Origin: Halomontanus rarus
GTDB lineage: Archaea > Halobacteriota > Halobacteria > Halobacteriales > Natrialbaceae
Reading direction: 5' to 3'
Assembly (NCBI RefSeq): GCF_017357405.1
Contig: NZ_CP071598.1
Coordinates: 310,001-374,000, forward strand
Length of the DNA stretch: 64,000 nt
Shown here: positions 1 through 64,000 of the stretch, in pieces
Layout of the letters: every line of letters begins with the position of its first letter
Position numbering within the stretch: the stretch's first letter is position 1
Notes under the pieces: generated by a model
Told to the model about the DNA's origin: nothing
Database searches by the model: none
What the model saw: only the letters and a program-made list of their open reading frames with translations
Program-made: the position numbers and the translations under genes

Positions 1-404
1 TCGTCGATACCGCGACGGACTGGTCGCTCGTCCCCCATCGCAAACTGAACGTTCTGGACCTTCCGGCGGTGCTCGAGGCCTACGAGCCGTTACTCGAGGA
101 CCGGTGGACGAGTGCCGTCGACGGCGTCGGCGTGTCCATCGCCGGCGGATCCGTCACCCTGGCGATCGCACCCGACGATCGAAATCCTCCTTCCAGGCCG
201 ACGCCCGTAACGATTCGCTTCGAGGGCCCGGACGTCGAAGTCGGACGGACCGACCGGGAGCCGGATCTCGTCCTGGATCGACGGACGATGACCCGCCTCC
301 TGTTCGGATCGCCCGACGCGTGTCACGAGGTGAAGCGGACGCATCCGTTTCTCGGCGCGGTCTTGCCCCTCGAGTACTACTTCTGGCAGACCGAAACGAT
401 CTGA
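1..404 (+). CDS. GNAT-type acetyltransferase C-terminal part (5' cut by window edge)
   Basis: The frame is open from base 3 with no stop, so the gene starts outside the window; 133 residues are visible. The visible part looks like the SCP2-like C-terminal domain found after the acetyltransferase domain in Eis-like GNAT proteins: a hydrophobic strand pattern, a linker through FEGPDVEVG, and a short terminal helix ending in PLEYYFWQTETI. The catalytic GNAT core is not visible, so the family call rests on this tail only. The next gene in the same direction, a PIG-L deacetylase, starts 165 bases downstream. An unrelated SCP2-like protein would be the main alternative. Confidence 0.5.
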   Translation, partial: VDTATDWSLVPHRKLNVLDLPAVLEAYEPLLEDRWTSAVDGVGVSIAGGSVTLAIAPDDRNPPSRPTPVTIRFEGPDVEVGRTDREPDLVLDRRTMTRLLFGSPDACHEVKRTHPFLGAVLPLEYYFWQTETI

Positions 405-569
405 GTCGAATCCGGATTCGACGGCTCTCTCTCGGTCGGAGCCGGACGGCGGTCCGTCTCACGCGGACAGTTGGATGGTGGCGGCGAACGGAACTGCCTC
501 GCGGGGGACGAAATACCGACCATTTTACGTACTGGAAATCGATCTACGGCCACGGATCAAACAGATACT

Positions 570-1385
570 ATGGGAGACGAGAGACGCAAGCTACTGGTAA
601 TCGGTGCTCACCCCGACGACTGCGAAATCAAGGCCGGCGGCCTGGCGACGAGGTACGCCGAGCGAGGCGATTCGGTCAAGTTCGTCTCGCTCACCAACGG
701 TGCGACGGGTCACCACGAAATCGGCGGCGTCGAACTCGCTCGACGGCGAGCGGAGGAGGCCCGCGCTGCGGCGGACGTGATCGACGCGGAGTACGCCATC
801 TGGGACACCCACACCGGCGAACTCGTGCCGAGTCTCGAGAATAGGAAAGCGCTCGTTCGCACGATCAGGGAGTACGATCCGGATCTCGTCCTCACCCATC
901 GATCGAACGACTACCATCCAGATCACCGGTACGCCGGGACGCTCGTCAGAGATGCGGCCTACCTGATCGAAGTACCGAACATGTGTCCGCTGACGCCCGC
1001 GCTCGAGAACACCCCCGTCATCGCTCACTTCTCGGACGAGTTCGAGAAACCGAATCCGTTCGAGGCCGACGTCGCGATCTCGATCGACGAGACGATCGAG
1101 ACGAAGATCGACATGATTCACCGCCACGAATCCCAGCTGTACGAGTGGCTCCCCTACAACCGCGGCACCCTCGACGAGGTCCCCGACGACTCCGAGGGCC
1201 GACGGGAGTGGCTGAAAGAACAGCGGTTGCCCGACTTCGAACGAGTCGCCGAGCGGTCTCGCGACCGACTCGTCGAGTACTACGGCGCGGCGGGCGATCG
1301 GGTACAGTACGCGGAGGCGTTCGAGATTTCGGAGTACGGCGGCTCCATCGACGACGACGCGGTCGACGACCTGTTTCCCCACTGA
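570..1385 (+). CDS. PIG-L family N-acetylglucosamine-type deacetylase
   Basis: A 271-residue cytosolic Zn-dependent deacetylase of the PIG-L/LmbE family, which removes acetyl groups from GlcNAc-type sugars or related conjugates. The zinc site is clear: GAHPDDCE at residues 12-19 (AHPDD motif) and a second His motif YHPDHR near residue 115. The ATG at 570 was chosen because the conserved beta strand LLVIGAHPDD follows immediately; the frame is open further upstream (to 471), but that extension is not family-like. It sits beside two Gfo/Idh oxidoreductases on the opposite strand, fitting sugar modification. The true substrate cannot be read from sequence. Confidence 0.9.
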   Translation: MGDERRKLLVIGAHPDDCEIKAGGLATRYAERGDSVKFVSLTNGATGHHEIGGVELARRRAEEARAAADVIDAEYAIWDTHTGELVPSLENRKALVRTIREYDPDLVLTHRSNDYHPDHRYAGTLVRDAAYLIEVPNMCPLTPALENTPVIAHFSDEFEKPNPFEADVAISIDETIETKIDMIHRHESQLYEWLPYNRGTLDEVPDDSEGRREWLKEQRLPDFERVAERSRDRLVEYYGAAGDRVQYAEAFEISEYGGSIDDDAVDDLFPH

Positions 1386-1481
1386 GCAACATTTCGGTCG
1401 ACGGATCGCAACCGACGCTCGATGCGGCGTCGAGAAGCGATCATTCCTCGAGAAAACGCACGGAACGTGATCGGAAGACGG

Positions 1482-2564
1482 CTAGGAAATCCGAACCGGC
1501 TCCCCGCGCTCGGCGGACTCGTAGATCGCCTCGATGATCGCCACCGCCTTCCGAGACTGAACGCCGTCGAGTTCGTACGCCCCGTTGCCGTCGACCGCGT
1601 CGAGGAACGCGTCGACGTTTCGCCGATGGCCCGCGTAATCGATCGCCATCGGATCGGACGCACCGCTCGCCTCCGTCTCCGCGGAAAACGCCTCGCGAAC
1701 CTCCGCGTCCGTCGGACGCTCGTCGCGGAACCGCCACGTCGCGAGTTCGTCCTCGTGAATTTCGGCCGTTCCGTTCCGACCGGCGACCTCGAGCCGTCGG
1801 AGGGCGCCCGGGTACATCGACGTCGCCCCGAGAAGCTGACCCAGCGTGCCGTCGCGATACCGAACGATCGCCACCCCGGTGTCCTCGACGTCGACGTGAT
1901 CGGTACTGTGACCTCGCACGTCGGTGTACGCGAACACCTCTTCGACGGGATTCGTGTCGGGATCGAGGTCCATTCCCGCGCCGACGAGCCACTGAATCGC
2001 GTCGATCGCGTGAATCGATTGATTCATCAACGCACCCCCGCCGTCGAGTTCCTGCGTTCCTTTCCAGGTCCCCTCGTAATAGTCGTCGTCGCGCCACCAC
2101 GGAACGGACGCGTTTGCGACCGAAAGGTCGCCGAAACGCCCCTCGGCGACCGCGTCGCGAACCGTTCGGACGACGTCGTTGAAGCGCTGCTGGAAAATCC
2201 CGCCGAGCAGGACGCCCGCCTCGTCTGCGGCGTCGATCATGCGATCGATCCGCTCGGTCGTGATCTCGAGCGGTTTCTCACAGAGGACGTGGACGCCCCG
2301 CTCTGCGGCCGCGAGCGTCGGCTCGAGGTGGGCCCCACTAGGCGTCGCGATCGTCACCACGTCCGGTCGTGCCTCCTCGAGCAGGTCCTCGTAGTCGGCG
2401 TACCAGTCACAGTCGTACTCGTCGGCGAACGCTCGCCCCTTCGACTCGGTTCGACACGAGCCGGCGACGACCGTCGCGTTCTCGATGTCGCGGATCGCCT
2501 TCGCGTGGTGGTCTGCGATCGCTCCGATACCGACGATACCGATTCGATAGTCCGTCTCGGTCAT
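1482..2564 (-). CDS. Gfo/Idh/MocA family oxidoreductase
   Basis: A 360-residue NAD(P)-dependent sugar or cyclitol dehydrogenase. The N-terminal Rossmann motif is GIVGIGAIADHHAKAI, followed by the family signature CEKPLEIT (Lys for catalysis) at about residue 95, and a C-terminal alpha/beta domain with HAIDAIQWLVG. An in-frame GTG lies two codons upstream (2570); the ATG at 2564 is preferred. It converges with the PIG-L gene and is followed in the same direction by a second Gfo/Idh gene upstream (2667-3638), so they may be cotranscribed. Substrate unknown. Confidence 0.9.
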   Translation of the reverse strand: MTETDYRIGIVGIGAIADHHAKAIRDIENATVVAGSCRTESKGRAFADEYDCDWYADYEDLLEEARPDVVTIATPSGAHLEPTLAAAERGVHVLCEKPLEITTERIDRMIDAADEAGVLLGGIFQQRFNDVVRTVRDAVAEGRFGDLSVANASVPWWRDDDYYEGTWKGTQELDGGGALMNQSIHAIDAIQWLVGAGMDLDPDTNPVEEVFAYTDVRGHSTDHVDVEDTGVAIVRYRDGTLGQLLGATSMYPGALRRLEVAGRNGTAEIHEDELATWRFRDERPTDAEVREAFSAETEASGASDPMAIDYAGHRRNVDAFLDAVDGNGAYELDGVQSRKAVAIIEAIYESAERGEPVRIS

Positions 2565-2666
2565 TATCACGCGGAGATACTCCCATCGTCGTATAAAAAG
2601 TACCGTCTGCGGGGTCTCGGTCGGGAGACTCGAGACGGTCGACGAGCGGACCGGCCCTCGCGCGGA

Positions 2667-3638
2667 TCAGGACCGACGCGTCTCGCCGACGATCGCTGGT
2701 TCACCCGTCTCAGCCGCGTCGATGACGGTCCAGTTGAGCGACAGCGTTCGAAGCGCGTCCGCGTAGTCCGATCGGACGTGAGCCGGCTCGCCGCGACGGA
2801 CCGCCTCGAGGAAGCCGTGAATCTCGTTGCCGTAGCGGTCGGTGGGGAGTTCGAAGTGGACCTCCTCGTCCTCGATCGTTCCGGTCAGTTCCTGCGTCGT
2901 GTAGTCGAGGTGCAAGTGGACGTCCTCGCCGACGACGTCGAGTTCCGCCGTCCACTCCGGCGAGGTCACCGCCGACGAGACCGTGCTGATAATGCCGTTT
3001 TCGTGTTTCATCGTCGCCGTCGTCGCGTCCGGATAGTCGATCTCCGGGGTCGCGATCCGATCCGTGCTCGCCGCCGTGACCCGTTCGACGTCACCGCCGA
3101 GATAGCGGACCAGGTCGTACACGTGGGTCGTCCGGGTGACGATTTCGCCGCCCGAGAGTTCGAGTTCGTTCCCCCACGGACTCGCGAGCAAGCCGCTCCA
3201 GTACCGGCCCGTGAGCATGGCGATTTCGCGGTCGGCGAGTAACTCGAGGGCCTTCTCGGTGATCTCGTCGTAGCGAAAGACGTAGCCCGTGCCGGTGACG
3301 ATTCCGGCGTCCTCGATCGTCTCGAGCGTCGCTCGACCCTGTTCGGGTTTCAGCGCGACCGGCTTTTCGACGAAGACGTCGATGCCGCGTTCGGCGGCGA
3401 GAGTCACCTGATCGTCGTAGGCGAACGGCGGAATCGCGACGACGACCGCGTCGAGCGGTTCCTCCTCGTAGAGTTCCCCGTGATCGGTGTACACCGCTGC
3501 GTCTCGCGGCTCTGCGGCCGCTCGAGCGGCGTCCTCGTCGATGTCGCAGACCGCCGTTATTTCGGCGCCGTCGAAGTCGTCTACCTTTTCCATCAGCGTG
3601 CCGGCCATCTTGCCAGCTCCGATGAATCCGATGTCCAT
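2667..3638 (-). CDS. Gfo/Idh/MocA family oxidoreductase
   Basis: A 323-residue dehydrogenase with an N-terminal NAD(P) fold MDIGFIGAGKMAGTLM and the signature VEKPVALK near residue 91. A conserved GGEIVTRTTHVYDLVRYLGG segment forms the substrate-side motif. The frame stays open far upstream (to 3914) but the conserved glycine motif begins exactly at the ATG at 3638, and the upstream residues are arginine-rich read-through. It is only about 30% similar by eye to its neighbour at 1482-2564, so this is not a recent duplication. Divergent from the amidohydrolase gene at 3776, with a 137-base shared promoter region. Confidence 0.9.
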   Translation of the reverse strand: MDIGFIGAGKMAGTLMEKVDDFDGAEITAVCDIDEDAARAAAEPRDAAVYTDHGELYEEEPLDAVVVAIPPFAYDDQVTLAAERGIDVFVEKPVALKPEQGRATLETIEDAGIVTGTGYVFRYDEITEKALELLADREIAMLTGRYWSGLLASPWGNELELSGGEIVTRTTHVYDLVRYLGGDVERVTAASTDRIATPEIDYPDATTATMKHENGIISTVSSAVTSPEWTAELDVVGEDVHLHLDYTTQELTGTIEDEEVHFELPTDRYGNEIHGFLEAVRRGEPAHVRSDYADALRTLSLNWTVIDAAETGEPAIVGETRRS

Positions 3639-3775
3639 ACGTCGTACACCGAGGTGAGGCTCTTGTACCCTTCGATACTGGTCATCGATCTGAACGGACT
3701 TCCGGGAAGTGACCCGCGGACGATATTTTAGCCGACCACTGAGACTTATTACGGTTCCCCGTTCACGATACCGGT

Positions 3776-5374
3776 ATGGGGACAGACTCGCTGCTCTTAC
3801 ACGGTGGAACCATCCACACCCTCGACGACGCGGGATCGACCGTCGACGCGATCCGATTCCGAAACGGTGTCGTCGATGCGGTCGGATCCGAGGCGGTAGA
3901 CGACACGAACGCAACCGAGAAACTCGATCTCAACGGCTGTACGGTGCTTCCGGGCTTCAACGACGCACACACCCACATCCTCTCGGTCGGATTGACGATC
4001 CACGAAACGGACCTCGAGACAGCCGACGGCAGGACAGAGGCGCTCGAGTCGCTGGGCGAGAACGCCGCGAGCACCGACGTCGGCGACTGGGTGCTCGGGT
4101 TCGGATACGACGAGAGCACCTGGCCGGCCGGCGAGCGGAGGTACCTCACGCGCGACGAACTCGACGCGGTGAGCGACGAGCACCCGGTCGCCGCCCAGCG
4201 AATCGACGGGCACACGATCACGCTCAATTCCGCGGGACTGGACCGGGTCGACTTCGACGGCGTCGAGCACGATCTCAGACGGGATGAAGACGGCGAATTG
4301 ACTGGCGTGGTCGTCGAAGACGCCGCGATTCGAGTGAAGAAGGCCACGTACCCCGATCGCGAGAAGGCGCGGACGGCCCTCGAACTCGGCGTCGAACGCG
4401 CGAACGAACTCGGACTCACCTCGATTCAGGACATGGCCGGAATGACGACGCCGACCGGTGACGGCGACCCGGCCCACGCGGCCTTCTTTGCCGCGTGGCG
4501 CGACGACGAGCTTCCGATCAGGCTCGGCTACTACGTCCACGTCGACCGCGGCGACGACCTCTCGAACCTCGAGATCGCGAGCGGGTTCGGCGACGACCGG
4601 CTCCGAATTCTGGGCTTGAAGGTATTCGCCGACGGGGCGATCGGGTCTCAGACCGCGAAAATCACGGGTGAATTTCTCGACGATCCGGGGAACGACGGCC
4701 AGTTCGTCCTCGGTCGCGAACGACTCGCGAACGCGTTCGCCGGAGCCGCGCGAGCGAACCAGCGGATCGCGACCCACGCCATCGGGGACGAGGCGATCGA
4801 CGCCGTCCTCGACGCCTACGAGGACGTCCTCGACGAGTACGACGTCCCGGAGCCGCGGCTGCGGATCGAACACGTCGAACTGGCGACCGACGATCAGATC
4901 GAGCGCATGGCCGACCTCGATATTGTCGCCAGCATGCAACCGAACTTCCTCCAGTGGTCCGAACCGGACGGCCTCTACGAGACGCGACTCGGCGAGCGGT
5001 GGCGTCGACGAAACAATCGCCACGAAACGATCCGCGAGGCCGGCGTTCCGCTCGCGTTCGGCAGCGACAAGATGCCGTTCGGTCCGCTGTACGGAATCCA
5101 CCACGCGGTGAACGCACCACACGACGCACAGCGCCTCTCCGTCGACGAGGCGGTTCGCGCGTATACGCGGGGAAGTGCGTACGCCGAGTTCGCGGACGAT
5201 CGCAAGGGAACGCTCGAGCGTGGGATGCTCGCCGACGCGGTGATTCTCGATCAAGATCCGTTCGAGCACCCCGGTAAGGTCGCTGATATCGACGTCCTCG
5301 CGACGATCGTCGGCGGCGAATTCGTCTACGAAGCGCCGTCGTCAGGTCGACTGCCACGATCGTCCGAACGGTAA
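3776..5374 (+). CDS. Amidohydrolase family protein (YtcJ-like)
   Basis: A 532-residue cytosolic metal-dependent hydrolase of the amidohydrolase superfamily. Visible motifs: N-terminal beta-sandwich ending in VLPGFNDAHTHI (HxH metal ligands, about residues 60-68), GLKVFADGAIGSQTA in the middle, RIATHAIGDEA and RIEHVELA His motifs, and FGSDKMP near the C-terminus (catalytic Asp). This is the full YtcJ/NfdA-like length. An AT-rich patch GATATTTTA at 3722-3730 could be the promoter. The neighbours are sugar-modifying enzymes but the substrate (amide, formamide or imide) is unknown. Confidence 0.9.
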   Translation: MGTDSLLLHGGTIHTLDDAGSTVDAIRFRNGVVDAVGSEAVDDTNATEKLDLNGCTVLPGFNDAHTHILSVGLTIHETDLETADGRTEALESLGENAASTDVGDWVLGFGYDESTWPAGERRYLTRDELDAVSDEHPVAAQRIDGHTITLNSAGLDRVDFDGVEHDLRRDEDGELTGVVVEDAAIRVKKATYPDREKARTALELGVERANELGLTSIQDMAGMTTPTGDGDPAHAAFFAAWRDDELPIRLGYYVHVDRGDDLSNLEIASGFGDDRLRILGLKVFADGAIGSQTAKITGEFLDDPGNDGQFVLGRERLANAFAGAARANQRIATHAIGDEAIDAVLDAYEDVLDEYDVPEPRLRIEHVELATDDQIERMADLDIVASMQPNFLQWSEPDGLYETRLGERWRRRNNRHETIREAGVPLAFGSDKMPFGPLYGIHHAVNAPHDAQRLSVDEAVRAYTRGSAYAEFADDRKGTLERGMLADAVILDQDPFEHPGKVADIDVLATIVGGEFVYEAPSSGRLPRSSER

Positions 5375-5436
5375 CCGGTGACGGTTGGGTCGCGATACGC
5401 GAGCGCAGGTTCGTGACAGACGTCTGCACCGAACGG

Positions 5437-6056
5437 CTATTGTCTGTCCGTTGATGGGTGTCGTCCAGGGGACTGGATCGGGTGATGTTCGATACGCTGG
5501 TGCCATGCGAACGCGAACGACTCGACCCACCGGTCAGCAGCCGTTTTGCGTGCAGTGCTGAAATAGTTTAATAACAGTGATATTTTATTTTCTGCTATTC
5601 TGAATATACGTTTGACTCGGCTCCAAGTTCCGTGTCCCTCGCACCTGAATCTGAGGCGCTGTCGATCACAGGCATCGTTCAGTGAGTGATCACCACCGAT
5701 GAAGAACATGGCGTCGGAGATCTCGAATCTCCCTCGACGCCCCGAACGAACTGATTCGTGAGAACCACGTTTCTACCCGTTCCAGTCTTCTTATGAGGCA
5801 ATTCGTTTGACGCTGGATCGACAACAGCAGACAACCAGTACTGGTCGCCAGCGAGTTGGCTCACGGCCACGCCGGCCGCGACGTGATCCGGACTGTGACG
5901 AGTATCGGGCTGTCGCTCGGTATCGTGCGTCCAATTGTGTACGATCGATTGTGCCTGGTCAACGCCGAATACCTCGATAATTCGAGTAGTATTTGAGACC
6001 GATAAGTTGGTGTAGTAGAGCGGAATACCGAGCGTCATCAACAGCCTTGGCATCAC
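5437..6056 (-). pseudogene. Decayed IS6-type (haloarchaeal ISH) transposase
   Basis: Two frames on the minus strand read consecutive parts of a haloarchaeal IS6-family transposase. The first (from 6056) gives PRLLMTLGI, then VFGVDQAQSIVHNW, RSPDHVA, GDQYWLSAVVDPASNEL. The second, after a frameshift near 5710-5730, gives DACDRQRLRFR and ends RWVESFAFAWHQRI. The DDE core is ruined: the first Asp region reads VAAGVAVSQ instead of VAVDETVIQ, the second reads FFIGGD instead of FLVDG, and the Glu of RNSVER is replaced (WSRVKR). It is therefore an old, inactive copy. Terminal inverted repeats were not identified. Confidence 0.8.
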
Positions 6057-6359
6057 TATCTATTCTATAAAATCTAACTGTATATATTAGATCACAGTAA
6101 CCACTGAATCCGTTTACACCGAGCGTACGGTCCGAGTCCTCACTCACAGCGCTCGTTCGAAGCACTCCCGTCGTGCGCTCGAGTGTGCACTGCCGTTCGA
6201 TGACCGCTGGACTGAGGCGTGCGTTTTCGAGCATAGAGCACGTTAAAGACCCCCACCTCGAAAATGGACGCCGTTCCATTCGTCACTGATGACGGCCGTT
6301 AGACAGAATACGGGAGAGGCCGACGACGTTAGTTACGGGTCGATATGTCTCGTCTTGTT
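6057..6359. other. Intergenic gap, no gene seen
   Basis: Between the transposase relic and the membrane protein gene at 6360. AT-rich around 6057-6095, which probably marks IS-flanking sequence. No convincing coding frame, RNA gene or repeat was recognised. Confidence 0.4.
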
Positions 6360-6767
6360 CTATCGCATCCCGCCGGTAGCGGTGTCCATCGTGTCGCCTC
6401 GAGCCATGATGAGTCCGCTCACGAGCATGAGGACCGCGAGGGCGACCATTCCGACATCCCACCCCATTCCGGCAGTCGCGCCGCTCATTCCCATGGCGCT
6501 GCCGTCGTCCATCAGTCCGGCTCCGAGAAGCGTCTGATTGAGGAGCATCACCACCGCGTAACCAATCATCAGTGGACCGCTGACACTACCGAGTCGGTCG
6601 GCGTAGTCCGTGAGAAGGACCGCACCGTGGACGAGTACGACGACGCCGAGGACGCCCATGAGCCAGCTACTCGTCACCACTCGCGAGGCCATGGAGGCGC
6701 TCCACATCGAGTACAGCCCGGATGCGAAGGCGATCGCGGCTCCGTACAGACGGGTGTTCGAAACCAT
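6360..6767 (-). CDS. Small polytopic membrane protein
   Basis: A 135-residue protein with four apparent hydrophobic segments: residues ~7-25 (LYGAAIAFASGLYSMW), ~36-52 (LMGVLGVVVLVHGAVLL), ~64-82 and ~108-126 (VGMVALAVLMLVSGLIM). A Met- and Gly-rich loop (AMGMSGATAGMG) joins the last two. The ATG at 6767 is preferred to a GTG four codons upstream. This resembles small conserved haloarchaeal membrane proteins of unknown function. It lies downstream of a fragment of another membrane gene on the same strand. Confidence 0.7.
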   Translation of the reverse strand: MVSNTRLYGAAIAFASGLYSMWSASMASRVVTSSWLMGVLGVVVLVHGAVLLTDYADRLGSVSGPLMIGYAVVMLLNQTLLGAGLMDDGSAMGMSGATAGMGWDVGMVALAVLMLVSGLIMARGDTMDTATGGMR

Positions 6768-6939
6768 ACTGATAGTCACGACCGAAGATATAAAGAGTCA
6801 CCCGGTCCGTTCGGAATGCGACTCGCGGGGCGAGAACTGCGGCCTGGACGCTCGGTGTACACGGTTTCAGTCGGTACTAGAGCGAGCTCGTGGGAGATCG
6901 CGGTCGCCATCGAAATCATCGATCGAGGAATGGACCGCC

Positions 6940-7266
6940 TCAGTCCGCTGCACCGAGCCAGAGAACGGTCCCCCAGACGATGCCGATCGTCGTACAGGCG
7001 AGCACCCGATAGCGAAACTCCTCGAGGTGCGTCGACAGGAAAAAGAGTCCGAAGATCACGGCGAAAACGACCGCGTGAAGCAGGTGAAACGCCCAGCCGA
7101 ATCGAGTCGTTTCGAGCCCGTACAGGAGTCCAACGACGTGAATCATCCCCATCACAGAATGCATGATCACGCCTATGAGGATCCCCGCGATGACGCCTGC
7201 GAGAACGAGGTGTATCCAGTATCTGTACGTCAGCTCGAAATACTCTCTCGTATGTGACTGTCTCCA
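6940..7266 (-). pseudogene. Fragment of a haloarchaeal multi-pass membrane protein
   Basis: The minus frame reads EYFELTYRYWIHLVLAG, a glycine-rich helix, MIHVVGLLYGLETTRFGWAFHLLHAVVF and a final helix ending in LWLGAAD. This is the same layout as the intact protein at 14131-14628 (YGIEGPALATGWAIHQFHGVAL), but it stops about 60 residues early and the first ~35 codons have no ATG, GTG or TTG start in frame. An ATG in the neighbouring frame at about 7265 (METVTYERV) would join the reading frame with a single-base change near 7245. Probably a truncated, frameshifted copy; a real short protein starting with GTG at 7170 is possible. Confidence 0.5.
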
Positions 7267-7485
7267 TTACGCTCGACGACGTCTCTGGGGGTACTGTGCG
7301 TATCTCGGTTGTTCGCAATTCGCACACACCCCCTGTCGAGCGTTCGTGCTCTCACTCGGCTCCCGAACACTGCACCCCTCGCGGCTCGTGGCGTCGGTCT
7401 CGAGAGTTCACAGAGACGATTCCGGCTCACTCGCTCACACAACGGTCGTGCGATCGGTGTGTGAACGTGTCGCTGTACTCTCTCA

Positions 7486-9234
7486 CTACTCGACTCCGTC
7501 GCCGCTCAGTACCCCGCTCTGGGATCGCTTTCTCACGACGACGTCCTCGAGAACGAGCACGTCGAGTCCCATCCCGAAGAAATCCTTGAGTGCCTCGGTC
7601 GGCGTGGTGACGATCGGTTCGCCGTGGTCGTTGAACGAGGTGTTGAGGAGGACCGGGACTCCCGTCGCGTCCTCGAATTCGCGGAGCAACCGGTGGTATC
7701 TCGGATTCTGCTCCTCGCGAACGGTCTGTGGTCGCGTCGTGTCGTCCGCGGGGTGGACGACCGCGCGTAACTCCTCGCGGCGCTCCGGACTCACGTCGAA
7801 CGTGGTGATCATGTACGGGCTGTCGGTCGCGTTCTCCAGGTACTCGTCGGCGGCCGCGTCGGTCATCGACGGCGCGAACGGCCGCCACTCCTCTCGATGT
7901 TTGACGAACCGGTTCACCCGATCGCGTGACTCCTCGGTTCGCGGATCGGCGAGGATGCTTCGGTTGCCGAGCGCTCGAGGCCCCAACTCGAGTCGCCCCT
8001 GGAACCAGCCGACGAGCGCACCGTCCGCGAGCAGTTCGGCGACCCGTCGTTCGAGGTCGTCCGGTTCGGCGTAGTCGATCTTGTTCGTCTCGAGGACGCG
8101 TCGAATCTCGTCGGTCTCGTATTCGGGGCCCCAGTACACGTTCGTAAGCGGGTCGACCTCGTCCGGGCGGTGGTCGATCCAGCCGCCGCCGAGCGCCAGT
8201 CCGGCGTCGTGTGCGACCGGCTGGATGAAGACGTCCTCGACTGCGGGGTGTTCCGCGACCGCCTTGTTCAGCTTACAGTTGAGGATAACGCCGCCCGCGA
8301 GACCGACGTTGTCGGTTCCGACGTGATCGATGTACTCCTCGACGATATCCGTGACGGACTCCTCGAGGAGCTTCTGTGCGGTGTGTGCGAGGTTCGTCTC
8401 GAACTGATCGAACTCGTCGGTCGTCGTCGATCGCGGTCGGTCGAACAGGTCCTCGAGCGTTTTGACACCGTGTTCCGTGCCCCATCGTCCGGTGATCGCC
8501 GTCACGTCGTAGTCGACGCCGGTTTCGATACGGTCTCGGAGGCGGCGCTCGATTTCGCCGTCGTCCTCGCCGTACGGTGCGAGCCCCATCACCTTCCCCT
8601 CGCCGTTGAACATCCGATAGCCGAGGTAGTTCGTGATCACGGCGTAGAACAACCCCCAACTGTTCGGATGCTCGTAGGTCCGAAGCCGAGTGAGTCCGTC
8701 CGCGGTGGCGTGCCAGACGACGGTCGAATCGTACTCCCCCTTCGCGTCGACGGTCAGAACCAGCGCCTCCTCGAACGTCGACGGGTGGAACGCGCTCACC
8801 GCGTGACACGCGTGATGCGAACGACACTCGATCGGCGCCACCGGCGTCCCGATCTGCCGAAGCCGGGACTCGACGCGCCGAGTCGGTAGATATCGTGCCA
8901 CGAGCTGATCCGTGACGACGTTCTGAAGGTGTGAAACTTTCCGCAGTGTACCGTCGAGTTGGACCGTGTTTTTCAGGTAGTGATCGGCGATCTTCGCCCG
9001 GAGTTTCGGATCGTACGGAAGAACGATCTTCTCGAGGTCGGAGAGTTCGATCCCCTCGTACTCGAGACAGGCTCGAATCGACCGTTCCGGGAAGGTATCG
9101 ACGGCGTGTTTGTCTCGAGTCAGGCGTTCTTCTTCGATCGCGAAGCGAAGCTCGCCGTCGGCGAACAGCGCCGCGCTCGGATCGTGGTGGCCGTAGAGAC
9201 CGATCGCCGGCTTGAACGAGAGTACGTAGTTCAT
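7486..9234 (-). CDS. O-carbamoyltransferase, NodU/CmcH family
   Basis: A 582-residue enzyme that transfers a carbamoyl group from carbamoyl phosphate to a hydroxyl on a sugar or antibiotic. N-terminal Kae1-like domain: GHHDPSAAL near residue 16, the metal site HHACH at residues 140-144, VDAKGEYDSTVVW and NFLGY-like NYLGYRMFNGEGKVMGLAPYG. C-terminal domain: GGVILNCKLN, QPVAHDAGLALGG, FQGRLELGPRALGNRSILADPR, and EEWRPFAPS. Length is normal. It lies 88 bases downstream of a phosphatase-like gene in the same direction, likely one operon. In this context it probably decorates a surface glycan; a secondary metabolite is an alternative. Confidence 0.92.
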   Translation of the reverse strand: MNYVLSFKPAIGLYGHHDPSAALFADGELRFAIEEERLTRDKHAVDTFPERSIRACLEYEGIELSDLEKIVLPYDPKLRAKIADHYLKNTVQLDGTLRKVSHLQNVVTDQLVARYLPTRRVESRLRQIGTPVAPIECRSHHACHAVSAFHPSTFEEALVLTVDAKGEYDSTVVWHATADGLTRLRTYEHPNSWGLFYAVITNYLGYRMFNGEGKVMGLAPYGEDDGEIERRLRDRIETGVDYDVTAITGRWGTEHGVKTLEDLFDRPRSTTTDEFDQFETNLAHTAQKLLEESVTDIVEEYIDHVGTDNVGLAGGVILNCKLNKAVAEHPAVEDVFIQPVAHDAGLALGGGWIDHRPDEVDPLTNVYWGPEYETDEIRRVLETNKIDYAEPDDLERRVAELLADGALVGWFQGRLELGPRALGNRSILADPRTEESRDRVNRFVKHREEWRPFAPSMTDAAADEYLENATDSPYMITTFDVSPERREELRAVVHPADDTTRPQTVREEQNPRYHRLLREFEDATGVPVLLNTSFNDHGEPIVTTPTEALKDFFGMGLDVLVLEDVVVRKRSQSGVLSGDGVE

Positions 9235-9322
9235 GGATCAGCTCGCCTCGTTCGTCGGTCGCGTGCGTTCCGTGAATCGGGTGCGTCGAACGATGGGGAG
9301 TGCCGTGAACCGAAGGGGTTCG

Positions 9323-10963
9323 TCATTCGACATATCCGAGATCCTCCAGTCGGTTTTCGACCACGGAGTCGACGGTCGTCCGTTCCGAAGCCGCGTACTC
9401 GGGGTAGGACATCGATGCCGGCTCGGCCGCGTCGACGATCGGGAGCACGCGTCCGTCCATTCGGTCGCTGTACGGAACGTCGAGCGCGGCGAGGATCGTC
9501 GGCGCGACGTCGAACAGGTGCGCGTCCGCGAGCGGTCGCGACTCGTCGATGCCGTCGCCGCTCGCGACGAAAACGCCCTCGAGTTTGTGGTTCCACGGCT
9601 CCGTCGTCTCCACGAAGTACTCCTCGGACGGTTGCGCCGAGAGGAAGTGCTGAAAGTCGGTGGGGATGGTGACGATATCGACCGCTCGATCCGTGTACGG
9701 CCCCTCGAAGAACTCCTCGCGGGGCGCGACCGTCTGAAAGACCGGCTCACCGTCGGGTGCGGTCACCGACTCGAGTTCCCGGATGAGTTGCGCTCGAACG
9801 TCCTCGTACTCGTCGCGCGGAATCGTCCCCGCGGGATCTCGCCCGTCGACGTTCAAACGAACGCCGAGTTCGGTCCGCGCACGCACGTACGCCGTCGAAT
9901 TCGGGAAGTCGACCTGTTCGTTTCCGGTTCGGACCACGCCGTCCGGCGCGTGGGCTTTCGCGAACTCGGCGAGACCGAGGCGCTCCAGAGCGGTCCCCAT
10001 CCGGTGAGTCGTGAGCCCGACACCGGCCAGCGCCGCCGCGATCCGTTCCGCGGGACTGGGCTCCCACTCCGCCGCCCGTTCGCCGTCTCGAAGGTCGCCT
10101 CGCATCAGGTTCCACGTCGGCATCCCCTTGCCACCCAGCGTGGTCTCGAGATAGCCGGCGTCCTCGAGAAAGGCGTTGACGCGGAATTCGGGCTTCTCGT
10201 AGCGCCCCATTCCGTGATCGCTCGCGACGAACACCTGCCGCGGATCACACGCCTCGAGGACCGCACCGATCTGTTCGTCGACCGCGGCGTAGACCCGTTT
10301 TACCCGTTCCCACTCGCCGTCGAACTCGTGGAAAACGGTATCCGTTTTCTGGAACTGGAGGAAGCCGAAGTCCGGCTCGAATCGGTCGGCGAGGTACCGA
10401 AACGCGTCGCCGCGCATCCCCACGAGCGTCCGGTACTCGTCGATCTTTTCGGCGTCCGACAACGAGTCGTCACCGCGAGCGTACCGGGGGTAGACGCGAT
10501 ACGGACCGATCGCCTCGCGGACATCCTCGAGAACGCCCTCGGGGTGACACGGCGGGTCCTCCGGACCGATGAACCCGGGGACGATCGCCCCGTCGATCTC
10601 GTCGGGCGGGTGCGTGACGGGAACGTTGACGACGACGCTCGAGCGGTCGTGGTGGTCGAGTAACGTCCAGAGTCGATGCGCGCGGACGTCGTCGCCTCTC
10701 ACGACGTGGAAATCGTAGCCGTCGAAGCCGGTAAACCCGTAAACCCCGTGTTTGCCCGGATTGACTCCGGTAAACATCGACGGCCACGCGCTCGGCGTCC
10801 ACGGCGGAATTTGGGACTCGAGCGGCGCGGTCGCACCCGCCTCGAGCAGCGAACGCAGGTTCGGAATCACGCCCTCCGCCGACAGTCGGTCGAACACCGA
10901 GAGACAACCGGCGTCGATTCCGAGGAGTAACGCTCCCATTCCGTTTCGTTCTGAATCCGTCAT
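9323..10963 (-). CDS. Alkaline-phosphatase-superfamily phosphodiesterase/phosphatase
   Basis: A 546-residue member of the type I phosphodiesterase/nucleotide pyrophosphatase family. The N-terminal metal site is LLLGIDAGCLSVFDRL, followed by IPNLRSLLEAGA, PPWTPSAWPSMFTG (Thr nucleophile region) and NPGKHGVYGF. C-terminal motifs are FVASDHGMGRYEKP (Asp-His metal ligands) and DVAPTILAALDVPYSDRMDGRVL. The ATG at 10963 starts just before the first metal motif; the frame is open to 11089 without family sequence. Upstream partner of the carbamoyltransferase, so possibly acting on the same phosphorylated sugar or lipid intermediate. No signal peptide, so cytosolic. Confidence 0.9.
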   Translation of the reverse strand: MTDSERNGMGALLLGIDAGCLSVFDRLSAEGVIPNLRSLLEAGATAPLESQIPPWTPSAWPSMFTGVNPGKHGVYGFTGFDGYDFHVVRGDDVRAHRLWTLLDHHDRSSVVVNVPVTHPPDEIDGAIVPGFIGPEDPPCHPEGVLEDVREAIGPYRVYPRYARGDDSLSDAEKIDEYRTLVGMRGDAFRYLADRFEPDFGFLQFQKTDTVFHEFDGEWERVKRVYAAVDEQIGAVLEACDPRQVFVASDHGMGRYEKPEFRVNAFLEDAGYLETTLGGKGMPTWNLMRGDLRDGERAAEWEPSPAERIAAALAGVGLTTHRMGTALERLGLAEFAKAHAPDGVVRTGNEQVDFPNSTAYVRARTELGVRLNVDGRDPAGTIPRDEYEDVRAQLIRELESVTAPDGEPVFQTVAPREEFFEGPYTDRAVDIVTIPTDFQHFLSAQPSEEYFVETTEPWNHKLEGVFVASGDGIDESRPLADAHLFDVAPTILAALDVPYSDRMDGRVLPIVDAAEPASMSYPEYAASERTTVDSVVENRLEDLGYVE

Positions 10964-11257
10964 TCGTTTCCCATCACTCTCGCGACGTTGCGTTTCATAC
11001 ACTGACGCGACGGGTCGGGGAGTTATACTTACTATTCGGAAAATGCTGATAGCTCGGTCGGCAATCGTCCGAAAACGTCGCCGTATCACGGCTGGGATGT
11101 CTCGCGTGTTGCCGGTACTACCGCGCCAAAACGGCGTTTAACACGCCGATAAGGTGCCCTCGAGCTACACGCGAGTCCGGCGGCCGACGGTTTCGCCACC
11201 GGACTGTCGATTAAGGACTCCATCAGTAAATGGTTCGAAGCGAGAGGACCGAATAGC

Positions 11258-13210
11258 ATGAATCGCGACCTCTCCAGACGACGGGCGATGGCTGCACTCG
11301 GTGTCACGTCGACGGCGATCGCCGGCGCCGGGTGTCTCGGATCGCTGATCGACGACGAGACCGGTGACTCCGCCGACGAGAACGAGAACGAAACCCGGAA
11401 CGAGACCGACGCCGAGAACTCCGCCGGCGACGACGGAAACGACTCCGCCGAGAACGACAGCGAAACGGACGAAACGAACGAAACCGATTCGCGCTGGCCC
11501 GCCATCGAAGCCGGTGAAGTCCTCTCCGACTTCGAGGACCTCGACCGGTGGGAAGTGAGCACCGGACGGATCGAGGCCGCCCCCGACGAGGCCCGGACGG
11601 GTACGCAGGCGGCGACCATCGAAAGCGACGGCGGAACCGCCGGAGCGAGTATATTCTTTCCCGACGGACTCGATCTCGAGGGGTGGGACGTCTCGATGGC
11701 GGTCAAGCCGAATTCGGCGAGTCGAATCGTCGTCGAATTCATCGCGCCGACGTCCGACGAGCGACTCACCACCGTTCGACCGATCCCCAACGGGTACGAC
11801 GGCTGGTTTCGTCTCGACTGCGGCTACGAACACAAACCGGCCGGAGAGCCGGACCTGTCGAACGTCTCGCGATTGAACGTCATCGCAGTCGGGCCCGAAG
11901 GCGAACCGACCGAGATGCTGGTCGACGACCTCCGACGAACCGAGGCAGTCGACAACGGGAAGGCGATCCTGGCGTTTTACGATGGCCATCGGTCGCACTT
12001 CGACATCGCGGCAGAGATGCTCGAGGAGCGGGGATGGGCCGGTGCGGTACCGGTCGATCCCAGACGCGTCGGTGATCGGGGGCGAATGGGTTTCGACGAG
12101 TTGCGCCGACTTCGGGACCGGGGCTGGGACGTTTGTTCGTACCCGCGGATCGACAGCGACCTCACCGAGCAATCCGAGGACCGCCAGCGGAAGGTCGTCG
12201 AGAGTCTCCGCGACTCCCTCGAGGACCGCGGCTTCGCCGACGGCTCGCGTCACTTCTTCGCACCCAGCTGGCGACAGATGACCCCGGAGACCAACGCGAT
12301 CGTTCGCGAGTTTCACGAGTCTGGCTTCCTGTTCGGGAGTTGCCCGACCGGCGCACCGCCGACCGGGATCCACACGACGCCGGTCATCTGGGGCCCCGCT
12401 CTTCACAACGGGGTTCGCCGCCACATCAACCTCTGCGACCAGTACAAGCAACTTACCGTCATTCGCATCCCACCGATCGTCGCGGACGAGGATGCGGGCG
12501 CGAACAACATGTCCCTCGAGGACTTCGAACACCTGCTCGACCACATCGAGCACCGCGGTCTCGAGGTCATCACGCCATCCGATATGGTCGACGGGACGAT
12601 GGGCAGTGACGACGGCGACGAGGAGAGCGCGACGCGACCGGACGGAACCGTCCTCGACGCGGGCGAGTCCCACTCGTTCGAGGGAACCGGAGCCCGCGAG
12701 GCTGTGGAATTCGATCTCTCGGACGGTATTCTCGTCACGGAGGCCTCCCACGACGGGGACTCGGACTTCGCGGTCGAGGTGACGCCGGTCGGTGGCGACG
12801 ACAGCAGCGAGCGGCTGAGTACGACCAGCGAGACGACGACGGGGACGTCGATAACGCTCGTCGACGGGGGAACGCATCAGTTCGACGTCGATGCGGAGGG
12901 AGCGTGGTCGATCGAGTTCGACCAACCGGAGGTCCACAGCGACGACCTCGCCGAGCTTCCGGTCGAGGCGTCGGGAACGGGACCGTCGTTCGTCGGGCCT
13001 CTGTGGACTCCGAGCGACGTCAGACTCACCGCGACCCACGACGGTGAGGGCGAGTTCATCGTCGACGGACACGGCGCAGACGGGCACCGGGAGCAGCTCA
13101 TCCACAAGACCGGCGCGTTCGACAACTCGAGATCGTACAGCGCCGGCGGAACAGTCTGGATCGACGTCGAGGCCGACGGAGAGTGGACGCTCACCGTCAG
13201 CGAATCGTAA
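11258..13210 (+). CDS. Secreted lipoprotein with polysaccharide-deacetylase-like domain
   Basis: A 650-residue protein. Residues 1-28 are a Tat/lipoprotein signal (SRRRAMAALG then lipobox AGAGC, Cys26). Residues ~30-80 are an Asp/Glu/Asn/Thr linker. Then comes a beta-sandwich-like segment (~85-225), a NodB-like barrel (~230-420, ILAFYDGHRSHFDIAAEML at its start) and an acidic beta-rich tail. The first NodB Asp is present, but the usual zinc His pair (SHxxxH) is not: the equivalent position reads CSYPRID. It may bind rather than hydrolyse glycans. It is divergent from the phosphatase/carbamoyltransferase genes and continues the glycan theme. Confidence 0.85.
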   Translation: MNRDLSRRRAMAALGVTSTAIAGAGCLGSLIDDETGDSADENENETRNETDAENSAGDDGNDSAENDSETDETNETDSRWPAIEAGEVLSDFEDLDRWEVSTGRIEAAPDEARTGTQAATIESDGGTAGASIFFPDGLDLEGWDVSMAVKPNSASRIVVEFIAPTSDERLTTVRPIPNGYDGWFRLDCGYEHKPAGEPDLSNVSRLNVIAVGPEGEPTEMLVDDLRRTEAVDNGKAILAFYDGHRSHFDIAAEMLEERGWAGAVPVDPRRVGDRGRMGFDELRRLRDRGWDVCSYPRIDSDLTEQSEDRQRKVVESLRDSLEDRGFADGSRHFFAPSWRQMTPETNAIVREFHESGFLFGSCPTGAPPTGIHTTPVIWGPALHNGVRRHINLCDQYKQLTVIRIPPIVADEDAGANNMSLEDFEHLLDHIEHRGLEVITPSDMVDGTMGSDDGDEESATRPDGTVLDAGESHSFEGTGAREAVEFDLSDGILVTEASHDGDSDFAVEVTPVGGDDSSERLSTTSETTTGTSITLVDGGTHQFDVDAEGAWSIEFDQPEVHSDDLAELPVEASGTGPSFVGPLWTPSDVRLTATHDGEGEFIVDGHGADGHREQLIHKTGAFDNSRSYSAGGTVWIDVEADGEWTLTVSES

Positions 13211-13502
13211 CCGTCGACGATCGCCGCTCGTCAGTCGGCGTGGGTGAGTGAATCCGAGCGTTTCACCGTCGCACTCGAGACCGGGAACGACCGTTTTGGG
13301 GCCGGGGTTGAGGGAGCGCTTACGCTCGACCGACTTCGAGAACACACGCGATTGCCGCGCCGAATGGTTCGCCGCGGGTTCACGCTCTCGAGCGACCCGA
13401 AACCTCGAGCAGTCCCGTCTTCGACAGCGCGAGCGTCACCGTTCGGGTTGGACGAATGGCCTCGGCCGGCCGCTCGGCGCTCGTCGCGTTGACGTCGGAT
13501 AG
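13211..13502. other. Intergenic gap with no recognised gene
   Basis: An 82-codon frame opens at 13244, but the product is Arg- and Ser-rich and matches no family known to me. It probably belongs to the same degraded locus as the flavoprotein tail that follows. Confidence 0.3.
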
Positions 13503-13808
13503 AACGTCGAGTGCGGCCGAACCGGAATCGTCGATCTCGAGGAGGCGCGATCGGCGGGCTACGAGCCGGTCTCCGAGACGGTAACGGCCGACCGGGAGAC
13601 GGGACGGCTCCTCGGGGGAACGATCGTCGGTCGCGATCGGGCCGCAAAGCGGATCGACACGCTCGCGACCGCGCTCCACGCCGAACTGACCGTCTCCGAA
13701 CTCGAGCGGCTGGACCTGTCGTACGCGCCGCCGTTCAGTCCCGTCTGGGACCCGACCCTCGTCGGGGCGAAAGTTCTCGGCGGAACGCTTTCGACCGCGA
13801 AAAAATGA
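13503..13808 (+). pseudogene. C-terminal remnant of an NADH-oxidase/CoA-disulfide-reductase-like flavoprotein
   Basis: The frame, preceded directly by a TAG, reads GRTGIVDLEEARSAGYEPVSE, then VTADRETGRLLGGTIVGRDRAAKRID, and ends SYAPPFSPVWDPTLVGAKVL. This is the dimerisation domain of pyridine-nucleotide disulphide oxidoreductases of the NADH oxidase type. The FAD- and NAD-binding halves are absent, and about 20 residues normally found between PVSE and the VTADRE strand are also missing, so an internal deletion has occurred. No start codon or promoter is evident. Confidence 0.75.
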
Positions 13809-13809
13809 G

Positions 13810-13989
13810 TTACGCCATCGCTCGAGCGTCCGACCAGCTGTCCGATTGGATCCACGCATCTTCGACGCGCTCGTCGTAGACGAGCACCGCTCCGCCTTCC
13901 ACGTCGATCGCCGCGTATCGCTCGAGGGAAACAGTCTCCGCCGGTGGGGCCGTACCTGAGCCGTTTTGGTCTCTCGTATCGAGGGTCAT
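13810..13989 (-). CDS. Small conserved haloarchaeal protein (DUF7331-like)
   Basis: A 59-residue acidic protein starting with ATG at 13989. The core SLERYAAIDVEGGAVLVYDE followed by DAWIQSD matches the pattern of small haloarchaeal proteins in which a single beta-hairpin is followed by a conserved W(I/V/L)QSD motif. Function unknown. The stop (13810-13812) is 1 base from the stop of the flavoprotein relic on the other strand, so the two converge. The family assignment is from memory of the motif. Confidence 0.65.
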   Translation of the reverse strand: MTLDTRDQNGSGTAPPAETVSLERYAAIDVEGGAVLVYDERVEDAWIQSDSWSDARAMA

Positions 13990-14130
13990 TGCTGTCGTCT
14001 CCAGTAGGTTACCCTACGATAGTAGCGTACGTCTCGTAACTCAAAAGCGCTCCCGAACGCCGTCGTTAGGCGGTTACCGGGACGAAACCGTCACAGTACG
14101 ATACCGAACGGAACGGGGGGTCTCGAACGT

Positions 14131-14628
14131 CTACTCCCGTGCGACCAGCGCGTACGCGACTGCAACGGGGACCGCGTAGACGATGTGCCCGAGGAGGCTC
14201 ATCAGCGTGCCGGGGATTGCGAGGTTCGGGAACGGCGGTGCACCGGGGAAGCCGAGCGTCGAGAGCCAGACGGGCATCACGAGGACGGCGAGCACCGCGG
14301 TGGTCACGACCCCGTAGCCGACGCCGAGTGCGACTGCGCCACCGACGCGGCGCGCAGGCTCGCGAAGGGGTCCAGCCTGAACGATCGCCACGTACGCCAG
14401 TCCGAGGGCGACACCGTGGAACTGGTGGATCGCCCAGCCAGTGGCGAGTGCCGGCCCCTCGATGCCGTACATCGCCGGAATCGCCATCTCGAGTATCGGT
14501 GCCGGAATCACGAACTGCATGAGCAGCCCGAACAGGATACTGCCGAGGAAGCCGCCGACCGCGCCGGCCGCCACCGTTTCGATCGTTACGCCGCCGAGAT
14601 CAGTCGTCGTGCGTGTTTCTGTTGCCAT
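14131..14628 (-). CDS. Multi-pass membrane protein, haloarchaeal conserved family
   Basis: A 165-residue protein with about five hydrophobic helices: ~15-42 (VAAGAVGGFLGSILFGLLMQFV), ~60-82, ~92-118 (VGGAVALGVGYGVVTTAVLAVLVM), and a C-terminal pair ending AYALVARE. Conserved features include the amphipathic entry ATGWAIHQFHGVALGLAYVAI and the turn VWLSTLGFPGAPPFPNLAIPG. The truncated copy at 6940-7266 belongs to the same family. Function is not known; homologues are sometimes mis-annotated as sensor kinases. The ATG at 14628 is unambiguous. Confidence 0.8.
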   Translation of the reverse strand: MATETRTTTDLGGVTIETVAAGAVGGFLGSILFGLLMQFVIPAPILEMAIPAMYGIEGPALATGWAIHQFHGVALGLAYVAIVQAGPLREPARRVGGAVALGVGYGVVTTAVLAVLVMPVWLSTLGFPGAPPFPNLAIPGTLMSLLGHIVYAVPVAVAYALVARE

Positions 14629-14848
14629 GGTATTCAGTCACCTCCAGTAACTCAGTACAGCGTGGCACGGTAAAAACATTCGCTGAGTGATAGGTTATGG
14701 CGTTACCTTCGGGAAACGGTTCGACCGTCGATGCGACGCTCGAGCACTTCGGCGTCCGAGAACGCGAAAATCAGGGCGTATCCGAGTGATCGGTACCGTC
14801 ACGACGTGTCGACGACTCGTATCGCTCTTCGAGACGCCGATATCGCGA

Positions 14849-15535
14849 TCAGTCCGACCGTTCGGACTCGATGACGGCGTCGATGTCGTTGATCTCTTCC
14901 CCCTCGAGTTTTCGGTCGTTGACGTAGACGGTCGGCGTGGAATCGACGCCGCGGTCCGATGCCTCCTCCCGACCGTCGACGACCTGTTGACAGTAGGGTT
15001 CGTCCTCGAGGGCGGCCGTAACCGTCTCGGAGCTGGCGCCGAGTTCCGCGGCGAATTCGGCGATCGACTCCGTGCTATAATTTCCCCGCAGATCGAAGAC
15101 GCCGGTGACGAATTCGGTGTGCGTCGAGAGATCCGTCTCCTCGAAGACGGCGTACGCGGCGTTCGGTATTTTCCACGACCACTCGTCGATGATCGGGAAA
15201 TCGTGAGCCTCGTAGCGAACGATCTCGGGATCGACGTAGTTCGAGGCTACGAACGGAGCGACGCGCGCTTCGTACGCTGCACACCCGCTGCACGAGAAAT
15301 CCCTGTAGTAATCGACGGTGATCGGCGCATCGGGGTCCCCTCGCGCCGGAACCTCCGTGCGTCGCTGCTCGCCACTACAATCCCGACCGTCGCCCGAAAG
15401 ACACCCCGCAACGCCGATCGTCGTCGCCCCGCCGACCGACGCGAGCACCGTCCGTCTGGTCGGCCCGCCGTCGGTCAGCAGCGTCTCGGACGATTCGTCG
15501 TCGCCATCTCGTACCGATCGTCTTTGCGGGTTCAT
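14849..15535 (-). CDS. Secreted DsbA-like thioredoxin-fold lipoprotein
   Basis: A 228-residue extracytoplasmic thiol oxidoreductase. A Tat motif (TRRTVLASVGG) and a lipobox (GVAGC, Cys45) anchor it to the outer face of the membrane. The mature protein begins the thioredoxin fold with DPDAPITVDYYRDFSC, has the redox motif CSGC at residues 82-85, a helical insertion, and ends with the cis-Pro region STPTVYVNDRKLEG, as in DsbA/DSBA-like and BdbD-type proteins. Likely makes or isomerises disulphides in secreted proteins. Two downstream genes on the same strand are secreted, consistent with envelope redox work. Confidence 0.88.
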   Translation of the reverse strand: MNPQRRSVRDGDDESSETLLTDGGPTRRTVLASVGGATTIGVAGCLSGDGRDCSGEQRRTEVPARGDPDAPITVDYYRDFSCSGCAAYEARVAPFVASNYVDPEIVRYEAHDFPIIDEWSWKIPNAAYAVFEETDLSTHTEFVTGVFDLRGNYSTESIAEFAAELGASSETVTAALEDEPYCQQVVDGREEASDRGVDSTPTVYVNDRKLEGEEINDIDAVIESERSD

Positions 15536-15640
15536 TCTCTCGTTGAGCGTCGTCGATCGGGGGTAATAAGCGTACCTGAGCGCTCCGTAAGCGAATTACC
15601 TCGGGGATCGCTCCGGGAGCGAGACCGGTCGTTCGCGAGT

Positions 15641-15680
15641 CACACACATCCGGCAAACATACATAGGGTTGTAATGGAAA
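15641..15680. repeat. Copy 1 of a ~38-bp intergenic conserved block
   Basis: This block reads CACATCCGGCAAACATACAT followed by AGGGTTGTAATGGA. A near-identical block is at 54955-54992; about 33 of 37 positions agree. Both lie in gene-free DNA well upstream of a plus-strand oxidoreductase gene. Its role (promoter, small RNA or element end) is unknown. Confidence 0.5.
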
Positions 15681-15809
15681 CCGCTCTCAAAATATACGGT
15701 GTCGGTCTGCACTCGGCGACCGACGACTCTCGATCAGCACCATCTCGAGAAACAGACACTCTCTCCCTCGTGAATGCACTATCATACCGGTGGAGGCCGT
15801 ACGTCCGAT

Positions 15810-16880
15810 ATGGGACTCGAATCCTACTTCGAAAACTTCGCCCGTCGAGAGTGGCAGAAGACCGATCCCGACGGAACCGTTCGAATAGCGATCGTCGGGA
15901 TCGGTGGGTTCGCCCGTAACCGTGCCCTGCCAGCCATCGAAGCCAGCACATACTGTGAAACGACCGTTCTGGTGACCGGATCTCCCGACTCGTCCGCCGA
16001 AACCGCCGACGAGTTCGGCGTCGAGACGGTTATCGACTACGACGAGTTTCTGGACGGTCGCGTCGCCGACGCGTACGACGCGGTCTACATCGCGACACCG
16101 AACGCCACGCACAGCCGGTACGCCGTTTCCGCGGCCGAACGCGGTAAACACGTTATCTGCGAAAAACCGCTCGAGACGACCGTCCGGAGGGCTCGAACCG
16201 TGATCGACGCCTGCCGAGACGCGGACGTGACGCTGATGACCGCGTATCGCCTCCAGCTCGAGCCGTCGGTTCGACGCACCCGCGAACTGATCCGCGACGG
16301 CGTCATCGGCGACGTCGTCCAGATCCACGCCGGATTCTCGAATCCGCTCCTCGAACACGCCGGTCCGCAAACGTGGCGACTCGATCCCGACCTCGCCGGC
16401 GGGGGCGCGCTCGTCGACCTGGGAGTGTATCCGCTGAACACGATTCGGTTCCTGCTTGAGTGCGACCCGATCGCGGTCACAGCGACCACGCACTCGGTCG
16501 AAGCGCCGTTCGCGAACGTCGACGAACACGTCGCCTTCCAGGCGGAGTTTCCCGGTGCGGTGACCGCGTCCTGTACTGCGAGCTACAACGCTCACGCCTC
16601 GAGCGGCCTCAGGGCGGTCGGGACCGAGGGGATGGTCTCGGTTTCCTCGCCGTTTGGCGGCGTCGTTCCGCACGATATTTACGTCGAGTGCGGCGACGTC
16701 GGAATGGAGTACAGAGGTGCGCCGAGCGACGAAGTGATCGAGGAGTTCGACTACTTCGGCTACTGCGTTCTCACCGGAACCGAACCCGAACCGAACGGCG
16801 AAGACGGTCTTCGGGATATCGCGACCGTCGAAGCGATCTACAAAGCGGCGGCGTCGGAACGACGCATCGAGATCGACTGA
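15810..16880 (+). CDS. gfo6: D-xylose 1-dehydrogenase (NADP+), Gfo6 type
   Basis: A 356-residue Gfo/Idh protein matching the haloarchaeal D-xylose dehydrogenase family, the first step of oxidative pentose degradation to 2-oxoglutarate. The N-terminus MGLESYFENFARREW, Rossmann motif IAIVGIGGFARNRALPAIE, CETTVLVTGSP, IATPNATHSRYA, ICEKPLETT and the barrel motif MTAYRLQLEPSVRR are all characteristic. The ATG at 15810 is chosen because the conserved N-terminus starts there. No other xylose genes are adjacent, so a related sugar could be the substrate. Confidence 0.88.
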   Translation: MGLESYFENFARREWQKTDPDGTVRIAIVGIGGFARNRALPAIEASTYCETTVLVTGSPDSSAETADEFGVETVIDYDEFLDGRVADAYDAVYIATPNATHSRYAVSAAERGKHVICEKPLETTVRRARTVIDACRDADVTLMTAYRLQLEPSVRRTRELIRDGVIGDVVQIHAGFSNPLLEHAGPQTWRLDPDLAGGGALVDLGVYPLNTIRFLLECDPIAVTATTHSVEAPFANVDEHVAFQAEFPGAVTASCTASYNAHASSGLRAVGTEGMVSVSSPFGGVVPHDIYVECGDVGMEYRGAPSDEVIEEFDYFGYCVLTGTEPEPNGEDGLRDIATVEAIYKAAASERRIEID

Positions 16881-16951
16881 GAGCTGCGTGCCCCGGAAAT
16901 AGTCACGAGCTCCCCGACTCCAAGTGGCGTGAACGGTGCGCAGAGAGGCGC

Positions 16952-17554
16952 TTATACCGACGGTTCGGTCGCGTCTATTTTCCCGGCGACGGAGACCAAA
17001 CTCACGAGCAACATCGCGATTCCGATCGGCAACAGCCACGCGAACAACGTCAATAGAAGGGCGCTCGCCTGAATACCGAACGCGATCAGGATCACGGGTC
17101 CACAGCAGACGGTCCCGGAGAAGAGTGCCGGAAGCGACGCGAGCAGTCCGGATCCGGCACCGATCCCGCACGCAGCCGGCTGAACGACCGCGAGATACGT
17201 CAAAGCGAGGTTGACGGCGACCAGTACCGCTACGAGCAGGCCGATCGCGACGTTGACGGGAGAGACCAGCACCCGAACGAAGCCCGTATCGAGCAGGGCG
17301 ATCGCCTCGAACGATGCCGGACCGGTTCGGTCGAACATGCGTGCCACTGGGTCGTCGACGATCAAGACGTTCGCAGGGACGGCGGGCCGGATCGAGAGAT
17401 CGCCGACGATCCAGAGGAAGACGCCGAGATAGCCGACCGTGAGAACGAGAACGATCCCCGTCGAGTCGAATCGCCGGAACACGAGCGCGATCGCCGCCCA
17501 CGTGGTATCGAACCGGCCCCGTAGATCCACGTCGAACCGATCGGACGTACTCAT
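16952..17554 (-). CDS. Polytopic membrane protein in operon with the DUF3179-like gene
   Basis: A 200-residue protein with about six hydrophobic segments, e.g. GIVLVLTVGYLGVFLWIVG and the pair ending LVSLVSVAGKI. The long central GLLASLPALFSGTVCCGPVILIAFGIQA carries a Cys pair in a TVCCGP motif. Its ATG overlaps the stop of the upstream gene (ATGA at 17551-17554), so translation is coupled. Cys-Cys in a transmembrane helix is typical of some metal or disulphide carriers, but no family is recognised; a role with the secreted partner protein is inferred only. Confidence 0.75.
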   Translation of the reverse strand: MSTSDRFDVDLRGRFDTTWAAIALVFRRFDSTGIVLVLTVGYLGVFLWIVGDLSIRPAVPANVLIVDDPVARMFDRTGPASFEAIALLDTGFVRVLVSPVNVAIGLLVAVLVAVNLALTYLAVVQPAACGIGAGSGLLASLPALFSGTVCCGPVILIAFGIQASALLLTLFAWLLPIGIAMLLVSLVSVAGKIDATEPSV

Positions 17555-18693
17555 TCGTGTACCACCGTCGACGGATAGTATCCGTACCAGGCGAACCACA
17601 TCGCGTCGAACGCGATTTCGCGCTCGAGCGGAAGCGAATCGGGCTCGAAGTCCTCGCCGTCGACGGCGACGGATCCGTCGTCGTATTCGACGGATCGGTC
17701 GTCGGGGTTGCGATACACGTAGCCGGTATCGAGCGACGGATCGTAGACCGTGACGTACGGGACGTCGCGGACGGTCCCCTCGACGATCCGTCGTGCTCTC
17801 ACTCGCTCCTTCGGCACCGCCATCGTGCCGTCGGCGTTACGAACGCCGAGGACGACCGCCTTCTTCTCGAGTCGGTCGTCGGTCGCCAGCGGGGCGAAGA
17901 GCGTGTTATCGTTACTGTAGTAGCCGCTCGGCGGATTGTACCCGCCGTAGGGATCGCCGCCGTAGTCGCGAACGAAGCCGGTGTCCTCGGTGAGAACGAC
18001 CGTGTCGGGGTGGCCCTCGCGCCACCGCTCCCAGGTCGTCCACGTGACCTGAAACTCCTCGAGGACCGCACCTCGATGTGGGCCGGAGATACCCGACGCG
18101 GGCATCTGCGGCCACCAGCTCTCCGTCGGCCGGTCGAACATGACGAGGTTGCTGTTTATCAGTTGCCCGGAAACGCCGAATTCGACGTCGCCACGGTAGA
18201 ACCCCTGTGCCGTCCCCGTCAGTGGACAGTACGTAATCGCGACCGACTCGCCGCCGACGACGTCGTTGACGATTTCGTGCCACACGAGCACGTACTGTGG
18301 ATACGCCTTGGCTTCGCCGTTCAGTTCCACGCCGAAGACCGGGTCCCCGTCGTCGAGATTCGCCGGCGGATCGTCGGCAGCGGTAAACACGGGGTCGTCG
18401 ACGGACGGAATCCCGTCCGGCGGGGGACCACCCGAGAGGGCGGCGTCCTCGAGTTCGTCTTCCCCGTACTCCTGCGGGAGGGTTCGCTCCACGGTCGGTG
18501 GTCCGTTCTCCGACACCTCCACCCCCGTTCCTGTTTCGTTCTCCGCGGACGAAGGCGAATCGGCGTCCGCCAGGTCGTCGACGCCGTTCGAATCGACTCC
18601 GGCGTCGTCGGAGATGCCGACACAACCCGCGGAGGCGACAATCCAAGCGGTACCGGTCGCGCCGAGAAACCTCCGTCGTGTCGTCTGTTGCAT
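17551..18693 (-). CDS. DUF3179-like secreted lipoprotein
   Basis: A 380-residue protein with a Tat/lipoprotein signal (RRRFLGATGTAW, lipobox SAGC at Cys24) and an acidic linker to residue ~75. The core has the DUF3179 signature: DPVFGVELNGEAKAYPQYVLVWHEIVNDVVGG then VAITYCPLTGTAQGFYRG. It is a full-length family member. The conserved CPL motif, like the related CPLC motif in copper-chaperone-like proteins, hints at metal binding but this is unproven. Operonic with the membrane protein at 16952 through a 4-base overlap. Confidence 0.88.
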   Translation of the reverse strand: MQQTTRRRFLGATGTAWIVASAGCVGISDDAGVDSNGVDDLADADSPSSAENETGTGVEVSENGPPTVERTLPQEYGEDELEDAALSGGPPPDGIPSVDDPVFTAADDPPANLDDGDPVFGVELNGEAKAYPQYVLVWHEIVNDVVGGESVAITYCPLTGTAQGFYRGDVEFGVSGQLINSNLVMFDRPTESWWPQMPASGISGPHRGAVLEEFQVTWTTWERWREGHPDTVVLTEDTGFVRDYGGDPYGGYNPPSGYYSNDNTLFAPLATDDRLEKKAVVLGVRNADGTMAVPKERVRARRIVEGTVRDVPYVTVYDPSLDTGYVYRNPDDRSVEYDDGSVAVDGEDFEPDSLPLEREIAFDAMWFAWYGYYPSTVVHE

Positions 18694-18846
18694 ACGTTCG
18701 GAAAGGTACGCGAGATAGATAACGACAGTTTGGTCGTGCGAGGGATTCGCACGACCGTCAGTCGAACGGTGCGAGATTACACTCGAGGGTTCGAGAAGCG
18801 CCAGACGAGGACAGCCGAGGGTTTCGACCGGTCTAACGGCCCCGGA

Positions 18847-19203
18847 TCAGAAGGTGATCACTTCGTACCCGTCGTCCACGAGCGAGCGTACGCTCGGGTG
18901 ACCGTCGTTTTCGTCGAGCGTCACCACACCCGCATCGTCGACGGCGTCCTCGACGCCGAACGCGCCGGCACAGAAGTCACAGACTGCCGTGTGATCCCGA
19001 ACGGCCCGGTACAGTTCGTGATACTCGCTCTCTTCGTCTTCCAATTTCGGAACCCACTGTGTTCCGGCGCCGTCGAAGACGAGTTCGACGTCGTCGCCGT
19101 CCGTTTCCGCGAATTCCGTGGCCGTTTCGAGTCCGTTCACGAGACGACCGACGTCGGCGTGCGATTCGGTGCCGGCGAGGATTACGACTGCTGCGTTCGT
19201 CAT
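18847..19203 (-). CDS. DsrE/F-like small sulfur-carrier-type protein
   Basis: A 118-residue cytosolic protein of the DsrE/DsrF-like fold: strand AAVVILAGTESHAD, helix GRLVNGLETATEFAE, VELVFDGAGTQWVP, and the CxxC motif VCDFCAGAFG (about residues 78-81) followed by DGYEVITF at the C-terminus. The ATG at 19203 begins the first conserved strand. A paralogue with ~65% identity by eye lies at 56913-57269. Such proteins bind sulfur or metal-thiol species, but no partner genes are next to this copy, so role is uncertain. Confidence 0.75.
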   Translation of the reverse strand: MTNAAVVILAGTESHADVGRLVNGLETATEFAETDGDDVELVFDGAGTQWVPKLEDEESEYHELYRAVRDHTAVCDFCAGAFGVEDAVDDAGVVTLDENDGHPSVRSLVDDGYEVITF

Positions 19204-19469
19204 TACGAGTTCGAGTACGCCCAGCGGCCACAAAAGTACGCGCGAACGAACGAGTAACGGGGTTACGGGGACCACACTCCGTTTGCCGAACCCGAAGGTC
19301 AGCGATGTCGATCGCAGGCGCGTCGTCGACACCATCACGATCATCGCGGAGAGCGTTCGCTCGCTGCCGGTGAATTCGTTGCGAGTCGATCGTCGGAATC
19401 GACGTCCGCCGATCGGTCGTGTTCGAATCGTGGTTTTCTACTAGCCGCGAGCTATCCAACGTAGAGATA

Positions 19470-19724
19470 CTAATCATGTGAATATTGTACAATAGTTTCA
19501 TAAGCTGTCTCACGCTCACCCAACAGAACGATTCCGATAACGAAGTCGAACGTCGCGGTGTGATCCGCACCGAATGAAGACGGGGCCTCGATTCCGTCCT
19601 CGAAGGCCGCAATTCCGAACCGAAATGCGTTCCAGAATCGTTTCGAGCCGTCGGTTTTGAGCACGATATCGACGTGGCCTACCGCGCTCAGTTCACCACC
19701 CGTAGTAGTGGTCAATACATACAA
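19470..19724 (-). pseudogene. Possible DsrE-like fragment
   Basis: The minus frame reads VDIVLKTDGSKRFWNAFRF then GIAAFEDG, which resembles the start of DsrE-fold proteins (strand, then a helix with NALRFANAALE). The remainder does not complete the fold, there is no ATG start (only TTG at 19724), and the stop follows at 19470. It may be a short functional protein, but truncation is more likely. It is next to a complete DsrE-like gene. Confidence 0.35.
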
Positions 19725-20187
19725 TCCAGTGCGCGTTCGATCCCTCTCTCACTCGCGGGTTGCCGTGTGCAGACTCGAAACCGGCGACTTCGCCGACTGC
19801 GTGGCGGAAGACGAGCTCTCCGTGCTCGAGTCGTCGATTACCGGCGAGCGACGACCGCGAGGGCCTCCGGGCAGTCGTGGACGCGCTCGACGGTACAATC
19901 CCGTACCGAAAGTTCGGGTGAGAATTGTGGAGAAGTGTCTATTATGCGGGATACAGGAGACCGACCGAGACTCGTAATCGCTGCGTATCCGCTCGTGTTC
20001 CGCACCCAGTATTGTTCGTTATGTGAATAGTCCCCGCTGAACCGGTCGTTCAAATCGAGTCCCGTTGACGGCTCGAGCGGTTTCCCAGACAGTGGGAATC
20101 CGCCATTCGTTCATCAGGGCTCTCCGCGACGGTGCTAGAGAACACCACGCGGCCAGGGTGCGTGGTACTCTGGCGTCCACCCAACCA
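19725..20187. other. Intergenic region before the TFB gene
   Basis: The open frames here are short, Arg-rich and out of keeping with any family. A pyrimidine/AT-poor stretch gives no clear TATA box. The 100 bases before 20188 should contain the TFB promoter but no motif is certain. Confidence 0.3.
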
Positions 20188-21165
20188 ATGAATACGACGA
20201 CAGTCAGCGCGGATGACGGAGAAGCGACTCGAGAGGCGGCGTCCGAGGCGGCCTCGAGCCCGGAACGAACGTCGTGTCCGGAGTGTGATGGACGGGTCGT
20301 CTACGACGAGGAACACGGCGAACGAGCGTGTGCGGAGTGCGGGCTTGTGCTCGACGACGGCGAGATAGACCGCGGTCCGGAGTGGCGGGATTTCGGCGAC
20401 GGGGAATCCGACGACCGAAGCCGGGTCGGAGCGCCGACCAGCGAACTCATGCACGATAAGGGGCTCAGTACGACGATCGGCTGGCAAAACAAAGACGCGT
20501 ACGGAAACAGCCTCTCACAGCAAAAGCGAACGCAGTTACAGCGGTTACGGACGTGGGACAAGCGCTTTCGGACGAAAAACGCCCAGGAGCGGAATTTGAA
20601 GCAGGCGTTCGGAGAGATCGAACGCATGGCATCGGCGCTCGGACTGCCGGACCCCTGCCGCGAGACGGCCGGCGTCGTCTACCGACGCGCCGTCGAGAAA
20701 GAACTGCTTCCCGGCCGGTCGATCGAAGCGATGACGACCGCCAGTCTCTACGCGGCGGCTCGCCAGCACGGCACGCCGCGAACGCTGGATACCTTCGCGT
20801 CGGTGAGTCGAGTGGAAAAACTCCCGATCCAGCGGGCGTATCGATACCTGTCCCAGGAACTCGGACTGGCCGTCGAACCGGCGGACCCCGTCCAGTACCT
20901 CCGGCAATACGCGTCGCGACTGCAGGTCAGCGACGAAGCGGAACGGGTCGCGCGCGACATCCTCGAGACGGCGAAGGCGCGGGGAGTCCACAGCGGGAAG
21001 AGTCCGGCGGGGCTCGCAGCGGCGGCGGTCTACGCGGCGACCCGCCTGACGAACGAGGGGCTGACCCAGGAGACCGTCAGCGACGCGGTCCCCGTGAGCG
21101 AGGTGACCATCCGGAATCGGTATCAGGAACTGCTGGACGTGTACGGAGAGCACGGTGACCGGTAG
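20188..21165 (+). CDS. tfb: Transcription initiation factor IIB (TFB)
   Basis: A 325-residue general transcription factor that binds TBP/DNA and recruits RNA polymerase. The N-terminal zinc ribbon has Cys30, Cys33, Cys48 and Cys51 (CPEC, CAEC). The B-reader/linker carries DKGLSTTIGW and the two cyclin repeats follow (repeat 1 from ~110 with GLPDPCRETAGVVYRRAVEK; repeat 2 from ~210 with KSPAGLAAAAVYAATRL). The ATG at 20188 gives a typical acidic N-terminus. Haloarchaea carry several TFBs; which one this is cannot be said. The next gene starts directly after its stop. Confidence 0.96.
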   Translation: MNTTTVSADDGEATREAASEAASSPERTSCPECDGRVVYDEEHGERACAECGLVLDDGEIDRGPEWRDFGDGESDDRSRVGAPTSELMHDKGLSTTIGWQNKDAYGNSLSQQKRTQLQRLRTWDKRFRTKNAQERNLKQAFGEIERMASALGLPDPCRETAGVVYRRAVEKELLPGRSIEAMTTASLYAAARQHGTPRTLDTFASVSRVEKLPIQRAYRYLSQELGLAVEPADPVQYLRQYASRLQVSDEAERVARDILETAKARGVHSGKSPAGLAAAAVYAATRLTNEGLTQETVSDAVPVSEVTIRNRYQELLDVYGEHGDR

Positions 21166-21378
21166 ATGCGCCAGCAGCGACTCGAGCGAGATGTCCTGCG
21201 AGCGGTTGCCGAACGGAGACCGATCCGCGTGACGGACCTCGCGGACCGGGTCGACGAACACCCGGTAGCGGTCGATCGAGCGTGTCGGCGGCTCCACGAC
21301 GAGGGTCACATCTCCTCGGCCGGTCGCGGCGTCTACGACGTCACCGAGCGAGGACAACGGCGACTCGCCGAACGATAG
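21166..21378 (+). CDS. Small winged-helix protein downstream of TFB
   Basis: A 70-residue protein, almost entirely one winged-helix fold: helix LERDVLRAVAE, DLADRVDEHPVAVDRACRRLHDEG recognition unit, and wing ISSAGRGVYDVTERGQRRL. The ATG immediately follows the TFB stop codon (TAG ATG), so the two are very likely translated from one mRNA. Similar to ArsR/MarR-like single-domain regulators. A function in tuning this TFB regulon is a reasonable inference, but nothing here proves it. Confidence 0.75.
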   Translation: MRQQRLERDVLRAVAERRPIRVTDLADRVDEHPVAVDRACRRLHDEGHISSAGRGVYDVTERGQRRLAER

Positions 21379-21559
21379 ACAATCGAAATGGATCACACGG
21401 CGGTCGTTCGATCGGACGGTGAGGTTCGGTGATGGCGAGAGGCGGAACTCGCCGTCGTGAGTGAACGAGTGAGTCGGGAACGGAATCGTCTCGCACCCGT
21501 TCGACGGGTCGATCCGCGAAGGAGCGGGATATATCCCCGCCACAGATCAAATCACGATA

Positions 21560-21940
21560 ATGGTACGCGATCCAGCGAACCCAGGAGATACCCCTCCCCC
21601 GACACTGCAGGATATCCTCAGTGCGCTGGACGACTCCGAATGCCGATCGATCCTGATGGAAATCTCGGAACCTATGACCGCAACCGAACTCACGGACGCC
21701 TGTGACATCGCCCAGTCGACGTTGTACCGAAAGTTAGATCTCCTCAGTCGAGCGTCACTCGTCCGCGAACTCGTCTCCGTCGGACCCGAGGGCGGGCGGG
21801 TCACGCGGTACGAGCGAGACGTGTCCGACGTCACCATCTCGGTCGGGGACGACGAGTTTTCGGTCACCGTCGATCGACCGTCGACCCACGCGGACGAACG
21901 GCTCGCCGACATGTGGTCGAAAATGGGGGACGAGCTATGA
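21560..21940 (+). CDS. Winged-helix regulator paired with a DUF7521-like membrane gene
   Basis: A 126-residue protein. Residues ~15-85 form an ArsR-like winged helix: ILSALDDSECRSILMEIS, ATELTDACDIAQSTLYRKLDLL, then VGPEGGRVTRYERDV as the wing. It is acidic after residue 85. Its stop overlaps the ATG of the next gene (ATGA at 21937-21940). In haloarchaea this pair is common; the regulator probably controls its own operon. The ligand is unknown. Confidence 0.8.
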   Translation: MVRDPANPGDTPPPTLQDILSALDDSECRSILMEISEPMTATELTDACDIAQSTLYRKLDLLSRASLVRELVSVGPEGGRVTRYERDVSDVTISVGDDEFSVTVDRPSTHADERLADMWSKMGDEL

Positions 21941-22218
21941 GCGTCGCAGTCACCACGGCGATAATCGCCGTCAAGACGATCATCCTCCTTCTGGGAAGCG
22001 GTGTGACGTACATCGCGTACAAAGCGTATCGGCGAACGGGTGCGCGGTCGCTGCGCGTTCTGGCGATCGGATTCGGCACCATCACCCTCGGAGCGCTTCT
22101 CGCCGGAATCGCCAACCAACTGCTCGGAGTGACGCTCGAGCAGGGCATCCTCATCAACAGTCTGCTCGTCGCTCTCGGGCTCGCGATAATCATGTATTCG
22201 CTCTATCTCGAACGATGA
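21937..22218 (+). CDS. Three-helix membrane protein (DUF7521-like)
   Basis: A 93-residue protein with three hydrophobic helices (~6-26, ~38-60, ~68-88) and a conserved RTGARSLRVLAIGFGTITLGALLAG segment. The 4-base overlap with the upstream regulator sets the start at 21937. This matches the usual companion of ArsR-like regulators in haloarchaea, of unknown function. It ends 16 bases before the convergent DUF3006 gene. Confidence 0.75.
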   Translation: MSVAVTTAIIAVKTIILLLGSGVTYIAYKAYRRTGARSLRVLAIGFGTITLGALLAGIANQLLGVTLEQGILINSLLVALGLAIIMYSLYLER

Positions 22219-22234
22219 GCGGGAGCGGACGAAC

Positions 22235-22513
22235 TCACTCTTCGCGGTCGGACAGTCGCTCCGAGAGCCGATCTAGCTTTTCACGGGCGGACGCTCGACG
22301 CGCTCGCGTTTCGTCCGGTCGATCGGTTATCGAAACCACCTCGCCCTCCTCGACCGTGACGGAGAGCACGCCACCGTCCGTTCGAGCGGGCTCCGGCAGC
22401 CGATCGACGGACACGTCTAGCTGGTCGATCACCCGGTCGTCCTCCTCGAGCAGGATCACGGCCGTCTCACCGTCGACGATTCGGTCTACGACCCCGGTGT
22501 AGGTTCCGTCCAT
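22235..22513 (-). CDS. DUF3006 family protein
   Basis: A 92-residue protein with the DUF3006 start pattern GTYTGVVDRIVDGETAVILLEEDD and a charged coiled C-terminal tail (ARRASAREKLDRLSERLSDREE). It sits 3 bases after the stop of a ComEC-like metallo-beta-lactamase gene, an association frequently seen for this family. The pair is probably one transcript. Function unknown. Confidence 0.85.
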   Translation of the reverse strand: MDGTYTGVVDRIVDGETAVILLEEDDRVIDQLDVSVDRLPEPARTDGGVLSVTVEEGEVVSITDRPDETRARRASAREKLDRLSERLSDREE

Positions 22514-22516
22514 CTC

Positions 22517-24055
22517 TCATCCCAGAGCAGGGGAGACAGCCCCATCAAACCCACTGCCACCGACACCCGGACGGAGCGGGGCCGGTGAAATCGCGTCCGT
22601 CTCGTCGCCGGAATCGGGTTTTTCGTCGAGGATATCCGCCGCGTTCGTCGAGAACGACTCGCCGGTCTCGACCTCGAACGAAGCGCCATCGGTCCGGACC
22701 ACGATATCTCCGTGAACGGGAGTCCAGTAGGTGTCGATCTCCCGGTCGGCGAACCGTTCGAGGACGTCGTCGCTCGGGTGGCCGTACTGCGAGTCGTACG
22801 CACTCGAGATGATCGCGGCCTCCGGGTCGACGGCGTCCACGAACGCCTCGCTCGAGGACGTCGACGAACCGTGGTGTCCGACCTGATAGACGTCCGCCTC
22901 GAGGTCGCTCCCCCACTCCTCGAGCATCCGGGATTCGCCGCCGGACTCGGCGTCGCCGGTCGTCACGTACTGGAACGCGCCGAATTCGACGGCCAGCGCC
23001 ACGTCGTTGTTCCGAATCTGGTCTCCGGAGGCCCCGGGTGGGGGATTCAGCACTCGAGCGGAGACGTCGCCCTCGATCGGCAGTTCGTCGCCGCGTTCGA
23101 CGAGGAGGAGGTCGACGTCGTATTCCTCGACGGCGTCGAGGTAGTTGTCGTAGGTGGCCGAACTCGCCGGGATGCCGGAGTCGTAGGCCGCGCCGATACC
23201 GTCGCCGTTCGTCTCGAAGTGCTCGATCACGGCGGCGTGGCCGCCGATGTGATCGGCGTGGCTGTGGGTGGCGACCAGGTGATCGATTCGATCGATGCCC
23301 TGCGCCTCGAGGTAGGCGATCACGTCGCTCCCGTCCTGGGGCCAATCTCCGGTGTCGATCAGGATCGTCTCGCCGTCCGGCGTCACGAGGAGCGTCGAAT
23401 CGGCCTGCCCGACGTCGATGTGGTGGATCTCGAGTTCGCCTGCCACGTCACGCTCGCCGTCGTCGCCGTCGGGGTTGGACTCGTCGGACTCGCCCGACCG
23501 ATCGGCGTCTCCGAGGTCGATATCGCCGTAGGCGTGCTCGAGGACGGGCTGGCCATCGGGGCCGACGAGTCGAACGACGTCGCCGTCGTCCCGCCAAACG
23601 TTCACGTTGTACCCCCAGTAGAGTTCGCTGTCCGTGGCGTCGCCCTGACCGGTCGTGACCGTCACGGACTCCCCGGGTTCGAGGACGAATCCGCTCGGGA
23701 AGCGAAACGGCGAGAGTCCGCCGTCGACCTGCCCACCGTCCCGGTCGCGGAGAGCGAATCCGGAGAGATCGACCGGCTCGTCGGCGGTGTTCTCGAGCAC
23801 GATCGATTCCTCGTCGGGCGTCACGCCGTCGACGGTCAGGTCGACCACCGCGAGGGCGTCACCGACAGCCTGCGGTTCCGCGATCGGTTCTCCGGTGTCG
23901 TCCGTTCCGTCCGATTCGTCGGAGTCACCGCTGTCACTCTCGATGTCGTCGTCGGAAGGAGCCTCGGTCTCGGCTCCGTTCCCGTCGAAGCCGCCCGCAC
24001 ACCCTGCGAGAACGATCGCGAGCGCGACGAGAACGACGAGCACCGCACGTTTCAT
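22517..24055 (-). CDS. ComEC/Rec2-like metallo-beta-lactamase lipoprotein with lamin-tail domain
   Basis: A 512-residue extracytoplasmic protein. The lipobox LAGC places Cys19 at the membrane; an acidic linker leads to a lamin-tail domain (~60-170, VDLSGFALRDRDGGQVDGG, ending DGDVVRLVGPDG). The MBL domain follows with IHHIDVGQADSTLLV, LIDTGDW, and the metal motif THSHADHIGGH, then YQVGHHGSSTSSSEAF. This is the ComEC-type nuclease arrangement without the membrane channel. Possible extracellular nuclease or DNA-binding function. It is upstream of DUF3006 in the same operon. Confidence 0.88.
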   Translation of the reverse strand: MKRAVLVVLVALAIVLAGCAGGFDGNGAETEAPSDDDIESDSGDSDESDGTDDTGEPIAEPQAVGDALAVVDLTVDGVTPDEESIVLENTADEPVDLSGFALRDRDGGQVDGGLSPFRFPSGFVLEPGESVTVTTGQGDATDSELYWGYNVNVWRDDGDVVRLVGPDGQPVLEHAYGDIDLGDADRSGESDESNPDGDDGERDVAGELEIHHIDVGQADSTLLVTPDGETILIDTGDWPQDGSDVIAYLEAQGIDRIDHLVATHSHADHIGGHAAVIEHFETNGDGIGAAYDSGIPASSATYDNYLDAVEEYDVDLLLVERGDELPIEGDVSARVLNPPPGASGDQIRNNDVALAVEFGAFQYVTTGDAESGGESRMLEEWGSDLEADVYQVGHHGSSTSSSEAFVDAVDPEAAIISSAYDSQYGHPSDDVLERFADREIDTYWTPVHGDIVVRTDGASFEVETGESFSTNAADILDEKPDSGDETDAISPAPLRPGVGGSGFDGAVSPALG

Positions 24056-24200
24056 ATCAGTATTATTTCAATGGAGATGCTTGAGCGTTCCGCCTCGAGG
24101 GATCGTATCATCGGAATATTGAACACATTATGTAGAGATTTTATAAATTAATGCGAGATCATCACGATTTCAATATTGTTACTCAGAACTGAATTCCACG

Positions 24201-24211
24201 GTATTTAACTC
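24201..24211 (+). promoter_or_regulatory. Putative TATA box of the beta-helix protein gene
   Basis: GTATTTAACT lies 25-35 bases before the ATG at 24236, the spacing expected for archaeal leaderless transcripts. No ribosome-binding site is present between them, in agreement with that. Confidence 0.5.
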
Positions 24212-24235
24212 GAAGTCGCGCTATCACCACTTGCT

Positions 24236-26491
24236 ATGGCAGGTACTAACACACACGAAGAGTCCGAGGCCGAAGACACGGGCCTCCCGATATCGCGACG
24301 CGCGGCGTTGGCGCTGCTGGGTATCGGCGGCGCCGGCGCGGCGATGACCGGTGGGGCCTCGACCGTCGCTGCCGACCACACCGACCGGGACGAGCCCCCG
24401 GAGGTGCGCAAGTGGAATCAGAACGTCGACGCTCAGGGTCACGACTTGTTCGACCTCCACTCGATCGACGTCGATCACGCGTTCACGTCCGCACGCGAGG
24501 CGGACGTCGTCGTGTGGAAGGACGACGACGGCGTGTTCCACGCCGACGGTCACGACGGTCACGTCGACAGCGGCGAGGATCTGCTCGCGGTCACTCAGGC
24601 CGCGGTCGACAGCCTCAGCGACGATCGCACCACCAAAGAGACCGTCCGGGTCGTGTCGTCCGGGACGGTCGATCCGGCCACCGACCCCCACGCGCCGATC
24701 GAACTCCCGAGCCACACCGTACTGGATATACCGGCCCCCATCACGGTCGAACGGGACCCGGACAGCGATCGCAACTCCTCCGAGTTGACGATCATCCAAG
24801 CGACGGACGAACACGACATCGAGATCCCGCGTCTGGAGCTCCGCGAGTATCCACACTTCAGTATCTGGGTGCAAAGCTGTACCCGAGTGCAGATCGGCGA
24901 CGTTCGAATTCACTACGCCGAGGACGCGGAGACGAACGTCGGCGTTCGAATCGACGACTTCGGCGAGACCGGTCGCACCGAAGACGTTCAGCTCAACTCG
25001 GCGTACTTCGAGAACGGCGGTCACCACGGCTTCGAAACCGCCCAGGTCGACCGCCTCACCGTCGGGTCCATCATCGGGAAGAATACGGGCGGGGCAGTCG
25101 TCCTGTTGAACGGCACGACGGACGCGACCGTCAACAGCATCGTCGGCCGCGATCCCGGCGGCGGCTATCCCACGTTCCGACTGGCCAACGGGAACGAGAA
25201 CATCTCGGTCAGCAACGTCGTCGCCCGAGGGGGCGTTCGGGGAATCGCGATCATCACCGACGCCCGCAACGTCTCCGTCGGCGAGGTAAACATCGTCGGC
25301 TGTGACTGGGAGGGGATTCAGTTGACCGACGCCGCGAACGTCACCATCTCGGGCGGAATCGTCAGAAACATCGACGGGCCCGGCGTCGCGATCTGGCCAC
25401 ACCTCAACGAACCCGTCAACGAGGGGATCACCCTGAGCAACCTTCGGATCGTCGACGACCGCCCCGAAGACGAACGCCAGCAGACCTGGGCGATCCACGA
25501 AGACGACAACGTCCGGCACAACCGGTTTATCGACAACGACGTGCGCAACGGGGGGACGGAAGGACTGATTCGAGTCGCCTCCGAAACGACTGTCGTCCGG
25601 AACAACCTCGGCGGCGGCCTCAACTCCGGTCTCGTAACGCTCGAGTCCGGTGCGGACCCCGCCGCCCGCATCGAGGGCGTCGCCGGCGACTACGCGTCGA
25701 CGCTGGAACTCAGAGCGCAACCGAGGACGGATCCCGGCGGCCCGTTCGCGTACGATCACTACTTCCAGTGGGGCGACGGCGACTGGGACCTGCTCTTCGA
25801 GTGGCGCGAGGACCCCGGCGATGACCTCGAACTCGAGTTTATCGTCGACCGAAACAACACGGGGCTCGTCGATCCGGGCGACCCCGAGACGGCCCCGGTG
25901 ACGGAGTGGAACCCGCCGGTCGAACAGGAGTCGGGGCCGGGACCGATCGACGACTTCGAGGACGGGACCCTCGACCGGTACGTCGGCTCGCTCGGAAACT
26001 ACGAAGTGAACGACGAGTCGCCGGTCGCGGAAGGGGAGTTCAGCCTCAAGAACCCGGGCGGCAACGCCGGGATGATCGGCTCCTTCGAGGGACTACCCCG
26101 GTATCCGGAAGCGGGTGACACGTTCGCCGCCAAGGTCGCGCAAACGGGCGAGGGAGGCGTCGCCTTCATCGGCATCGCCTTCGGCATGCAGGACTTCGAC
26201 AACCTCTACTTCACCAGACTCGACTGGAACAACGATTCGTGGCAGCTGTGGAAGGTCGAAGACGGTTCCTACGACACGATCGCGAGTGACGACCTCTCGC
26301 TCACCGATCCGGGAACGATCTACGAGATCGTCGTCGACTGGGGCGCGGACGGCGGCCTCACGTCGACCCTCCAGACGACCGACGGTGACGTACTGGCGTC
26401 GGCGGAGGCACCCGACGAGAACACGTTCCTCGAGGGCGGGTTCGGGACTCGCCGGTCCGGGATGCTCGACGACGTTCGCATCCTCGAGTAA
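24236..26491 (+). CDS. Secreted right-handed beta-helix protein with C-terminal beta-sandwich
   Basis: A 751-residue exported protein with a Tat signal (SRRAALALLGIGGAG, residues ~20-45). Residues ~130-480 are a pectate-lyase-like beta helix with repeating turns (HDIEIPRLELREYPHF, ENGGHHGFETAQ, NEN ISVSNVVARGG-type rungs, NVTISGG). Residues ~575-751 form a concanavalin/LamG-like sandwich (DDFEDGTLDRY ... MLDDVRILE). There is no lipobox. Likely a surface or secreted polysaccharide-binding or -degrading protein. Catalytic residues cannot be assigned. Confidence 0.8.
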   Translation: MAGTNTHEESEAEDTGLPISRRAALALLGIGGAGAAMTGGASTVAADHTDRDEPPEVRKWNQNVDAQGHDLFDLHSIDVDHAFTSAREADVVVWKDDDGVFHADGHDGHVDSGEDLLAVTQAAVDSLSDDRTTKETVRVVSSGTVDPATDPHAPIELPSHTVLDIPAPITVERDPDSDRNSSELTIIQATDEHDIEIPRLELREYPHFSIWVQSCTRVQIGDVRIHYAEDAETNVGVRIDDFGETGRTEDVQLNSAYFENGGHHGFETAQVDRLTVGSIIGKNTGGAVVLLNGTTDATVNSIVGRDPGGGYPTFRLANGNENISVSNVVARGGVRGIAIITDARNVSVGEVNIVGCDWEGIQLTDAANVTISGGIVRNIDGPGVAIWPHLNEPVNEGITLSNLRIVDDRPEDERQQTWAIHEDDNVRHNRFIDNDVRNGGTEGLIRVASETTVVRNNLGGGLNSGLVTLESGADPAARIEGVAGDYASTLELRAQPRTDPGGPFAYDHYFQWGDGDWDLLFEWREDPGDDLELEFIVDRNNTGLVDPGDPETAPVTEWNPPVEQESGPGPIDDFEDGTLDRYVGSLGNYEVNDESPVAEGEFSLKNPGGNAGMIGSFEGLPRYPEAGDTFAAKVAQTGEGGVAFIGIAFGMQDFDNLYFTRLDWNNDSWQLWKVEDGSYDTIASDDLSLTDPGTIYEIVVDWGADGGLTSTLQTTDGDVLASAEAPDENTFLEGGFGTRRSGMLDDVRILE

Positions 26492-26602
26492 TACAGATCC
26501 CGGCGCTGTCGTTACGATAGCACTCCTCGACCGCGTTGTCGAAATTCCGACCGCCCTCCGTCGGACAGAGGCCGAACTTCATGTTCAAACGTTCCGTCGT
26601 TC

Positions 26603-26632
26603 CCCGTGAGGGGGTAGGGTGGGGCTTCCTGT
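26603..26632 (-). repeat. Orphan IS605/IS1341-type end hairpin (degenerate)
   Basis: Read on the minus strand, GGAAGCCCCACCCTACCCCC is followed by TCACGGGG. The GGAAGCCCC start and the G/C stem are those of the right-end hairpins at 30048 and 41355. The stem is degenerate. No tnpB is next to it. Confidence 0.4.
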
Positions 26633-26678
26633 GCCGAAGACGCACTCTACAGGAATCGAACCAAATGGCGTCCAGAAG

Positions 26679-27530
26679 TCACGTTCCGATTCGGAATCGA
26701 ACCTCGATCTCGTCCGGCCCCGTGATAGCGATTCCGTCGTCCATCTCGGTTACCGTATACTGGCCGTCCGTGATTCGCCTTCGAATCGCGTCGAGTGCCG
26801 CTGGTTCCGGGAGGACCACCTCGAGCCAGGACAAACCTCTGCCGTCGACTGGTCCGGACCGGTGATTCCACGTGTTCGCACCGATGTGATGGTGGTATCC
26901 GCCAGCAGACACGAACACGGCGGCTGGCACTTCCGTTTGTACCTCGAACCCGACGACGTCCACGTAGAAGTCTCGGAACGCCTCCAACGAGGACACCTCG
27001 AGATGAACGTGCCCTACGTCCGTTTCGGGAGGGACGTCCGAATTGCCTGCGCCAGCAGCTTCCACCGGTTCGAGCTCGAGGGGATACGTGCCCAGACGAA
27101 CGCTCCCATCGGCGGCGAAAGACCACTCCTCACGCGGGAAATCTCGGTAGATCTCGATTCCGTTCCCCTCCGGGTCAGCGAGGTACAGCGCCTCGCTGAC
27201 ACCGTGGTCGGATGCACCGCCGAGTTGCCAGTGGTCCCGTATTCGGGTCAACGCATCGCCCAACGCGCCACGCGAAGGGACCCTGAACGCGTTGTGAAAG
27301 AGCCCTGCGCCCGATCTGTGCCGTTCGAGCGCACTTTCGTCTCCCTCCAAGACGAGGAGCGGTGTGTCCCCGACACCGAGAACCGTGGCGGTTTCGGAGT
27401 GACGGAGCACACTGAGCCCGACGACGTCCCGGTAGAACCCGGTCATCTCCTCGAGGTCGTTGACGCGGAGCGCGGTCCGTCCGAGACGCGTTTCCTGCGG
27501 GAGTCCGTCCGTATTTGGTGGGGTAGTCAC
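26679..27530 (-). CDS. VOC (glyoxalase/extradiol dioxygenase-like) protein, two-domain
   Basis: A 283-residue metalloenzyme with two VOC halves: LGRTALRVNDLEEMTGFYRD (~12-31) and VGHVHLEVSSLEAFRDFYVD (~155-174). Metal ligands are expected from GHVHLEV and YHHHIGANTW, as in catechol 2,3-dioxygenase-type proteins. A GTG at 27530 is preferred, as GGTGA at 27536-27540 is a good ribosome-binding site; another GTG is 9 bases upstream. It follows the DoxX gene by 10 bases in the same operon. Likely a ring-cleavage or conjugate-processing enzyme; substrate unknown. Confidence 0.85.
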   Translation of the reverse strand: MTTPPNTDGLPQETRLGRTALRVNDLEEMTGFYRDVVGLSVLRHSETATVLGVGDTPLLVLEGDESALERHRSGAGLFHNAFRVPSRGALGDALTRIRDHWQLGGASDHGVSEALYLADPEGNGIEIYRDFPREEWSFAADGSVRLGTYPLELEPVEAAGAGNSDVPPETDVGHVHLEVSSLEAFRDFYVDVVGFEVQTEVPAAVFVSAGGYHHHIGANTWNHRSGPVDGRGLSWLEVVLPEPAALDAIRRRITDGQYTVTEMDDGIAITGPDEIEVRFRIGT

Positions 27531-27540
27531 GTTGGTCACC

Positions 27541-27960
27541 TTAGAGACCGACGTTGAGTGCGTACGGCCACGCGGTACCGCTGAGCGCCACGAATACGAG
27601 CGCGGCACCGAAGAGCGTGGCGTTTTTCAGGAAGTCCGTCATCTCGCTCTGTCGCTGTTCGGGGTCGTCGACCGACCAGAAGTCGTGCATGACCGGCGTC
27701 ACTCCCAAGAAGAACACCGCGAGCGCCCCTGCACCGAGGAGCGGATAGATGCCGAGCGCGAGGGAGAGGCCGCCGCCGATGAGCACGAGACCAGACGCGA
27801 TGACGGCGAAACGCGGGGCTGGAACACCCTTGGCCTCGACGTAGCCACTCATCCCATCGAGGCCGGTGAAGTGACCGAGGCCCATGAATCCGAGCAGTAC
27901 ACCGAAGACGAGTCGTCCGACGAGGAAGGCGAGGCCGCCGGCTGTCGTCTCCAGTGCCAT
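27541..27960 (-). CDS. DoxX family membrane protein
   Basis: A 139-residue protein with four transmembrane helices (LAFLVGRLVFGVLLGFMGLGHF, FAVIASGLVLIGGGLSLALGI, LGAGALAVFFLGVTPVMHDFW, LFGAALVFVALSGTAW). The DoxX pattern and the PVMHDFWSVDDPEQRQSEMTDFLKN loop are typical. The ATG at 27960 overlaps the stop of the SDR remnant upstream (TAATG). DoxX proteins accompany dioxygenases and respiratory redox enzymes; here the partner is the VOC gene that follows. Confidence 0.88.
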   Translation of the reverse strand: MALETTAGGLAFLVGRLVFGVLLGFMGLGHFTGLDGMSGYVEAKGVPAPRFAVIASGLVLIGGGLSLALGIYPLLGAGALAVFFLGVTPVMHDFWSVDDPEQRQSEMTDFLKNATLFGAALVFVALSGTAWPYALNVGL

Positions 27961-28124
27961 TAGGCCGCCACCTCGGGCTGACCGCCAGTCATCTGGACGA
28001 TCTGGCCAGTTACGCCTGTATTCGTGATGACGGTGGCACCGTCGTTGACGAGCTGATCGACGACGTACGGGCCCACGTTACCGGTGGCACCGGTCACGAA
28101 CACCGTCGCGTTTTGTAGTTCCAT
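27960..28124 (-). pseudogene. Internally deleted short-chain dehydrogenase (SDR) remnant, in frame
   Basis: A 54-residue frame beginning with ATG at 28124. The first half, MELQNATVFVTGATGNVGPY, is the NAD(P)-binding start of an SDR. The last part, NTGVTGQIVQMTGGQPEVAA, resembles the C-terminal end of the same family (normally VTGQxIxVDGG). About 180-200 residues, including the catalytic Ser-Tyr-Lys, are missing, yet the frame is intact. It is divergent from the HxlR regulator and overlaps the DoxX start by TAATG, so it may still set translation of the operon. Confidence 0.65.
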
Positions 28125-28186
28125 TACATCACCTAGTTGGCTCCCAAACCCATATATAGCTCAGGCAACAAGTGTGTGACCAGGTA
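28125..28186. promoter_or_regulatory. Divergent promoter region of HxlR gene and SDR remnant/DoxX/VOC operon
   Basis: CCATATATAGC at 28150-28160 is a TATA-like box about 30 bases before the ATG at 28187, suggesting a leaderless HxlR transcript. The operon on the other strand starts at 28124. In archaea HxlR-type regulators usually bind such divergent regions. Confidence 0.5.
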
Positions 28187-28543
28187 ATGACGACCCAACC
28201 ACCGACGGCTGACACTGACGAAGACACCGAGGTCGAACGACTTAATGCGGACGTCTGCAACGTCGTGGGATCGGTCGAGAAGATCGGTTCGAAGTGGAAA
28301 CTGATCGTTCTCAACGATTTGCGAGACGGCGAAAAGCGGTTCAACGAACTCAAGCGATCGACGGGTGCAAGCTCCTACACGCTCTCGCGCGTGCTCGACG
28401 ACCTGGAGGAAGAGGGGTTCCTCGAGAACCGAAAGGAGTTCGAGTCGCCGGTCGCAAGCTACTACGCCCTGACCGAGAAAGGCAGTACGCTCTGTCCCGT
28501 ATTCGATGCGTTGGACGAGTGGGGCGAAAACTGGCTCGAATAA
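28187..28543 (+). CDS. HxlR family winged-helix regulator
   Basis: A 118-residue DNA-binding protein: SVEKIGSKWKLIVLNDLRDGEKRFNELKRSTGASSYTLSRVLDDLEEEGFLENR is the HxlR core and EFESPVASYYALTEKGSTL the wing. The ATG at 28187 follows a TATA box at the correct distance. HxlR proteins respond to aldehydes, quinones or oxidants. The divergent DoxX/VOC operon is the probable target. It does not contain the N-terminal Cys cluster seen in the second HxlR protein of this window (58818-59162). Confidence 0.9.
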   Translation: MTTQPPTADTDEDTEVERLNADVCNVVGSVEKIGSKWKLIVLNDLRDGEKRFNELKRSTGASSYTLSRVLDDLEEEGFLENRKEFESPVASYYALTEKGSTLCPVFDALDEWGENWLE

Positions 28544-28660
28544 ACGTCCGATGCTTTCAGAAACGGCGAGTAGTTGTATCCGTCCCACACCCTCCTGTAG
28601 CCTCCGCTCCACTACCGACAGACACAGTGTTCAAGACACTCGGTCACGGAGGCGGAGACA

Positions 28661-29317
28661 GTGATTCGGGACCTCGTCACAGTTCTGTTCGGCGATCCGT
28701 TTGCGGTTATGAACACGATCGGCCTGATCGCCTTTGCGCTCGTCGGATCGGCAAAGGCAATCCGTGAGGAGTTCGACCTGTTCGGGATTACCGTCGTCGG
28801 TCTGGCAATGGCGTTCGCCGGTGGAATGACGCGCGACCTCCTCGTGAGTCGGGTCCCACTGGCACTTCAGTCGCCGATCGAAATCAGTTTAGGGCTGCTC
28901 GGAGTCGGTTTAGCGATCGCGCTGAGCGCCATCCTACCGTCTCCGGATACCCATCCGATTGCCCTCGTTTCGGACGCGATCGGGCTCGCCGCCTTTGCGA
29001 CAACTGGCGCCATCGTTGCAACCGATGCGAACGTTTCAGCAGTCGGTGTCGTTGCGATCGCGACGATCAACGCAGTGGGAGGTGGTGCAGTTGCAGATAT
29101 TCTGCTCGATCGCTCTCCGTTTATCCTCTTCGACGATTTCTACGCGAGCTGTGCAGTGTTGGGCGGGAGTGCGTACTGGGTCGGAATGAGTGTGGGTGCC
29201 GCTGGGAGCACCGCCGCCGTCGTGTGTGCGGTAGTGACCGTTGGAACACGGGTAGCAGCAGTTACGTACGGTTGGAATCTCCCCACGATGCAGAAATTAG
29301 GACTGATACGGAACTGA
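28661..29317 (+). CDS. TRIC-like (UPF0126/YicG) cation channel protein
   Basis: A 218-residue membrane protein with seven hydrophobic segments. It carries the family GGxxRD motif (FAGGMTRDLLV) in the first repeat; the second repeat has NAVGGGAVADIL with RD replaced by AD. The GTG at 28661 is supported by a strong purine-rich site GGAGGCGGAGA 4 bases upstream. Members are homotrimeric potassium channels. No other genes are clearly linked. Confidence 0.88.
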   Translation: MIRDLVTVLFGDPFAVMNTIGLIAFALVGSAKAIREEFDLFGITVVGLAMAFAGGMTRDLLVSRVPLALQSPIEISLGLLGVGLAIALSAILPSPDTHPIALVSDAIGLAAFATTGAIVATDANVSAVGVVAIATINAVGGGAVADILLDRSPFILFDDFYASCAVLGGSAYWVGMSVGAAGSTAAVVCAVVTVGTRVAAVTYGWNLPTMQKLGLIRN

Positions 29318-29382
29318 ACTACTGTTGGCGACCATTCTGGTTCAGGCAAAGGACTCATAGAGGGTGATTGGTAATTATTCAC

Positions 29383-29982
29383 ATGGGGTCGAACGAGAGT
29401 CGTAATACAATACCACGACGGGATGTTCTCGCTACTATTGCCGGTGCGACGATACTCACCGGTGCAAGTAAGACGGGACTTGCACAAGATAATAACGAGA
29501 GCAGTGCTGAGAACGAGTCTAGCGATGGCGGCGGCAACGAGACGACCTCCGACGTCGGCGGTGGGGCCGAAGAGGTGATTACCGGCCCCGACGGAGACCT
29601 CGTATTCGAGCCCGATAGCCTCGAGATCGCGCCCGGCACAACGGTTCGCTGGGTCTGGGATTCGGACAACCACAATGTCGCGCCGACTGAGCAACCCGAG
29701 GGGTCCGAGTGGGAGGGATATACTGATATCGAAAATACAGGTTTTGAGTACGAATATACCTTTGAAGTCGAGGGCGACTACCACTACGTCTGCGAACCCC
29801 ACGTCAGTGCCGGCATGGAAGGAGATATCACAGTCGACCCAAGCGCTGCTCAAGGAGGCGGGGGTGGCGGACCGGCTCAAACCGTCCCTGACGCCGCATG
29901 GACGCTCATCATCGCGACAGTAAGCGGAATGATTGCTGTGCTGTCGCTCACCTATGCCTTCGTCCGGTATGGCGTTCGGTGA
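29383..29982 (+). CDS. Halocyanin-like blue-copper protein with C-terminal membrane anchor
   Basis: A 199-residue secreted electron carrier. The Tat signal is RRDVLATIAGATIL, with no lipobox. After an Asn/Gly/Ser-rich linker, the plastocyanin domain (~65-152) has ligands His97, Cys137, His140 and Met145 (NHN and YVCEPHVSAGM). A glycine-rich linker leads to a C-terminal helix (WTLIIATVSGMIAVLSLTYAF) that anchors it, so the copper domain faces the outside. The ATG at 29383 is chosen because the signal peptide begins there and GGGTGA precedes it by 17 bases. Confidence 0.92.
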   Translation: MGSNESRNTIPRRDVLATIAGATILTGASKTGLAQDNNESSAENESSDGGGNETTSDVGGGAEEVITGPDGDLVFEPDSLEIAPGTTVRWVWDSDNHNVAPTEQPEGSEWEGYTDIENTGFEYEYTFEVEGDYHYVCEPHVSAGMEGDITVDPSAAQGGGGGGPAQTVPDAAWTLIIATVSGMIAVLSLTYAFVRYGVR

Positions 29983-30458
29983 ACGACCCCATCCTACTCG
30001 CTACATGGGACGGTGTCACCCAGTCGCTACCCGACAGCAAACGATGAGAGGAAGCCCCGCCGTTCACGGCGGGGAGAATGTCACGCCGGAAAGCCAGCGT
30101 CGATCAACCGACCGACGTGAGCGAACCGACCGAGTAGGGCCCTTCGTTTGAACGTACCACTGGCTCGCAGGACATTCGCGCGGTATCTCTTGCAGAAGTT
30201 CGACGACCTCTCTGAATTCTGTCTACTGGGGCGTGTGAGAGACAGAGGACGAGTTCAGTACGATGGCTTGGTTTGTTTCGCGTCGAATCTCCGTACGCGT
30301 GTATCCTTTCCGTATGAGGTCGCCGATCTCGGTGAAGATTTCGCGGGAATCGAGTCGAGCGTCGTGAAGCTACCTGGGGTCACCTGACTCGATGAAGAGT
30401 CGAGATTGAATACTAGAACGGGAACAACCTTATCTCCGTCAGTCAACTGAAAACGGAT
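29983..30458. other. Gene-poor region holding an orphan IS right-end hairpin
   Basis: The region contains the hairpin at 30048-30084 and otherwise short frames with no family. Bases 30110-30450 show no recognisable gene. Confidence 0.4.
30048..30084 (+). repeat. Orphan IS605/IS1341-type right-end hairpin
   Basis: GAGGAAGCC followed by a perfect stem CCCCGCCG...CGGCGGGG (30055-30074, loop TTCA) and GAGAATGTCAC. This matches the end of the intact tnpB element at 41355-41392 in order and spacing. In IS605/TnpB elements this segment is both the transposon right end and the scaffold of the guide (omega) RNA. No tnpB remains beside it. Confidence 0.7.
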
Positions 30459-31544
30459 ATGAATGGCCGGGAGCCAGAGGCACTTATTCCAGCGGCCGTG
30501 GACACACTCCCGATAAACTTTGCAATCCTCGACGACGAAGGGACGATCCTGTATACGAATCGCGCATGGCAGGAGTTCGGCGAAGCGAACGGCATCGAAC
30601 TTCGACCAGATACGATCGGAACGAACTATCTTACGATAACCAGACAAGCGAAGACGGAGACGGCACAAACGGCTGCCGCTGGGTTATCCGAGATTCTAAC
30701 GGGCGAACGAGAACTCTTCGAGTTCGAATATCCGTGTCACTCTCCCGATAAACGACGATGGTTCCTCATGCGGGCAGCATCGTTCACGAACAGTGACCAG
30801 AGATACGTCGCTGTTGCCCATTTCGACATCACTGATCGGTACACGTATCAGCGTCGGTTAGAAGAGTCCAACGAGCGCCTCCAGCAGTTCGCCTACGTTG
30901 CCTCCCACGACCTGCAAGAGCCGTTACGGATGGTCACGAGCTACCTTCAGCTACTCGAGCGTCAGTATAGCGATGATCTCGACGAAGACGCCAAAGAGTT
31001 CATCGAGTTCGCGGTCGACGGTGCCGAGCGGATGGAGGCGATGATCGAGGGATTGCTTACGTATTCCAGAATCGAAACACAGGGACAGTCCTTCGATTCG
31101 GTCGATCTCGAGGCAGTGCTAGACGATGTTTTGACTGATCTCGGTATCCGGATCGACGAAACAGGTGCCGAAATTACTGCTGAATCGCTACCGACCGTCA
31201 GCGGTAACGCCAGCCAACTTCGCCAACTCTTCCAGAACTTGCTGGAAAACGCTCTCCAGTATAGCGGCGAGCAGAAACCTCGAGTGTCAATCTCTGCGAT
31301 GCGTAACGAGGACGAGTGGCTGATTTCGGTCAGTGACGAGGGGATCGGTATCGATCAAGAAGATGCAGACCGGGTTTTCGAGGTGTTCCAGCGACTCCAC
31401 ACCCACGAGGAGTACGAAGGGACAGGGATCGGCCTCGCACTCTGCCGACGAATTGTCAAACGCCACGGCGGCGAGATTTGGGTCGACTCCGAACCCGAAG
31501 AAGGATCGACGTTTTCGTTTACGCTTCCGGCACCCGATACGTGA
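30459..31544 (+). CDS. PAS-domain sensor histidine kinase
   Basis: A 361-residue soluble two-component kinase. PAS domain ~residues 8-125 (LPINFAILDDEGTILYTNRAWQEF). HisKA ~145-210 with phospho-acceptor His in FAYVASHDLQEPLRMV. HATPase ~250-360: N box NLLENALQYS, D box VSDEGIGI, G box GTGIGLALCRRIVKRHGG. No transmembrane helices and no cognate response regulator nearby, so an orphan cytosolic sensor. PAS ligand unknown. Confidence 0.95.
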   Translation: MNGREPEALIPAAVDTLPINFAILDDEGTILYTNRAWQEFGEANGIELRPDTIGTNYLTITRQAKTETAQTAAAGLSEILTGERELFEFEYPCHSPDKRRWFLMRAASFTNSDQRYVAVAHFDITDRYTYQRRLEESNERLQQFAYVASHDLQEPLRMVTSYLQLLERQYSDDLDEDAKEFIEFAVDGAERMEAMIEGLLTYSRIETQGQSFDSVDLEAVLDDVLTDLGIRIDETGAEITAESLPTVSGNASQLRQLFQNLLENALQYSGEQKPRVSISAMRNEDEWLISVSDEGIGIDQEDADRVFEVFQRLHTHEEYEGTGIGLALCRRIVKRHGGEIWVDSEPEEGSTFSFTLPAPDT

Positions 31545-31688
31545 TCGGTTTTTGAGAATTACTAATCTTCGTAATCGGCTTCTATCAAGTGACACAGTCG
31601 CGCCCTGTATTCAGTCTGATTTTCACAATATAACTCATATCTGATGGGAGTGATAGCGGTACGTTCGCATATGTAGTGAGCGTGGGTT

Positions 31689-31862
31689 TCATACTAAAAA
31701 CATATCCGGAGAATAGGATTTCAACAGAGCCTTCCACTTGAGATTCTCGCCATCGAAGGCAGCCTCGAGTTCGGTAGAGAGGTATTCGGAGGGATACCCG
31801 TATATTTCGGCCCCCTCAGACGACCCGCTCCGTTCGACACGAGGCGAATATATTTCGCTCAA
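31689..31862 (-). CDS. Possible small protein with TTG start
   Basis: A 57-codon frame, TTG start at 31862, divergent from the cupin gene. The product begins LSEIYSPRVERSGSSEGAE and its centre YGYPSEYLSTELEAAFDGEN resembles part of the CGCGG-family peptide encoded at 36530. It is acidic and soluble. No ribosome-binding site is obvious. Could be a small haloarchaeal protein of unknown family or a decayed gene. Confidence 0.3.
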   Translation of the reverse strand: MSEIYSPRVERSGSSEGAEIYGYPSEYLSTELEAAFDGENLKWKALLKSYSPDMFLV

Positions 31863-31894
31863 GATTCACGGTGGTATCGTTCGGAACACACGCC

Positions 31895-32269
31895 ATGGTT
31901 GCAACTGACGTCGACGCAGAGCGCACCTACGACGACGAGAAATTCACGACGCGAGAGGTTTTTAGGAGCGAGCGGGTGAAAGTGATCTTCGGATATTTCG
32001 AACCGGGGCAGTTCATTCCGGTTCACGCCCCGGAGAGCGACCTCGTCCTCCGGGTCGAATCGGGGAGCGGACTCGTCAGAGAAGGCGACGAGGACCACAG
32101 CGTCGAGACCGGCGACGTCGTCGTCGTTCCCGCCGAGGAATCCCGCGGCGTTCGCGCGAACGAGGGCGAGCGACTCGACGCGTTTCTCGTCGTCTCGCCG
32201 CCACCGACGGACGCCGAGCACGACCCAGTCAGGAGGGGACTTCGACGAGGCGAGTTCGAACCCGGATAA
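31895..32269 (+). CDS. Cupin-domain protein
   Basis: A 124-residue single-domain cupin. Motif 1 is degenerate (GYFEPGQFIPVHAPESDLVLRVESGSG), motif 2 is ETGDVVVVPAEESRGVRA. The usual His ligands are partly present (VHAPE). The ATG at 31895 is preferred to a frame opening at 31871. The family covers metal-bound dioxygenases, isomerases and binding proteins, so function is undecided. Confidence 0.75.
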   Translation: MVATDVDAERTYDDEKFTTREVFRSERVKVIFGYFEPGQFIPVHAPESDLVLRVESGSGLVREGDEDHSVETGDVVVVPAEESRGVRANEGERLDAFLVVSPPPTDAEHDPVRRGLRRGEFEPG

Positions 32270-32350
32270 CACCCTCTCCGTTCCCCTAACCCAAGCTAAT
32301 CGAATATATTCGGGACCAGCGATAGAGGCGACCGAATCGTACGTCCGACC

Positions 32351-32938
32351 ATGGTACCGTTTCCTTCGCCGTTCGGGGACGACGACGGCGGCCTCTTCGA
32401 CGACTACGAACAGTTCGTTCCGGAGAACATCCCGAGACCGGGGCCGTTCCTCGAGGGGCATCGAATCCTTCGGGACGACGAGCACGTCGACTTTCACGAT
32501 CGGACGCGGGAGGTCTTCGAGGAGCGGAAAGTCTACGACATGACGTTCAACTACAATCTGGCACGGCTCAACCTCGACACCCGTCACTCGGGTGCGGGCT
32601 ATCGGTACGCCGAGGAGGCGGGAGACCCGTCCGTCCTCCGGGCCGAATTCACGCCGACGACGCCGTTCTGTCCGCAGGCGCACACGCTCACGATCGGCTC
32701 GTTTCGCGCGTGGAACGCCCTTTCGGACCGCCACGAGTACTCCCTCGTCCGGGTTCGTACCGCGCCGATGCATCACCAGAGCGAAGCGATCAACGACCAG
32801 CTCGAAGAGCTCGAGGAGACGTTCCTCGAGACGGGATCGGTGACGCACGAACCCGAGGGAACCGTCGGCTCGAACCCGATGGAGCGTGCAATGCGAGAGG
32901 AGCGGCCGAGTCGCGGTGGGCCGGACGCACCCTTCTAG
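32351..32938 (+). CDS. Conserved haloarchaeal protein, MIP18-like cysteine motif
   Basis: A 195-residue acidic protein. The central part has HDRTREVFEERKVYDMTF then EFTPTTPFCPQAHTLTIGSFRAW, which is reminiscent of the SPxCP turn of MIP18/DUF59-type proteins, although the rest of that domain is not apparent. It has a charged C-terminus (ERAMREERPSRGG). I do not recognise the family with confidence. No operon partner is clear; the downstream gene starts ~120 bases later. Confidence 0.65.
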   Translation: MVPFPSPFGDDDGGLFDDYEQFVPENIPRPGPFLEGHRILRDDEHVDFHDRTREVFEERKVYDMTFNYNLARLNLDTRHSGAGYRYAEEAGDPSVLRAEFTPTTPFCPQAHTLTIGSFRAWNALSDRHEYSLVRVRTAPMHHQSEAINDQLEELEETFLETGSVTHEPEGTVGSNPMERAMREERPSRGGPDAPF

Positions 32939-33055
32939 GCCGGTTCGCCAGCGGATCCGATTCGGTGGACGATCCGGTCGGTCGTAATCTGGATCCGGGG
33001 ACGAGGGGAAGATATTCGGTGCTACGGTAAGGTGGCCAGCGCCCCAGTACTCGAT

Positions 33056-34432
33056 ATGGGCGCGATACCGGGAAACATAGACGCAGGGCAGAGCCCGCCG
33101 ATGACGGTTCCGCTTCGACACTTCCTCGTCGGACTGGGCTTTCTCCTCGTCGGGGCCGCGGTCGGAACGCTGAGCACGCTCGGCGCACTCTCCGGTCACC
33201 TCTCGCTCGCACACGTCCACCTGTTGCTGGCTGGGTGGGTGTGCGTGACGATCATGGGCGCGATGACGCAGTTCGTTCCGGTCTGGTCCGGCGTCAGCTT
33301 GCACTCGCGAACGCTCTCGACGGTACAACTGTGGGTCGTCACCGTCGGACTCGGGGCGTTCGCCGCCGCGCTGTTGACCGGATCCTACCGGTGGTTACCC
33401 GTCGGCGGTGGATCGATGCTGCTCGGGTTCTGGGTGTTCGTCTACAACGTCGGTCGCACGCTCGCGGCCGCCCGACCGTGGGACGTCACGGAGCGTCACT
33501 TCGCGATCGCGCTCGGATTCTTCGTGTTGCTGACCACGTTGGGGGTGACGCTCGCAGTCAGTTTCACACACCCGATCCTTCGCGGGTTGCCCGTCACGCA
33601 CGGCGGTGTTCTCGGAGCGCACGTGACGCTCGCGGTCTACGGCGCGGTCCTCACGACGGTGTTCGGTGCGCTCTATCAGCTGGGGACGATGTTCACGCAG
33701 TCGGCCCTCCACGGTGTCGATCTACACATCCAGCGCGTCGAAGCGTACGGCTATCCGATCGGGGTCCTCGCCCTGGCGGGCGGCCGACTGTTCGACGTCG
33801 GTGTGCTCGCGCGCCCGGGTGCCCTCCTGATCCTCACGAGCGTCTTCGGCTTCGGCGTCCTCCTCGCACGGCGACTGTACGAGGCGCAGGTTCCCTGGAC
33901 GCCGATGCTGAGTCGGTACGCGGTCGTGGCCGCGACGATGGTGGGCTGGTCGCTCTGGAGCGCTCCCTACTGGCTGACCGATCCGCTCGATCCGGCGACG
34001 CGCTTCGGTGCGCCGGGGGCGGTGCACCTCCTGGCGTTCGGACTGATCGGATTCGTCGTCCTCGGCACGCTCTATCACATCGTCCCGTTCATCATCTGGG
34101 TCCACCGGTACAGCGACCTGCTCGGACTCGAGGACGTGCCGATGATCGACGACCTCTACGACGACCGGCTGGCCGCGACCGACTTCGCGCTGCTCGTCGT
34201 CGGCCTCTGTCTGGTCGTGCTCACCGACGTCGCCGATCTACCCACCACGGTCGCCATCGTCGGCGGTGTGCTCGTCATCGCGGGCATCGCGGTGTTTCTC
34301 ACGAACATGCTCTTGGTGCTTCACAGACACAGTCCGCACACGCTGGCAGGGATTCTGTTCGAACGGCTCGCGACCGACAGTACGGAATCGCAGGCGGCCA
34401 CCGACGCCGAACACCACGCGTCCCGGCGATGA
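33056..34432 (+). CDS. Polytopic membrane protein related to haem-copper oxidase subunit I
   Basis: A 458-residue protein with about 12 transmembrane helices. It contains SLAHVHLLLAGWVCVTIMGAMTQFVPVW, HGGVLGAHVTLAVYGAVLTTVFGALYQLG and HLLAFGLIGFVVLGTLYHIVPFIIWVHRY, spaced His residues typical of the NnrS/subunit-I superfamily that binds haem. A GTG at 33032 would extend it by eight residues; the ATG at 33056 follows a good hydrophobic start. Likely a NO- or oxygen-linked haem protein; substrate unknown. Confidence 0.82.
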   Translation: MGAIPGNIDAGQSPPMTVPLRHFLVGLGFLLVGAAVGTLSTLGALSGHLSLAHVHLLLAGWVCVTIMGAMTQFVPVWSGVSLHSRTLSTVQLWVVTVGLGAFAAALLTGSYRWLPVGGGSMLLGFWVFVYNVGRTLAAARPWDVTERHFAIALGFFVLLTTLGVTLAVSFTHPILRGLPVTHGGVLGAHVTLAVYGAVLTTVFGALYQLGTMFTQSALHGVDLHIQRVEAYGYPIGVLALAGGRLFDVGVLARPGALLILTSVFGFGVLLARRLYEAQVPWTPMLSRYAVVAATMVGWSLWSAPYWLTDPLDPATRFGAPGAVHLLAFGLIGFVVLGTLYHIVPFIIWVHRYSDLLGLEDVPMIDDLYDDRLAATDFALLVVGLCLVVLTDVADLPTTVAIVGGVLVIAGIAVFLTNMLLVLHRHSPHTLAGILFERLATDSTESQAATDAEHHASRR

Positions 34433-34670
34433 CGACACGTGACCCCTCGAACCGTCGCACCGATCGACGGGGGACCGTTCGCGTCCGGATCCGGCCTGGA
34501 CCGGATCGTCCGTGGAGTACGCCGTGTTCTCTCTTCTCCTCACCGCTCGTGAGCGATCGGAGCCACGCTCGAGAGTCGGGTCGTGACGCTCGAGACGGCG
34601 TCCGCACGCTGACGCAGGCAGCCGTCAGCGGCGACGATTCGTCGATCGACGTCCGGTAGTCTCAACGCGA
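34433..34670. other. Intergenic, no credible gene
   Basis: A frame that overlaps the previous stop by ATGA encodes an Arg- and Ser-rich 76-residue product that matches nothing; I take it as non-coding. Confidence 0.3.
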
Positions 34671-34850
34671 TCACGTAGAGTGATTCCCCGCGATCGTCCA
34701 GAACGTACTCTGGATCGCTTTCCCGAGGAAGTACCCGACGAGAGACCAGAGGACACCACCCTCCACGCCGTAGACCGTGACGCCGACGACGGCGCCGAGG
34801 GCCCCGAGCCCGAGTGCGAGAGAGCGAACTGTGACCGATAACGGTCGCAT
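34671..34850 (-). CDS. Small membrane protein
   Basis: A 59-residue protein starting with ATG at 34850: MRPLSVTVRSLALGLGALG, a hydrophobic helix continuing VVGVTVYGVEGG, then VLWSLVGYFLGKAIQSTFW. Two hydrophobic segments and little else. Its codon pattern and composition fit a true small haloarchaeal protein. Function unknown. Confidence 0.55.
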   Translation of the reverse strand: MRPLSVTVRSLALGLGALGAVVGVTVYGVEGGVLWSLVGYFLGKAIQSTFWTIAGNHST

Positions 34851-35009
34851 ACTTCCCCCTGAACGCGTGAGACGAGGTGGGTGTTCGTCCGAACACCTTC
34901 GCTCGGTGATTCACTGACGAGCGTCGGGGACCGACCCCGAGGCGGTTGACACGCGTGTATCGTCCGCTCCCTCGATTCGTTTTTTAACACCGCCGGTACA
35001 CGTTCAGGT

Positions 35010-35939
35010 ATGCACCTCGACACGCTCGGAATCGATCCGTCGGTGGAGACGATATTTCCGCCAGAGGTTCTGCTCGATGAACTGGCTGATCTCCCCGTCG
35101 AGACAGTTGTTCTCGACGGCTCGGGGGCAACGGTTCGGGACTGCGATGGCGTCGTTACCTTCGCTCACCGAGACGCATTTCTCGACGTCGAGTGGGTCCA
35201 CTCGGTACAGGCCGGCGTCGACCGGTTCCCTCACGACCGGTTCGAAGCGAACGGCGTGATCCTCACGAACAGCACCGGAATCCACGGCGACGCCATCGGC
35301 GAGACCGTCGCGGGGTACGTCCTCGCGCTCGCTCGCCGTATCCACGAACACGTCGCCAACCAGCAACACGGGGAGTGGTCCCAACCCGATTGGGACGAGG
35401 CATGGACCGTCGCCGGGGAACGAGCCTGCGTCGTCGGACTGGGCGGCCTCGGGCGGGGCATCGTCGACCGACTCACCGGGCTCCGCCTCGAGGTGACCGG
35501 CGTCAGGCGAACGCCGACGCCCGAACCCGGCGTCGATCGGATCTACACGCCCGCGGACCTCGAGACGGCCGTCTCGGATTCGCGCTTCGTGGTCCTCGCC
35601 GTTCCGCTGACCGAGGAGACGAGGGGGCTGGTCGACGCGGCGGTCCTCGACGCGATGCGTTCGGACGCCTACCTCGTCAACGTCTCTCGAGGCGACGTCG
35701 TCGACCAGAACGCGCTCGTAGACGCGCTCGCGGGCGGCGAGATCGCCGGCGCGGCCCTCGACGTCTTCGAGGAGGAACCGCTTCCGGAATCGTCGCCGCT
35801 CTGGGGGTTCGACGAGGTGATCGTCTCGCCACATTGCGGCGCGTTCACCCGCGACTACCGCGTCCACGTCGCTGCGATCGTCCGCGAGAGCGTCCGGCGT
35901 CTCTTGGCGGGGGAGGACCCCGTCAACCGCGTTCTGTGA
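35010..35939 (+). CDS. D-2-hydroxyacid dehydrogenase (NAD)
   Basis: A 309-residue cytosolic oxidoreductase that interconverts 2-oxoacids and D-2-hydroxyacids. N- and C-terminal substrate domain flank the NAD domain with ACVVGLGGLGRGIVDRL (~135-151), and the catalytic triad Arg (VNVSRGDVVDQ), Glu (DVFEEEPLP) and His (SPHCGAFTRDYR). Normal length. The ATG at 35010 is unambiguous. Not linked to a clear pathway. Confidence 0.93.
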   Translation: MHLDTLGIDPSVETIFPPEVLLDELADLPVETVVLDGSGATVRDCDGVVTFAHRDAFLDVEWVHSVQAGVDRFPHDRFEANGVILTNSTGIHGDAIGETVAGYVLALARRIHEHVANQQHGEWSQPDWDEAWTVAGERACVVGLGGLGRGIVDRLTGLRLEVTGVRRTPTPEPGVDRIYTPADLETAVSDSRFVVLAVPLTEETRGLVDAAVLDAMRSDAYLVNVSRGDVVDQNALVDALAGGEIAGAALDVFEEEPLPESSPLWGFDEVIVSPHCGAFTRDYRVHVAAIVRESVRRLLAGEDPVNRVL

Positions 35940-35995
35940 TCAGAAGTGTGAGTCGCGCCTAGGATCAGCGGTGTGAGTGTGCGTCTGTGCGTTGG

Positions 35996-36478
35996 TCAGG
36001 CCGATTCGAGGGCCTCGAGGAGTTCGTCGTAGTTCGGTTCGTTCGTCGGATCGTCGGCGATCCAGTCGCAGACGATCGACCTCCGCATCGAGGACGAACG
36101 CCGCCCGATTCGCGACGCCCGTAAAGCCCGAGATCGGGGATGTCGATCTCGAGGTCGTAGGCCTCGATCGCTTCGCGATCCATGTCGCTGACGAGGTCGA
36201 ACGCGATGTCGTGTTCTTCGCGGAACGCACCCTGCGAGAACGGCGAATCGGCGCTGACGCCGAACACCGTCACGCCGGCGTCGCGAAAGGCCTCGAGGCG
36301 CTCCTGCAGCGCGACCATCTCGTTGGTACACGACGGGGTGAACGTGCGGGGTAAAAGGCGAGGACGATCGGGCCGTCCCCGAGGTGGTCTTCGAAGTCGA
36401 ACGGTTCGTGGTCGCTCGTTCCGACCGTCGCCGAAAACGACGATGCAGTGTCTCCGGTCGAGTAGACGGTTCTCCCAT
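35996..36478 (-). pseudogene. Peroxiredoxin (AhpC/TSA, Bcp-like) with three frame shifts
   Basis: Four successive segments in different frames read one peroxiredoxin. Segment 1: STGDTASSFSATVGTSDHEPFDFEDHLGDGPIVLAFYP. Segment 2: FTPSCTNEMVALQERLEAFRDAG...GVSADSPFSQGAFREEHDIAFDL...EAYDLEIDIPDLG. Segment 3: YTGVANRAAFVLDAEV-type FTGVANRAAFVLDAEV. Segment 4: IVCDWIADDPTNEPNYDELLEALESA. Junctions are near 36353 (one base missing in CCCC-CACG), 36130 and 36080. The peroxidatic Cys (FTPSCT) and all blocks are otherwise conserved. Either a recent pseudogene or sequencing error. The ATG at 36478 begins the first segment only approximately. Confidence 0.8.
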
Positions 36479-36529
36479 CGCCTGGGATTCGGCAGGCGGT
36501 ACATGTGTCTTCGCGGCCACGTCTCGAGT

Positions 36530-36847
36530 ATGGCTAGCGAACACGAGCGCGCACACGAGGAGGCCGAACCGGTGACCGACCACGTCCACGAGAACTCGTG
36601 GTCCGCGAACCTGGAAAAACCGACCCACGCCGAGGATCGCGACCTGGTTCTCGAGCAGGCGGTCGACGCCGTCGAACACACCGCTCCCGGACACCACGTC
36701 AACCTCGTCACCCACGGGAACCACGGCCACCCCGAGGGATACCTCTACGACGAACTCGAGGCGGCGACCGACGGCGAGGAACTCGAGTGGGAGTACATCG
36801 ACCAGTGCGGCTGTGGTGGGCACGTGACCCGCGTACACGTCCGGTGA
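36530..36847 (+). CDS. CGCGG-family putative radical-SAM-modified RiPP precursor
   Basis: A 105-residue acidic, His-rich peptide. Its end, YIDQCGCGGHVTRVHV, is the hallmark of the CGCGG family of predicted ribosomal peptides that radical SAM/SPASM enzymes modify in haloarchaea; Cys93 and Cys95 lie in DQCGCGG. The upstream block ENSWSANLEKPTHAEDRDLV and HHVNLVTHGNHGHPEGYLYDELEAA also fits. The ATG at 36530 starts at the conserved MASEHERAHEE. No radical SAM gene is within this window. The family call rests on remembered motif. Confidence 0.7.
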   Translation: MASEHERAHEEAEPVTDHVHENSWSANLEKPTHAEDRDLVLEQAVDAVEHTAPGHHVNLVTHGNHGHPEGYLYDELEAATDGEELEWEYIDQCGCGGHVTRVHVR

Positions 36848-36956
36848 CCGGAGCCGGCGAGGCCCCGAAACCGTCGAATCGATTCGGGCAGATGGACCTG
36901 TTCGTCGCGCGTCGGGACCCCCTCCTTCAGAAACACCTCGAGCGATTACAGAGGTT

Positions 36957-36993
36957 CGAGGAGAAAGCCCACGACTTCAGTCGTGATTCCTCC
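36957..36993 (+). repeat. IS1341-type end hairpin (orphan)
   Basis: GAGGAGAAAGCC followed by the stem CACGACT...AGTCGTG (36970-36985, loop TC) and ATTCCTCC. This is the AAGCCCRCGACTTCAGTCG form of haloarchaeal IS200/IS605-type right ends. No tnpB is near it. Confidence 0.55.
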
Positions 36994-37011
36994 CGGCGAC
37001 AGAAATCTCCG

Positions 37012-37485
37012 TCATTCCGTTTCGTCCTCGAGTCGGAACGTCGTACGGATCGGTTCTGGGAGGGGCGGGCGTGGGGCCGTTTCGTGTCGTTCGATTTTCT
37101 CTGGTTTTCGCGTTCTCTGGTGAACGGCTCGCGCCATCGGAACGCCCTCGAGATAGTTGAAGTCTCCGAGGATGTCGGCACCGTACTCGGTAACGCCGTA
37201 GAATTTCCACGGCAAGCCGCGCTTTTCCCTGTTTGGGGGGTACTCGTAGATTGCAAGGATGTCCGCTTCGACGAGTACGTCCAACTGCTCTTCCACGGTC
37301 TTTTTCGACTTGCTCGGGACGAAATGGTTGATTTCAGCAGCTGACGCGAGGACGTTCGGGTGACCCAGAAGCGCCTGAACGATGCTGTGTCGAGTTTCCT
37401 GTGACAGCAGCTCCATCAGTTCGCGCTGCCGATCCAACGGATTTTCCTCGTGGTCGGGTTTGGAATGCGGGGAGATGTCGGCCAT
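37012..37485 (-). CDS. Winged-helix transcriptional regulator
   Basis: A 157-residue protein: RQRELMELLSQETRHSIVQALLGHPNVLASAAEINHFVPSKSKKTVEEQLDVLVEADIL is an ArsR/PadR-like winged helix, followed by FYGVTEYGADILGDFNYLEG and a basic C-terminal tail. The ATG at 37485 is preferred to the TTG at 37491. It is divergent from the unknown gene at 37587 with a 100-base intergenic, so it likely controls it. Similar haloarchaeal proteins are common near accessory genes. Confidence 0.75.
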   Translation of the reverse strand: MADISPHSKPDHEENPLDRQRELMELLSQETRHSIVQALLGHPNVLASAAEINHFVPSKSKKTVEEQLDVLVEADILAIYEYPPNREKRGLPWKFYGVTEYGADILGDFNYLEGVPMARAVHQRTRKPEKIERHETAPRPPLPEPIRTTFRLEDETE

Positions 37486-37586
37486 TGTCAACTAAACATA
37501 CGATGGCGGCGCACATAAGTACCCGGGGTTATCTTCCCTAAGTTAGACCAATATGGTTATTAGGCGAAATATCCACAGTAGTTAGT

Positions 37587-38333
37587 ATGGGAGACATACC
37601 GGAGAACACAGAAGAACTTACGGAGTTCATCCTGAACGACGTTCTCTACGGCCTCGAGCTCGACCCAATAGATAGTGAACGGCTCCTTTCGTATATGCGG
37701 GAGCGACACGAGCACCTCTTTGGCCCCCACTCGACGTATTTCGTGTTAGGAAGTTACGAATCACCGTTCAAGTATCGTCTCGACGAGGCGCTCGACGTGC
37801 TGAATCGCCGGTACGATGCCTACGCGTATCTGCTCGCCACCCAGCCCGACCTCGACGTATCGGACGACATTCCGGATCTGAAAGTGAAGTTCTTTCTTCA
37901 CGCCCTCTACGCGGATTCGATTCCGCTGATTCTCGAACACGACACTGGTGGAGCGGTCGCCGAATTTGGACGCGTCGAACGCCCGGCGCTACTCGACCGC
38001 ACGTACCTCTTCCCTCGAGCCAAGGAGGAACACTACGATGAGAACTCCGTGCTCACGACGCGAGACGCGATCCGTGCTCGGGCCGTCGAACTGGCGTATC
38101 ACGCTGACGACCTCGGCACGGAACTCGAGACGCTCGCCGAACGCGCTCGTGACCGCGGACTGGACGTCTCGACTCGAGACCTCGAATCGTACTTAGAGTC
38201 CGAACTGGGCGGTCGCACGCCGTCGTATAGCGGCGTGATAACCGATTCCCTCGTCCACCTCGAATCACTGAACCGCTGCTATTCGTGGACGACGACGGAG
38301 GAACTCGAAGACCAACTGACGAACGTTCCGTGA
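37587..38333 (+). CDS. Unknown protein with a nucleoside-deoxyribosyltransferase/TIR-like pattern
   Basis: A 248-residue cytosolic protein. Residues ~47-140 have the order of NDT/TIR-like folds: strand YFVLGSYESPFK, helix RLDEALDVLNRRYDAYAYLL, then IPLILEHDTGGAVAEFGRV (Glu after a turn, as in the catalytic or substrate site of those folds), then LLDRTYLFPR. The rest is all helical, with a coiled stretch near 165-200. No defined domain is certain. It is divergent from a winged-helix regulator and has an IS-type hairpin directly after it (38371-38410). Confidence 0.7.
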   Translation: MGDIPENTEELTEFILNDVLYGLELDPIDSERLLSYMRERHEHLFGPHSTYFVLGSYESPFKYRLDEALDVLNRRYDAYAYLLATQPDLDVSDDIPDLKVKFFLHALYADSIPLILEHDTGGAVAEFGRVERPALLDRTYLFPRAKEEHYDENSVLTTRDAIRARAVELAYHADDLGTELETLAERARDRGLDVSTRDLESYLESELGGRTPSYSGVITDSLVHLESLNRCYSWTTTEELEDQLTNVP

Positions 38334-38370
38334 TCAGTCTCGCAGACGCGACGTTCGGCCTGAAATCCCA

Positions 38371-38410
38371 TGGTGGGATTCCCGCGACTGTAGGCGCGGG
38401 AGGAGGTCAA
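38371..38410 (+). repeat. IS605-like right-end hairpin after gene 37587-38333
   Basis: GGATT followed by stem CCCGCG...CGCGGG (38381-38400, loop ACTGTAGG) and AGGAGGTCAA. Layout matches the tnpB right end at 41355. It lies 38 bases after the stop of the unknown gene. Confidence 0.5.
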
Positions 38411-38482
38411 TCGTAACGGTAGCCGTGTCGTAGGTATGCGACCCATTTTATGATACTTCGCACCAGATTGCGAGTATCAACC

Positions 38483-39253
38483 ATGGCGCAACTCGAGCGG
38501 CTGCGGGTGTATCCGGTCAAGGGACTCGACGGAATCGACCTCGAAGCGGCGACCGTGCTCGAGGGTGGGACGCTCGAGTTCGATCGGGAGTTCGCCCTCT
38601 TCGACTCGGACGGCGAGGTTCTCAACGGGAAGCGAACCGACGGGGTTCACGACCTCCGTACCGACTTCGATCCGGCGTCGTACGAACTGGCGATCGACCC
38701 GCCGACGAGTCGAAGGCGGCGGTTCGATCTCGCTGACGAACGGGAGGCGTGTGCGCGCTGGCTGGGGGAGTTTTTCGACGAGGACCTCGAGCTACGGCGG
38801 GACCGATCGACGGGGTACGTCGACCGACGGGAGATGGGACCGTCGGTCGTCAGCACCGCGACGCTCGAGACGGTCGCCTCGTGGTTCAACGAGTTGACCG
38901 TCGACGGTGTCCGGAGACGGCTCCGAGCGAACGTCGAAGTGTCGGGCGTTCCGCCGTTCTGGGAGGATCGGTTCGTCGGGGAGCACGCGCCGACGTTCGA
39001 GATCAGCGGCGTCACGTTCGAGGGCGTCACCCCGTGCGGGCGCTGTGTCGTCCCCCAGCGCGACCCCGACACCGGGGAACCCCTTCCCGATTTCAGGCGA
39101 CGGTTCGTCCGGAAACGGGAGGAGACGTTCCCCGAGTGGGCCGATCGGTCGGCGTTCGACCACTTCTACACGGTTATGCTCATCGCGCAGGTTCCGGACG
39201 CCGACCGCGGACGGCGTCTTCGGATCGGCGACGCCATCTCCACGAGCACCTGA
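38483..39253 (+). CDS. MOSC domain protein
   Basis: A 256-residue protein with MOSC N-terminal beta-barrel (LERLRVYPVKGLDGIDLE, ATVLEGGTLEFDREFALFD) and a MOSC core: WEDRFVGEHAPTFEISGVTFEGVTPCGRCVVPQRDPDTGE, which holds the conserved Cys (PCGRC) for molybdenum cofactor sulfur transfer. The ATG at 38483 is supported by the family N-terminus. Probable molybdenum-cofactor sulfurase or Moco-binding subunit. No Moco genes are adjacent. Confidence 0.9.
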   Translation: MAQLERLRVYPVKGLDGIDLEAATVLEGGTLEFDREFALFDSDGEVLNGKRTDGVHDLRTDFDPASYELAIDPPTSRRRRFDLADEREACARWLGEFFDEDLELRRDRSTGYVDRREMGPSVVSTATLETVASWFNELTVDGVRRRLRANVEVSGVPPFWEDRFVGEHAPTFEISGVTFEGVTPCGRCVVPQRDPDTGEPLPDFRRRFVRKREETFPEWADRSAFDHFYTVMLIAQVPDADRGRRLRIGDAISTST

Positions 39254-39308
39254 CGCGGCGCTCGAGTGAAACCCTGCGTACGAATCGGTCGAGCCGAGCG
39301 CTTCGAGC

Positions 39309-39559
39309 GGTGGACGCACGGCCGCTCTCGTGTGCCAGCGCGCCGACGTCGTCGTCGATTTCGCCGACTACGCGGGCGAGACGCTGTTGCTCCACAACGA
39401 CGCCCCGGCGAGGTGGTTCACGTCGCCGTCCACTTCGGGGAACACGACGGGCTGTTCACCGACCAGACGGGCGAGTATATGTGGCACTGCCACATGATCG
39501 AACACGAGGACCACGACATGATGCGCCCCTTCGAGGTGCTCCCCGACGACGAGACCTGA
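39309..39559 (+). pseudogene. Multicopper oxidase remnant with central deletion and frameshift
   Basis: The first frame reads RADVVVDFADYAGETLLLHNDAPA, a second-domain strand of three-domain multicopper oxidases. A second frame then continues GEVVHVAVHFGEHDGLFTDQTGEYMWHCHMIEHEDHDMMRPFEVL, the C-terminal type 1/type 3 copper motif. About 200 residues between them are missing and the frame changes at ~39410. No start is present. A dead bilirubin-oxidase/CotA-like enzyme. Confidence 0.75.
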
Positions 39560-40077
39560 GGCTAAGGACGGTTCTAACGGGGAAACCGAGCGTTCCGACT
39601 CGGTACCCTGACGGCCGGTCGTGGGGATGAGTGAATGAGAGAGCGGTATCTGGGTTCTGTTCGAATCCACATGCCCGTGAGTTTGGACGAAGCGGACGCG
39701 ACGCGGTCGGGACGCCGTCGAACCGACGGACGCGTTCGGAACTCGATAGGACCGTGACTCGACGACTCCCAGTTCCTCGTTCTCGAGATGGGCGGGGTCA
39801 CGATGCGACTCGGAGCGTCGGTCGCTGGGTTCCCCTCCTGTCCACTCGGGATGCCCAGTTCCTGAAGGAGATGCTTTAGTGAACTACCCCTGCCTACTTC
39901 GCGAAGCAGACGTCGGTCAGTGAAGAGACACTATCTATCTTTAAACAGCGAGAGAATCCCGCCTTTTAGGGCGGGCGTGAATCGCGTCACGCGACTACGA
40001 AATCCACTGCTCGATGACAGACCGGCTATTTAACGCTAATCCGAATCATTAAGTAGGTTTATCTACATAGTCTATGT
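39560..40077. other. Gene-poor spacer upstream of tnpB
   Basis: Holds an IS-type hairpin at 39955-39985 and AT-rich stretches at 40029-40075, but no convincing gene. Bases 39560-39900 look like degraded non-coding DNA. Confidence 0.4.
39955..39985 (+). repeat. IS605/IS1341-type end hairpin upstream of tnpB
   Basis: GAATCCCGCCTTTTAGGGCGGGCGTGAATCG: stem CCCGCC...GGCGGG, with loop TTTTAG, at 39958-39975. It is similar in layout to the other right-end hairpins, and so may be the right end of a neighbouring, lost element rather than part of the tnpB element at 40078. Confidence 0.45.
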
Positions 40078-41328
40078 ATGGCGATTCAGGCCACACGCAC
40101 CTACGTTGGTTCCATCCAGAACCAGCAACAGGTCTGCGATGGCCTCGACTCGCTCGGAGATTCCGCCTCAAAAATCTGGAACGTCGCACGATGGGCAGCC
40201 GACCGCGTATGGGACGAGATCGGGAAGATTCCCGACGAAGGAACGCTCAAATCGTACATGAAGAACCAGTCGTGCTGGAAAGACCTGAACGCACAATCCA
40301 GTCAGAAAGTCATTGAAGAACTTTCTGACGCTTTCCAGTCGTGGTTCGACCTACGACACAAGTTTGACGAGGCGAATCCGCCCGGCTACCGTAAACACGG
40401 CGACACGCGACCACGTAGCACGGTCACGTTCAAAGCAGACGGGTTCAAACACGACCCCGAAAATAACCGCGTCCGACTCTCCAAAGGCTCAAACCTCAAA
40501 GAACGCTGGTCGGACTTCATCCTCTGTGAGTACCAGATGCGCCCCGACGTTGACCTCTCGGAAGTCAACAAGGTGCAGAACGTTCGCGCTGTCTGGAACG
40601 GCGAGGAGTGGGAACTGCACTTCGTCTGCAAAGTCGAACTCGAAACGAACGACTCAGTAGGCGACGGAGTGGCGGGCATCGACCTTGGCATCAAGAACAT
40701 CGCCACAGTTGCGTTCCCCGACGAATACGTGCTGTATCCCGGCAACTCGCTCAAACAAGACAAGCACTACTTCAAACGTGCCGAATACGACACCGACGGT
40801 GAGAATGGTCCCTCGGAGAAATCGATGTGGGCACGCAGAAAACTCGCTGACCGTGAAACGCACTTCTACCACGCTCTCACGGACGCCATCATAACCGAGT
40901 GTGTCGAACGCGGTGTTGGAACACTCGCGGTGAGTTGGCCCGAGAAGGTGCGTGATTCTGACTGGGGGAAGACCGGCAACAAGAAACTCCACACGTGGGC
41001 GTTCGACCGCATCTACCAGTACCTCAACTACAAAGGCGAGATACGTGGCGTCGAGGTGCTGAAGGAGAACGAGTGGAACACCAGTAAGACCTGCTCACGA
41101 TGTGGTGACGACACAAAGTCGAACCGTGTTGAACGTGGCCTGTACGTCTGCTCATCGTGTGAGTTGGTAGCCAACGCGGATTGTAACGGTGCGGAGAATA
41201 TGCGCCAGAAGATAACTCCGAGTCCTCACGGCGAGGATAGGAGTAACGGCTGTGTGGCACAGCCATCGGCACACCTGTTCGACCGCGAGAGCGGGACGTT
41301 TCACACGAGAGAACAGGTCGTGTCGTAA
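40078..41328 (+). CDS. tnpB: TnpB, RNA-guided transposon nuclease (IS1341/IS605 family)
   Basis: A 416-residue TnpB. RuvC motif I is VAGIDLGIKNIATVAF (Asp ~200). The zinc finger is SKTCSRCGDD...LYVCSSCELVANADCNGAEN: four Cys (two CxxC) and RuvC III Asp in NADCN. RuvC motif II is unusual: where TnpB usually has IxIEDL, this has LAVSWPEKVRDSDW, so the Glu is shifted or lost. The rest is normal length, including the C-terminal GCVAQPSAHLFDRESG. Without tnpA it can move only in trans. Confidence 0.9.
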   Translation: MAIQATRTYVGSIQNQQQVCDGLDSLGDSASKIWNVARWAADRVWDEIGKIPDEGTLKSYMKNQSCWKDLNAQSSQKVIEELSDAFQSWFDLRHKFDEANPPGYRKHGDTRPRSTVTFKADGFKHDPENNRVRLSKGSNLKERWSDFILCEYQMRPDVDLSEVNKVQNVRAVWNGEEWELHFVCKVELETNDSVGDGVAGIDLGIKNIATVAFPDEYVLYPGNSLKQDKHYFKRAEYDTDGENGPSEKSMWARRKLADRETHFYHALTDAIITECVERGVGTLAVSWPEKVRDSDWGKTGNKKLHTWAFDRIYQYLNYKGEIRGVEVLKENEWNTSKTCSRCGDDTKSNRVERGLYVCSSCELVANADCNGAENMRQKITPSPHGEDRSNGCVAQPSAHLFDRESGTFHTREQVVS

Positions 41329-41354
41329 ACCAGCAAATATCCCACCTGCGGTAC

Positions 41355-41393
41355 GGGAAGCCTCGCCGTTTACGGCGAGGAGGATGTCACTGT
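41355..41393 (+). repeat. tnpB right end / guide-RNA scaffold hairpin
   Basis: GGGAAGCC, stem CCTCGCCG...CGGCGAGG (41361-41380), then AGGATGTCAC. It is 30 bases after the tnpB stop, the expected position for the omega-RNA scaffold and the right end. Reference for the orphan hairpins. Confidence 0.65.
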
Positions 41394-41968
41394 ATTGGCT
41401 GAGTTTGTGACTGGGTGTGCGAATTCTCATCTGTGGAGCTCGAAAGCGAGTCTGACGAAGAATCAGTGCTCGCGTCGACCGGTCGGGAAGGTGTCTCATC
41501 ATCCGTTTGGAAGTGAGACAACGCCGCTCCAGCGAAGGCACCGACAGTGATGACGGGAACAATTGACGCAAGCATTGCAACGTAAGAAGCCAGCAATAAG
41601 AAGAGGGAAAAACCATCGATTGACGTAACTGTGATTTCAGAGGACACCAGTGCTCCAGCAAGAGTGACTCCTCCGATACTTCCGAGAGCGATTGTACGGG
41701 CAACCCAGCGATAGTTGTGAGCCATATCGACGCGGTGGGCGATGGAGTACCCGAACGAAACCGCTACGACGAGTAGTACGAGTGGTTGTGCAATATTACT
41801 AAGAAGGTTGTACGTAGTTACGGTCTGTCCGGTCGTTCCAATCGTCGGAACCATGCCCTCGAAACCTCCATCAACCAATCTCCCGATGATTAATGGAGGA
41901 GCGTACTGGATGACAAAGCCGAGAATTCCAATGACAACGGATAGCCCACCAACGTGTTTCTTATCCAT
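41387..41968 (-). CDS. Membrane protein with disordered C-terminus
   Basis: A 193-residue protein with four hydrophobic helices (VVIGILGFVIQYAPPLIIG, LLSNIAQPLVLLVVAVSFGYSI, ARTIALGSIGGVTLAGALV, LFLLLASYVAMLASIVPVITVGAFAGAAL), then a Ser/Thr/Gln/Asp-rich tail. Its last codons overlap the IS right end. Function unknown. Lower GC than the rest of the window. Confidence 0.7.
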   Translation of the reverse strand: MDKKHVGGLSVVIGILGFVIQYAPPLIIGRLVDGGFEGMVPTIGTTGQTVTTYNLLSNIAQPLVLLVVAVSFGYSIAHRVDMAHNYRWVARTIALGSIGGVTLAGALVSSEITVTSIDGFSLFLLLASYVAMLASIVPVITVGAFAGAALSHFQTDDETPSRPVDASTDSSSDSLSSSTDENSHTQSQTQPIQ

Positions 41969-42040
41969 AATATCTACACCAGCTATTGTCCGATAAGTGT
42001 TTGTACACTATATCATTCAGAACGGTCACACCCACAGATT

Positions 42041-42102
42041 CACATGCAGTCCATTGTTCTTCTTTGCAGCCGAGCTCGAATCTCTTGCTTAGTATAGGTC
42101 AC
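42041..42102. repeat. Intergenic repeat copy A
   Basis: Contains TTCTTTGCAGCCG and TTGCTTAGTATAGG; the same parts recur in copies B and C (42590, 43208), each in the gap between successive minus-strand genes. Confidence 0.5.
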
Positions 42103-42125
42103 TCACTTAGCAGACAGGCTGGCAA

Positions 42126-42503
42126 TTAATCGTCTTGCTCAACCCATCCTTGTACTTCGTCACCGGGTTCGAGAACAACTAAAGCACTCGAACGCCGATC
42201 TCCATCTGGGGGGATATCGTGCATATCGTCCCAGACAAGTTCTCCATCGACGTGACACCGAACAGTTAGTGTTCCCTGGGTCTCAAATCGTTTGACCCGC
42301 CAATCGTCACCAGATTCGACGGTTTTCGGCCCGTATGTACTTTCTTCACCGTCAAGGTCGAGTTCAACCGAGACTTCGTGGTTTGACACCCGTTCGTTCA
42401 AGATAATGATGAGATGATCTGAGGAACTTATCAATTCAGAACAACCTGCAACCAAACCCGCTGCCCAAACTCCTGCTCCAGCGAGTACAGCACGTCGATT
42501 AAT
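42126..42503 (-). CDS. Small Tat lipoprotein, start codon uncertain
   Basis: The minus frame reads INRRAVLAGAGVWAAGLVAGCSELISSSD: a Tat motif followed by a lipobox, which is a complete signal peptide. No ATG, GTG or TTG precedes it; a TAA lies 5 codons upstream (42516) and the first codon of the signal is ATT (42501-42503). The first conventional start, TTG at 42455, removes the signal peptide before the lipobox. The mature 100 residues form a beta-rich protein (VELDLDGEEST, TLTVRCHVDGELVW). An ATT start or loss of the ATG is the explanation. Confidence 0.6.
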   Translation of the reverse strand: MNRRAVLAGAGVWAAGLVAGCSELISSSDHLIIILNERVSNHEVSVELDLDGEESTYGPKTVESGDDWRVKRFETQGTLTVRCHVDGELVWDDMHDIPPDGDRRSSALVVLEPGDEVQGWVEQDD

Positions 42504-42589
42504 GATATATTTTTATAATAGTGCGGGTATAAGTTTTCCCTACGATTAAACTGTTAGATATTCTGTATGGTTTGTTCCGTTTGCAGATC

Positions 42590-42655
42590 CATATAGCAAA
42601 TCACTGTGCTTCTTTGCAGCCGGTCTCAGATCGATTCACCTGCTCAGTATAGAAC
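42590..42655. repeat. Intergenic repeat copy B
   Basis: Shares CTTCTTTGCAGCCG with copy A and CTGCTCAGTATAG with the A/C consensus. Confidence 0.5.
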
Positions 42656-42678
42656 AGAGATACAGCAACCAGTCTATT

Positions 42679-43122
42679 TCAATAATTTTGCTTAAATTCG
42701 ATATACGGCTCAGTGCCATCTAGTTCAGTGCGAATTTCAATAAAAAGTGTATCTGTACGCTCATCATCTCCCTTCAACGCAGGATAAAAAGGATACGTAG
42801 CCCTCGTTGCGGGTGCAGTCTCCAAATTCACTCTGACTATGTATTTGTCACTCTCTAGGATTTCTTCCTCTATATGTTGGTACGCTGCATCATCTTCTGG
42901 AGGTGTAGAAAGATCGTACCGTTCCCTCAATATAATCGCCTCACGATACTTATCCGCCTCTGTACGGTATATATCGATATTCATCTCATGTTCTGTGGAA
43001 TCGAAGTTCAACAGAGTTAATGTGAGATAACTGTTGTCTGATAATAATCCAGTACAACCCGAAACCGCTACTGAACCCACGCTTCCGCCCAAAGAAAGTG
43101 CCTTTCTCCGAGTTAACTTCAT
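42679..43122 (-). CDS. Small Tat lipoprotein
   Basis: A 147-residue exported protein: TRRKALSLGGSVGSVAVSGC is a Tat signal and lipobox. The mature part is a short immunoglobulin-like beta domain (YLTLTLLNFDSTEHEMNIDIYR, KYIVRVNLE) with a tail of unknown fold. The AT content is higher than in neighbours. It is one of two small lipoproteins side by side, of unknown role. Confidence 0.75.
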   Translation of the reverse strand: MKLTRRKALSLGGSVGSVAVSGCTGLLSDNSYLTLTLLNFDSTEHEMNIDIYRTEADKYREAIILRERYDLSTPPEDDAAYQHIEEEILESDKYIVRVNLETAPATRATYPFYPALKGDDERTDTLFIEIRTELDGTEPYIEFKQNY

Positions 43123-43207
43123 ACTTTAACCAACTCCAAAGTAATTATATGCTTTCTGATGTCCCGTATTGGTCAATCACACTCCCCCGCTGAACTACAT
43201 GCGACAT

Positions 43208-43293
43208 TCGCACGTGCACTAAGCAAAGTCCTCGTCCAACTCTACGTGCGATCTCAAACAGAGATGATTTGCTTAATATAGGCGAGCGACGTA
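43208..43293. repeat. Intergenic repeat copy C
   Basis: Diverged copy: AAGCAAAGTC ... GATCTCAAACAGAGATGATTTGCTTAATATAGGCG. The end TTGCTTAATATAGG is the best conserved part. Confidence 0.4.
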
Positions 43294-43407
43294 CCACGGT
43301 TGATCGGTAATATATTTGTAACTCGTCATGACCAGCCGCGGAATACGAAGAATGTGTACAGCAGTGTGGAATCTACAAGGGACGTAGCTCGCTCGAGAGT
43401 TCGGCCG

Positions 43408-44346
43408 TTATTTGTCTCCGCTGAACTGCTTGAAGTCCTCGATAGTGATGGCGATCGCGTCCCGATCCGGTACGTCACGGACCGCGAATGCCGTTGGGTA
43501 CGTTCCTGCTCTCGCATACGTCTCGGGCTGAGCGATCGTTCGACGGTCAGTCTCCGAGTGCTCTAAGAGGAACTCCCGAGTGATCATCGGTTCTACGAAC
43601 GTCAGTTCCGCGGTGCCGTCGCCATCTGGGTCATAAGCACCCCAAATGAGCGTGTTGCTGAACTCCCCGCCGGTCATCTCGGGGACGGAGGGATCGACCA
43701 TATGCTCGCCCATATCGGTGATGACTCGCTCCTCTACGACTGGTCCTCGAGCGTATCCCGCAGGAATATATCTACTCGGAAGGTCGTATGTCGGCGCGGC
43801 CGACCCGGTGATGGCGTCGACAGTATCGGTCGAGAGCATGTGGAAGTGGATGTCGAAGTGAGGCACTTCCCAGCTCCCCGGCGGTGGGTGTCCATCCGGA
43901 TTCCAGTTTAGCCCGAGGAAGGTAAAGGGCGTCGCCGAGGTTTGCGGGAATGGGAGAAAGAATTCCTGGGACCACTTGTGGTGGATGATGACCGATTCGC
44001 CGTTAGGGCCGTACTTGTCCGTGTAGTTCTCCGGGCCCGATTGTTCGAGTGCTGGGGCCGACGGAAGTCCCTCGAGGGCAGCTCGTTCCACGAACATCCC
44101 GTGGTACTTGGGGCGTCCTGACGGTGTGACGGTCGTGAACGTCCGTACCTCGCCATTCCCCAAGTTCACGGGAGTTCCCCACTCGGTAATGCCGTCGGGT
44201 GGGAACGTATCGCCTGCATCTGCGCTCGCCAGTCCACTCGTCCCGATGGCCGTTCCAGTAGCAGCCATGGTCCCGAGGAACCGTCGTCTGCCGATGTGGA
44301 CTCGGTCAATACCAGCTCTCAGTTCTCGTGTGTTCTCTCGTATCAT
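43408..44346 (-). CDS. Secreted DUF5602/TTHB210-like protein
   Basis: A 312-residue protein with a Tat signal (RRRFLGTMAATGTAIG, residues ~20-44), no lipobox. The mature part has PKYHGMFVERAALEGLP, PHFDIHFHMLS (His-rich strand) and YIPAGYARGPVVEERVITDMGEHMVDPSVPE, which fits the TTHB210-like domain. The His clusters suggest metal binding. No close partner genes. Family call from the motif pattern only. Confidence 0.7.
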   Translation of the reverse strand: MIRENTRELRAGIDRVHIGRRRFLGTMAATGTAIGTSGLASADAGDTFPPDGITEWGTPVNLGNGEVRTFTTVTPSGRPKYHGMFVERAALEGLPSAPALEQSGPENYTDKYGPNGESVIIHHKWSQEFFLPFPQTSATPFTFLGLNWNPDGHPPPGSWEVPHFDIHFHMLSTDTVDAITGSAAPTYDLPSRYIPAGYARGPVVEERVITDMGEHMVDPSVPEMTGGEFSNTLIWGAYDPDGDGTAELTFVEPMITREFLLEHSETDRRTIAQPETYARAGTYPTAFAVRDVPDRDAIAITIEDFKQFSGDK

Positions 44347-44626
44347 TGTTGGATCGAAATGTCAGGTGATCTATTCCCTTCATTTCGTGACTTACCCATA
44401 TCTAGTATGGTAATAATAGTATCGTATAAAGATACATTTTATTGACAACAATTTACTAGTTCCTAACTAGAAAACTACATGTATGCGCCTCGCTATCGTT
44501 CTCCAGGTATCCGAAGATGATGATTCTGATCTGGTGTCTTTTCTTTGGTAGAAGACGGTTACTGAACAGGGAGGATGTCTCGCTCAGAACATAGTGATAT
44601 GCTACCTCGAAGTGTAGTGTGGTACT

Positions 44627-45433
44627 ATGACTCGAGAAGCATCGTCTCCAGAGGAGCAAGCCAAACGGGTGTGGACGCTCGGATCCTATTCGGACATCGC
44701 ACCGCATTTCCTGTCCATGGCAGCTCGTCTCGTTGATGCGACGGACGTCAGCTCGAACGATGCCGTGCTGGATGTGGGCTGTGGGACCGGAAATGTCGCC
44801 ATCACCGCCGCCCAGCGAGATGCAAGTGTCACAGGTTTAGATATTACACCGGTAATGCTTGATGCGGCTCGAGAGAACGCCGCGATCGCCGGTATCGAAG
44901 ATATCTCGTGGCGCGAGGGAACCGCGACGGACCTCCCGTTCGATGACGACACGTTCGATGTCACGCTCTCGTGTGTCGGCCATATGTTCGCGGAACCTCC
45001 CGATGCTGCCGCCCAAGAACTGCTTCGCGTGACCCGATCGAGTGGCCAGATCGCATTCACGTCATGGACGCCCACGAGCATCGTCCCAGCCATGGGCAAG
45101 ACAGTAACCGAGTATCTCCCACCGAATCCAGACGCGCCGGATCCACCCTTCTTGTGGGGCGATCCTGACGTCGTGGGAAACCGATTAGGCGATAATGTCG
45201 ATGAACTCGTGTTCGAAACCGGGACGGTACTGATGCCCGTTCTCTCACCGGCGCATTACTGGGAGGCCGCTGTAACCCAGTCCGGGATGTTTATCGTAGC
45301 ACTCGAAAACATCAATGAAGACGATCGCATGGCCCTCCGTGAAGAAATAATTAAGACTATCGAACAGTATTTCGACGAGAGCCTGAATTGTGTTCCCATG
45401 GAGTACCGCCTGACGAAGGCAGTAGTCGGCTGA
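44627..45433 (+). CDS. Class I SAM-dependent methyltransferase
   Basis: A 268-residue enzyme with motif I VLDVGCGTGNVAITAAQRD (~45-64), acidic TGLDITPVML, and motif IV-like DVTLSCVGHMFAEPPDAAAQELLRVTRSSGQIAF. A Ubi/COQ5-like or small-molecule type. Divergent from the DUF5602 gene; no pathway is visible. The ATG at 44627 begins the acidic N-terminus. Confidence 0.88.
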   Translation: MTREASSPEEQAKRVWTLGSYSDIAPHFLSMAARLVDATDVSSNDAVLDVGCGTGNVAITAAQRDASVTGLDITPVMLDAARENAAIAGIEDISWREGTATDLPFDDDTFDVTLSCVGHMFAEPPDAAAQELLRVTRSSGQIAFTSWTPTSIVPAMGKTVTEYLPPNPDAPDPPFLWGDPDVVGNRLGDNVDELVFETGTVLMPVLSPAHYWEAAVTQSGMFIVALENINEDDRMALREEIIKTIEQYFDESLNCVPMEYRLTKAVVG

Positions 45434-45678
45434 TTCGTGGAGAACCGATTATCGGTTTTTCAACGATGGACAGTAAGTAGACCGTTCTGCCAGATATGCA
45501 CGTGAACTAATCAAAGCATCAATCGACTCACGAGAGATCTCGAGCATATGATTGTTCAGTACCGGGGAACCAGCGACCAACGATCTATAGGTGCTACAGG
45601 AGTCTCTCAAATAGAACGCAATTCCATAATATATGAAATACAGAGAATATATACTAGAGAAGTGAGAACACTGTTGAT

Positions 45679-45930
45679 ATGTCTGATGAGTCCTCTATCC
45701 CTCGTGCACAATCGATATCGGCGTATATAGAAGACGGCGCGCGTATCGCGGCAATTCTCCTCATTTGGGGAGTCATCTCCGCGCTGTTCACATACGGAGT
45801 GAGCGATATTGGACTGCCTTTCGAGCGATTCTGGCTCCAACTCGGACAGTTGTTTGCCGTAACTGGTGTTCTTAACGCCATTCTCTATCTTCTGTATCGT
45901 TCCATCGACTACTGGAACGAGTCCGCATGA
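45679..45930 (+). CDS. Two-helix membrane protein
   Basis: An 83-residue protein with helices IAAILLIWGVISALFTYGV (~22-40) and LFAVTGVLNAILYLLYR (~57-73). Acidic ends. Same direction as the M48 protease. Unknown; could be part of its operon across 211 bases. Confidence 0.6.
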   Translation: MSDESSIPRAQSISAYIEDGARIAAILLIWGVISALFTYGVSDIGLPFERFWLQLGQLFAVTGVLNAILYLLYRSIDYWNESA

Positions 45931-46141
45931 CTCCTACCGATATCCTCCGAAGCAGCGATTTGAGTGCGACGACCTCTCCCGGGAATAACGTCGCGGAATC
46001 TCGTTCCTCATCAACACTTCAAAAACCATTTGTATTAGATCTCCGATGTGATTTTCAGTCTCGTATGTGGCTGTATCAGATACTGATTTCACGAATAGCT
46101 CTCAGACGGAATGTTCAAGTTCGATACTCCGCGAGGGTGTG

Positions 46142-47365
46142 ATGAGCCGAGCCGATCAGCTTCGTGTCGGGCTCTGGATACGGATGGCACTCGCGTGCCT
46201 GCTCGCGCTCAGTGGCATCGTGCTCGTACTCGCTACCGAACTCGTCATTGCCGGCCTGCTGGGAACGATAGTCGCCGAAACGATCCCGGTGTATGGCGCG
46301 CTCGGATTGGCTCTCGCGTTAGCGGGTGTCGTACTTCTCGGTATTTGGTGGCTCAGTGCGAGCGTACTCGAGAAATCCGTTTCCGACGATATCTTCGCAG
46401 ATCGAATCGCCCACGACGGTATGGCCGACGCAGTGGCCGGAGTCCGACGGTGGTTTGTGTCGCCCACACGCACGCTCCCACCAACGATGCTCGCCGGACT
46501 CGCCGGCGTCTCCCTCGTACTTCTCCTCGCCCATCAGTTGCTTCTCGAACGGTTGAACGTGTCCAGTTTCCAACTCGGGGCCGTCGTCGGCTGTGGCGTG
46601 GTCGTCTTCCAGAGCGCTCGACTCGTCAGCCGTGAGTTTCGCCAAGATAGCGCCGTCCACACGACACTGACGGACGAATTTCGCGTACTCGCTCACGTCG
46701 ACGATCAGGCCGAGCTCGAAGCACAGGTTCGTCGACTCGCCACACAGGCGGGAGTTCCCACGCCGACCGTCGAGGTCGTGGCCTCTAAGACGCCGATAGC
46801 GGCCACCGTCGGCTACCGGCCTAGCGGATCGACAATACTCGTCTCCCGCGGCCTCCTCGAGGTTCTCGACGATCGAGAACGGGAGGCCGTACTGGCACAC
46901 GAACTCGCCCATATTAGCAACCGGGATGCGGCGATCATGACCGCGCTAGCCCTTCCAGCCGCGAAAGCAAAGGCCCTGCTAAACCGATTCACTCATCCAC
47001 TTCTGCTCGTCGTCATCGGTCCAGTGTACGCCAGTAGCCGCCTCTGTGTGGCCCTCGTCGGTCGCCATCGTGAATACGTCGCCGACCGAAGTGCGACCGA
47101 GCTCACTGGTGACCCTGCCGCACTGGCGAGTGCTCTCGAGAGTCTGAGTCGTGAGCACGAAAGGCGACCCTCGAGTGATCTTCGGGAACACCGATCGACG
47201 GCGGCGTTCGCCATCGTCCCACCGCCGTGGACTGAACACCGATTTTTCGATCGCACTCGGCGCTTCGTCGCTTGTGGCTTGCTCGGTACACATCCACCAA
47301 CTGTGGCTCGGATCGAGCGTCTTCGATCGCGAACAGAGACAATCGAATTCGATAGTAGCCGGTAA
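46142..47365 (+). CDS. M48-family metallopeptidase (HtpX-like)
   Basis: A 407-residue membrane protease. Two N-terminal helices (~12-30, ~40-65) and two more before residue 170 precede the zinc motif VLAHELAHISNRD (HExxH with second-shell Asp); a third zinc Glu is expected in REYVADRSATEL. The ATG at 46142 was chosen as it begins the first helix; the frame is open to 46067. A damaged ABC ATPase gene follows immediately, a typical neighbour of such M48 proteins in haloarchaea. Confidence 0.88.
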   Translation: MSRADQLRVGLWIRMALACLLALSGIVLVLATELVIAGLLGTIVAETIPVYGALGLALALAGVVLLGIWWLSASVLEKSVSDDIFADRIAHDGMADAVAGVRRWFVSPTRTLPPTMLAGLAGVSLVLLLAHQLLLERLNVSSFQLGAVVGCGVVVFQSARLVSREFRQDSAVHTTLTDEFRVLAHVDDQAELEAQVRRLATQAGVPTPTVEVVASKTPIAATVGYRPSGSTILVSRGLLEVLDDREREAVLAHELAHISNRDAAIMTALALPAAKAKALLNRFTHPLLLVVIGPVYASSRLCVALVGRHREYVADRSATELTGDPAALASALESLSREHERRPSSDLREHRSTAAFAIVPPPWTEHRFFDRTRRFVACGLLGTHPPTVARIERLRSRTETIEFDSSR

Positions 47366-47368
47366 TCG

Positions 47369-47758
47369 ACCGGCAATCGTCGCAGACGATCTGACGAAGG
47401 AGTACCTCGAGACGACGGCTGTCGATGGCGTGACCCTCGAGATCGACCGTGGGGCAGTGTACGGCGACGAACCGACCAGCGGGCTCGATCCACGGGTCGG
47501 ACGGTGCCTGAGACCATCGTCGAATTGGCAACCAACGGAACGACCGTGTTTCTTTCGACCCACATTCTACCGGTGGTAGAGGACGTCGCTACCGACGTCG
47601 GTATTCTCTATGACGGGGAGCTGGTCGCTGAGGGATCACCCGACGAACTCAAAAAACGAATGGAAGGTGGTATGGAGAGTACCCTCGAGGACATCTTTCT
47701 GGAAGTGACGACCGACGAAGCCGACGAAGACAGTACAACTGAAAGCGAGACTAGCTGA
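47369..47758 (+). pseudogene. ABC transporter ATPase remnant, Walker A region deleted
   Basis: One frame reads IVADDLTKEYLETTAVDGVTLEIDRGAVYG, the start of an ABC-2-type ATPase. It jumps directly to DEPTSGLDP (Walker B region), so Walker A and the signature motif are deleted. After a frame change near 47500 the next frame reads TIVELATNGTTVFLSTHIL...GILYDGELVAEGSPDELK and ends EADEDSTTESETS. No permease follows. Non-functional. It is 3 bases after the M48 stop. Confidence 0.8.
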
Positions 47759-47812
47759 GTCCGTGGTTGTCGGGCCGACGTTTCTGGAACAATCTACAAA
47801 CTGAGAGGTAGA

Positions 47813-48190
47813 TCATTTCATCTCTTGGGTGAGATGTTCGACAGCGTTTCGATTTCCATGTTTTTCGTATCGAAATCGGTGTCCGAGATGATGGAGTGTA
47901 GCCTTGAGCCACGGAGCTGAATCGACGAGAAACACGGCGTCTTCGACGTTGTGTTTCTCTCTGAGCTCGCGAAGAACCATCTCAGTAAGTGCGGTTGTAC
48001 GCGTTGAACAGAGCGTGATATGGGGAAATTCGTTGGTTTCAGGATCGACAGCGGTGTCCAGCCAGTCGCGCTGATCGTCGAGTTGGATCGCGGTTTCGTC
48101 GAGTGCGACATCCGTGTCTCGTCGCGCCGTCACGGACGCGATGTCGTTTCCGGTGCCACCGCCGATAGCGATTAGATCGAAGTCGTTCAT
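47813..48190 (-). CDS. Chimeric ORF: flavoprotein N-terminus fused to IS6-type transposase core
   Basis: A 125-residue frame starting with ATG at 48190. Residues 1-25, MNDFDLIAIGGGTGNDIASV, are the FAD-binding start of a dihydrolipoamide-dehydrogenase-like flavoprotein. From ~residue 28 (DVALDETAIQLDDQRDWLDTAVDP) it is a haloarchaeal IS6-type transposase with all three DDE residues (VALDET, FLVDSA, RNAVEH), stopping right after the Glu. The two halves join in one frame without a stop. Probably a relic formed by recombination at DVAL; whether it is translated is unknown. Confidence 0.75.
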   Translation of the reverse strand: MNDFDLIAIGGGTGNDIASVTARRDTDVALDETAIQLDDQRDWLDTAVDPETNEFPHITLCSTRTTALTEMVLRELREKHNVEDAVFLVDSAPWLKATLHHLGHRFRYEKHGNRNAVEHLTQEMK

Positions 48191-48297
48191 CCGTATCCTC
48201 GATATATGACTGTAATAGTGAAAGAGGGGAGTCAAGTGTGCGTGAACTGCCCGATACTGGCCTAGATTTATGTCGCTATTCGATGTAGCCCACGTGC

Positions 48298-48420
48298 ATG
48301 GCAGATAATCACAACCACGATCACGATGACGGACACGAGTGTAACATCTGTGGCCAGTCGTTCGACTCGGAAGAAGACCTTCAGCAACACGCCGAAGCGG
48401 AACACGAAGACGAAATGTAG
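48298..48420 (+). CDS. C2H2 zinc-finger mini-protein
   Basis: A 40-residue protein: a His/Asp-rich start MADNHNHDHDDGHE, then one C2H2 finger CNICGQSFDSEEDLQQHAEAEH, then a short acid tail. It starts with ATG at 48298. The zinc ligands Cys15, Cys18, His31 and His36 are in typical spacing. Single-finger mini-proteins are common and often regulatory in haloarchaea. Divergent from the chimeric ORF. Confidence 0.75.
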   Translation: MADNHNHDHDDGHECNICGQSFDSEEDLQQHAEAEHEDEM

Positions 48421-48563
48421 GCGTTTCACTCGGACGGCGCTGTTGGGAGAATGGCTTCGAATTCGTAGCGTGCCAGTCGTGGTGGAGCCGCCGCCGGTCG
48501 AATTGGCGTACTCGACGGTTGCCGTTCCTGGACCGGGAACCACGCGACAGTCGTGTCCGGGCG

Positions 48564-50432
48564 TCACCTCTCAGACGGTGTGACTGGCTCGCCGAGCCGA
48601 ACCCCCATCGGCGCCGGTCCGGGCGTCTCGCGTCCCCGGACGTAGCCGAGATACAGGGCGCTGTTGACGATTCCTATATGACTGAACGCCTGCGGGTAGT
48701 TCCCGAGGTACGTGCCGGTCTCCGGGTCGATCTCCTCGGCGACGAGTCCAAGCGGATTCAGGTACCCCAGGAGCGACTCGAATCGGGATTGCGCTTCTTC
48801 GACGCGTCCGGAGAGCGCGAGCGCGTCGACGAGCCAGCACGTACAGAGGACGAACGCTCCCTCCTCGCCCGGGAGCCCGTCGTCGCCGTCGTACCGTGAC
48901 ACGAACACGTCGTCCTCGAGTAGCACGTCCTCGATCGCGTCGATCGTTCCCCGGATGCGATCGTCGTCGAACGGCAGGAATCCGACGAGCGGGAGCAACA
49001 GCCCCGTCGCGTCCAGTGCGTCCGAGCCGTAAGACTGTACGAACGCTCCCACGTCTTCGTCGTACCCGTTCTCGAGGACGTCCGTCCGGATCGTCTCGCG
49101 GGTCTCTCGCCACGCCTCGAGCGGGGCATCGTGGCGTCCGTCGGTGGCGATCGCGAGGCCCCGGTCGAGGGCGACCCAGCACATCACTTTCGAATAGACG
49201 AAGTGTTCGTTCCCGCCGCGGACCTCCCAGATACCCGCGTCGGACTCGTCCCAGACGTTACGAACGTATTCGACGATGTCGCGAATTCGCTCCCACTCGT
49301 CGTCGTCCAGCCCTCTCCCGTGCTGGCGCATCTCGTCGACGGCCAACAGGAGTTCTCCGTAGATGTCGAGTTGTCGCTGGTCGGCGGCCCCGTTCCCGAT
49401 TCGGACCGGTCGGGAACCGCGATACCCCTCGAAATGATCGAGTTCTCGCTCCTCGAGGTCGGACTCGCCGTGGAGCCCGTACAGTGGCTGGATCGCCGCC
49501 GGATCGTCCGTCTGACAGAGGTCCACGAACCAGTCGAAGTAGTCGTTCGCCTCCTCGGCGGTGCCGAGGTTCATCAAGGCCTGGACGGTGAATCCGGCGT
49601 CTCGAAGCCAGTTGAACCGATAATCCCAGTTTCGGACACCGCCGATATCTTCCGGAAGTGATGTGGTCGGAGCGGCGGCGATCGCCCCCGATTCGGCGTG
49701 CGTGAGAAGCTTGAGAACGAGTTCGGAGCGAACGACGCGATCGTGCCACGGCCCCTCGAACGCACAGCCGTCCTCGGAGTCGCAGTCGTGGGCCCAGCCG
49801 GTCCAGTACTCGATCGTCTCCTCCAGCGCGGCATCCGGGTCCGTATTCGCGTCCTCGGCACCCGTACACCGGAGCAAGAACCACTCCGTCTCGCCCGTCT
49901 CGAGCGAGAGGGCACCGGTAATTCGGCCGTCGTCGATCTCGAGGTCGACCGGGCTCTCGAGTAGTGTCCGTTCCTCCCCACCCTCGGCGAGAATGCCGTT
50001 CTCGACCGGTTCGATCGCCGTCGCCGCGCGACCGTAATCGAACTGCGGGTCGAGGTCGACCTCGAGGTCGACGGTCCCGTCAGTGCATGCGACCTTGCGG
50101 TAGAGGACTTTCTTCGGGTGATCGACCTGCCCTGCCGGGGGCAAGAAGTCCGTCACAGTCGCCGTGCCTCCCGTCGTACGGAAGATCGTCTCGAGGACGT
50201 TCGTATCGTCGACGTACCGTCGCTCCGTCTCGAAGGAGTCGGCCGGGCCGATCCGAAACCGACCGCCCCGCTCGGCGTCGAGAACCGCGGCGAGAATGCT
50301 CGGCGACTCGAGGTGCGGGAAGGGAAACCAGTCGATCGAGCCGTTCGGTGCGACGAGCGCGCACGTCTCGAGGTTGCCGATGACGCCGTAGGCTTCGATC
50401 GGCGGATAGGCACCGGACTCAGTCACCGACAT
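48564..50432 (-). CDS. Glycoside hydrolase family 15 (glucoamylase/trehalase)
   Basis: A 622-residue enzyme. The N-terminal beta domain begins YPPIEAYGVIGNLETCALVAPNGSIDWFPFP; the (alpha/alpha)6 barrel has GGVRNWDYRFNWLRDAGFTVQAL, GIWEVRGGNEHFVYSKVMCWVALDRG (catalytic Glu) and EEGAFVLCTCWLVDAL. This is the archaeal GH15 layout without a signal peptide, so it acts in the cytosol on maltooligosaccharides or trehalose. The ATG at 50432 is preferred to GTG at 50435. It is monocistronic. Confidence 0.93.
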   Translation of the reverse strand: MSVTESGAYPPIEAYGVIGNLETCALVAPNGSIDWFPFPHLESPSILAAVLDAERGGRFRIGPADSFETERRYVDDTNVLETIFRTTGGTATVTDFLPPAGQVDHPKKVLYRKVACTDGTVDLEVDLDPQFDYGRAATAIEPVENGILAEGGEERTLLESPVDLEIDDGRITGALSLETGETEWFLLRCTGAEDANTDPDAALEETIEYWTGWAHDCDSEDGCAFEGPWHDRVVRSELVLKLLTHAESGAIAAAPTTSLPEDIGGVRNWDYRFNWLRDAGFTVQALMNLGTAEEANDYFDWFVDLCQTDDPAAIQPLYGLHGESDLEERELDHFEGYRGSRPVRIGNGAADQRQLDIYGELLLAVDEMRQHGRGLDDDEWERIRDIVEYVRNVWDESDAGIWEVRGGNEHFVYSKVMCWVALDRGLAIATDGRHDAPLEAWRETRETIRTDVLENGYDEDVGAFVQSYGSDALDATGLLLPLVGFLPFDDDRIRGTIDAIEDVLLEDDVFVSRYDGDDGLPGEEGAFVLCTCWLVDALALSGRVEEAQSRFESLLGYLNPLGLVAEEIDPETGTYLGNYPQAFSHIGIVNSALYLGYVRGRETPGPAPMGVRLGEPVTPSER

Positions 50433-50731
50433 CACCCGCGGTACGGACCGAGGTGTCGAATACGACCGTCTCGAGACCGTTCTTTGCAGTGACTAGTTTT
50501 AGATCGGGCCCGGCGGATCCACCGCTGGTACCGAGTGCGACTCCCATGATACGATGTGAATCTTCGGCCAGCGGGATAAAGGTGCAACGCGAAGTGATAC
50601 GAGAACGAAACGCCACCGACTCGCTCTCGGCTGTCGAATGGAATCACGACCTCGTGGGCGGACTCGGCCGAGTGTCGAGGTCACAGAACCCGTCGACGAC
50701 ACTCTCGTGCGATCGGGGATATCTCGACGTT

Positions 50732-51274
50732 CTACCCGTCGTTCGCAACCGCGTGTGCGAGATCCGAGAGCGCTTCGGCGACGCCCGCGATCCGTTCGTC
50801 GGTTCCTTCGAGACCGTGGCGGCGAGCGAGGTAGTGTGGATCGTTGTACGTTACGTAGACGTCTTCGTCGGCCGCCCAGACCAGCAATTTTTGCGGAAGG
50901 TCGATCGCGACCGATCGGCTCGCCTGCATGAGCGGCGTGCCGACCGCGGGGTTTCCGAAGAGAAAGAGCGTCGTCGGTGGAAGTTCCGCACCGACCGTGT
51001 CGGCGTTCGCCGCGTGATCGACGGACGTGACGAGCAGCAGGTCGCGCTCCTCGAGGGCCGGTTCGACGCGAGCGACCGTCGTCTCGAAATCCGCGCCACT
51101 CTCGAGCGTTACCAGTCCGGAATCGTCGTCTCGAGTCTTCGAGTGGGTGCCAGCGCCGTTATCACGATCACCGTGTGTAGCCGTCGCCGTCGATCCGCCG
51201 ATTCCGAGGACCGTTCCTCCGCCGAGTAGTTGGACGAATCGTCGCCGAGCCGTACCGTTTTGGTCTCGTGTCAT
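50732..51274 (-). CDS. Secreted DUF302 domain protein
   Basis: A 180-residue protein with a Tat signal (RRRFVQLLGGGTVLG, residues ~12-30). The mature part matches DUF302: GADFETTVARVEPALEERDLLLVTSVDHAANADTVGAELPPTTLFLFGNPAVGTPLMQ then LPQKLLVWAADEDVYVTYNDPHYLARRHGL. The ATG at 51274 is taken. Function of the domain is unknown; it often lies with redox genes. Confidence 0.88.
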   Translation of the reverse strand: MTRDQNGTARRRFVQLLGGGTVLGIGGSTATATHGDRDNGAGTHSKTRDDDSGLVTLESGADFETTVARVEPALEERDLLLVTSVDHAANADTVGAELPPTTLFLFGNPAVGTPLMQASRSVAIDLPQKLLVWAADEDVYVTYNDPHYLARRHGLEGTDERIAGVAEALSDLAHAVANDG

Positions 51275-51499
51275 GACAGCATCAAAACGCAACCCCGATC
51301 ATAGTTGTACGGATAGTTTGCTCGAGTAATTGAGAGTTTGTTCCTGAAACGATACCCAGTGCGACGGTAGTCCTCGAGATGGATGTCACCGACGATAGTG
51401 CATCAATATGTGATCGTATACGAACGTTTCCGTCATAGTTGGTGGCGGTGGTTGCCGTAACGCCAATCGTGAAGGGCGTTACGATATAACATACCACAC

Positions 51500-52123
51500 A
51501 TGGAGGAGCCTACTGATCAACCCGAACCGGAAGCTGGACAGGTGTTCGAGTCCATCGAAGAGCGAGTCGATCGGCGCGACGACTGGGCGCGTCGTCGTCG
51601 GAAAAGTCTCCCCACGGACAAGCAGCTGCTAGTCATCGCATGCATGGACGAACGAATCCCCGTCGAAGAAGCACTCGGCATTTCCCTCGGCGACGCCCAG
51701 ATCTTTCGAAACGCCGGCGGGAAGGTGACCGACGACGTCATCCGGAGCGCCGCGCTGACCACGAACTTCTTCGACACGACGGAGATCGTCGTCGTCAACC
51801 ACACGGATTGCGGTATGATGAGCGCACCGGACGAAGCGGTCGTCGAAGGGCTCGAAGCCGCCGCTGGCGGTAGTCTGGACGATGTCGATCTCAATCCCGC
51901 ACTCCCCAGTTTGGATCTCGGCGACGCCTCGATCGCCGACTGGGTCTCGATGACCGACGACATCGACGAGGCGTGCCGGGCTCAAATCGACTATCTCGAG
52001 GACCACCCGCTCGTCCCCGACGAGGTTACCGTCCACGGGTACATCTACGAAGTCGAAAGCGGCGCCCTCCGTCGCCCTGGCGAGCGGGTATCCGAGCAGG
52101 TCAATACGCGTGTCTCGGAGTAA
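51500..52123 (+). CDS. Beta-class carbonic anhydrase
   Basis: A 207-residue Zn enzyme hydrating CO2. The zinc ligands are Cys (VIACMDERIPVEEALG, with the catalytic Asp-Arg pair), His and Cys (VVNHTDCGMM). DAQIFRNAGGKVTDDVIRS is the canonical helix. The ATG at 51500 leads an acidic, haloarchaeal N-terminus. Cytosolic. No carboxylase genes nearby. Confidence 0.93.
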   Translation: MEEPTDQPEPEAGQVFESIEERVDRRDDWARRRRKSLPTDKQLLVIACMDERIPVEEALGISLGDAQIFRNAGGKVTDDVIRSAALTTNFFDTTEIVVVNHTDCGMMSAPDEAVVEGLEAAAGGSLDDVDLNPALPSLDLGDASIADWVSMTDDIDEACRAQIDYLEDHPLVPDEVTVHGYIYEVESGALRRPGERVSEQVNTRVSE

Positions 52124-52181
52124 CGGCCTGTCTCCTCTCCGGTTTCTGTCCTCGTAGATCTGCCACGAACTCACCCGATAA

Positions 52182-52358
52182 CTACGCTTCCACGAGAACG
52201 CGCCCGGGCCGCCGCGACTCGAGGTCCTTTCGGGTAACGACCACGACCAGCGGTTGTTCGAGACCGACCGCGGCAGCGAGTTCGAGGAGTGGATCGACGA
52301 ACTGATCGACACCGCGTGTCGTGGGGGAAATAGTAGCGACAGTCTCAGTCGCCCGTGA
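52182..52358 (+). pseudogene. C-terminal scrap of an alpha/beta hydrolase
   Basis: Directly after a TAA at 52179, the frame reads LRFHENAPGPPRLEVLSGNDHDQRLFETDRG then EFEEWIDELIDTACRGG. It resembles the tail of alpha/beta hydrolases (strand, catalytic His in GNDHDQ, final helix). The rest of the gene is missing. It overlaps the end of the intact hydrolase on the other strand by 14 bases. Family call is tentative. Confidence 0.4.
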
Positions 52359-53181
52359 GGAATTCTCGAAGCCGATCGCCGTAGGCGTCCGGTCGGTCGA
52401 CCATGACCCAGTGATTCGCGTCCTCGAGACCGACGAGTTCGGCGTCGGAGATGTCGTCTTCCAGCCGCTCGGCGTACTCGATTTTCTGGAACTCGTCGTC
52501 GGCGCCCCACAGCAGGAGCGTCCGGGCCGAAATCTCGCTCGGATCGATCTCGGTCGTGTGACTCGTGTTCGTCCCGATGGCGTTGCGCGAGAGCGAGACG
52601 ATCGCCTCCTCGGAGTCCCAGGGCGCGAGCATCCCGTCGACGAACTCCTCGTCGGGTTCGCCGACCACGGTGTCTCGAAAGAGCCCCTCGAGCATCTCTC
52701 GAACGTCGTCGACGCTCATCTCCTCGATCGTCGACGGCAGTCCGAGATCGACGATCGTCTCGATCGGCCACGAGTCGTAGCTGACCGCGTTCGAGAGCAC
52801 GAGGTTGTCGACCGTATCGGGATTATGCGCGGCGTACCGAAGCCCCACGCCGCCGCCGAGGTCGTGCCCGACGAACGAGACCGTCTCGAGGTCCAGTTCG
52901 TCGACCAACCCGTCGATCACTTCCTCCTGGGCTCGGATCGAGCGATCGAAGCCGCCGCGCATCGCCGAGTTGCCGTACCCGACCATGTCCGGCGCGATCA
53001 CTCGATAGTCGTCCGACAGCGGCGGTGCGACCTCGCGCCAGAGGAACGACGACGTCGGAATCCCGTGACAGAACAGGACCGGTTCGCCGTCGCCGTCGTC
53101 GTAGTAGGCGACCTCGAGGTCGTGCTCGTCGACCGGGACCGTCGTCGTCTTCTGGTTCTCGGACCACGTCTGGTAATCCAT
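52345..53181 (-). CDS. Alpha/beta hydrolase (haloalkane-dehalogenase/epoxide-hydrolase-like)
   Basis: A 278-residue enzyme. Oxyanion motif VLFCHGIPTSSFLWREV, nucleophile elbow VSFVGHDLGGGVGLRYA with Asp as nucleophile, cap helices, acid region TLLLWGADDEF, and catalytic His EDANHWVMVDRP. An Asp nucleophile and the adjacent Trp-rich cap point to dehalogenase- or epoxide-hydrolase-type chemistry. Normal length; ATG at 53181 is unique. Substrate unknown. Confidence 0.9.
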   Translation of the reverse strand: MDYQTWSENQKTTTVPVDEHDLEVAYYDDGDGEPVLFCHGIPTSSFLWREVAPPLSDDYRVIAPDMVGYGNSAMRGGFDRSIRAQEEVIDGLVDELDLETVSFVGHDLGGGVGLRYAAHNPDTVDNLVLSNAVSYDSWPIETIVDLGLPSTIEEMSVDDVREMLEGLFRDTVVGEPDEEFVDGMLAPWDSEEAIVSLSRNAIGTNTSHTTEIDPSEISARTLLLWGADDEFQKIEYAERLEDDISDAELVGLEDANHWVMVDRPDAYGDRLREFLTGD

Positions 53182-53432
53182 ACCGTGTCGGCGCTTTCAC
53201 GCGGACGTCAATAGAGGTTGGCGTCGGTCGGAATTCGGACGTGTTCACGTGCTCGCTCGACGTCGTCGCTTCGTCGCTTCGCCACCTCGTCCGCTGAGCG
53301 ACGATTCCTTTCCGCCCTCGATTTTCACCGTGATTACGATACTCTCCGCTCTCGAACGATCGCTCCGTATGGTGTATCGTGACCGATGCACATCCCCCAA
53401 GAGGTTTGCTAACAATCCACAAATAGAATGTC

Positions 53433-54830
53433 ATGGCGCTTAGCAGACGGCGGTTCGTAGAAGTAGGCGCACTGGCATCGATCGGCGGTTTCGCCATCGG
53501 AACCGGAACGTCGACCGCTTCGAGTACCGACGCTCGAGACGACGGACGAGCGGACGGAGAGGTCGAGGTGACCGTCAGGCAAGAACCGGACCGCGCATTT
53601 TACTGGGTGCTGCCGGGCGAGCGTCGGCTGAGTCCGCAGGTGTTCGGGACGGCCGAGAACCCCCGGCGCGGGAGCGCCCTGCTCGAGTCGCGGATCGAAC
53701 AGGCCAGCGGGTTTCCCGAACCGCTCGACGAGGCCGTTCCGCAGTTGCTCGAGGACCTGCCGTTTCTCGTCGCCGCGCCGGAGGAGGCCCGCGAACCGAT
53801 CGAGGATCCGGACGGCATCGCCCAGCAGAAACTGGTCGAACCGACGCTGTACAGCGACGAAGCGGCGGTCACGAGCGGTTCGTTCGAGATTACCTACCGG
53901 GATCGCCAGCCGTACGATCTCCGGGGGCCGCCCGGAGAGACGGACGATACGGTCGACCTCGATACGCAGTTTACCGATCCGGCGGGCAACGAGTACGAAC
54001 TCGACCTCGATCACGTGATCCAGCCACCGATCCCCGGCTACGAAACTGGCGGTGGCGTCCGCGTCGGCGCGTGGCACCACGGTATGACTGGGACGGGCTC
54101 CCCGTTGATGCCACAGGTGTACGACTACGCCGCGTGCTGGGGCGTCGGCGACGTGATCGTCAACGGCGAGGTAGCCACGGAAGAGGGGTTCCGAGTCATC
54201 CACTTCATGACGACCCAGACGGTACGAGACGAACGGTATCGGCTCGCGATCGACGAGGAGATGCCGCTCGCGCCCGGGAATACGATCGCCGGGCAGGTTC
54301 ACCACACCCACGGCGTCGTCCTGCCGATCAGACCGACTCCCGACGGTCCCGTCTTCGATCCGGTTCCAACCGCGATGGAACTCCCGAACGGCGAAACCCA
54401 ACCGTTCATCCACGCGATGTGGGAACAGGAAGAGATCGTCGAGGGGCCGTTTGCGGAGTGGGAGTTCCCGACCGGCGACGAAGGCAGCGCTGAGGATACC
54501 GACGACGAAGGCGGGGACGCGGATATCCGCCTTCTCGGAACCGCTCAGGCGTGGGAGGGCGCCGCTCCGACGTCGATCGAGGGCGAAGCGAATCCCGCGC
54601 TACGACTCGAATCGGGAGTCGAATACGTACTCGTCTGGGAGAACGGCGACGGACTCCAGCACAACCTCGCAATCGAGGACGCGAACGGGGAAGACGTGGT
54701 CGCGACCGACCTGATGGGAGAACGGGGTGCGACGCAGACCGTCACGTTCACTGCCACCGAGGAGATGGCGGAGTACTACTGTCAGGTCCATCCGGAGTCG
54801 ATGCGCGGATCGATCGAGATCTCGAGCTAA
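53433..54830 (+). CDS. Secreted protein with C-terminal cupredoxin domain
   Basis: A 465-residue protein with a Tat signal (SRRRFVEVGALASIGGFAIG, residues 3-23), no lipobox. Residues ~60-320 form a beta-rich unit with His clusters (GAWHHGMTGTG, QVHHTHGVVLPI). The last ~110 residues are a plastocyanin/azurin-like domain: IRLLGTAQAWEGA, QHNLAIED and YYCQVHPESMRGSIEI; likely copper ligands His (QHN), Cys450, His453 and Met457. Likely a copper electron carrier or sensor. The big N-terminal part is not recognised. Confidence 0.8.
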   Translation: MALSRRRFVEVGALASIGGFAIGTGTSTASSTDARDDGRADGEVEVTVRQEPDRAFYWVLPGERRLSPQVFGTAENPRRGSALLESRIEQASGFPEPLDEAVPQLLEDLPFLVAAPEEAREPIEDPDGIAQQKLVEPTLYSDEAAVTSGSFEITYRDRQPYDLRGPPGETDDTVDLDTQFTDPAGNEYELDLDHVIQPPIPGYETGGGVRVGAWHHGMTGTGSPLMPQVYDYAACWGVGDVIVNGEVATEEGFRVIHFMTTQTVRDERYRLAIDEEMPLAPGNTIAGQVHHTHGVVLPIRPTPDGPVFDPVPTAMELPNGETQPFIHAMWEQEEIVEGPFAEWEFPTGDEGSAEDTDDEGGDADIRLLGTAQAWEGAAPTSIEGEANPALRLESGVEYVLVWENGDGLQHNLAIEDANGEDVVATDLMGERGATQTVTFTATEEMAEYYCQVHPESMRGSIEISS

Positions 54831-55380
54831 TCGGTCGTCTCTCGAGTATCCGTGCGCTCGGCGCGAGTGAAACGAAGAACCGATCCGAAGCGTTGAATTT
54901 TCGCCGATGTTAGAATCAGACGGGTTTGTCAGTCGCAGCGGGTGTTCGTGCGAGACGCACATTCGGCGAACATTCATAGGGGTGTAATGGATCCGGTTTG
55001 GAGGGCGATGGTGATAGCGATGCAATCACTCACTCCCACCTCTCGAGATGGCTCTATTCGCCGCGCCCTATAGTAGCCACTGGAAGCCAATGCGAATCTG
55101 ATCGTACGATAGCTGTGCAGTTGGTTGTAAATGGTCACAGTTGTTACTATATCCTATCGCCACGTCCGGGGAGTACGAACGGAATTCGAACGTCCGTGAA
55201 GACGAACCGTCGGTATTTGCGACGCTCGGAGACGGCGGTTCCCCAACACCGGCTCGCGGATATGCTATCGGCTGGGGCAGCGACGTTCCTGACCGTGAGA
55301 GACGATCCAGCCCCGACATCGTTCGGATTAGCTGGTTCCAGCCCCCCGCATTCATTGGTGTCCACATCGTAGCGTGGGAC
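54831..55380. other. Intergenic region with repeat copy 2
   Basis: Holds the repeat block at 54955-54992. The frame preceding the flavoprotein gene is open upstream to 55141, but its product is not family-like. Nothing else is recognised. Confidence 0.4.
54955..54992. repeat. Copy 2 of the ~38-bp conserved block
   Basis: CGCACATTCGGCGAACATTC, then ATAGGGGTGTAATGGA; matches copy 1 at 15641-15680 with four differences. Confidence 0.5.
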
Positions 55381-56847
55381 ATGGAGGAGTACGATTTTTT
55401 GGTCGTCGGCTCTGGCTCGGGACTGGACGTAGCGAACGCGGCGGCGAACCGGGGACAGTCGGTCGCCGTCGTCGAGAAAGGACGGCTCGGCGGCACCTGC
55501 CTCAACCGCGGCTGTATCCCCTCGAAGATGCTGCTCTACCGCGCGGAAGTTCTCGAGACGATCGAGCGCTCCGAGGAGTTCGGGATCGACGCGTCGGTCG
55601 ACGACGTCGCGTTCGCCGACATCGTCCGGGAAGTCAACGACGAAGTGACCGGGGATTCAGAATCGATCAGTCGGGGACTGGAGTCCTCCTCCCAGCACGA
55701 CCTCTACCGGGCGGAGGGACGATTCGTCGACGAACGGACGATCGAGGTAACAGGCGACGATCACGATGGTAAGCGACTGTCCGCCGACACGGTGCTCGTC
55801 GCGGCCGGAACGCGTCCCGGGGTGCCGGCCGTCGACGGCATCGAAGACGTCGACTACCTCACGAGCACGGAGGCGCTCCGCCTCGAGGAGCCCCCGGACC
55901 ATCTCGTCATCGTCGGCGGTGGCTACATCGCCGCGGAACTCGGTCACTTCTTCGGCACGTTCGGCAGCGACGTGTCGATCATCGGCCGGCGACCGAACCT
56001 ACTTCCGGACGCGGACGAGGAGGTCGCCGTCGAGTTCACCGAGCGCTTCACCGATCGGTTCGACGTCTACACGGGCTACGAGGCCACGGCAGTCTCGCAG
56101 TCCGATGGGGCCGTGACGGTGGAGGCGCGACCGTACCCGGAATCCGACCCGCACCCGTATCCGGAACCGGAGAGCGGCGAGGGAGCGGCCGAGCGCGTCA
56201 CCGTCACCGGAGACGAGTTGCTCGTCGCGACGGGGCGCGTCCCCAACACCGACCTGTTGGACGTGAGCGCGGCGGGGATCGAGACGGACGAGCGGGGGTT
56301 CGTCGAGACCGACGAGTACCTGCGGACGACCGCCGAGGGCGTCTGGGCGCTCGGAGATATCGTAGGGGAATACCTGTTGAAACACAGCGCCAACCACGAG
56401 GCCCAGGCGGTCGCACGCAACCTCTTCGGCGACGAGCTCGAGCCCGTCGACTACACTGCGATGCCCTTCGCCGTGTTCTCCTCGCCCGAGGTTGCGGGCG
56501 TCGGCGCGACGGAACAGGACCTTCGCGGGACCGATAGAGAGTACGCGACGCGGACCTACCGGTACGAGGATACCGCGCGCGGAATGGCGATGAAAACGGA
56601 GGGTGTCGTCAAGCCGATCATCGATCTCGAGGGGGAGATACTGGGGTGTCACATCGTCGGGCCGGAGGCGTCGAACTTGATCGAGGAGGTCGTCGTCGCG
56701 ATGAAAGCCGGCTCCGGCACGGTTCGGGACATCCGGGAGTCGGTGCATGTCCACCCCGCGCTCTCGGAGGTCGTCCAGCGGGCGTTTTCCGGGCAGTTCT
56801 CCCGCGGAGGACCGGATCACGACCACGACCACGGCCACGATCACTAG
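55381..56847 (+). CDS. Dihydrolipoamide-dehydrogenase-like (disulphide reductase) flavoprotein
   Basis: A 488-residue FAD enzyme. FAD motif FLVVGSGSGLDVANAAA, redox Cys40/Cys45 (GGTCLNRGCIPSK), NAD motif HLVIVGGGYIAAELGHFFG, and C-terminal VHVHPALSEVVQRAF with the catalytic His. The tail is His/Asp-rich (PDHDHDHGHDH), suggesting metal binding. A second FAD domain signature LWALGDI-like VWALGDIVGEYLLKH is present. Likely a mycothione/lipoamide/other disulphide reductase. ATG 55381 begins the FAD motif. The DsrE-like gene follows by 65 bases. Confidence 0.9.
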   Translation: MEEYDFLVVGSGSGLDVANAAANRGQSVAVVEKGRLGGTCLNRGCIPSKMLLYRAEVLETIERSEEFGIDASVDDVAFADIVREVNDEVTGDSESISRGLESSSQHDLYRAEGRFVDERTIEVTGDDHDGKRLSADTVLVAAGTRPGVPAVDGIEDVDYLTSTEALRLEEPPDHLVIVGGGYIAAELGHFFGTFGSDVSIIGRRPNLLPDADEEVAVEFTERFTDRFDVYTGYEATAVSQSDGAVTVEARPYPESDPHPYPEPESGEGAAERVTVTGDELLVATGRVPNTDLLDVSAAGIETDERGFVETDEYLRTTAEGVWALGDIVGEYLLKHSANHEAQAVARNLFGDELEPVDYTAMPFAVFSSPEVAGVGATEQDLRGTDREYATRTYRYEDTARGMAMKTEGVVKPIIDLEGEILGCHIVGPEASNLIEEVVVAMKAGSGTVRDIRESVHVHPALSEVVQRAFSGQFSRGGPDHDHDHGHDH

Positions 56848-56912
56848 GTGAGACGTTGCGCGCACATTCCCGCCGTCCAGTTTTACGTCGCCGCAAAGTA
56901 GGCAGACACGCA

Positions 56913-57269
56913 ATGGTAGACGCAGCAATAATCATCCTCGCAGGTGCCGAATCGCACGCCGATGCCGGTCGTCTCGTCAACGGCCTCGAAGCGGCCAAGG
57001 AATTCGCCGAGACGGCCGGCGACGACGTGGCGCTGATCTTCGACGGGGCCGGCACGGAGTGGATCGAAGAACTCGAGGACGAGGATCACGAGTACCACGA
57101 CCTCTATCAGTCGGTTCACGACGAGGTGGCCGTCTGCGACTACTGCGCCGGCGCGTTCGGTGCGGACGACGCCGTCGACGATGCCGGCCTCGTGCGAATC
57201 GACGAGAACGAGGGACACCCTAGCGTTCGGTCGTTCGTCGACGACGGCTACGAGGTCATCACGTTCTGA
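56913..57269 (+). CDS. DsrE/F-like protein, paralogue of 18847-19203
   Basis: A 118-residue protein: AAIIILAGAESHADAGRLVNGLEAAKEFAE, FDGAGTEWIEELED, VCDYCAGAFGADDAV, ending in the same DGYEVITF. Almost every position is alignable with 18847-19203 with no gaps, so they are duplicates. It follows the disulphide reductase by 65 bases on the same strand, which suggests a redox partnership, e.g. with a thiol/persulphide. Exact role unknown. Confidence 0.78.
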   Translation: MVDAAIIILAGAESHADAGRLVNGLEAAKEFAETAGDDVALIFDGAGTEWIEELEDEDHEYHDLYQSVHDEVAVCDYCAGAFGADDAVDDAGLVRIDENEGHPSVRSFVDDGYEVITF

Positions 57270-57515
57270 ACACAACCGTTCGGAGTTCAGTTCTGTGACA
57301 GACCGATCACGTTCGGAGGTCCGAGGAGTCGCTTCCGACCCTCTGGCGGGTAAACTCGAGGTCTCCGCTTCGAGGTGGAATCGGCGTCCGAACGCGGACT
57401 CTGACAGCCATCGCTCACGATCCCCGTTACGAATTCCGATCGGTGCACACTAACGAGACGTTCCTCCGGCCGAGGATCACGGTGTCCTTTTCCTATTCGA
57501 AGCCGTACGAATCGT

Positions 57516-57932
57516 ATGCCCGTTGAGACTGACACCGAACTCCGGAATGTACTCGAGCAAAAAACGGTCGCTGTCGTCGGATGCTCGTCGACGCCCGGGA
57601 AGGACGCCCACGAGATTCCAAAGTACCTCCAGAGTCAGGGCTACGAAATCGTCCCGGTCAACCCGACCGCGGATGAAGTGTTAGGACGGCCCGCCTACGA
57701 TTCGCTCTCGGAGGTCGAGGAGGATATCGATATCGTGGACGTCTTTCGGCCGAGTGCCGAAGTCGCGGGAATCGTCGACGAGGCGCTCGAGCGGGACGAC
57801 GTTGCGGTCATCTGGCTCCAACTCGGCATTCACGACGACGAGGCCGTCGATCGGGCGGAAACGGCCGGCCTGCGCGTCGTCCAGGATCGGTGTATGAAAC
57901 CCGAACACCGCCGCTTGATCGCGTCCGCGTGA
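57516..57932 (+). CDS. CoA-binding domain protein
   Basis: A 138-residue single Rossmann domain: TVAVVGCSSTPGKDAHEIPKYLQSQGYEIVPVNPTADEVLGRPAYDSL and IDIVDVFRPSAEVAGIVDEAL, ending QDRCMKPEHRRLI. This is the YccU/YneT-like CoA-binding fold. Cytosolic, no partner visible. The ATG at 57516 follows an intergenic of 246 bases. Confidence 0.92.
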   Translation: MPVETDTELRNVLEQKTVAVVGCSSTPGKDAHEIPKYLQSQGYEIVPVNPTADEVLGRPAYDSLSEVEEDIDIVDVFRPSAEVAGIVDEALERDDVAVIWLQLGIHDDEAVDRAETAGLRVVQDRCMKPEHRRLIASA

Positions 57933-58057
57933 TCGACTGTATTCCCCGAACCGATGGAGACGTGATATCGAGGTTGGCGCGACGTGTCGGCTGTCCGCAA
58001 ACGAGGGATCGGTCGTGAACGGCGAGATCGGCTGTTCCTCGAGACGACTAGACACCC

Positions 58058-58525
58058 TCACTCGAAACGAGCGGTCTCCGAGCCGCACTCTAGACACCGA
58101 GTGATCTTCGCTGCCCCCTCGTCGACTCGTTCGACCGTGTTGGGCGTGCGCTCGTCACACGACGTACACCTGCGGAGAATTTCCGACTGTCCGGCCTCCC
58201 GAGGTGCACCGACAGCGAGTGCGACGACCCGTTCGTCACCGGTATTGATTCCCTGCTGGTACTCCCCGGGAGCGAACCGAATTAGCTCACCGGCGTCGAC
58301 ACGCACGTCGCCCGCTTCCGTTTCGAAGGTCACGCTGCCCTCCTGGATGACGAATACTTCTTCCTGTTTTTCGTGCATGTGATAGCCGTACGCGAAACTG
58401 TCTCCCGGGGCGAGTTCGTAGTAGTTCAGCGCCACGTTCGTCGCGTTCACCGCGTCGGTCAACGGTCGCTGGACGGTCGCCGAATCGAGGCGTTGGTCGA
58501 CGTCGTCGATACGTATCTTGTCCAT
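58058..58525 (-). CDS. Cupin with C-terminal zinc ribbon
   Basis: A 155-residue protein: cupin core NYYELAPGDSFAYGYHMHEKQEEVFVIQEGSVTFETEAGDVRVDAGELIRFAPGEYQ with metal ligands HMH, E and a missing C-terminal His, then RRCTSCDERTPNTV...TRCLECGSETARF, a four-Cys zinc ribbon. The ATG at 58525 starts MDKIRIDDV; the frame extends to 58561 without conserved sequence. The ribbon suggests nucleic acid or protein binding by the cupin. Confidence 0.85.
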   Translation of the reverse strand: MDKIRIDDVDQRLDSATVQRPLTDAVNATNVALNYYELAPGDSFAYGYHMHEKQEEVFVIQEGSVTFETEAGDVRVDAGELIRFAPGEYQQGINTGDERVVALAVGAPREAGQSEILRRCTSCDERTPNTVERVDEGAAKITRCLECGSETARFE

Positions 58526-58561
58526 ACCCGGTTCAACGACCGAAAGCGTCAATATATCCAT

Positions 58562-58817
58562 CGATAGGCCACGACGGACCGAATCGGTTCCTCGATTTGC
58601 GAGAGAGAGTACCCGTCGGACAGGCGAGGAGACGTCACTGAAAGTCCGGCGTATGCGTTGTGAAAGGGAGTGTCGGAAAGCGTGGAAGGAGTCGTATCAC
58701 TCTCGGCCGAGTCGAGAGAGATGACTGGTCTGGCATCGATACCAGACTGGGGTTTGGAACCGTTTTGACTAACGATCGGTGTGCAATCCAGTCACACAAC
58801 CGTCCACACGATAACCG
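58562..58817. other. Intergenic, no gene seen
   Basis: Lies between a cupin gene and the convergent HxlR gene. No gene, tRNA or repeat recognised. Confidence 0.3.
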
Positions 58818-59162
58818 TCACTCGGCCGTCGAGGCCCACTCGAGAAGTGGTTCGAGCCGGGTTCTCACTTCGTTCCCATCTTCGGTCAGCGAATACTCGA
58901 CACGAGGCGGAATCTCATTGTACTGGGTCCGAGAGATCAGTCCGGCATCCTCGAATTCGTCGAGCCGTTTCGAGATGGTCGACGTACTGGCGCTCGAGAG
59001 ATGATCCTCGATCTCCGCAAACCGGAGTGACTCGTGAGCCCCGATGATGCTAATCAGCTGCATTGCATATTTCTGGCTGAGCGTGTCGATTACACCGGTC
59101 AGCGGACAGTAGCACGTTCCGTCTACGTCGCACGCAGGCGGGGATGACGTTGAATCTGCCAT
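58818..59162 (-). CDS. HxlR-family regulator with N-terminal Cys cluster
   Basis: A 114-residue winged-helix protein. The start PPACDVDGTCYCPLTG has a CxxxxxCxC cluster before the fold VIDTLSQKYAMQLISIIGAHESLRFAEIEDHLSSASTSTISKRLDEFEDAGLI. The cluster may bind Hg, Zn or respond to thiol oxidation. The gene is divergent from merA with a 68-base spacer carrying direct repeats (59159-59194), so it is a plausible metal- or redox-responsive repressor of merA and itself. The ATG at 59162 is supported by composition. Confidence 0.85.
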   Translation of the reverse strand: MADSTSSPPACDVDGTCYCPLTGVIDTLSQKYAMQLISIIGAHESLRFAEIEDHLSSASTSTISKRLDEFEDAGLISRTQYNEIPPRVEYSLTEDGNEVRTRLEPLLEWASTAE

Positions 59163-59215
59163 AGCTTTGTAGCCTCCAAGCTACTCCATAGCTTCGGACT
59201 CTACAGTATAATTAC
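59159..59215. promoter_or_regulatory. Operator/promoter between HxlR regulator and merA
   Basis: CCATAGCTT occurs twice (59159-59167 and 59186-59194); between them is the inverted repeat GTAGC-CTCCAA-GCTAC (59169-59184). A TATA-like TATAAT is at 59207-59212. The TATA position implies a start of transcription near 59237, which would make the second ATG (59240, MEADYSYD) the start of a leaderless merA. Confidence 0.5.
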
Positions 59216-59230
59216 TTCGCGTTCTAAACT

Positions 59231-60796
59231 ATGGACGAGATGGAAGCGGACTATTCGTACGACCTCGTGATCCTCGGTGGTGGTGCGGCGTCGTTCGCTG
59301 CCATCACCGAAGCGAGCGACCGGGGACTCTCGACGGCGATGGTGAACACGGGGCTGCCGATCGGCGGCACCTGCGTGAACGTCGGCTGTGTCCCTAGCAA
59401 GCACCTGTTGGCGGTCGCCGAAAGCGCCTCCGCTCCTCGAGATAACCCCTTCGACGCCGTCCAGTACAGTGACGACGAACCGACCGTCGACTGGGCGACC
59501 GCACTGGACGGGACCGACGCCCTCGTCGAGCGATTCCGCCAGACGAACTACGTGGACGTCGCCGATCACTTCGAGACCGACATCTACGAGGGCTACGGGA
59601 AGTTGGTCGACAGCGTGGAGCAACGCTCTACGAGCAACCGGCCGCAATCCAGTGACGACACGACCATCGAAGTTGTCGACGGTGTGGATGAGGGGACACG
59701 CATCACCGGCCAGAAGGCACTCGTCGCCACCGGGAGTTCACCGTGGGCACCGCCTATCGACGGCCTCGACGGGCTCGACTACTACACGAGTGAAACCATC
59801 CTCGAGGAGCGCGACCTCCCCGAGAGCATTGTCATCGTCGGGAGCGGCTACATCGCACTCGAGTGGGGCCAGATCCTCCACCGCGTCGGCGTCGATATAA
59901 CTATTCTCCAGCGCTCCGAGCGGGTCCTCTCGGGGATGGAAGGCCAGCTCGGCCGCGAGATGCAACGCGCCTTCGAAGCAGAGGGAATCGAGGTCGTCAC
60001 CGGCAACGATTTCCAGCGCGTGCGCCCACCGGCAACCGACAGCGGTGCCGAATCCGTACAGTCGGGTGCGGCCGTCGAGACAGCCGTCGACGGCACTGAG
60101 CGAACGGTCACCGGAGATGCGCTGTTCGTCGCGACCGGTGTCCAGCCAAACAGCACGGGGATCGGCCTGAAAACGGTCGGAATCGAAACGAACGACGACG
60201 GAACAATCAACGTCGACGAGCACCTCCAGACGACGAACCCGAACGTGTACGCCGCCGGCGACGTGATCGGCGAACCCCAACTCGAGACGGTCGCCGCCAA
60301 GGAAGGCAATCACGCCGTCAAGAACGCCTACGGCAGTGCGGAGCAACGCTCCGCGGGCCGTTCGAGCGGGCAGAGCCCGCGAGAAGACAACGAGGGCGTC
60401 AGCATCGACTACGATGCGGTCCCAGCAGTCGTATTCACCGACCCCGAGGTCGCCGCGGTCGGGACGACCGAACTGGAGTACATGGACGAGCACGGCACCT
60501 GTTCGTGTCGGACTGTCCAGATGGAGGACGTGCCGCGAGCGAAAGCCGTTAAAAACACGGACGGGCTCGTTCAGGTCGTCAAACACCACGAGACCGATGA
60601 GATCGTCGGCGTCCACGTGGTCGGCCCCCGTGCCGCCGATACGATTATGGAAGCGACGCTGGCGGTAAAGTTCGGACTGACCGTCGACGACATCATCGAT
60701 ACCGTCCACCCGTTCCCGACGTTCAGCGAAGCGTTCAAACACGCCTGTCAGGCGTTCCGTCGCGATACGTCGACGATGAGTTGCTGCGTCGAATAG
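59231..60796 (+). CDS. merA: Mercuric reductase (MerA-like flavoprotein)
   Basis: A 521-residue FAD/NAD(P)H enzyme that reduces Hg(II) to Hg(0). Motifs: FAD site VILGGGAASFAAI, redox pair Cys48/Cys53 (GGTCVNVGCVPSK), NAD site VIVGSGYIALEWG, CDD-like YAAGDVIGEPQLE, and the C-terminal SCCVE pair (Cys518/Cys519) that passes Hg to the active site. No N-terminal MerP domain. The sequence contains two in-frame insertions (residues ~127-142, SVEQRSTSNRPQSSDD; ~370-387, SAEQRSAGRSSGQSPRED) whose DNA is palindromic. An ATG at 59240 may be the true start (see promoter). Confidence 0.9.
   Translation: MDEMEADYSYDLVILGGGAASFAAITEASDRGLSTAMVNTGLPIGGTCVNVGCVPSKHLLAVAESASAPRDNPFDAVQYSDDEPTVDWATALDGTDALVERFRQTNYVDVADHFETDIYEGYGKLVDSVEQRSTSNRPQSSDDTTIEVVDGVDEGTRITGQKALVATGSSPWAPPIDGLDGLDYYTSETILEERDLPESIVIVGSGYIALEWGQILHRVGVDITILQRSERVLSGMEGQLGREMQRAFEAEGIEVVTGNDFQRVRPPATDSGAESVQSGAAVETAVDGTERTVTGDALFVATGVQPNSTGIGLKTVGIETNDDGTINVDEHLQTTNPNVYAAGDVIGEPQLETVAAKEGNHAVKNAYGSAEQRSAGRSSGQSPREDNEGVSIDYDAVPAVVFTDPEVAAVGTTELEYMDEHGTCSCRTVQMEDVPRAKAVKNTDGLVQVVKHHETDEIVGVHVVGPRAADTIMEATLAVKFGLTVDDIIDTVHPFPTFSEAFKHACQAFRRDTSTMSCCVE
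59612..59631 (+). repeat. Coding palindrome 1 in merA
   Basis: GCGTGGAGCAACGCTCTACG: stem TGGAGC/GCTCTA with loop AAC (59616-59630). In-frame; encodes VEQRS. Same AAC loop and EQRS reading as palindrome 2. Confidence 0.55.
60338..60380 (+). repeat. Coding palindrome 2 in merA
   Basis: Two hairpins: GCGGAGC-AAC-GCTCCGC (60338-60354) and GCGGGC-AGA-GCCCGC (60366-60380). In-frame; encodes AEQRSAGRSSGQSPR. It lies in the C-terminal half and does not disturb a catalytic motif. Confidence 0.6.
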
Positions 60797-61883
60797 GCAC
60801 ACCCCACCAGTAGTACCCGAGTTATGGCCGAATCCGAGAGTACAGAGACTCCCGTATTACGTCCGAACTGGCACCGTCCAGTTACCGGCTCGAGAAGCGA
60901 GCAGGTCGTAGAGTTGGGTTGGTCGTACGGCTCGCAGGAGTGTTCGCCGTCCGGCTCCACGCGATCGGAGGTTCATGTTCAGTTCGATAGATGTAAGCGA
61001 TTCATCGCACGCCCGACGTTGAACCCACTCATCAAGCCGTCCGGAAGTATATACCTGAAGTATAGTGTTTCGTGGGCCTGTCGACGTCCACGAGAACTTC
61101 GCTCTCGTGGGGCCTCTTGGAGAGCGAAGTCCTCCAATGGTCGGCGAATCTTCGATTCGCCTCGACGTCAGAACGCTTCGCCTTCTGAAGACGGCAACGC
61201 CGTCCCGGGTCGCCATTGGTGAGACCGCTGTCAAGATCGACGTCGACTGGTCTTGAGTGTACGGTGCAATTGTCCTCGGTTTCCGGGTGATTCTCGCTGT
61301 CGCCGTCTTCGGACGACGAGGCACCGAGCCAGCGGCTGCGTCCCTGCATCGATTGACCGAGAAACACGATCCCTCTGACCCGTATTTCTCGTCGATGGCT
61401 ACGTCACCCGACTTCTCTCCCTCTCTCGGTTACGGTTGTTCAATCAGCTCGACTCCATCGATCGAAACCTGGTCGAACGGTGATTTCATACCCTCGAGAT
61501 GCGTGTTGACCGCAGCCACAATTCGTGGGTGAATAGTCAGTCGAGCGCCAGAATTGATTTTGTGAGTTCCCTACACTACTATAACACCCGATCCCCGAAA
61601 CAGCCACTAAATTGATAAATCTTGCTGGAGGTGCCAAACGAGACAGCGCCCTACAGACCGTTCTATCTGAACTGTTATTGGTTGGCGGGTTTCTACTCAG
61701 ACAGGTGTCAAATCGGACATCGCTACCTCGTTTCCGACATTCCGGCTCACGTGGAAGGGCCGGCGGACGGGCCCTCGTGATTAGCACTCGTTCTGTCGCG
61801 GGTTCTCCATCGAGGATGCCGAGCTTTCACCACGGTTCTGCGTGGATCCCGTCGAGCAGATTCGTTTCGCTGGTCCTCTCTCG
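60797..61883. other. Hairpin-rich gene-free region after merA
   Basis: About 1.1 kb without a credible gene on either strand. It holds the hairpin cluster 61088-61219 and a 63-codon frame (61065-61256) whose product (PSRVAIGETAVKIDVDWS at its end) matches no family known to me. Bases 61260-61880 appear non-coding. Confidence 0.5.
61088..61219. repeat. Multi-hairpin palindromic element
   Basis: At least four hairpins in 120 bases: CCACGAGA/TCTCGTGG (61088-61110); GGCGAAT/ATTCGCC (61143-61161); TCAGAA/TTCTGA (61168-61188); GACGGC-AAC-GCCGTC (61190-61204). An outer stem CCAATGG (61134-61140) / CCATTGG (61213-61219) encloses the last three. An alternative 11-bp stem ACTTCGCTCTC (61096-61106) / GAGAGCGAAGT (61120-61130) also exists. 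The AAC-loop hairpin is like the ones in merA. Confidence 0.6.
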
Positions 61884-62654
61884 TTAGTGTTTACGGGCAC
61901 TGAGGGAGATACTCTTCACGCCGTACTTCTGACACGCGTTTGCCGCCTGGTCAGAGATGAATTCGTACTCGGTGTTCTCCCGAACCTCCATGAGGTCGAA
62001 GCCAACAGTTTCGATGAACGACGTGTAGCGATCGACCTGTTCGGCACCACCGATACAGGCTGCCCAGAGGTCCGCATCGTTCTTGATGCTCTCGGGCATC
62101 TGCTGGTCGCTGATGATGTCCGACAGTGCAAGCCGTCCGCCCGGCCGTAGCACGCGGTATGCCTCCTCGAACACTCGGTCTTTTGCTGCCGAGAGATTGA
62201 TGACGCCGTTCGAGATCACGGCGTCGAACGATTCGTCCTCGAACGGCAGCTCCTCGATGTAGCCCTGGTGGAAGCTGACGTTGTGGAAGCCGTTGTCCGC
62301 GGCGAGGTCGTTAGCCTTCCCGACCTGGTTGGGCGTCATGTCTACGCCGGTTACCGATCCGGTCTCGGTGACGTTCATCGCGGCATAGAAGGCGTCCATT
62401 CCGGAGCCGCTGCCGAGATCGAGCACGTCCTCACGTGGTTCGAGATCCGCCATCTCGAAGTAGTACCCGACGCCTGCGAACGAGTCGATCGCCTCGTCGG
62501 GAACGTATGTGAGTGTATTCGAATCGTAACCGAGGCGTTCGGCGAGGTCTCGGCCCGTCTCGAAGTGGAACTCCGCATCGGCGGATTCCGCGACGTCACG
62601 GTACATCGACTTAACCTCCCGTTCGAGTTTGTCCGTATCGAGTGATTTGCTCAT
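61884..62654 (-). CDS. arsM: SAM methyltransferase, ArsM (arsenite methyltransferase)-like
   Basis: A 256-residue enzyme. Motif I VLDLGSGSGMDAFYAAM (~73-89), acidic VTGVDMTPNQV, and motif IV DAVISNGVINLSAAKDRVFEEAYRVLRPGGRLALSDII. The stretch WAACIGGAEQVDRYTSF puts a Cys in the ArsM CxxG-type position, and ACQKYGVKSI gives another near the C-terminus, as expected for the As(III)-binding Cys residues; one N-terminal Cys is not obvious. The ATG at 62654 follows the OsmC stop by 11 bases. Arsenite is the likely substrate, but a related SAM methyltransferase cannot be excluded. Confidence 0.72.
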   Translation of the reverse strand: MSKSLDTDKLEREVKSMYRDVAESADAEFHFETGRDLAERLGYDSNTLTYVPDEAIDSFAGVGYYFEMADLEPREDVLDLGSGSGMDAFYAAMNVTETGSVTGVDMTPNQVGKANDLAADNGFHNVSFHQGYIEELPFEDESFDAVISNGVINLSAAKDRVFEEAYRVLRPGGRLALSDIISDQQMPESIKNDADLWAACIGGAEQVDRYTSFIETVGFDLMEVRENTEYEFISDQAANACQKYGVKSISLSARKH

Positions 62655-62665
62655 TCTGACACCTA

Positions 62666-63268
62666 TTAGTCGTCGCCCGCCACCTCGACAGGCGTATTGA
62701 TGGTCATATCGACGTCCTGTGCGAGCGAGATGAGCGTGTAGACTGGTGCCCGTCGTGCCCACTCGTCGACGAGGTCCTTGTCGATGTCTTCACCGTCGAT
62801 CTCGATCTCCGCGGTCACGTTCTCGAAGACCGAGTCGGACTCCTTGAGCTCCTCGAGACCGAAGAGAACTGCTGGATCGAAATCGGTCCGTACGCGAGTC
62901 TGGAGGTGCTCGATGTCAACGCCGTTAGCGACGGCATTGATGCTGATACCGACGTTGATACAGGCGGCCAGCGCCGACAGAGCGACTTCGATCGGTTCCA
63001 TCCGGTCGGTGGCACCGACCCATCCACCGGCGTCCAACACCTCCTTCCAGCCGCCGTAGGGAAGGGTGTACTCGCGTGTCTCGCGGGCGATCGTTTCACC
63101 CCCGAGTTCGTAACTATCGATCTTCGCCAGGCTGTGAGCGCACGTCCCCTCGTAGGTCGCGGAGGCCCCGAGGCCGAGCTGGACTGCGTCAGGCTGTTCG
63201 GATACGTGTTCGGCGAATCCCTCGAGTCTCTCGAGGTCTATTCCGTGGGCGGTTTGCTTATTTGCCAT
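62666..63268 (-). CDS. OsmC family peroxide-reductase-like protein
   Basis: A 200-residue cytosolic protein: GWKEVLDAGGWVGATDRMEPIEVALSALAACINVGISINAVANGVDIEHLQTRVRTD contains one Cys (ACINVG) and the OsmC fold; LDAGGWVGA is the first fold motif. The ATG at 63268 is supported by a strong GAGGTGA site 5 bases upstream; a GTG at 63277 is in frame. OsmC proteins reduce organic hydroperoxides, or in subfamilies act on other thiol chemistry. First gene of the operon with the ArsM-like gene. Confidence 0.87.
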   Translation of the reverse strand: MANKQTAHGIDLERLEGFAEHVSEQPDAVQLGLGASATYEGTCAHSLAKIDSYELGGETIARETREYTLPYGGWKEVLDAGGWVGATDRMEPIEVALSALAACINVGISINAVANGVDIEHLQTRVRTDFDPAVLFGLEELKESDSVFENVTAEIEIDGEDIDKDLVDEWARRAPVYTLISLAQDVDMTINTPVEVAGDD

Positions 63269-63504
63269 GTGTTTCACCTCACCTTCGCAAGCGAGCGTAC
63301 GAAGCGGAGACTGTTGTAGCTATTTCGTGCCATTTCGGCAGGGACAGCGATGTTTTGCAGCCGTTGTAGAAGCGTCAGTAGCTGCAATTCAGGAACGGAT
63401 GTGAGGTGGACCCGCCTTTTTCAACCGTTCTGGCCACTATCTCTCGGAAATGGACGAGAAACGAGCGATCAGATACGCGAGTCCACACTCACGTCGGTGA
63501 ACCG

Positions 63505-64000
63505 TCATCCGATAATTTGTTGGTGTTCGAGTGGCCGAGCCTCGGCTTTGTACGTGGTGTACACCGATTCCGCCCACTCTTGTGCCGCCGGTGTGTCCGT
63601 GTCGATGAGCACCTCCACTCCTGCTCTGTCGGGGTCGTAGTCGTTCACGGCGATTCGATCGTCGAAGAAACTGAGCCCGTACGGCGGCACATCGTCGTGG
63701 ACGAGTGGATTCAGATTCCCGCTCTCGAGGATGTCAGTGCAGAGTTCGGGATACGTCGAGAGAATGTATCTGGCAGCGTTTGGTGGATTGATGATTTCGG
63801 CCTGCATTCCGTCGAGGATCCGCTGACGGAACTCCTCCCGACAGGGCTCGAGCAAGGCGAGATCGACTCCGAGGAACCGAAACCGATCGGCCTTCTGGAG
63901 CAGCGATCTGAATCGCCCGATCGGACGGTACGGCGCGTCGTGGTCAGCGACGGTCACCGTCGTCTCCGAACTCATCTCGATCGTGAATTCGATAACATCA
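63505..64000 (-). CDS. HTH transcriptional regulator with FilR1 middle domain (5' cut by window)
   Basis: The minus frame runs off the window end without a start (VIEFTIEMSSETTVTV ...), so the N-terminal winged helix is outside. The visible part is the FilR1 domain: LLEPCREEFRQRILDGMQAEIINPPNAARYILSTYPELCTDILESGNLNPLVHDDVPPYGLSFFDDRIAVNDYD and VEVLIDTDTPAAQEWAESVYTTYKAEARPL. These regulators control archaellum, polarity or stress genes. Location 237 bases after the OsmC gene makes it a candidate regulator of that operon. Confidence 0.82.
   Translation of the reverse strand, partial: DVIEFTIEMSSETTVTVADHDAPYRPIGRFRSLLQKADRFRFLGVDLALLEPCREEFRQRILDGMQAEIINPPNAARYILSTYPELCTDILESGNLNPLVHDDVPPYGLSFFDDRIAVNDYDPDRAGVEVLIDTDTPAAQEWAESVYTTYKAEARPLEHQQIIG

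Follow-up and report, generated by a model that had tools for sequence, protein, structure and literature searches.

The window, a 64,000-nt stretch of DNA (G000:C2:310001-374000), lies on the second (1.14 Mb) of the two contigs of a 5.17 Mb genome and contains, on its minus strand at positions 48190–47813, an ORF for a product of 125 aa (P0001) that reads MNDFDLIAIGGGTGN...EMK*. This ORF is a real chimera of two unrelated gene pieces joined in frame. Codons 1–27 (48110–48190) are what remains of the beginning of a Pyr_redox_2/dihydrolipoyl-dehydrogenase-type flavoprotein gene with its GGGTGN nucleotide-binding motif; codons 28–32 (V-A-L-D-E; 48095–48109) make up a junction zone that matches both parental sets codon by codon; and a fragment at 47757–48109, also on the minus strand, corresponds to the core of an archaeal IS6-like transposase (about residues 81–198 of 211); the DNA-binding part, the final ~13 residues and the two ends of the IS are all missing. 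The ORF is closed by an in-frame stop (47813–47815, minus strand) that lies inside the transposase homology.

The IS fragment abuts the remnant of an ABC-transporter ATPase gene (47504–47758, plus strand), of which the 3′ part alone remains; residues 3–66 of its 84 are similar to ABC ATP-binding proteins encoded on haloarchaeal plasmids, and related annotated genes occur on other such plasmids. On the other side of the chimera, a gene on the plus strand (48298–48420) encodes a 40-aa C2H2-type zinc-finger protein rich in H, D and E, and is followed by a GH15 glycoside hydrolase gene (48564–50435). Two genomes from another genus also contain a dihydrolipoyl-dehydrogenase-type gene beside GH15 fragments (L056, 6009–7907, where the flavoprotein frame is split, and L057, 6561–8353); this arrangement was not taken as synteny, since the relative orientation differs from that in the window.

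A Pfam search with the whole ORF returned only DDE_Tnp_IS240, below threshold (14.4 bits against a cut-off of 27). A protein search retrieved 867 relatives; among the best 120 of these, the ones with a name were mostly IS6-family or other transposases, and none was named as a flavoprotein. After the ORF itself, the top match among these 120 was a locus from Halomontanus rarus TS33 (P0002, 92% identity over 85% of the query), followed by 211-aa transposases with identities of at most 77–78% over 78–84% of the query.

Flavoprotein-derived start and junction

In a codon-by-codon comparison, codons 1–27 showed a nucleotide match of 0.62 to 25 flavoprotein loci (L040–L053 and L071–L081, which are the loci returned by the N-terminal searches and not all the matching genomes) versus 0.26 to 31 IS loci (L009–L037, L054 and L055, with L013 and L054 being one element counted twice). 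The first 30 residues matched 82 of the 392 genomes of the order, counting the window's own (E ≤ 5e-4), with E values down to 3.3e-7 per genome and a best foreign identity of 62–63% over 29–30 aa, reached by flavoproteins in other families. The alignments started at residues 1–3 in most rows, usually within frames of ~450–600 codons, with some much shorter or longer, and in 36 of 95 genera the matches lay at the beginning of long frames. Besides the window's own locus (L039), 11 loci from the N-terminal search (L071–L081) were compared, and they read as flavoprotein starts with GGTCLNRGC or something close to it further on. Likewise, a blastn search of plasmids with positions 48101–48290 (E limit of 0.1) gave two records, H. 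rarus TS33 and Haladaptatus halobius, the latter match being to a dihydrolipoyl dehydrogenase gene (50 bases, 84%, E of 1e-3). Pfam assigned no family to the 30-aa N-terminal piece alone; the ORF does contain the GxGxx(G/N) dinucleotide-binding start characteristic of Pyr_redox_2 flavoproteins.

The chimera thus has the start codon, the first ~27 residues and the GGGTGN motif in common with haloarchaeal dihydrolipoyl-dehydrogenase-type flavoproteins, but lacks everything past codon ~32, including the redox-active cysteine motif (GGTCLNRGC), the dimerisation domain and the remaining flavoprotein domains, and is transposase-like from codon 31. When a full-length flavoprotein relative was compared with the genome, it matched the chimera locus by its residues 1–32 only. 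A preliminary description of this DNA had taken the first 25 residues for a flavoprotein-type dinucleotide-binding start; we agree on the origin of this piece but not on its length, which is of ~27 codons, with codons 28–32 fitting either parent. The same description placed the flavoprotein partner outside the window, and indeed we found no intact donor of the N-terminus in the window or in its genome. The two flavoproteins of this genome that were listed for the first 30 residues, one of them in the window (from 55381), were rejected as donors, being only 32–38% identical there, as was the window flavoprotein at 59255–60745, which showed 35% identity to the full-length flavoprotein and was absent from the matches listed for the first 30 residues.

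Within the junction zone, and in the same frame, flavoproteins read (T/V)-A-L-V-E and IS transposases V-A-L-D-E. The match to the flavoprotein and IS sets is approximately equal for codons 29 (0.75 and 0.69, respectively), 30 (0.85 and 0.88) and 32 (0.83 and 0.83), while codon 28 favours the IS set (0.44 vs. 0.71), and codons 31–42 match the flavoproteins at 0.34 versus 0.75 for the IS set. The exact degenerate string GTNGCNCTNG, spanning codons 28–31, occurs in 20 of the 31 IS rows and in just 4 of the 25 flavoprotein rows; the shared string is deduced from relatives, because the true flavoprotein donor was not found. This per-codon match to both parents fits a shared-string junction and, since the V-A-L codons are read in the same frame in both, the frame would be kept by construction. 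The comparisons therefore support a putative join at a V-A-L-x-E codon string common to both parents, and the parental switch at codons 28–32 backs the earlier proposal of an in-frame recombination at shared DVAL-type codons.

Transposase core and internal stop

The best blast alignments to the IS loci start at 48109–48106 in 28 of 31 cases and at 48125–48146 in the other three, and in 29 of the 31 they pass the stop and end at 47799–47737. Considering the 31 loci together, they start at 48146–48106 and end at 47844–47737, staying inside the transposase ORF and including neither IS end. IS homology thus extends ~56 nt beyond the stop, to around 47757. The stop position is informative in 29 of the 31 rows, all with a sense codon (CGA in 18, CGT in 4, CGC in 3, CAC in 2, and CAA and CGG in one each), which is for arginine in 26 of them. 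The preliminary description had the transposase followed by a stop; the stop is present, but it is a nonsense codon and not the end of the transposase.

As that description also proposed, the core retains the three catalytic residues (D31, D90 and E118), located in conserved columns that contain D, D and E in 113, 119 and 117, respectively, of the 119 other homologues among the best 120 of 867. In this same set, the ORF has a T at a column with F in 110 of 119 homologues, and the stop at a column with R in 110 of 119. These F and R belong to the motif E--F---K-R, presented as archaeal in PMC6807381, which the ORF does not keep because it reads E--T---K-stop. This source also gives an N-terminal H-HTH domain as a general feature of these transposases, whose domain structure is likewise given in PMC7986276. 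The H-HTH DNA-binding domain is absent from the ORF, where DNA homology begins at about residue 81 of 211; a tblastn alignment to an intact transposase does begin earlier, at residue 69, which extends it by 12 residues into the flavoprotein piece, but this leaves the absence unchanged. In summary, the ORF shares with the archaeal IS6-like transposases of the 211-aa group (ISH14, ISH15, ISH29 and kin) the catalytic core, from the first D as far as the E and the K that follows it, but, unlike them, it has neither the N-terminal DNA-binding part nor IS ends, its homology stops at about residue 198, and T and a stop replace F and R.

The IS part has a GC content at third codon positions of 0.53, versus 0.82 in the neighbouring GH15 gene. 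Copies of IS6-like elements occur widely in the family, with 111 of 125 genomes matching P0001 at E ≤ 0.001.

Comparison with H. rarus TS33 and other joins

The closest relative found at the locus is in plasmid NZ_CP119797.1 from H. rarus TS33 (Natrialbaceae), in a 1.1-kb stretch with 96.6% identity (blastn) in which the junction and the stop are both the same as in the window. In TS33, however, the ATG is changed to ATA and the flavoprotein part contains a one-base deletion. The annotated product of this locus, WP_276256326.1 (P0002; 106 aa, ‘DDE-type integrase/transposase/recombinase’), contains the same junction but, unlike P0001, starts inside the flavoprotein piece, downstream of the lost start codon and the deletion. 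Flavoprotein relatives show both a start codon and an intact frame at this place, from which we infer that both changes are losses in the TS33 line. Elsewhere in this region, the zinc-finger gene shows no substitutions in 123 bases and a 6-base length difference in a histidine/aspartate stretch, and TS33 is devoid of ~3.3 kb (window positions 48573–51874; L038:11999-12001) comprising nearly all of the GH15 gene; its DNA is contiguous across this point, so that the two relatives differ here by a clean insertion or deletion.

The IS part up to the stop differs from that of TS33 by 11 substitutions in 297 sites, distributed 3/4/4 among codon positions; seven are nonsynonymous and four synonymous (NG86 dN 0.032, dS 0.062, dN/dS ~0.5). 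These few substitutions appear to carry no coding signature. Substitutions amount to 2.1% in the upstream spacer, 0% in the zinc-finger gene, 2.8% in the next spacer, 3.7% both in the flavoprotein piece and in the IS part up to the stop, 8.9% (5/56) in the IS part after the stop, and 1.2% in the ABC remnant. The ORF thus seems to behave like spacer DNA, and unlike the conserved zinc-finger gene, although from small counts; the slow ABC remnant and the fast post-stop IS part show the noise of such short comparisons, and the latter would also agree with weak constraint ahead of the stop.

The TS33 locus was the only other example of the junction that we found. The exact 25-base junction string had no matches in genome_contigs or in viral_contigs; likewise, a degenerate pattern (GGGTGN codons, 24–51 bases, VALDET codons), which occurs once in the window and in none of 100 shuffles, had no matches in either collection. 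These zeros tell of more distant genomes only, because TS33 contains the string and is yet absent from the results, and records close to the window were possibly omitted. In one other genome of the same genus, the matches were IS6-like apart from one to the zinc-finger gene, and none of them spanned the junction. Additionally, P0001 is alone among the best 120 of 867 homologues in having a GxGxx(G/N) motif within the first 35 residues. Neither the pattern searches nor these 120 homologues therefore revealed a family of natural transposases with such a start.

We compared the 37 loci retrieved with P0001 with an intact transposase, looking for 5′-truncated cores. Five begin after residue 50: that of the window (L001), L007, L014, L017 and L032. 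Of these, L032 begins at a contig edge; L014 has eight open codons upstream; and L007, at 32% identity a remote copy with an accordingly uncertain start, is preceded by 88 open codons, yet its frame is closed by a stop shortly past the beginning of the IS. Conversely, L017 (G059:C1:3482232-3485558, from the same family) contains an IS6-like core (residues 54–211) in frame with 137 open codons upstream, with an ATG near their start. There is, then, one comparable in-frame join to a 5′-truncated IS6-like core elsewhere in the family, in a small sample, and the view that such a fusion is rare to catch was too strong.

Origin and fate of the chimeric ORF

In all probability, the chimera is an ordinary recombination scar, pseudogenic and decaying. 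A dihydrolipoyl-dehydrogenase-type flavoprotein gene would have lost everything past codon ~30 upon recombining with the central part of a transposase gene of the archaeal IS6-like kind, through a short string common to both genes (V-A-L-x-E codons, same frame), and this recombination probably also took away the 5′ part of the IS. As both parents read this string in one and the same frame, the product would have stayed open. The IS piece would also have been trimmed at its 3′ side, beside the ABC-ATPase remnant, and would have acquired the nonsense codon. Junction and nonsense codon are common to the window and TS33, with start codon and flavoprotein frame lost in the latter; the window's genome has presumably kept the ORF open because no disrupting change has reached it so far. 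Judging from the sequence, the chimeric ORF most likely makes no functional protein, and the fact that a close relative carries the join already broken gives it the appearance of genomic debris and not of a new gene. Against a relic, one may set the open frame in the window's genome, where the ATG and all three catalytic residues persist, and the dN/dS of ~0.5 from 11 changes, which is compatible with weak constraint; moreover, the shared string is deduced from relatives, and just one relative has the junction.

The preliminary description saw here a gene birth by IS capture. A new chimeric gene, in which the flavoprotein promoter and start would drive a transposase catalytic core kept for a cellular or regulatory role, would agree with the open frame, the retention of the ATG and of D, D and E, and the failure to find a natural transposase family with such a start (among the best 120 of 867 homologues and in genome_contigs and viral_contigs, where records close to the window were possibly omitted). 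Nevertheless, we regard it as very improbable: the only relative found with the junction, TS33, has it broken, without the start codon and the flavoprotein frame; the codon-position pattern of substitutions is flat; and the transposase is truncated at both ends, without DNA-binding part, IS ends or C-terminal end, and with a nonsense codon within the IS homology. A related reading, that in the window's lineage the chimera might be transcribed from the old flavoprotein promoter to give a 125-aa protein with the DDE triad, as an incipient gene before its loss or adoption that the sister H. rarus TS33 already lost, is extremely improbable.

An origin without recombination at shared codons, by simple insertion of an IS into an intact flavoprotein gene and later trimming on both sides, would be in line with the non-IS DNA flanking the IS fragment and with the abundance of IS6-like copies in the family (111 of 125 genomes), but seems quite improbable because no flavoprotein sequence past codon ~32 was found at the locus, with an ABC-ATPase remnant on the far side instead, and the IS piece begins within the transposase ORF and not at an IS end. 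Finally, a GGGTG-type string in spacer DNA beside the IS fragment might mimic a flavoprotein by chance, given that the piece has just ~27 codons and no Pfam family. This is hardly credible in view of the E values of its matches, their alignment from residues 1–3 in most rows and their position, which in 36 of 95 genera is the beginning of long frames, together with the independent DNA match to a dihydrolipoyl dehydrogenase gene and a fit of the IS set to the same codons at chance level only.

The recombination scar at this locus is, therefore, a small but clear illustration of the way in which recombination at codons shared by two unrelated genes can give rise to an in-frame chimeric ORF, and of its later decay. 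It also advises caution, in that an open frame with intact catalytic residues, even with an automatic annotation as ‘DDE-type integrase’ as in H. rarus TS33, is not proof of a gene.
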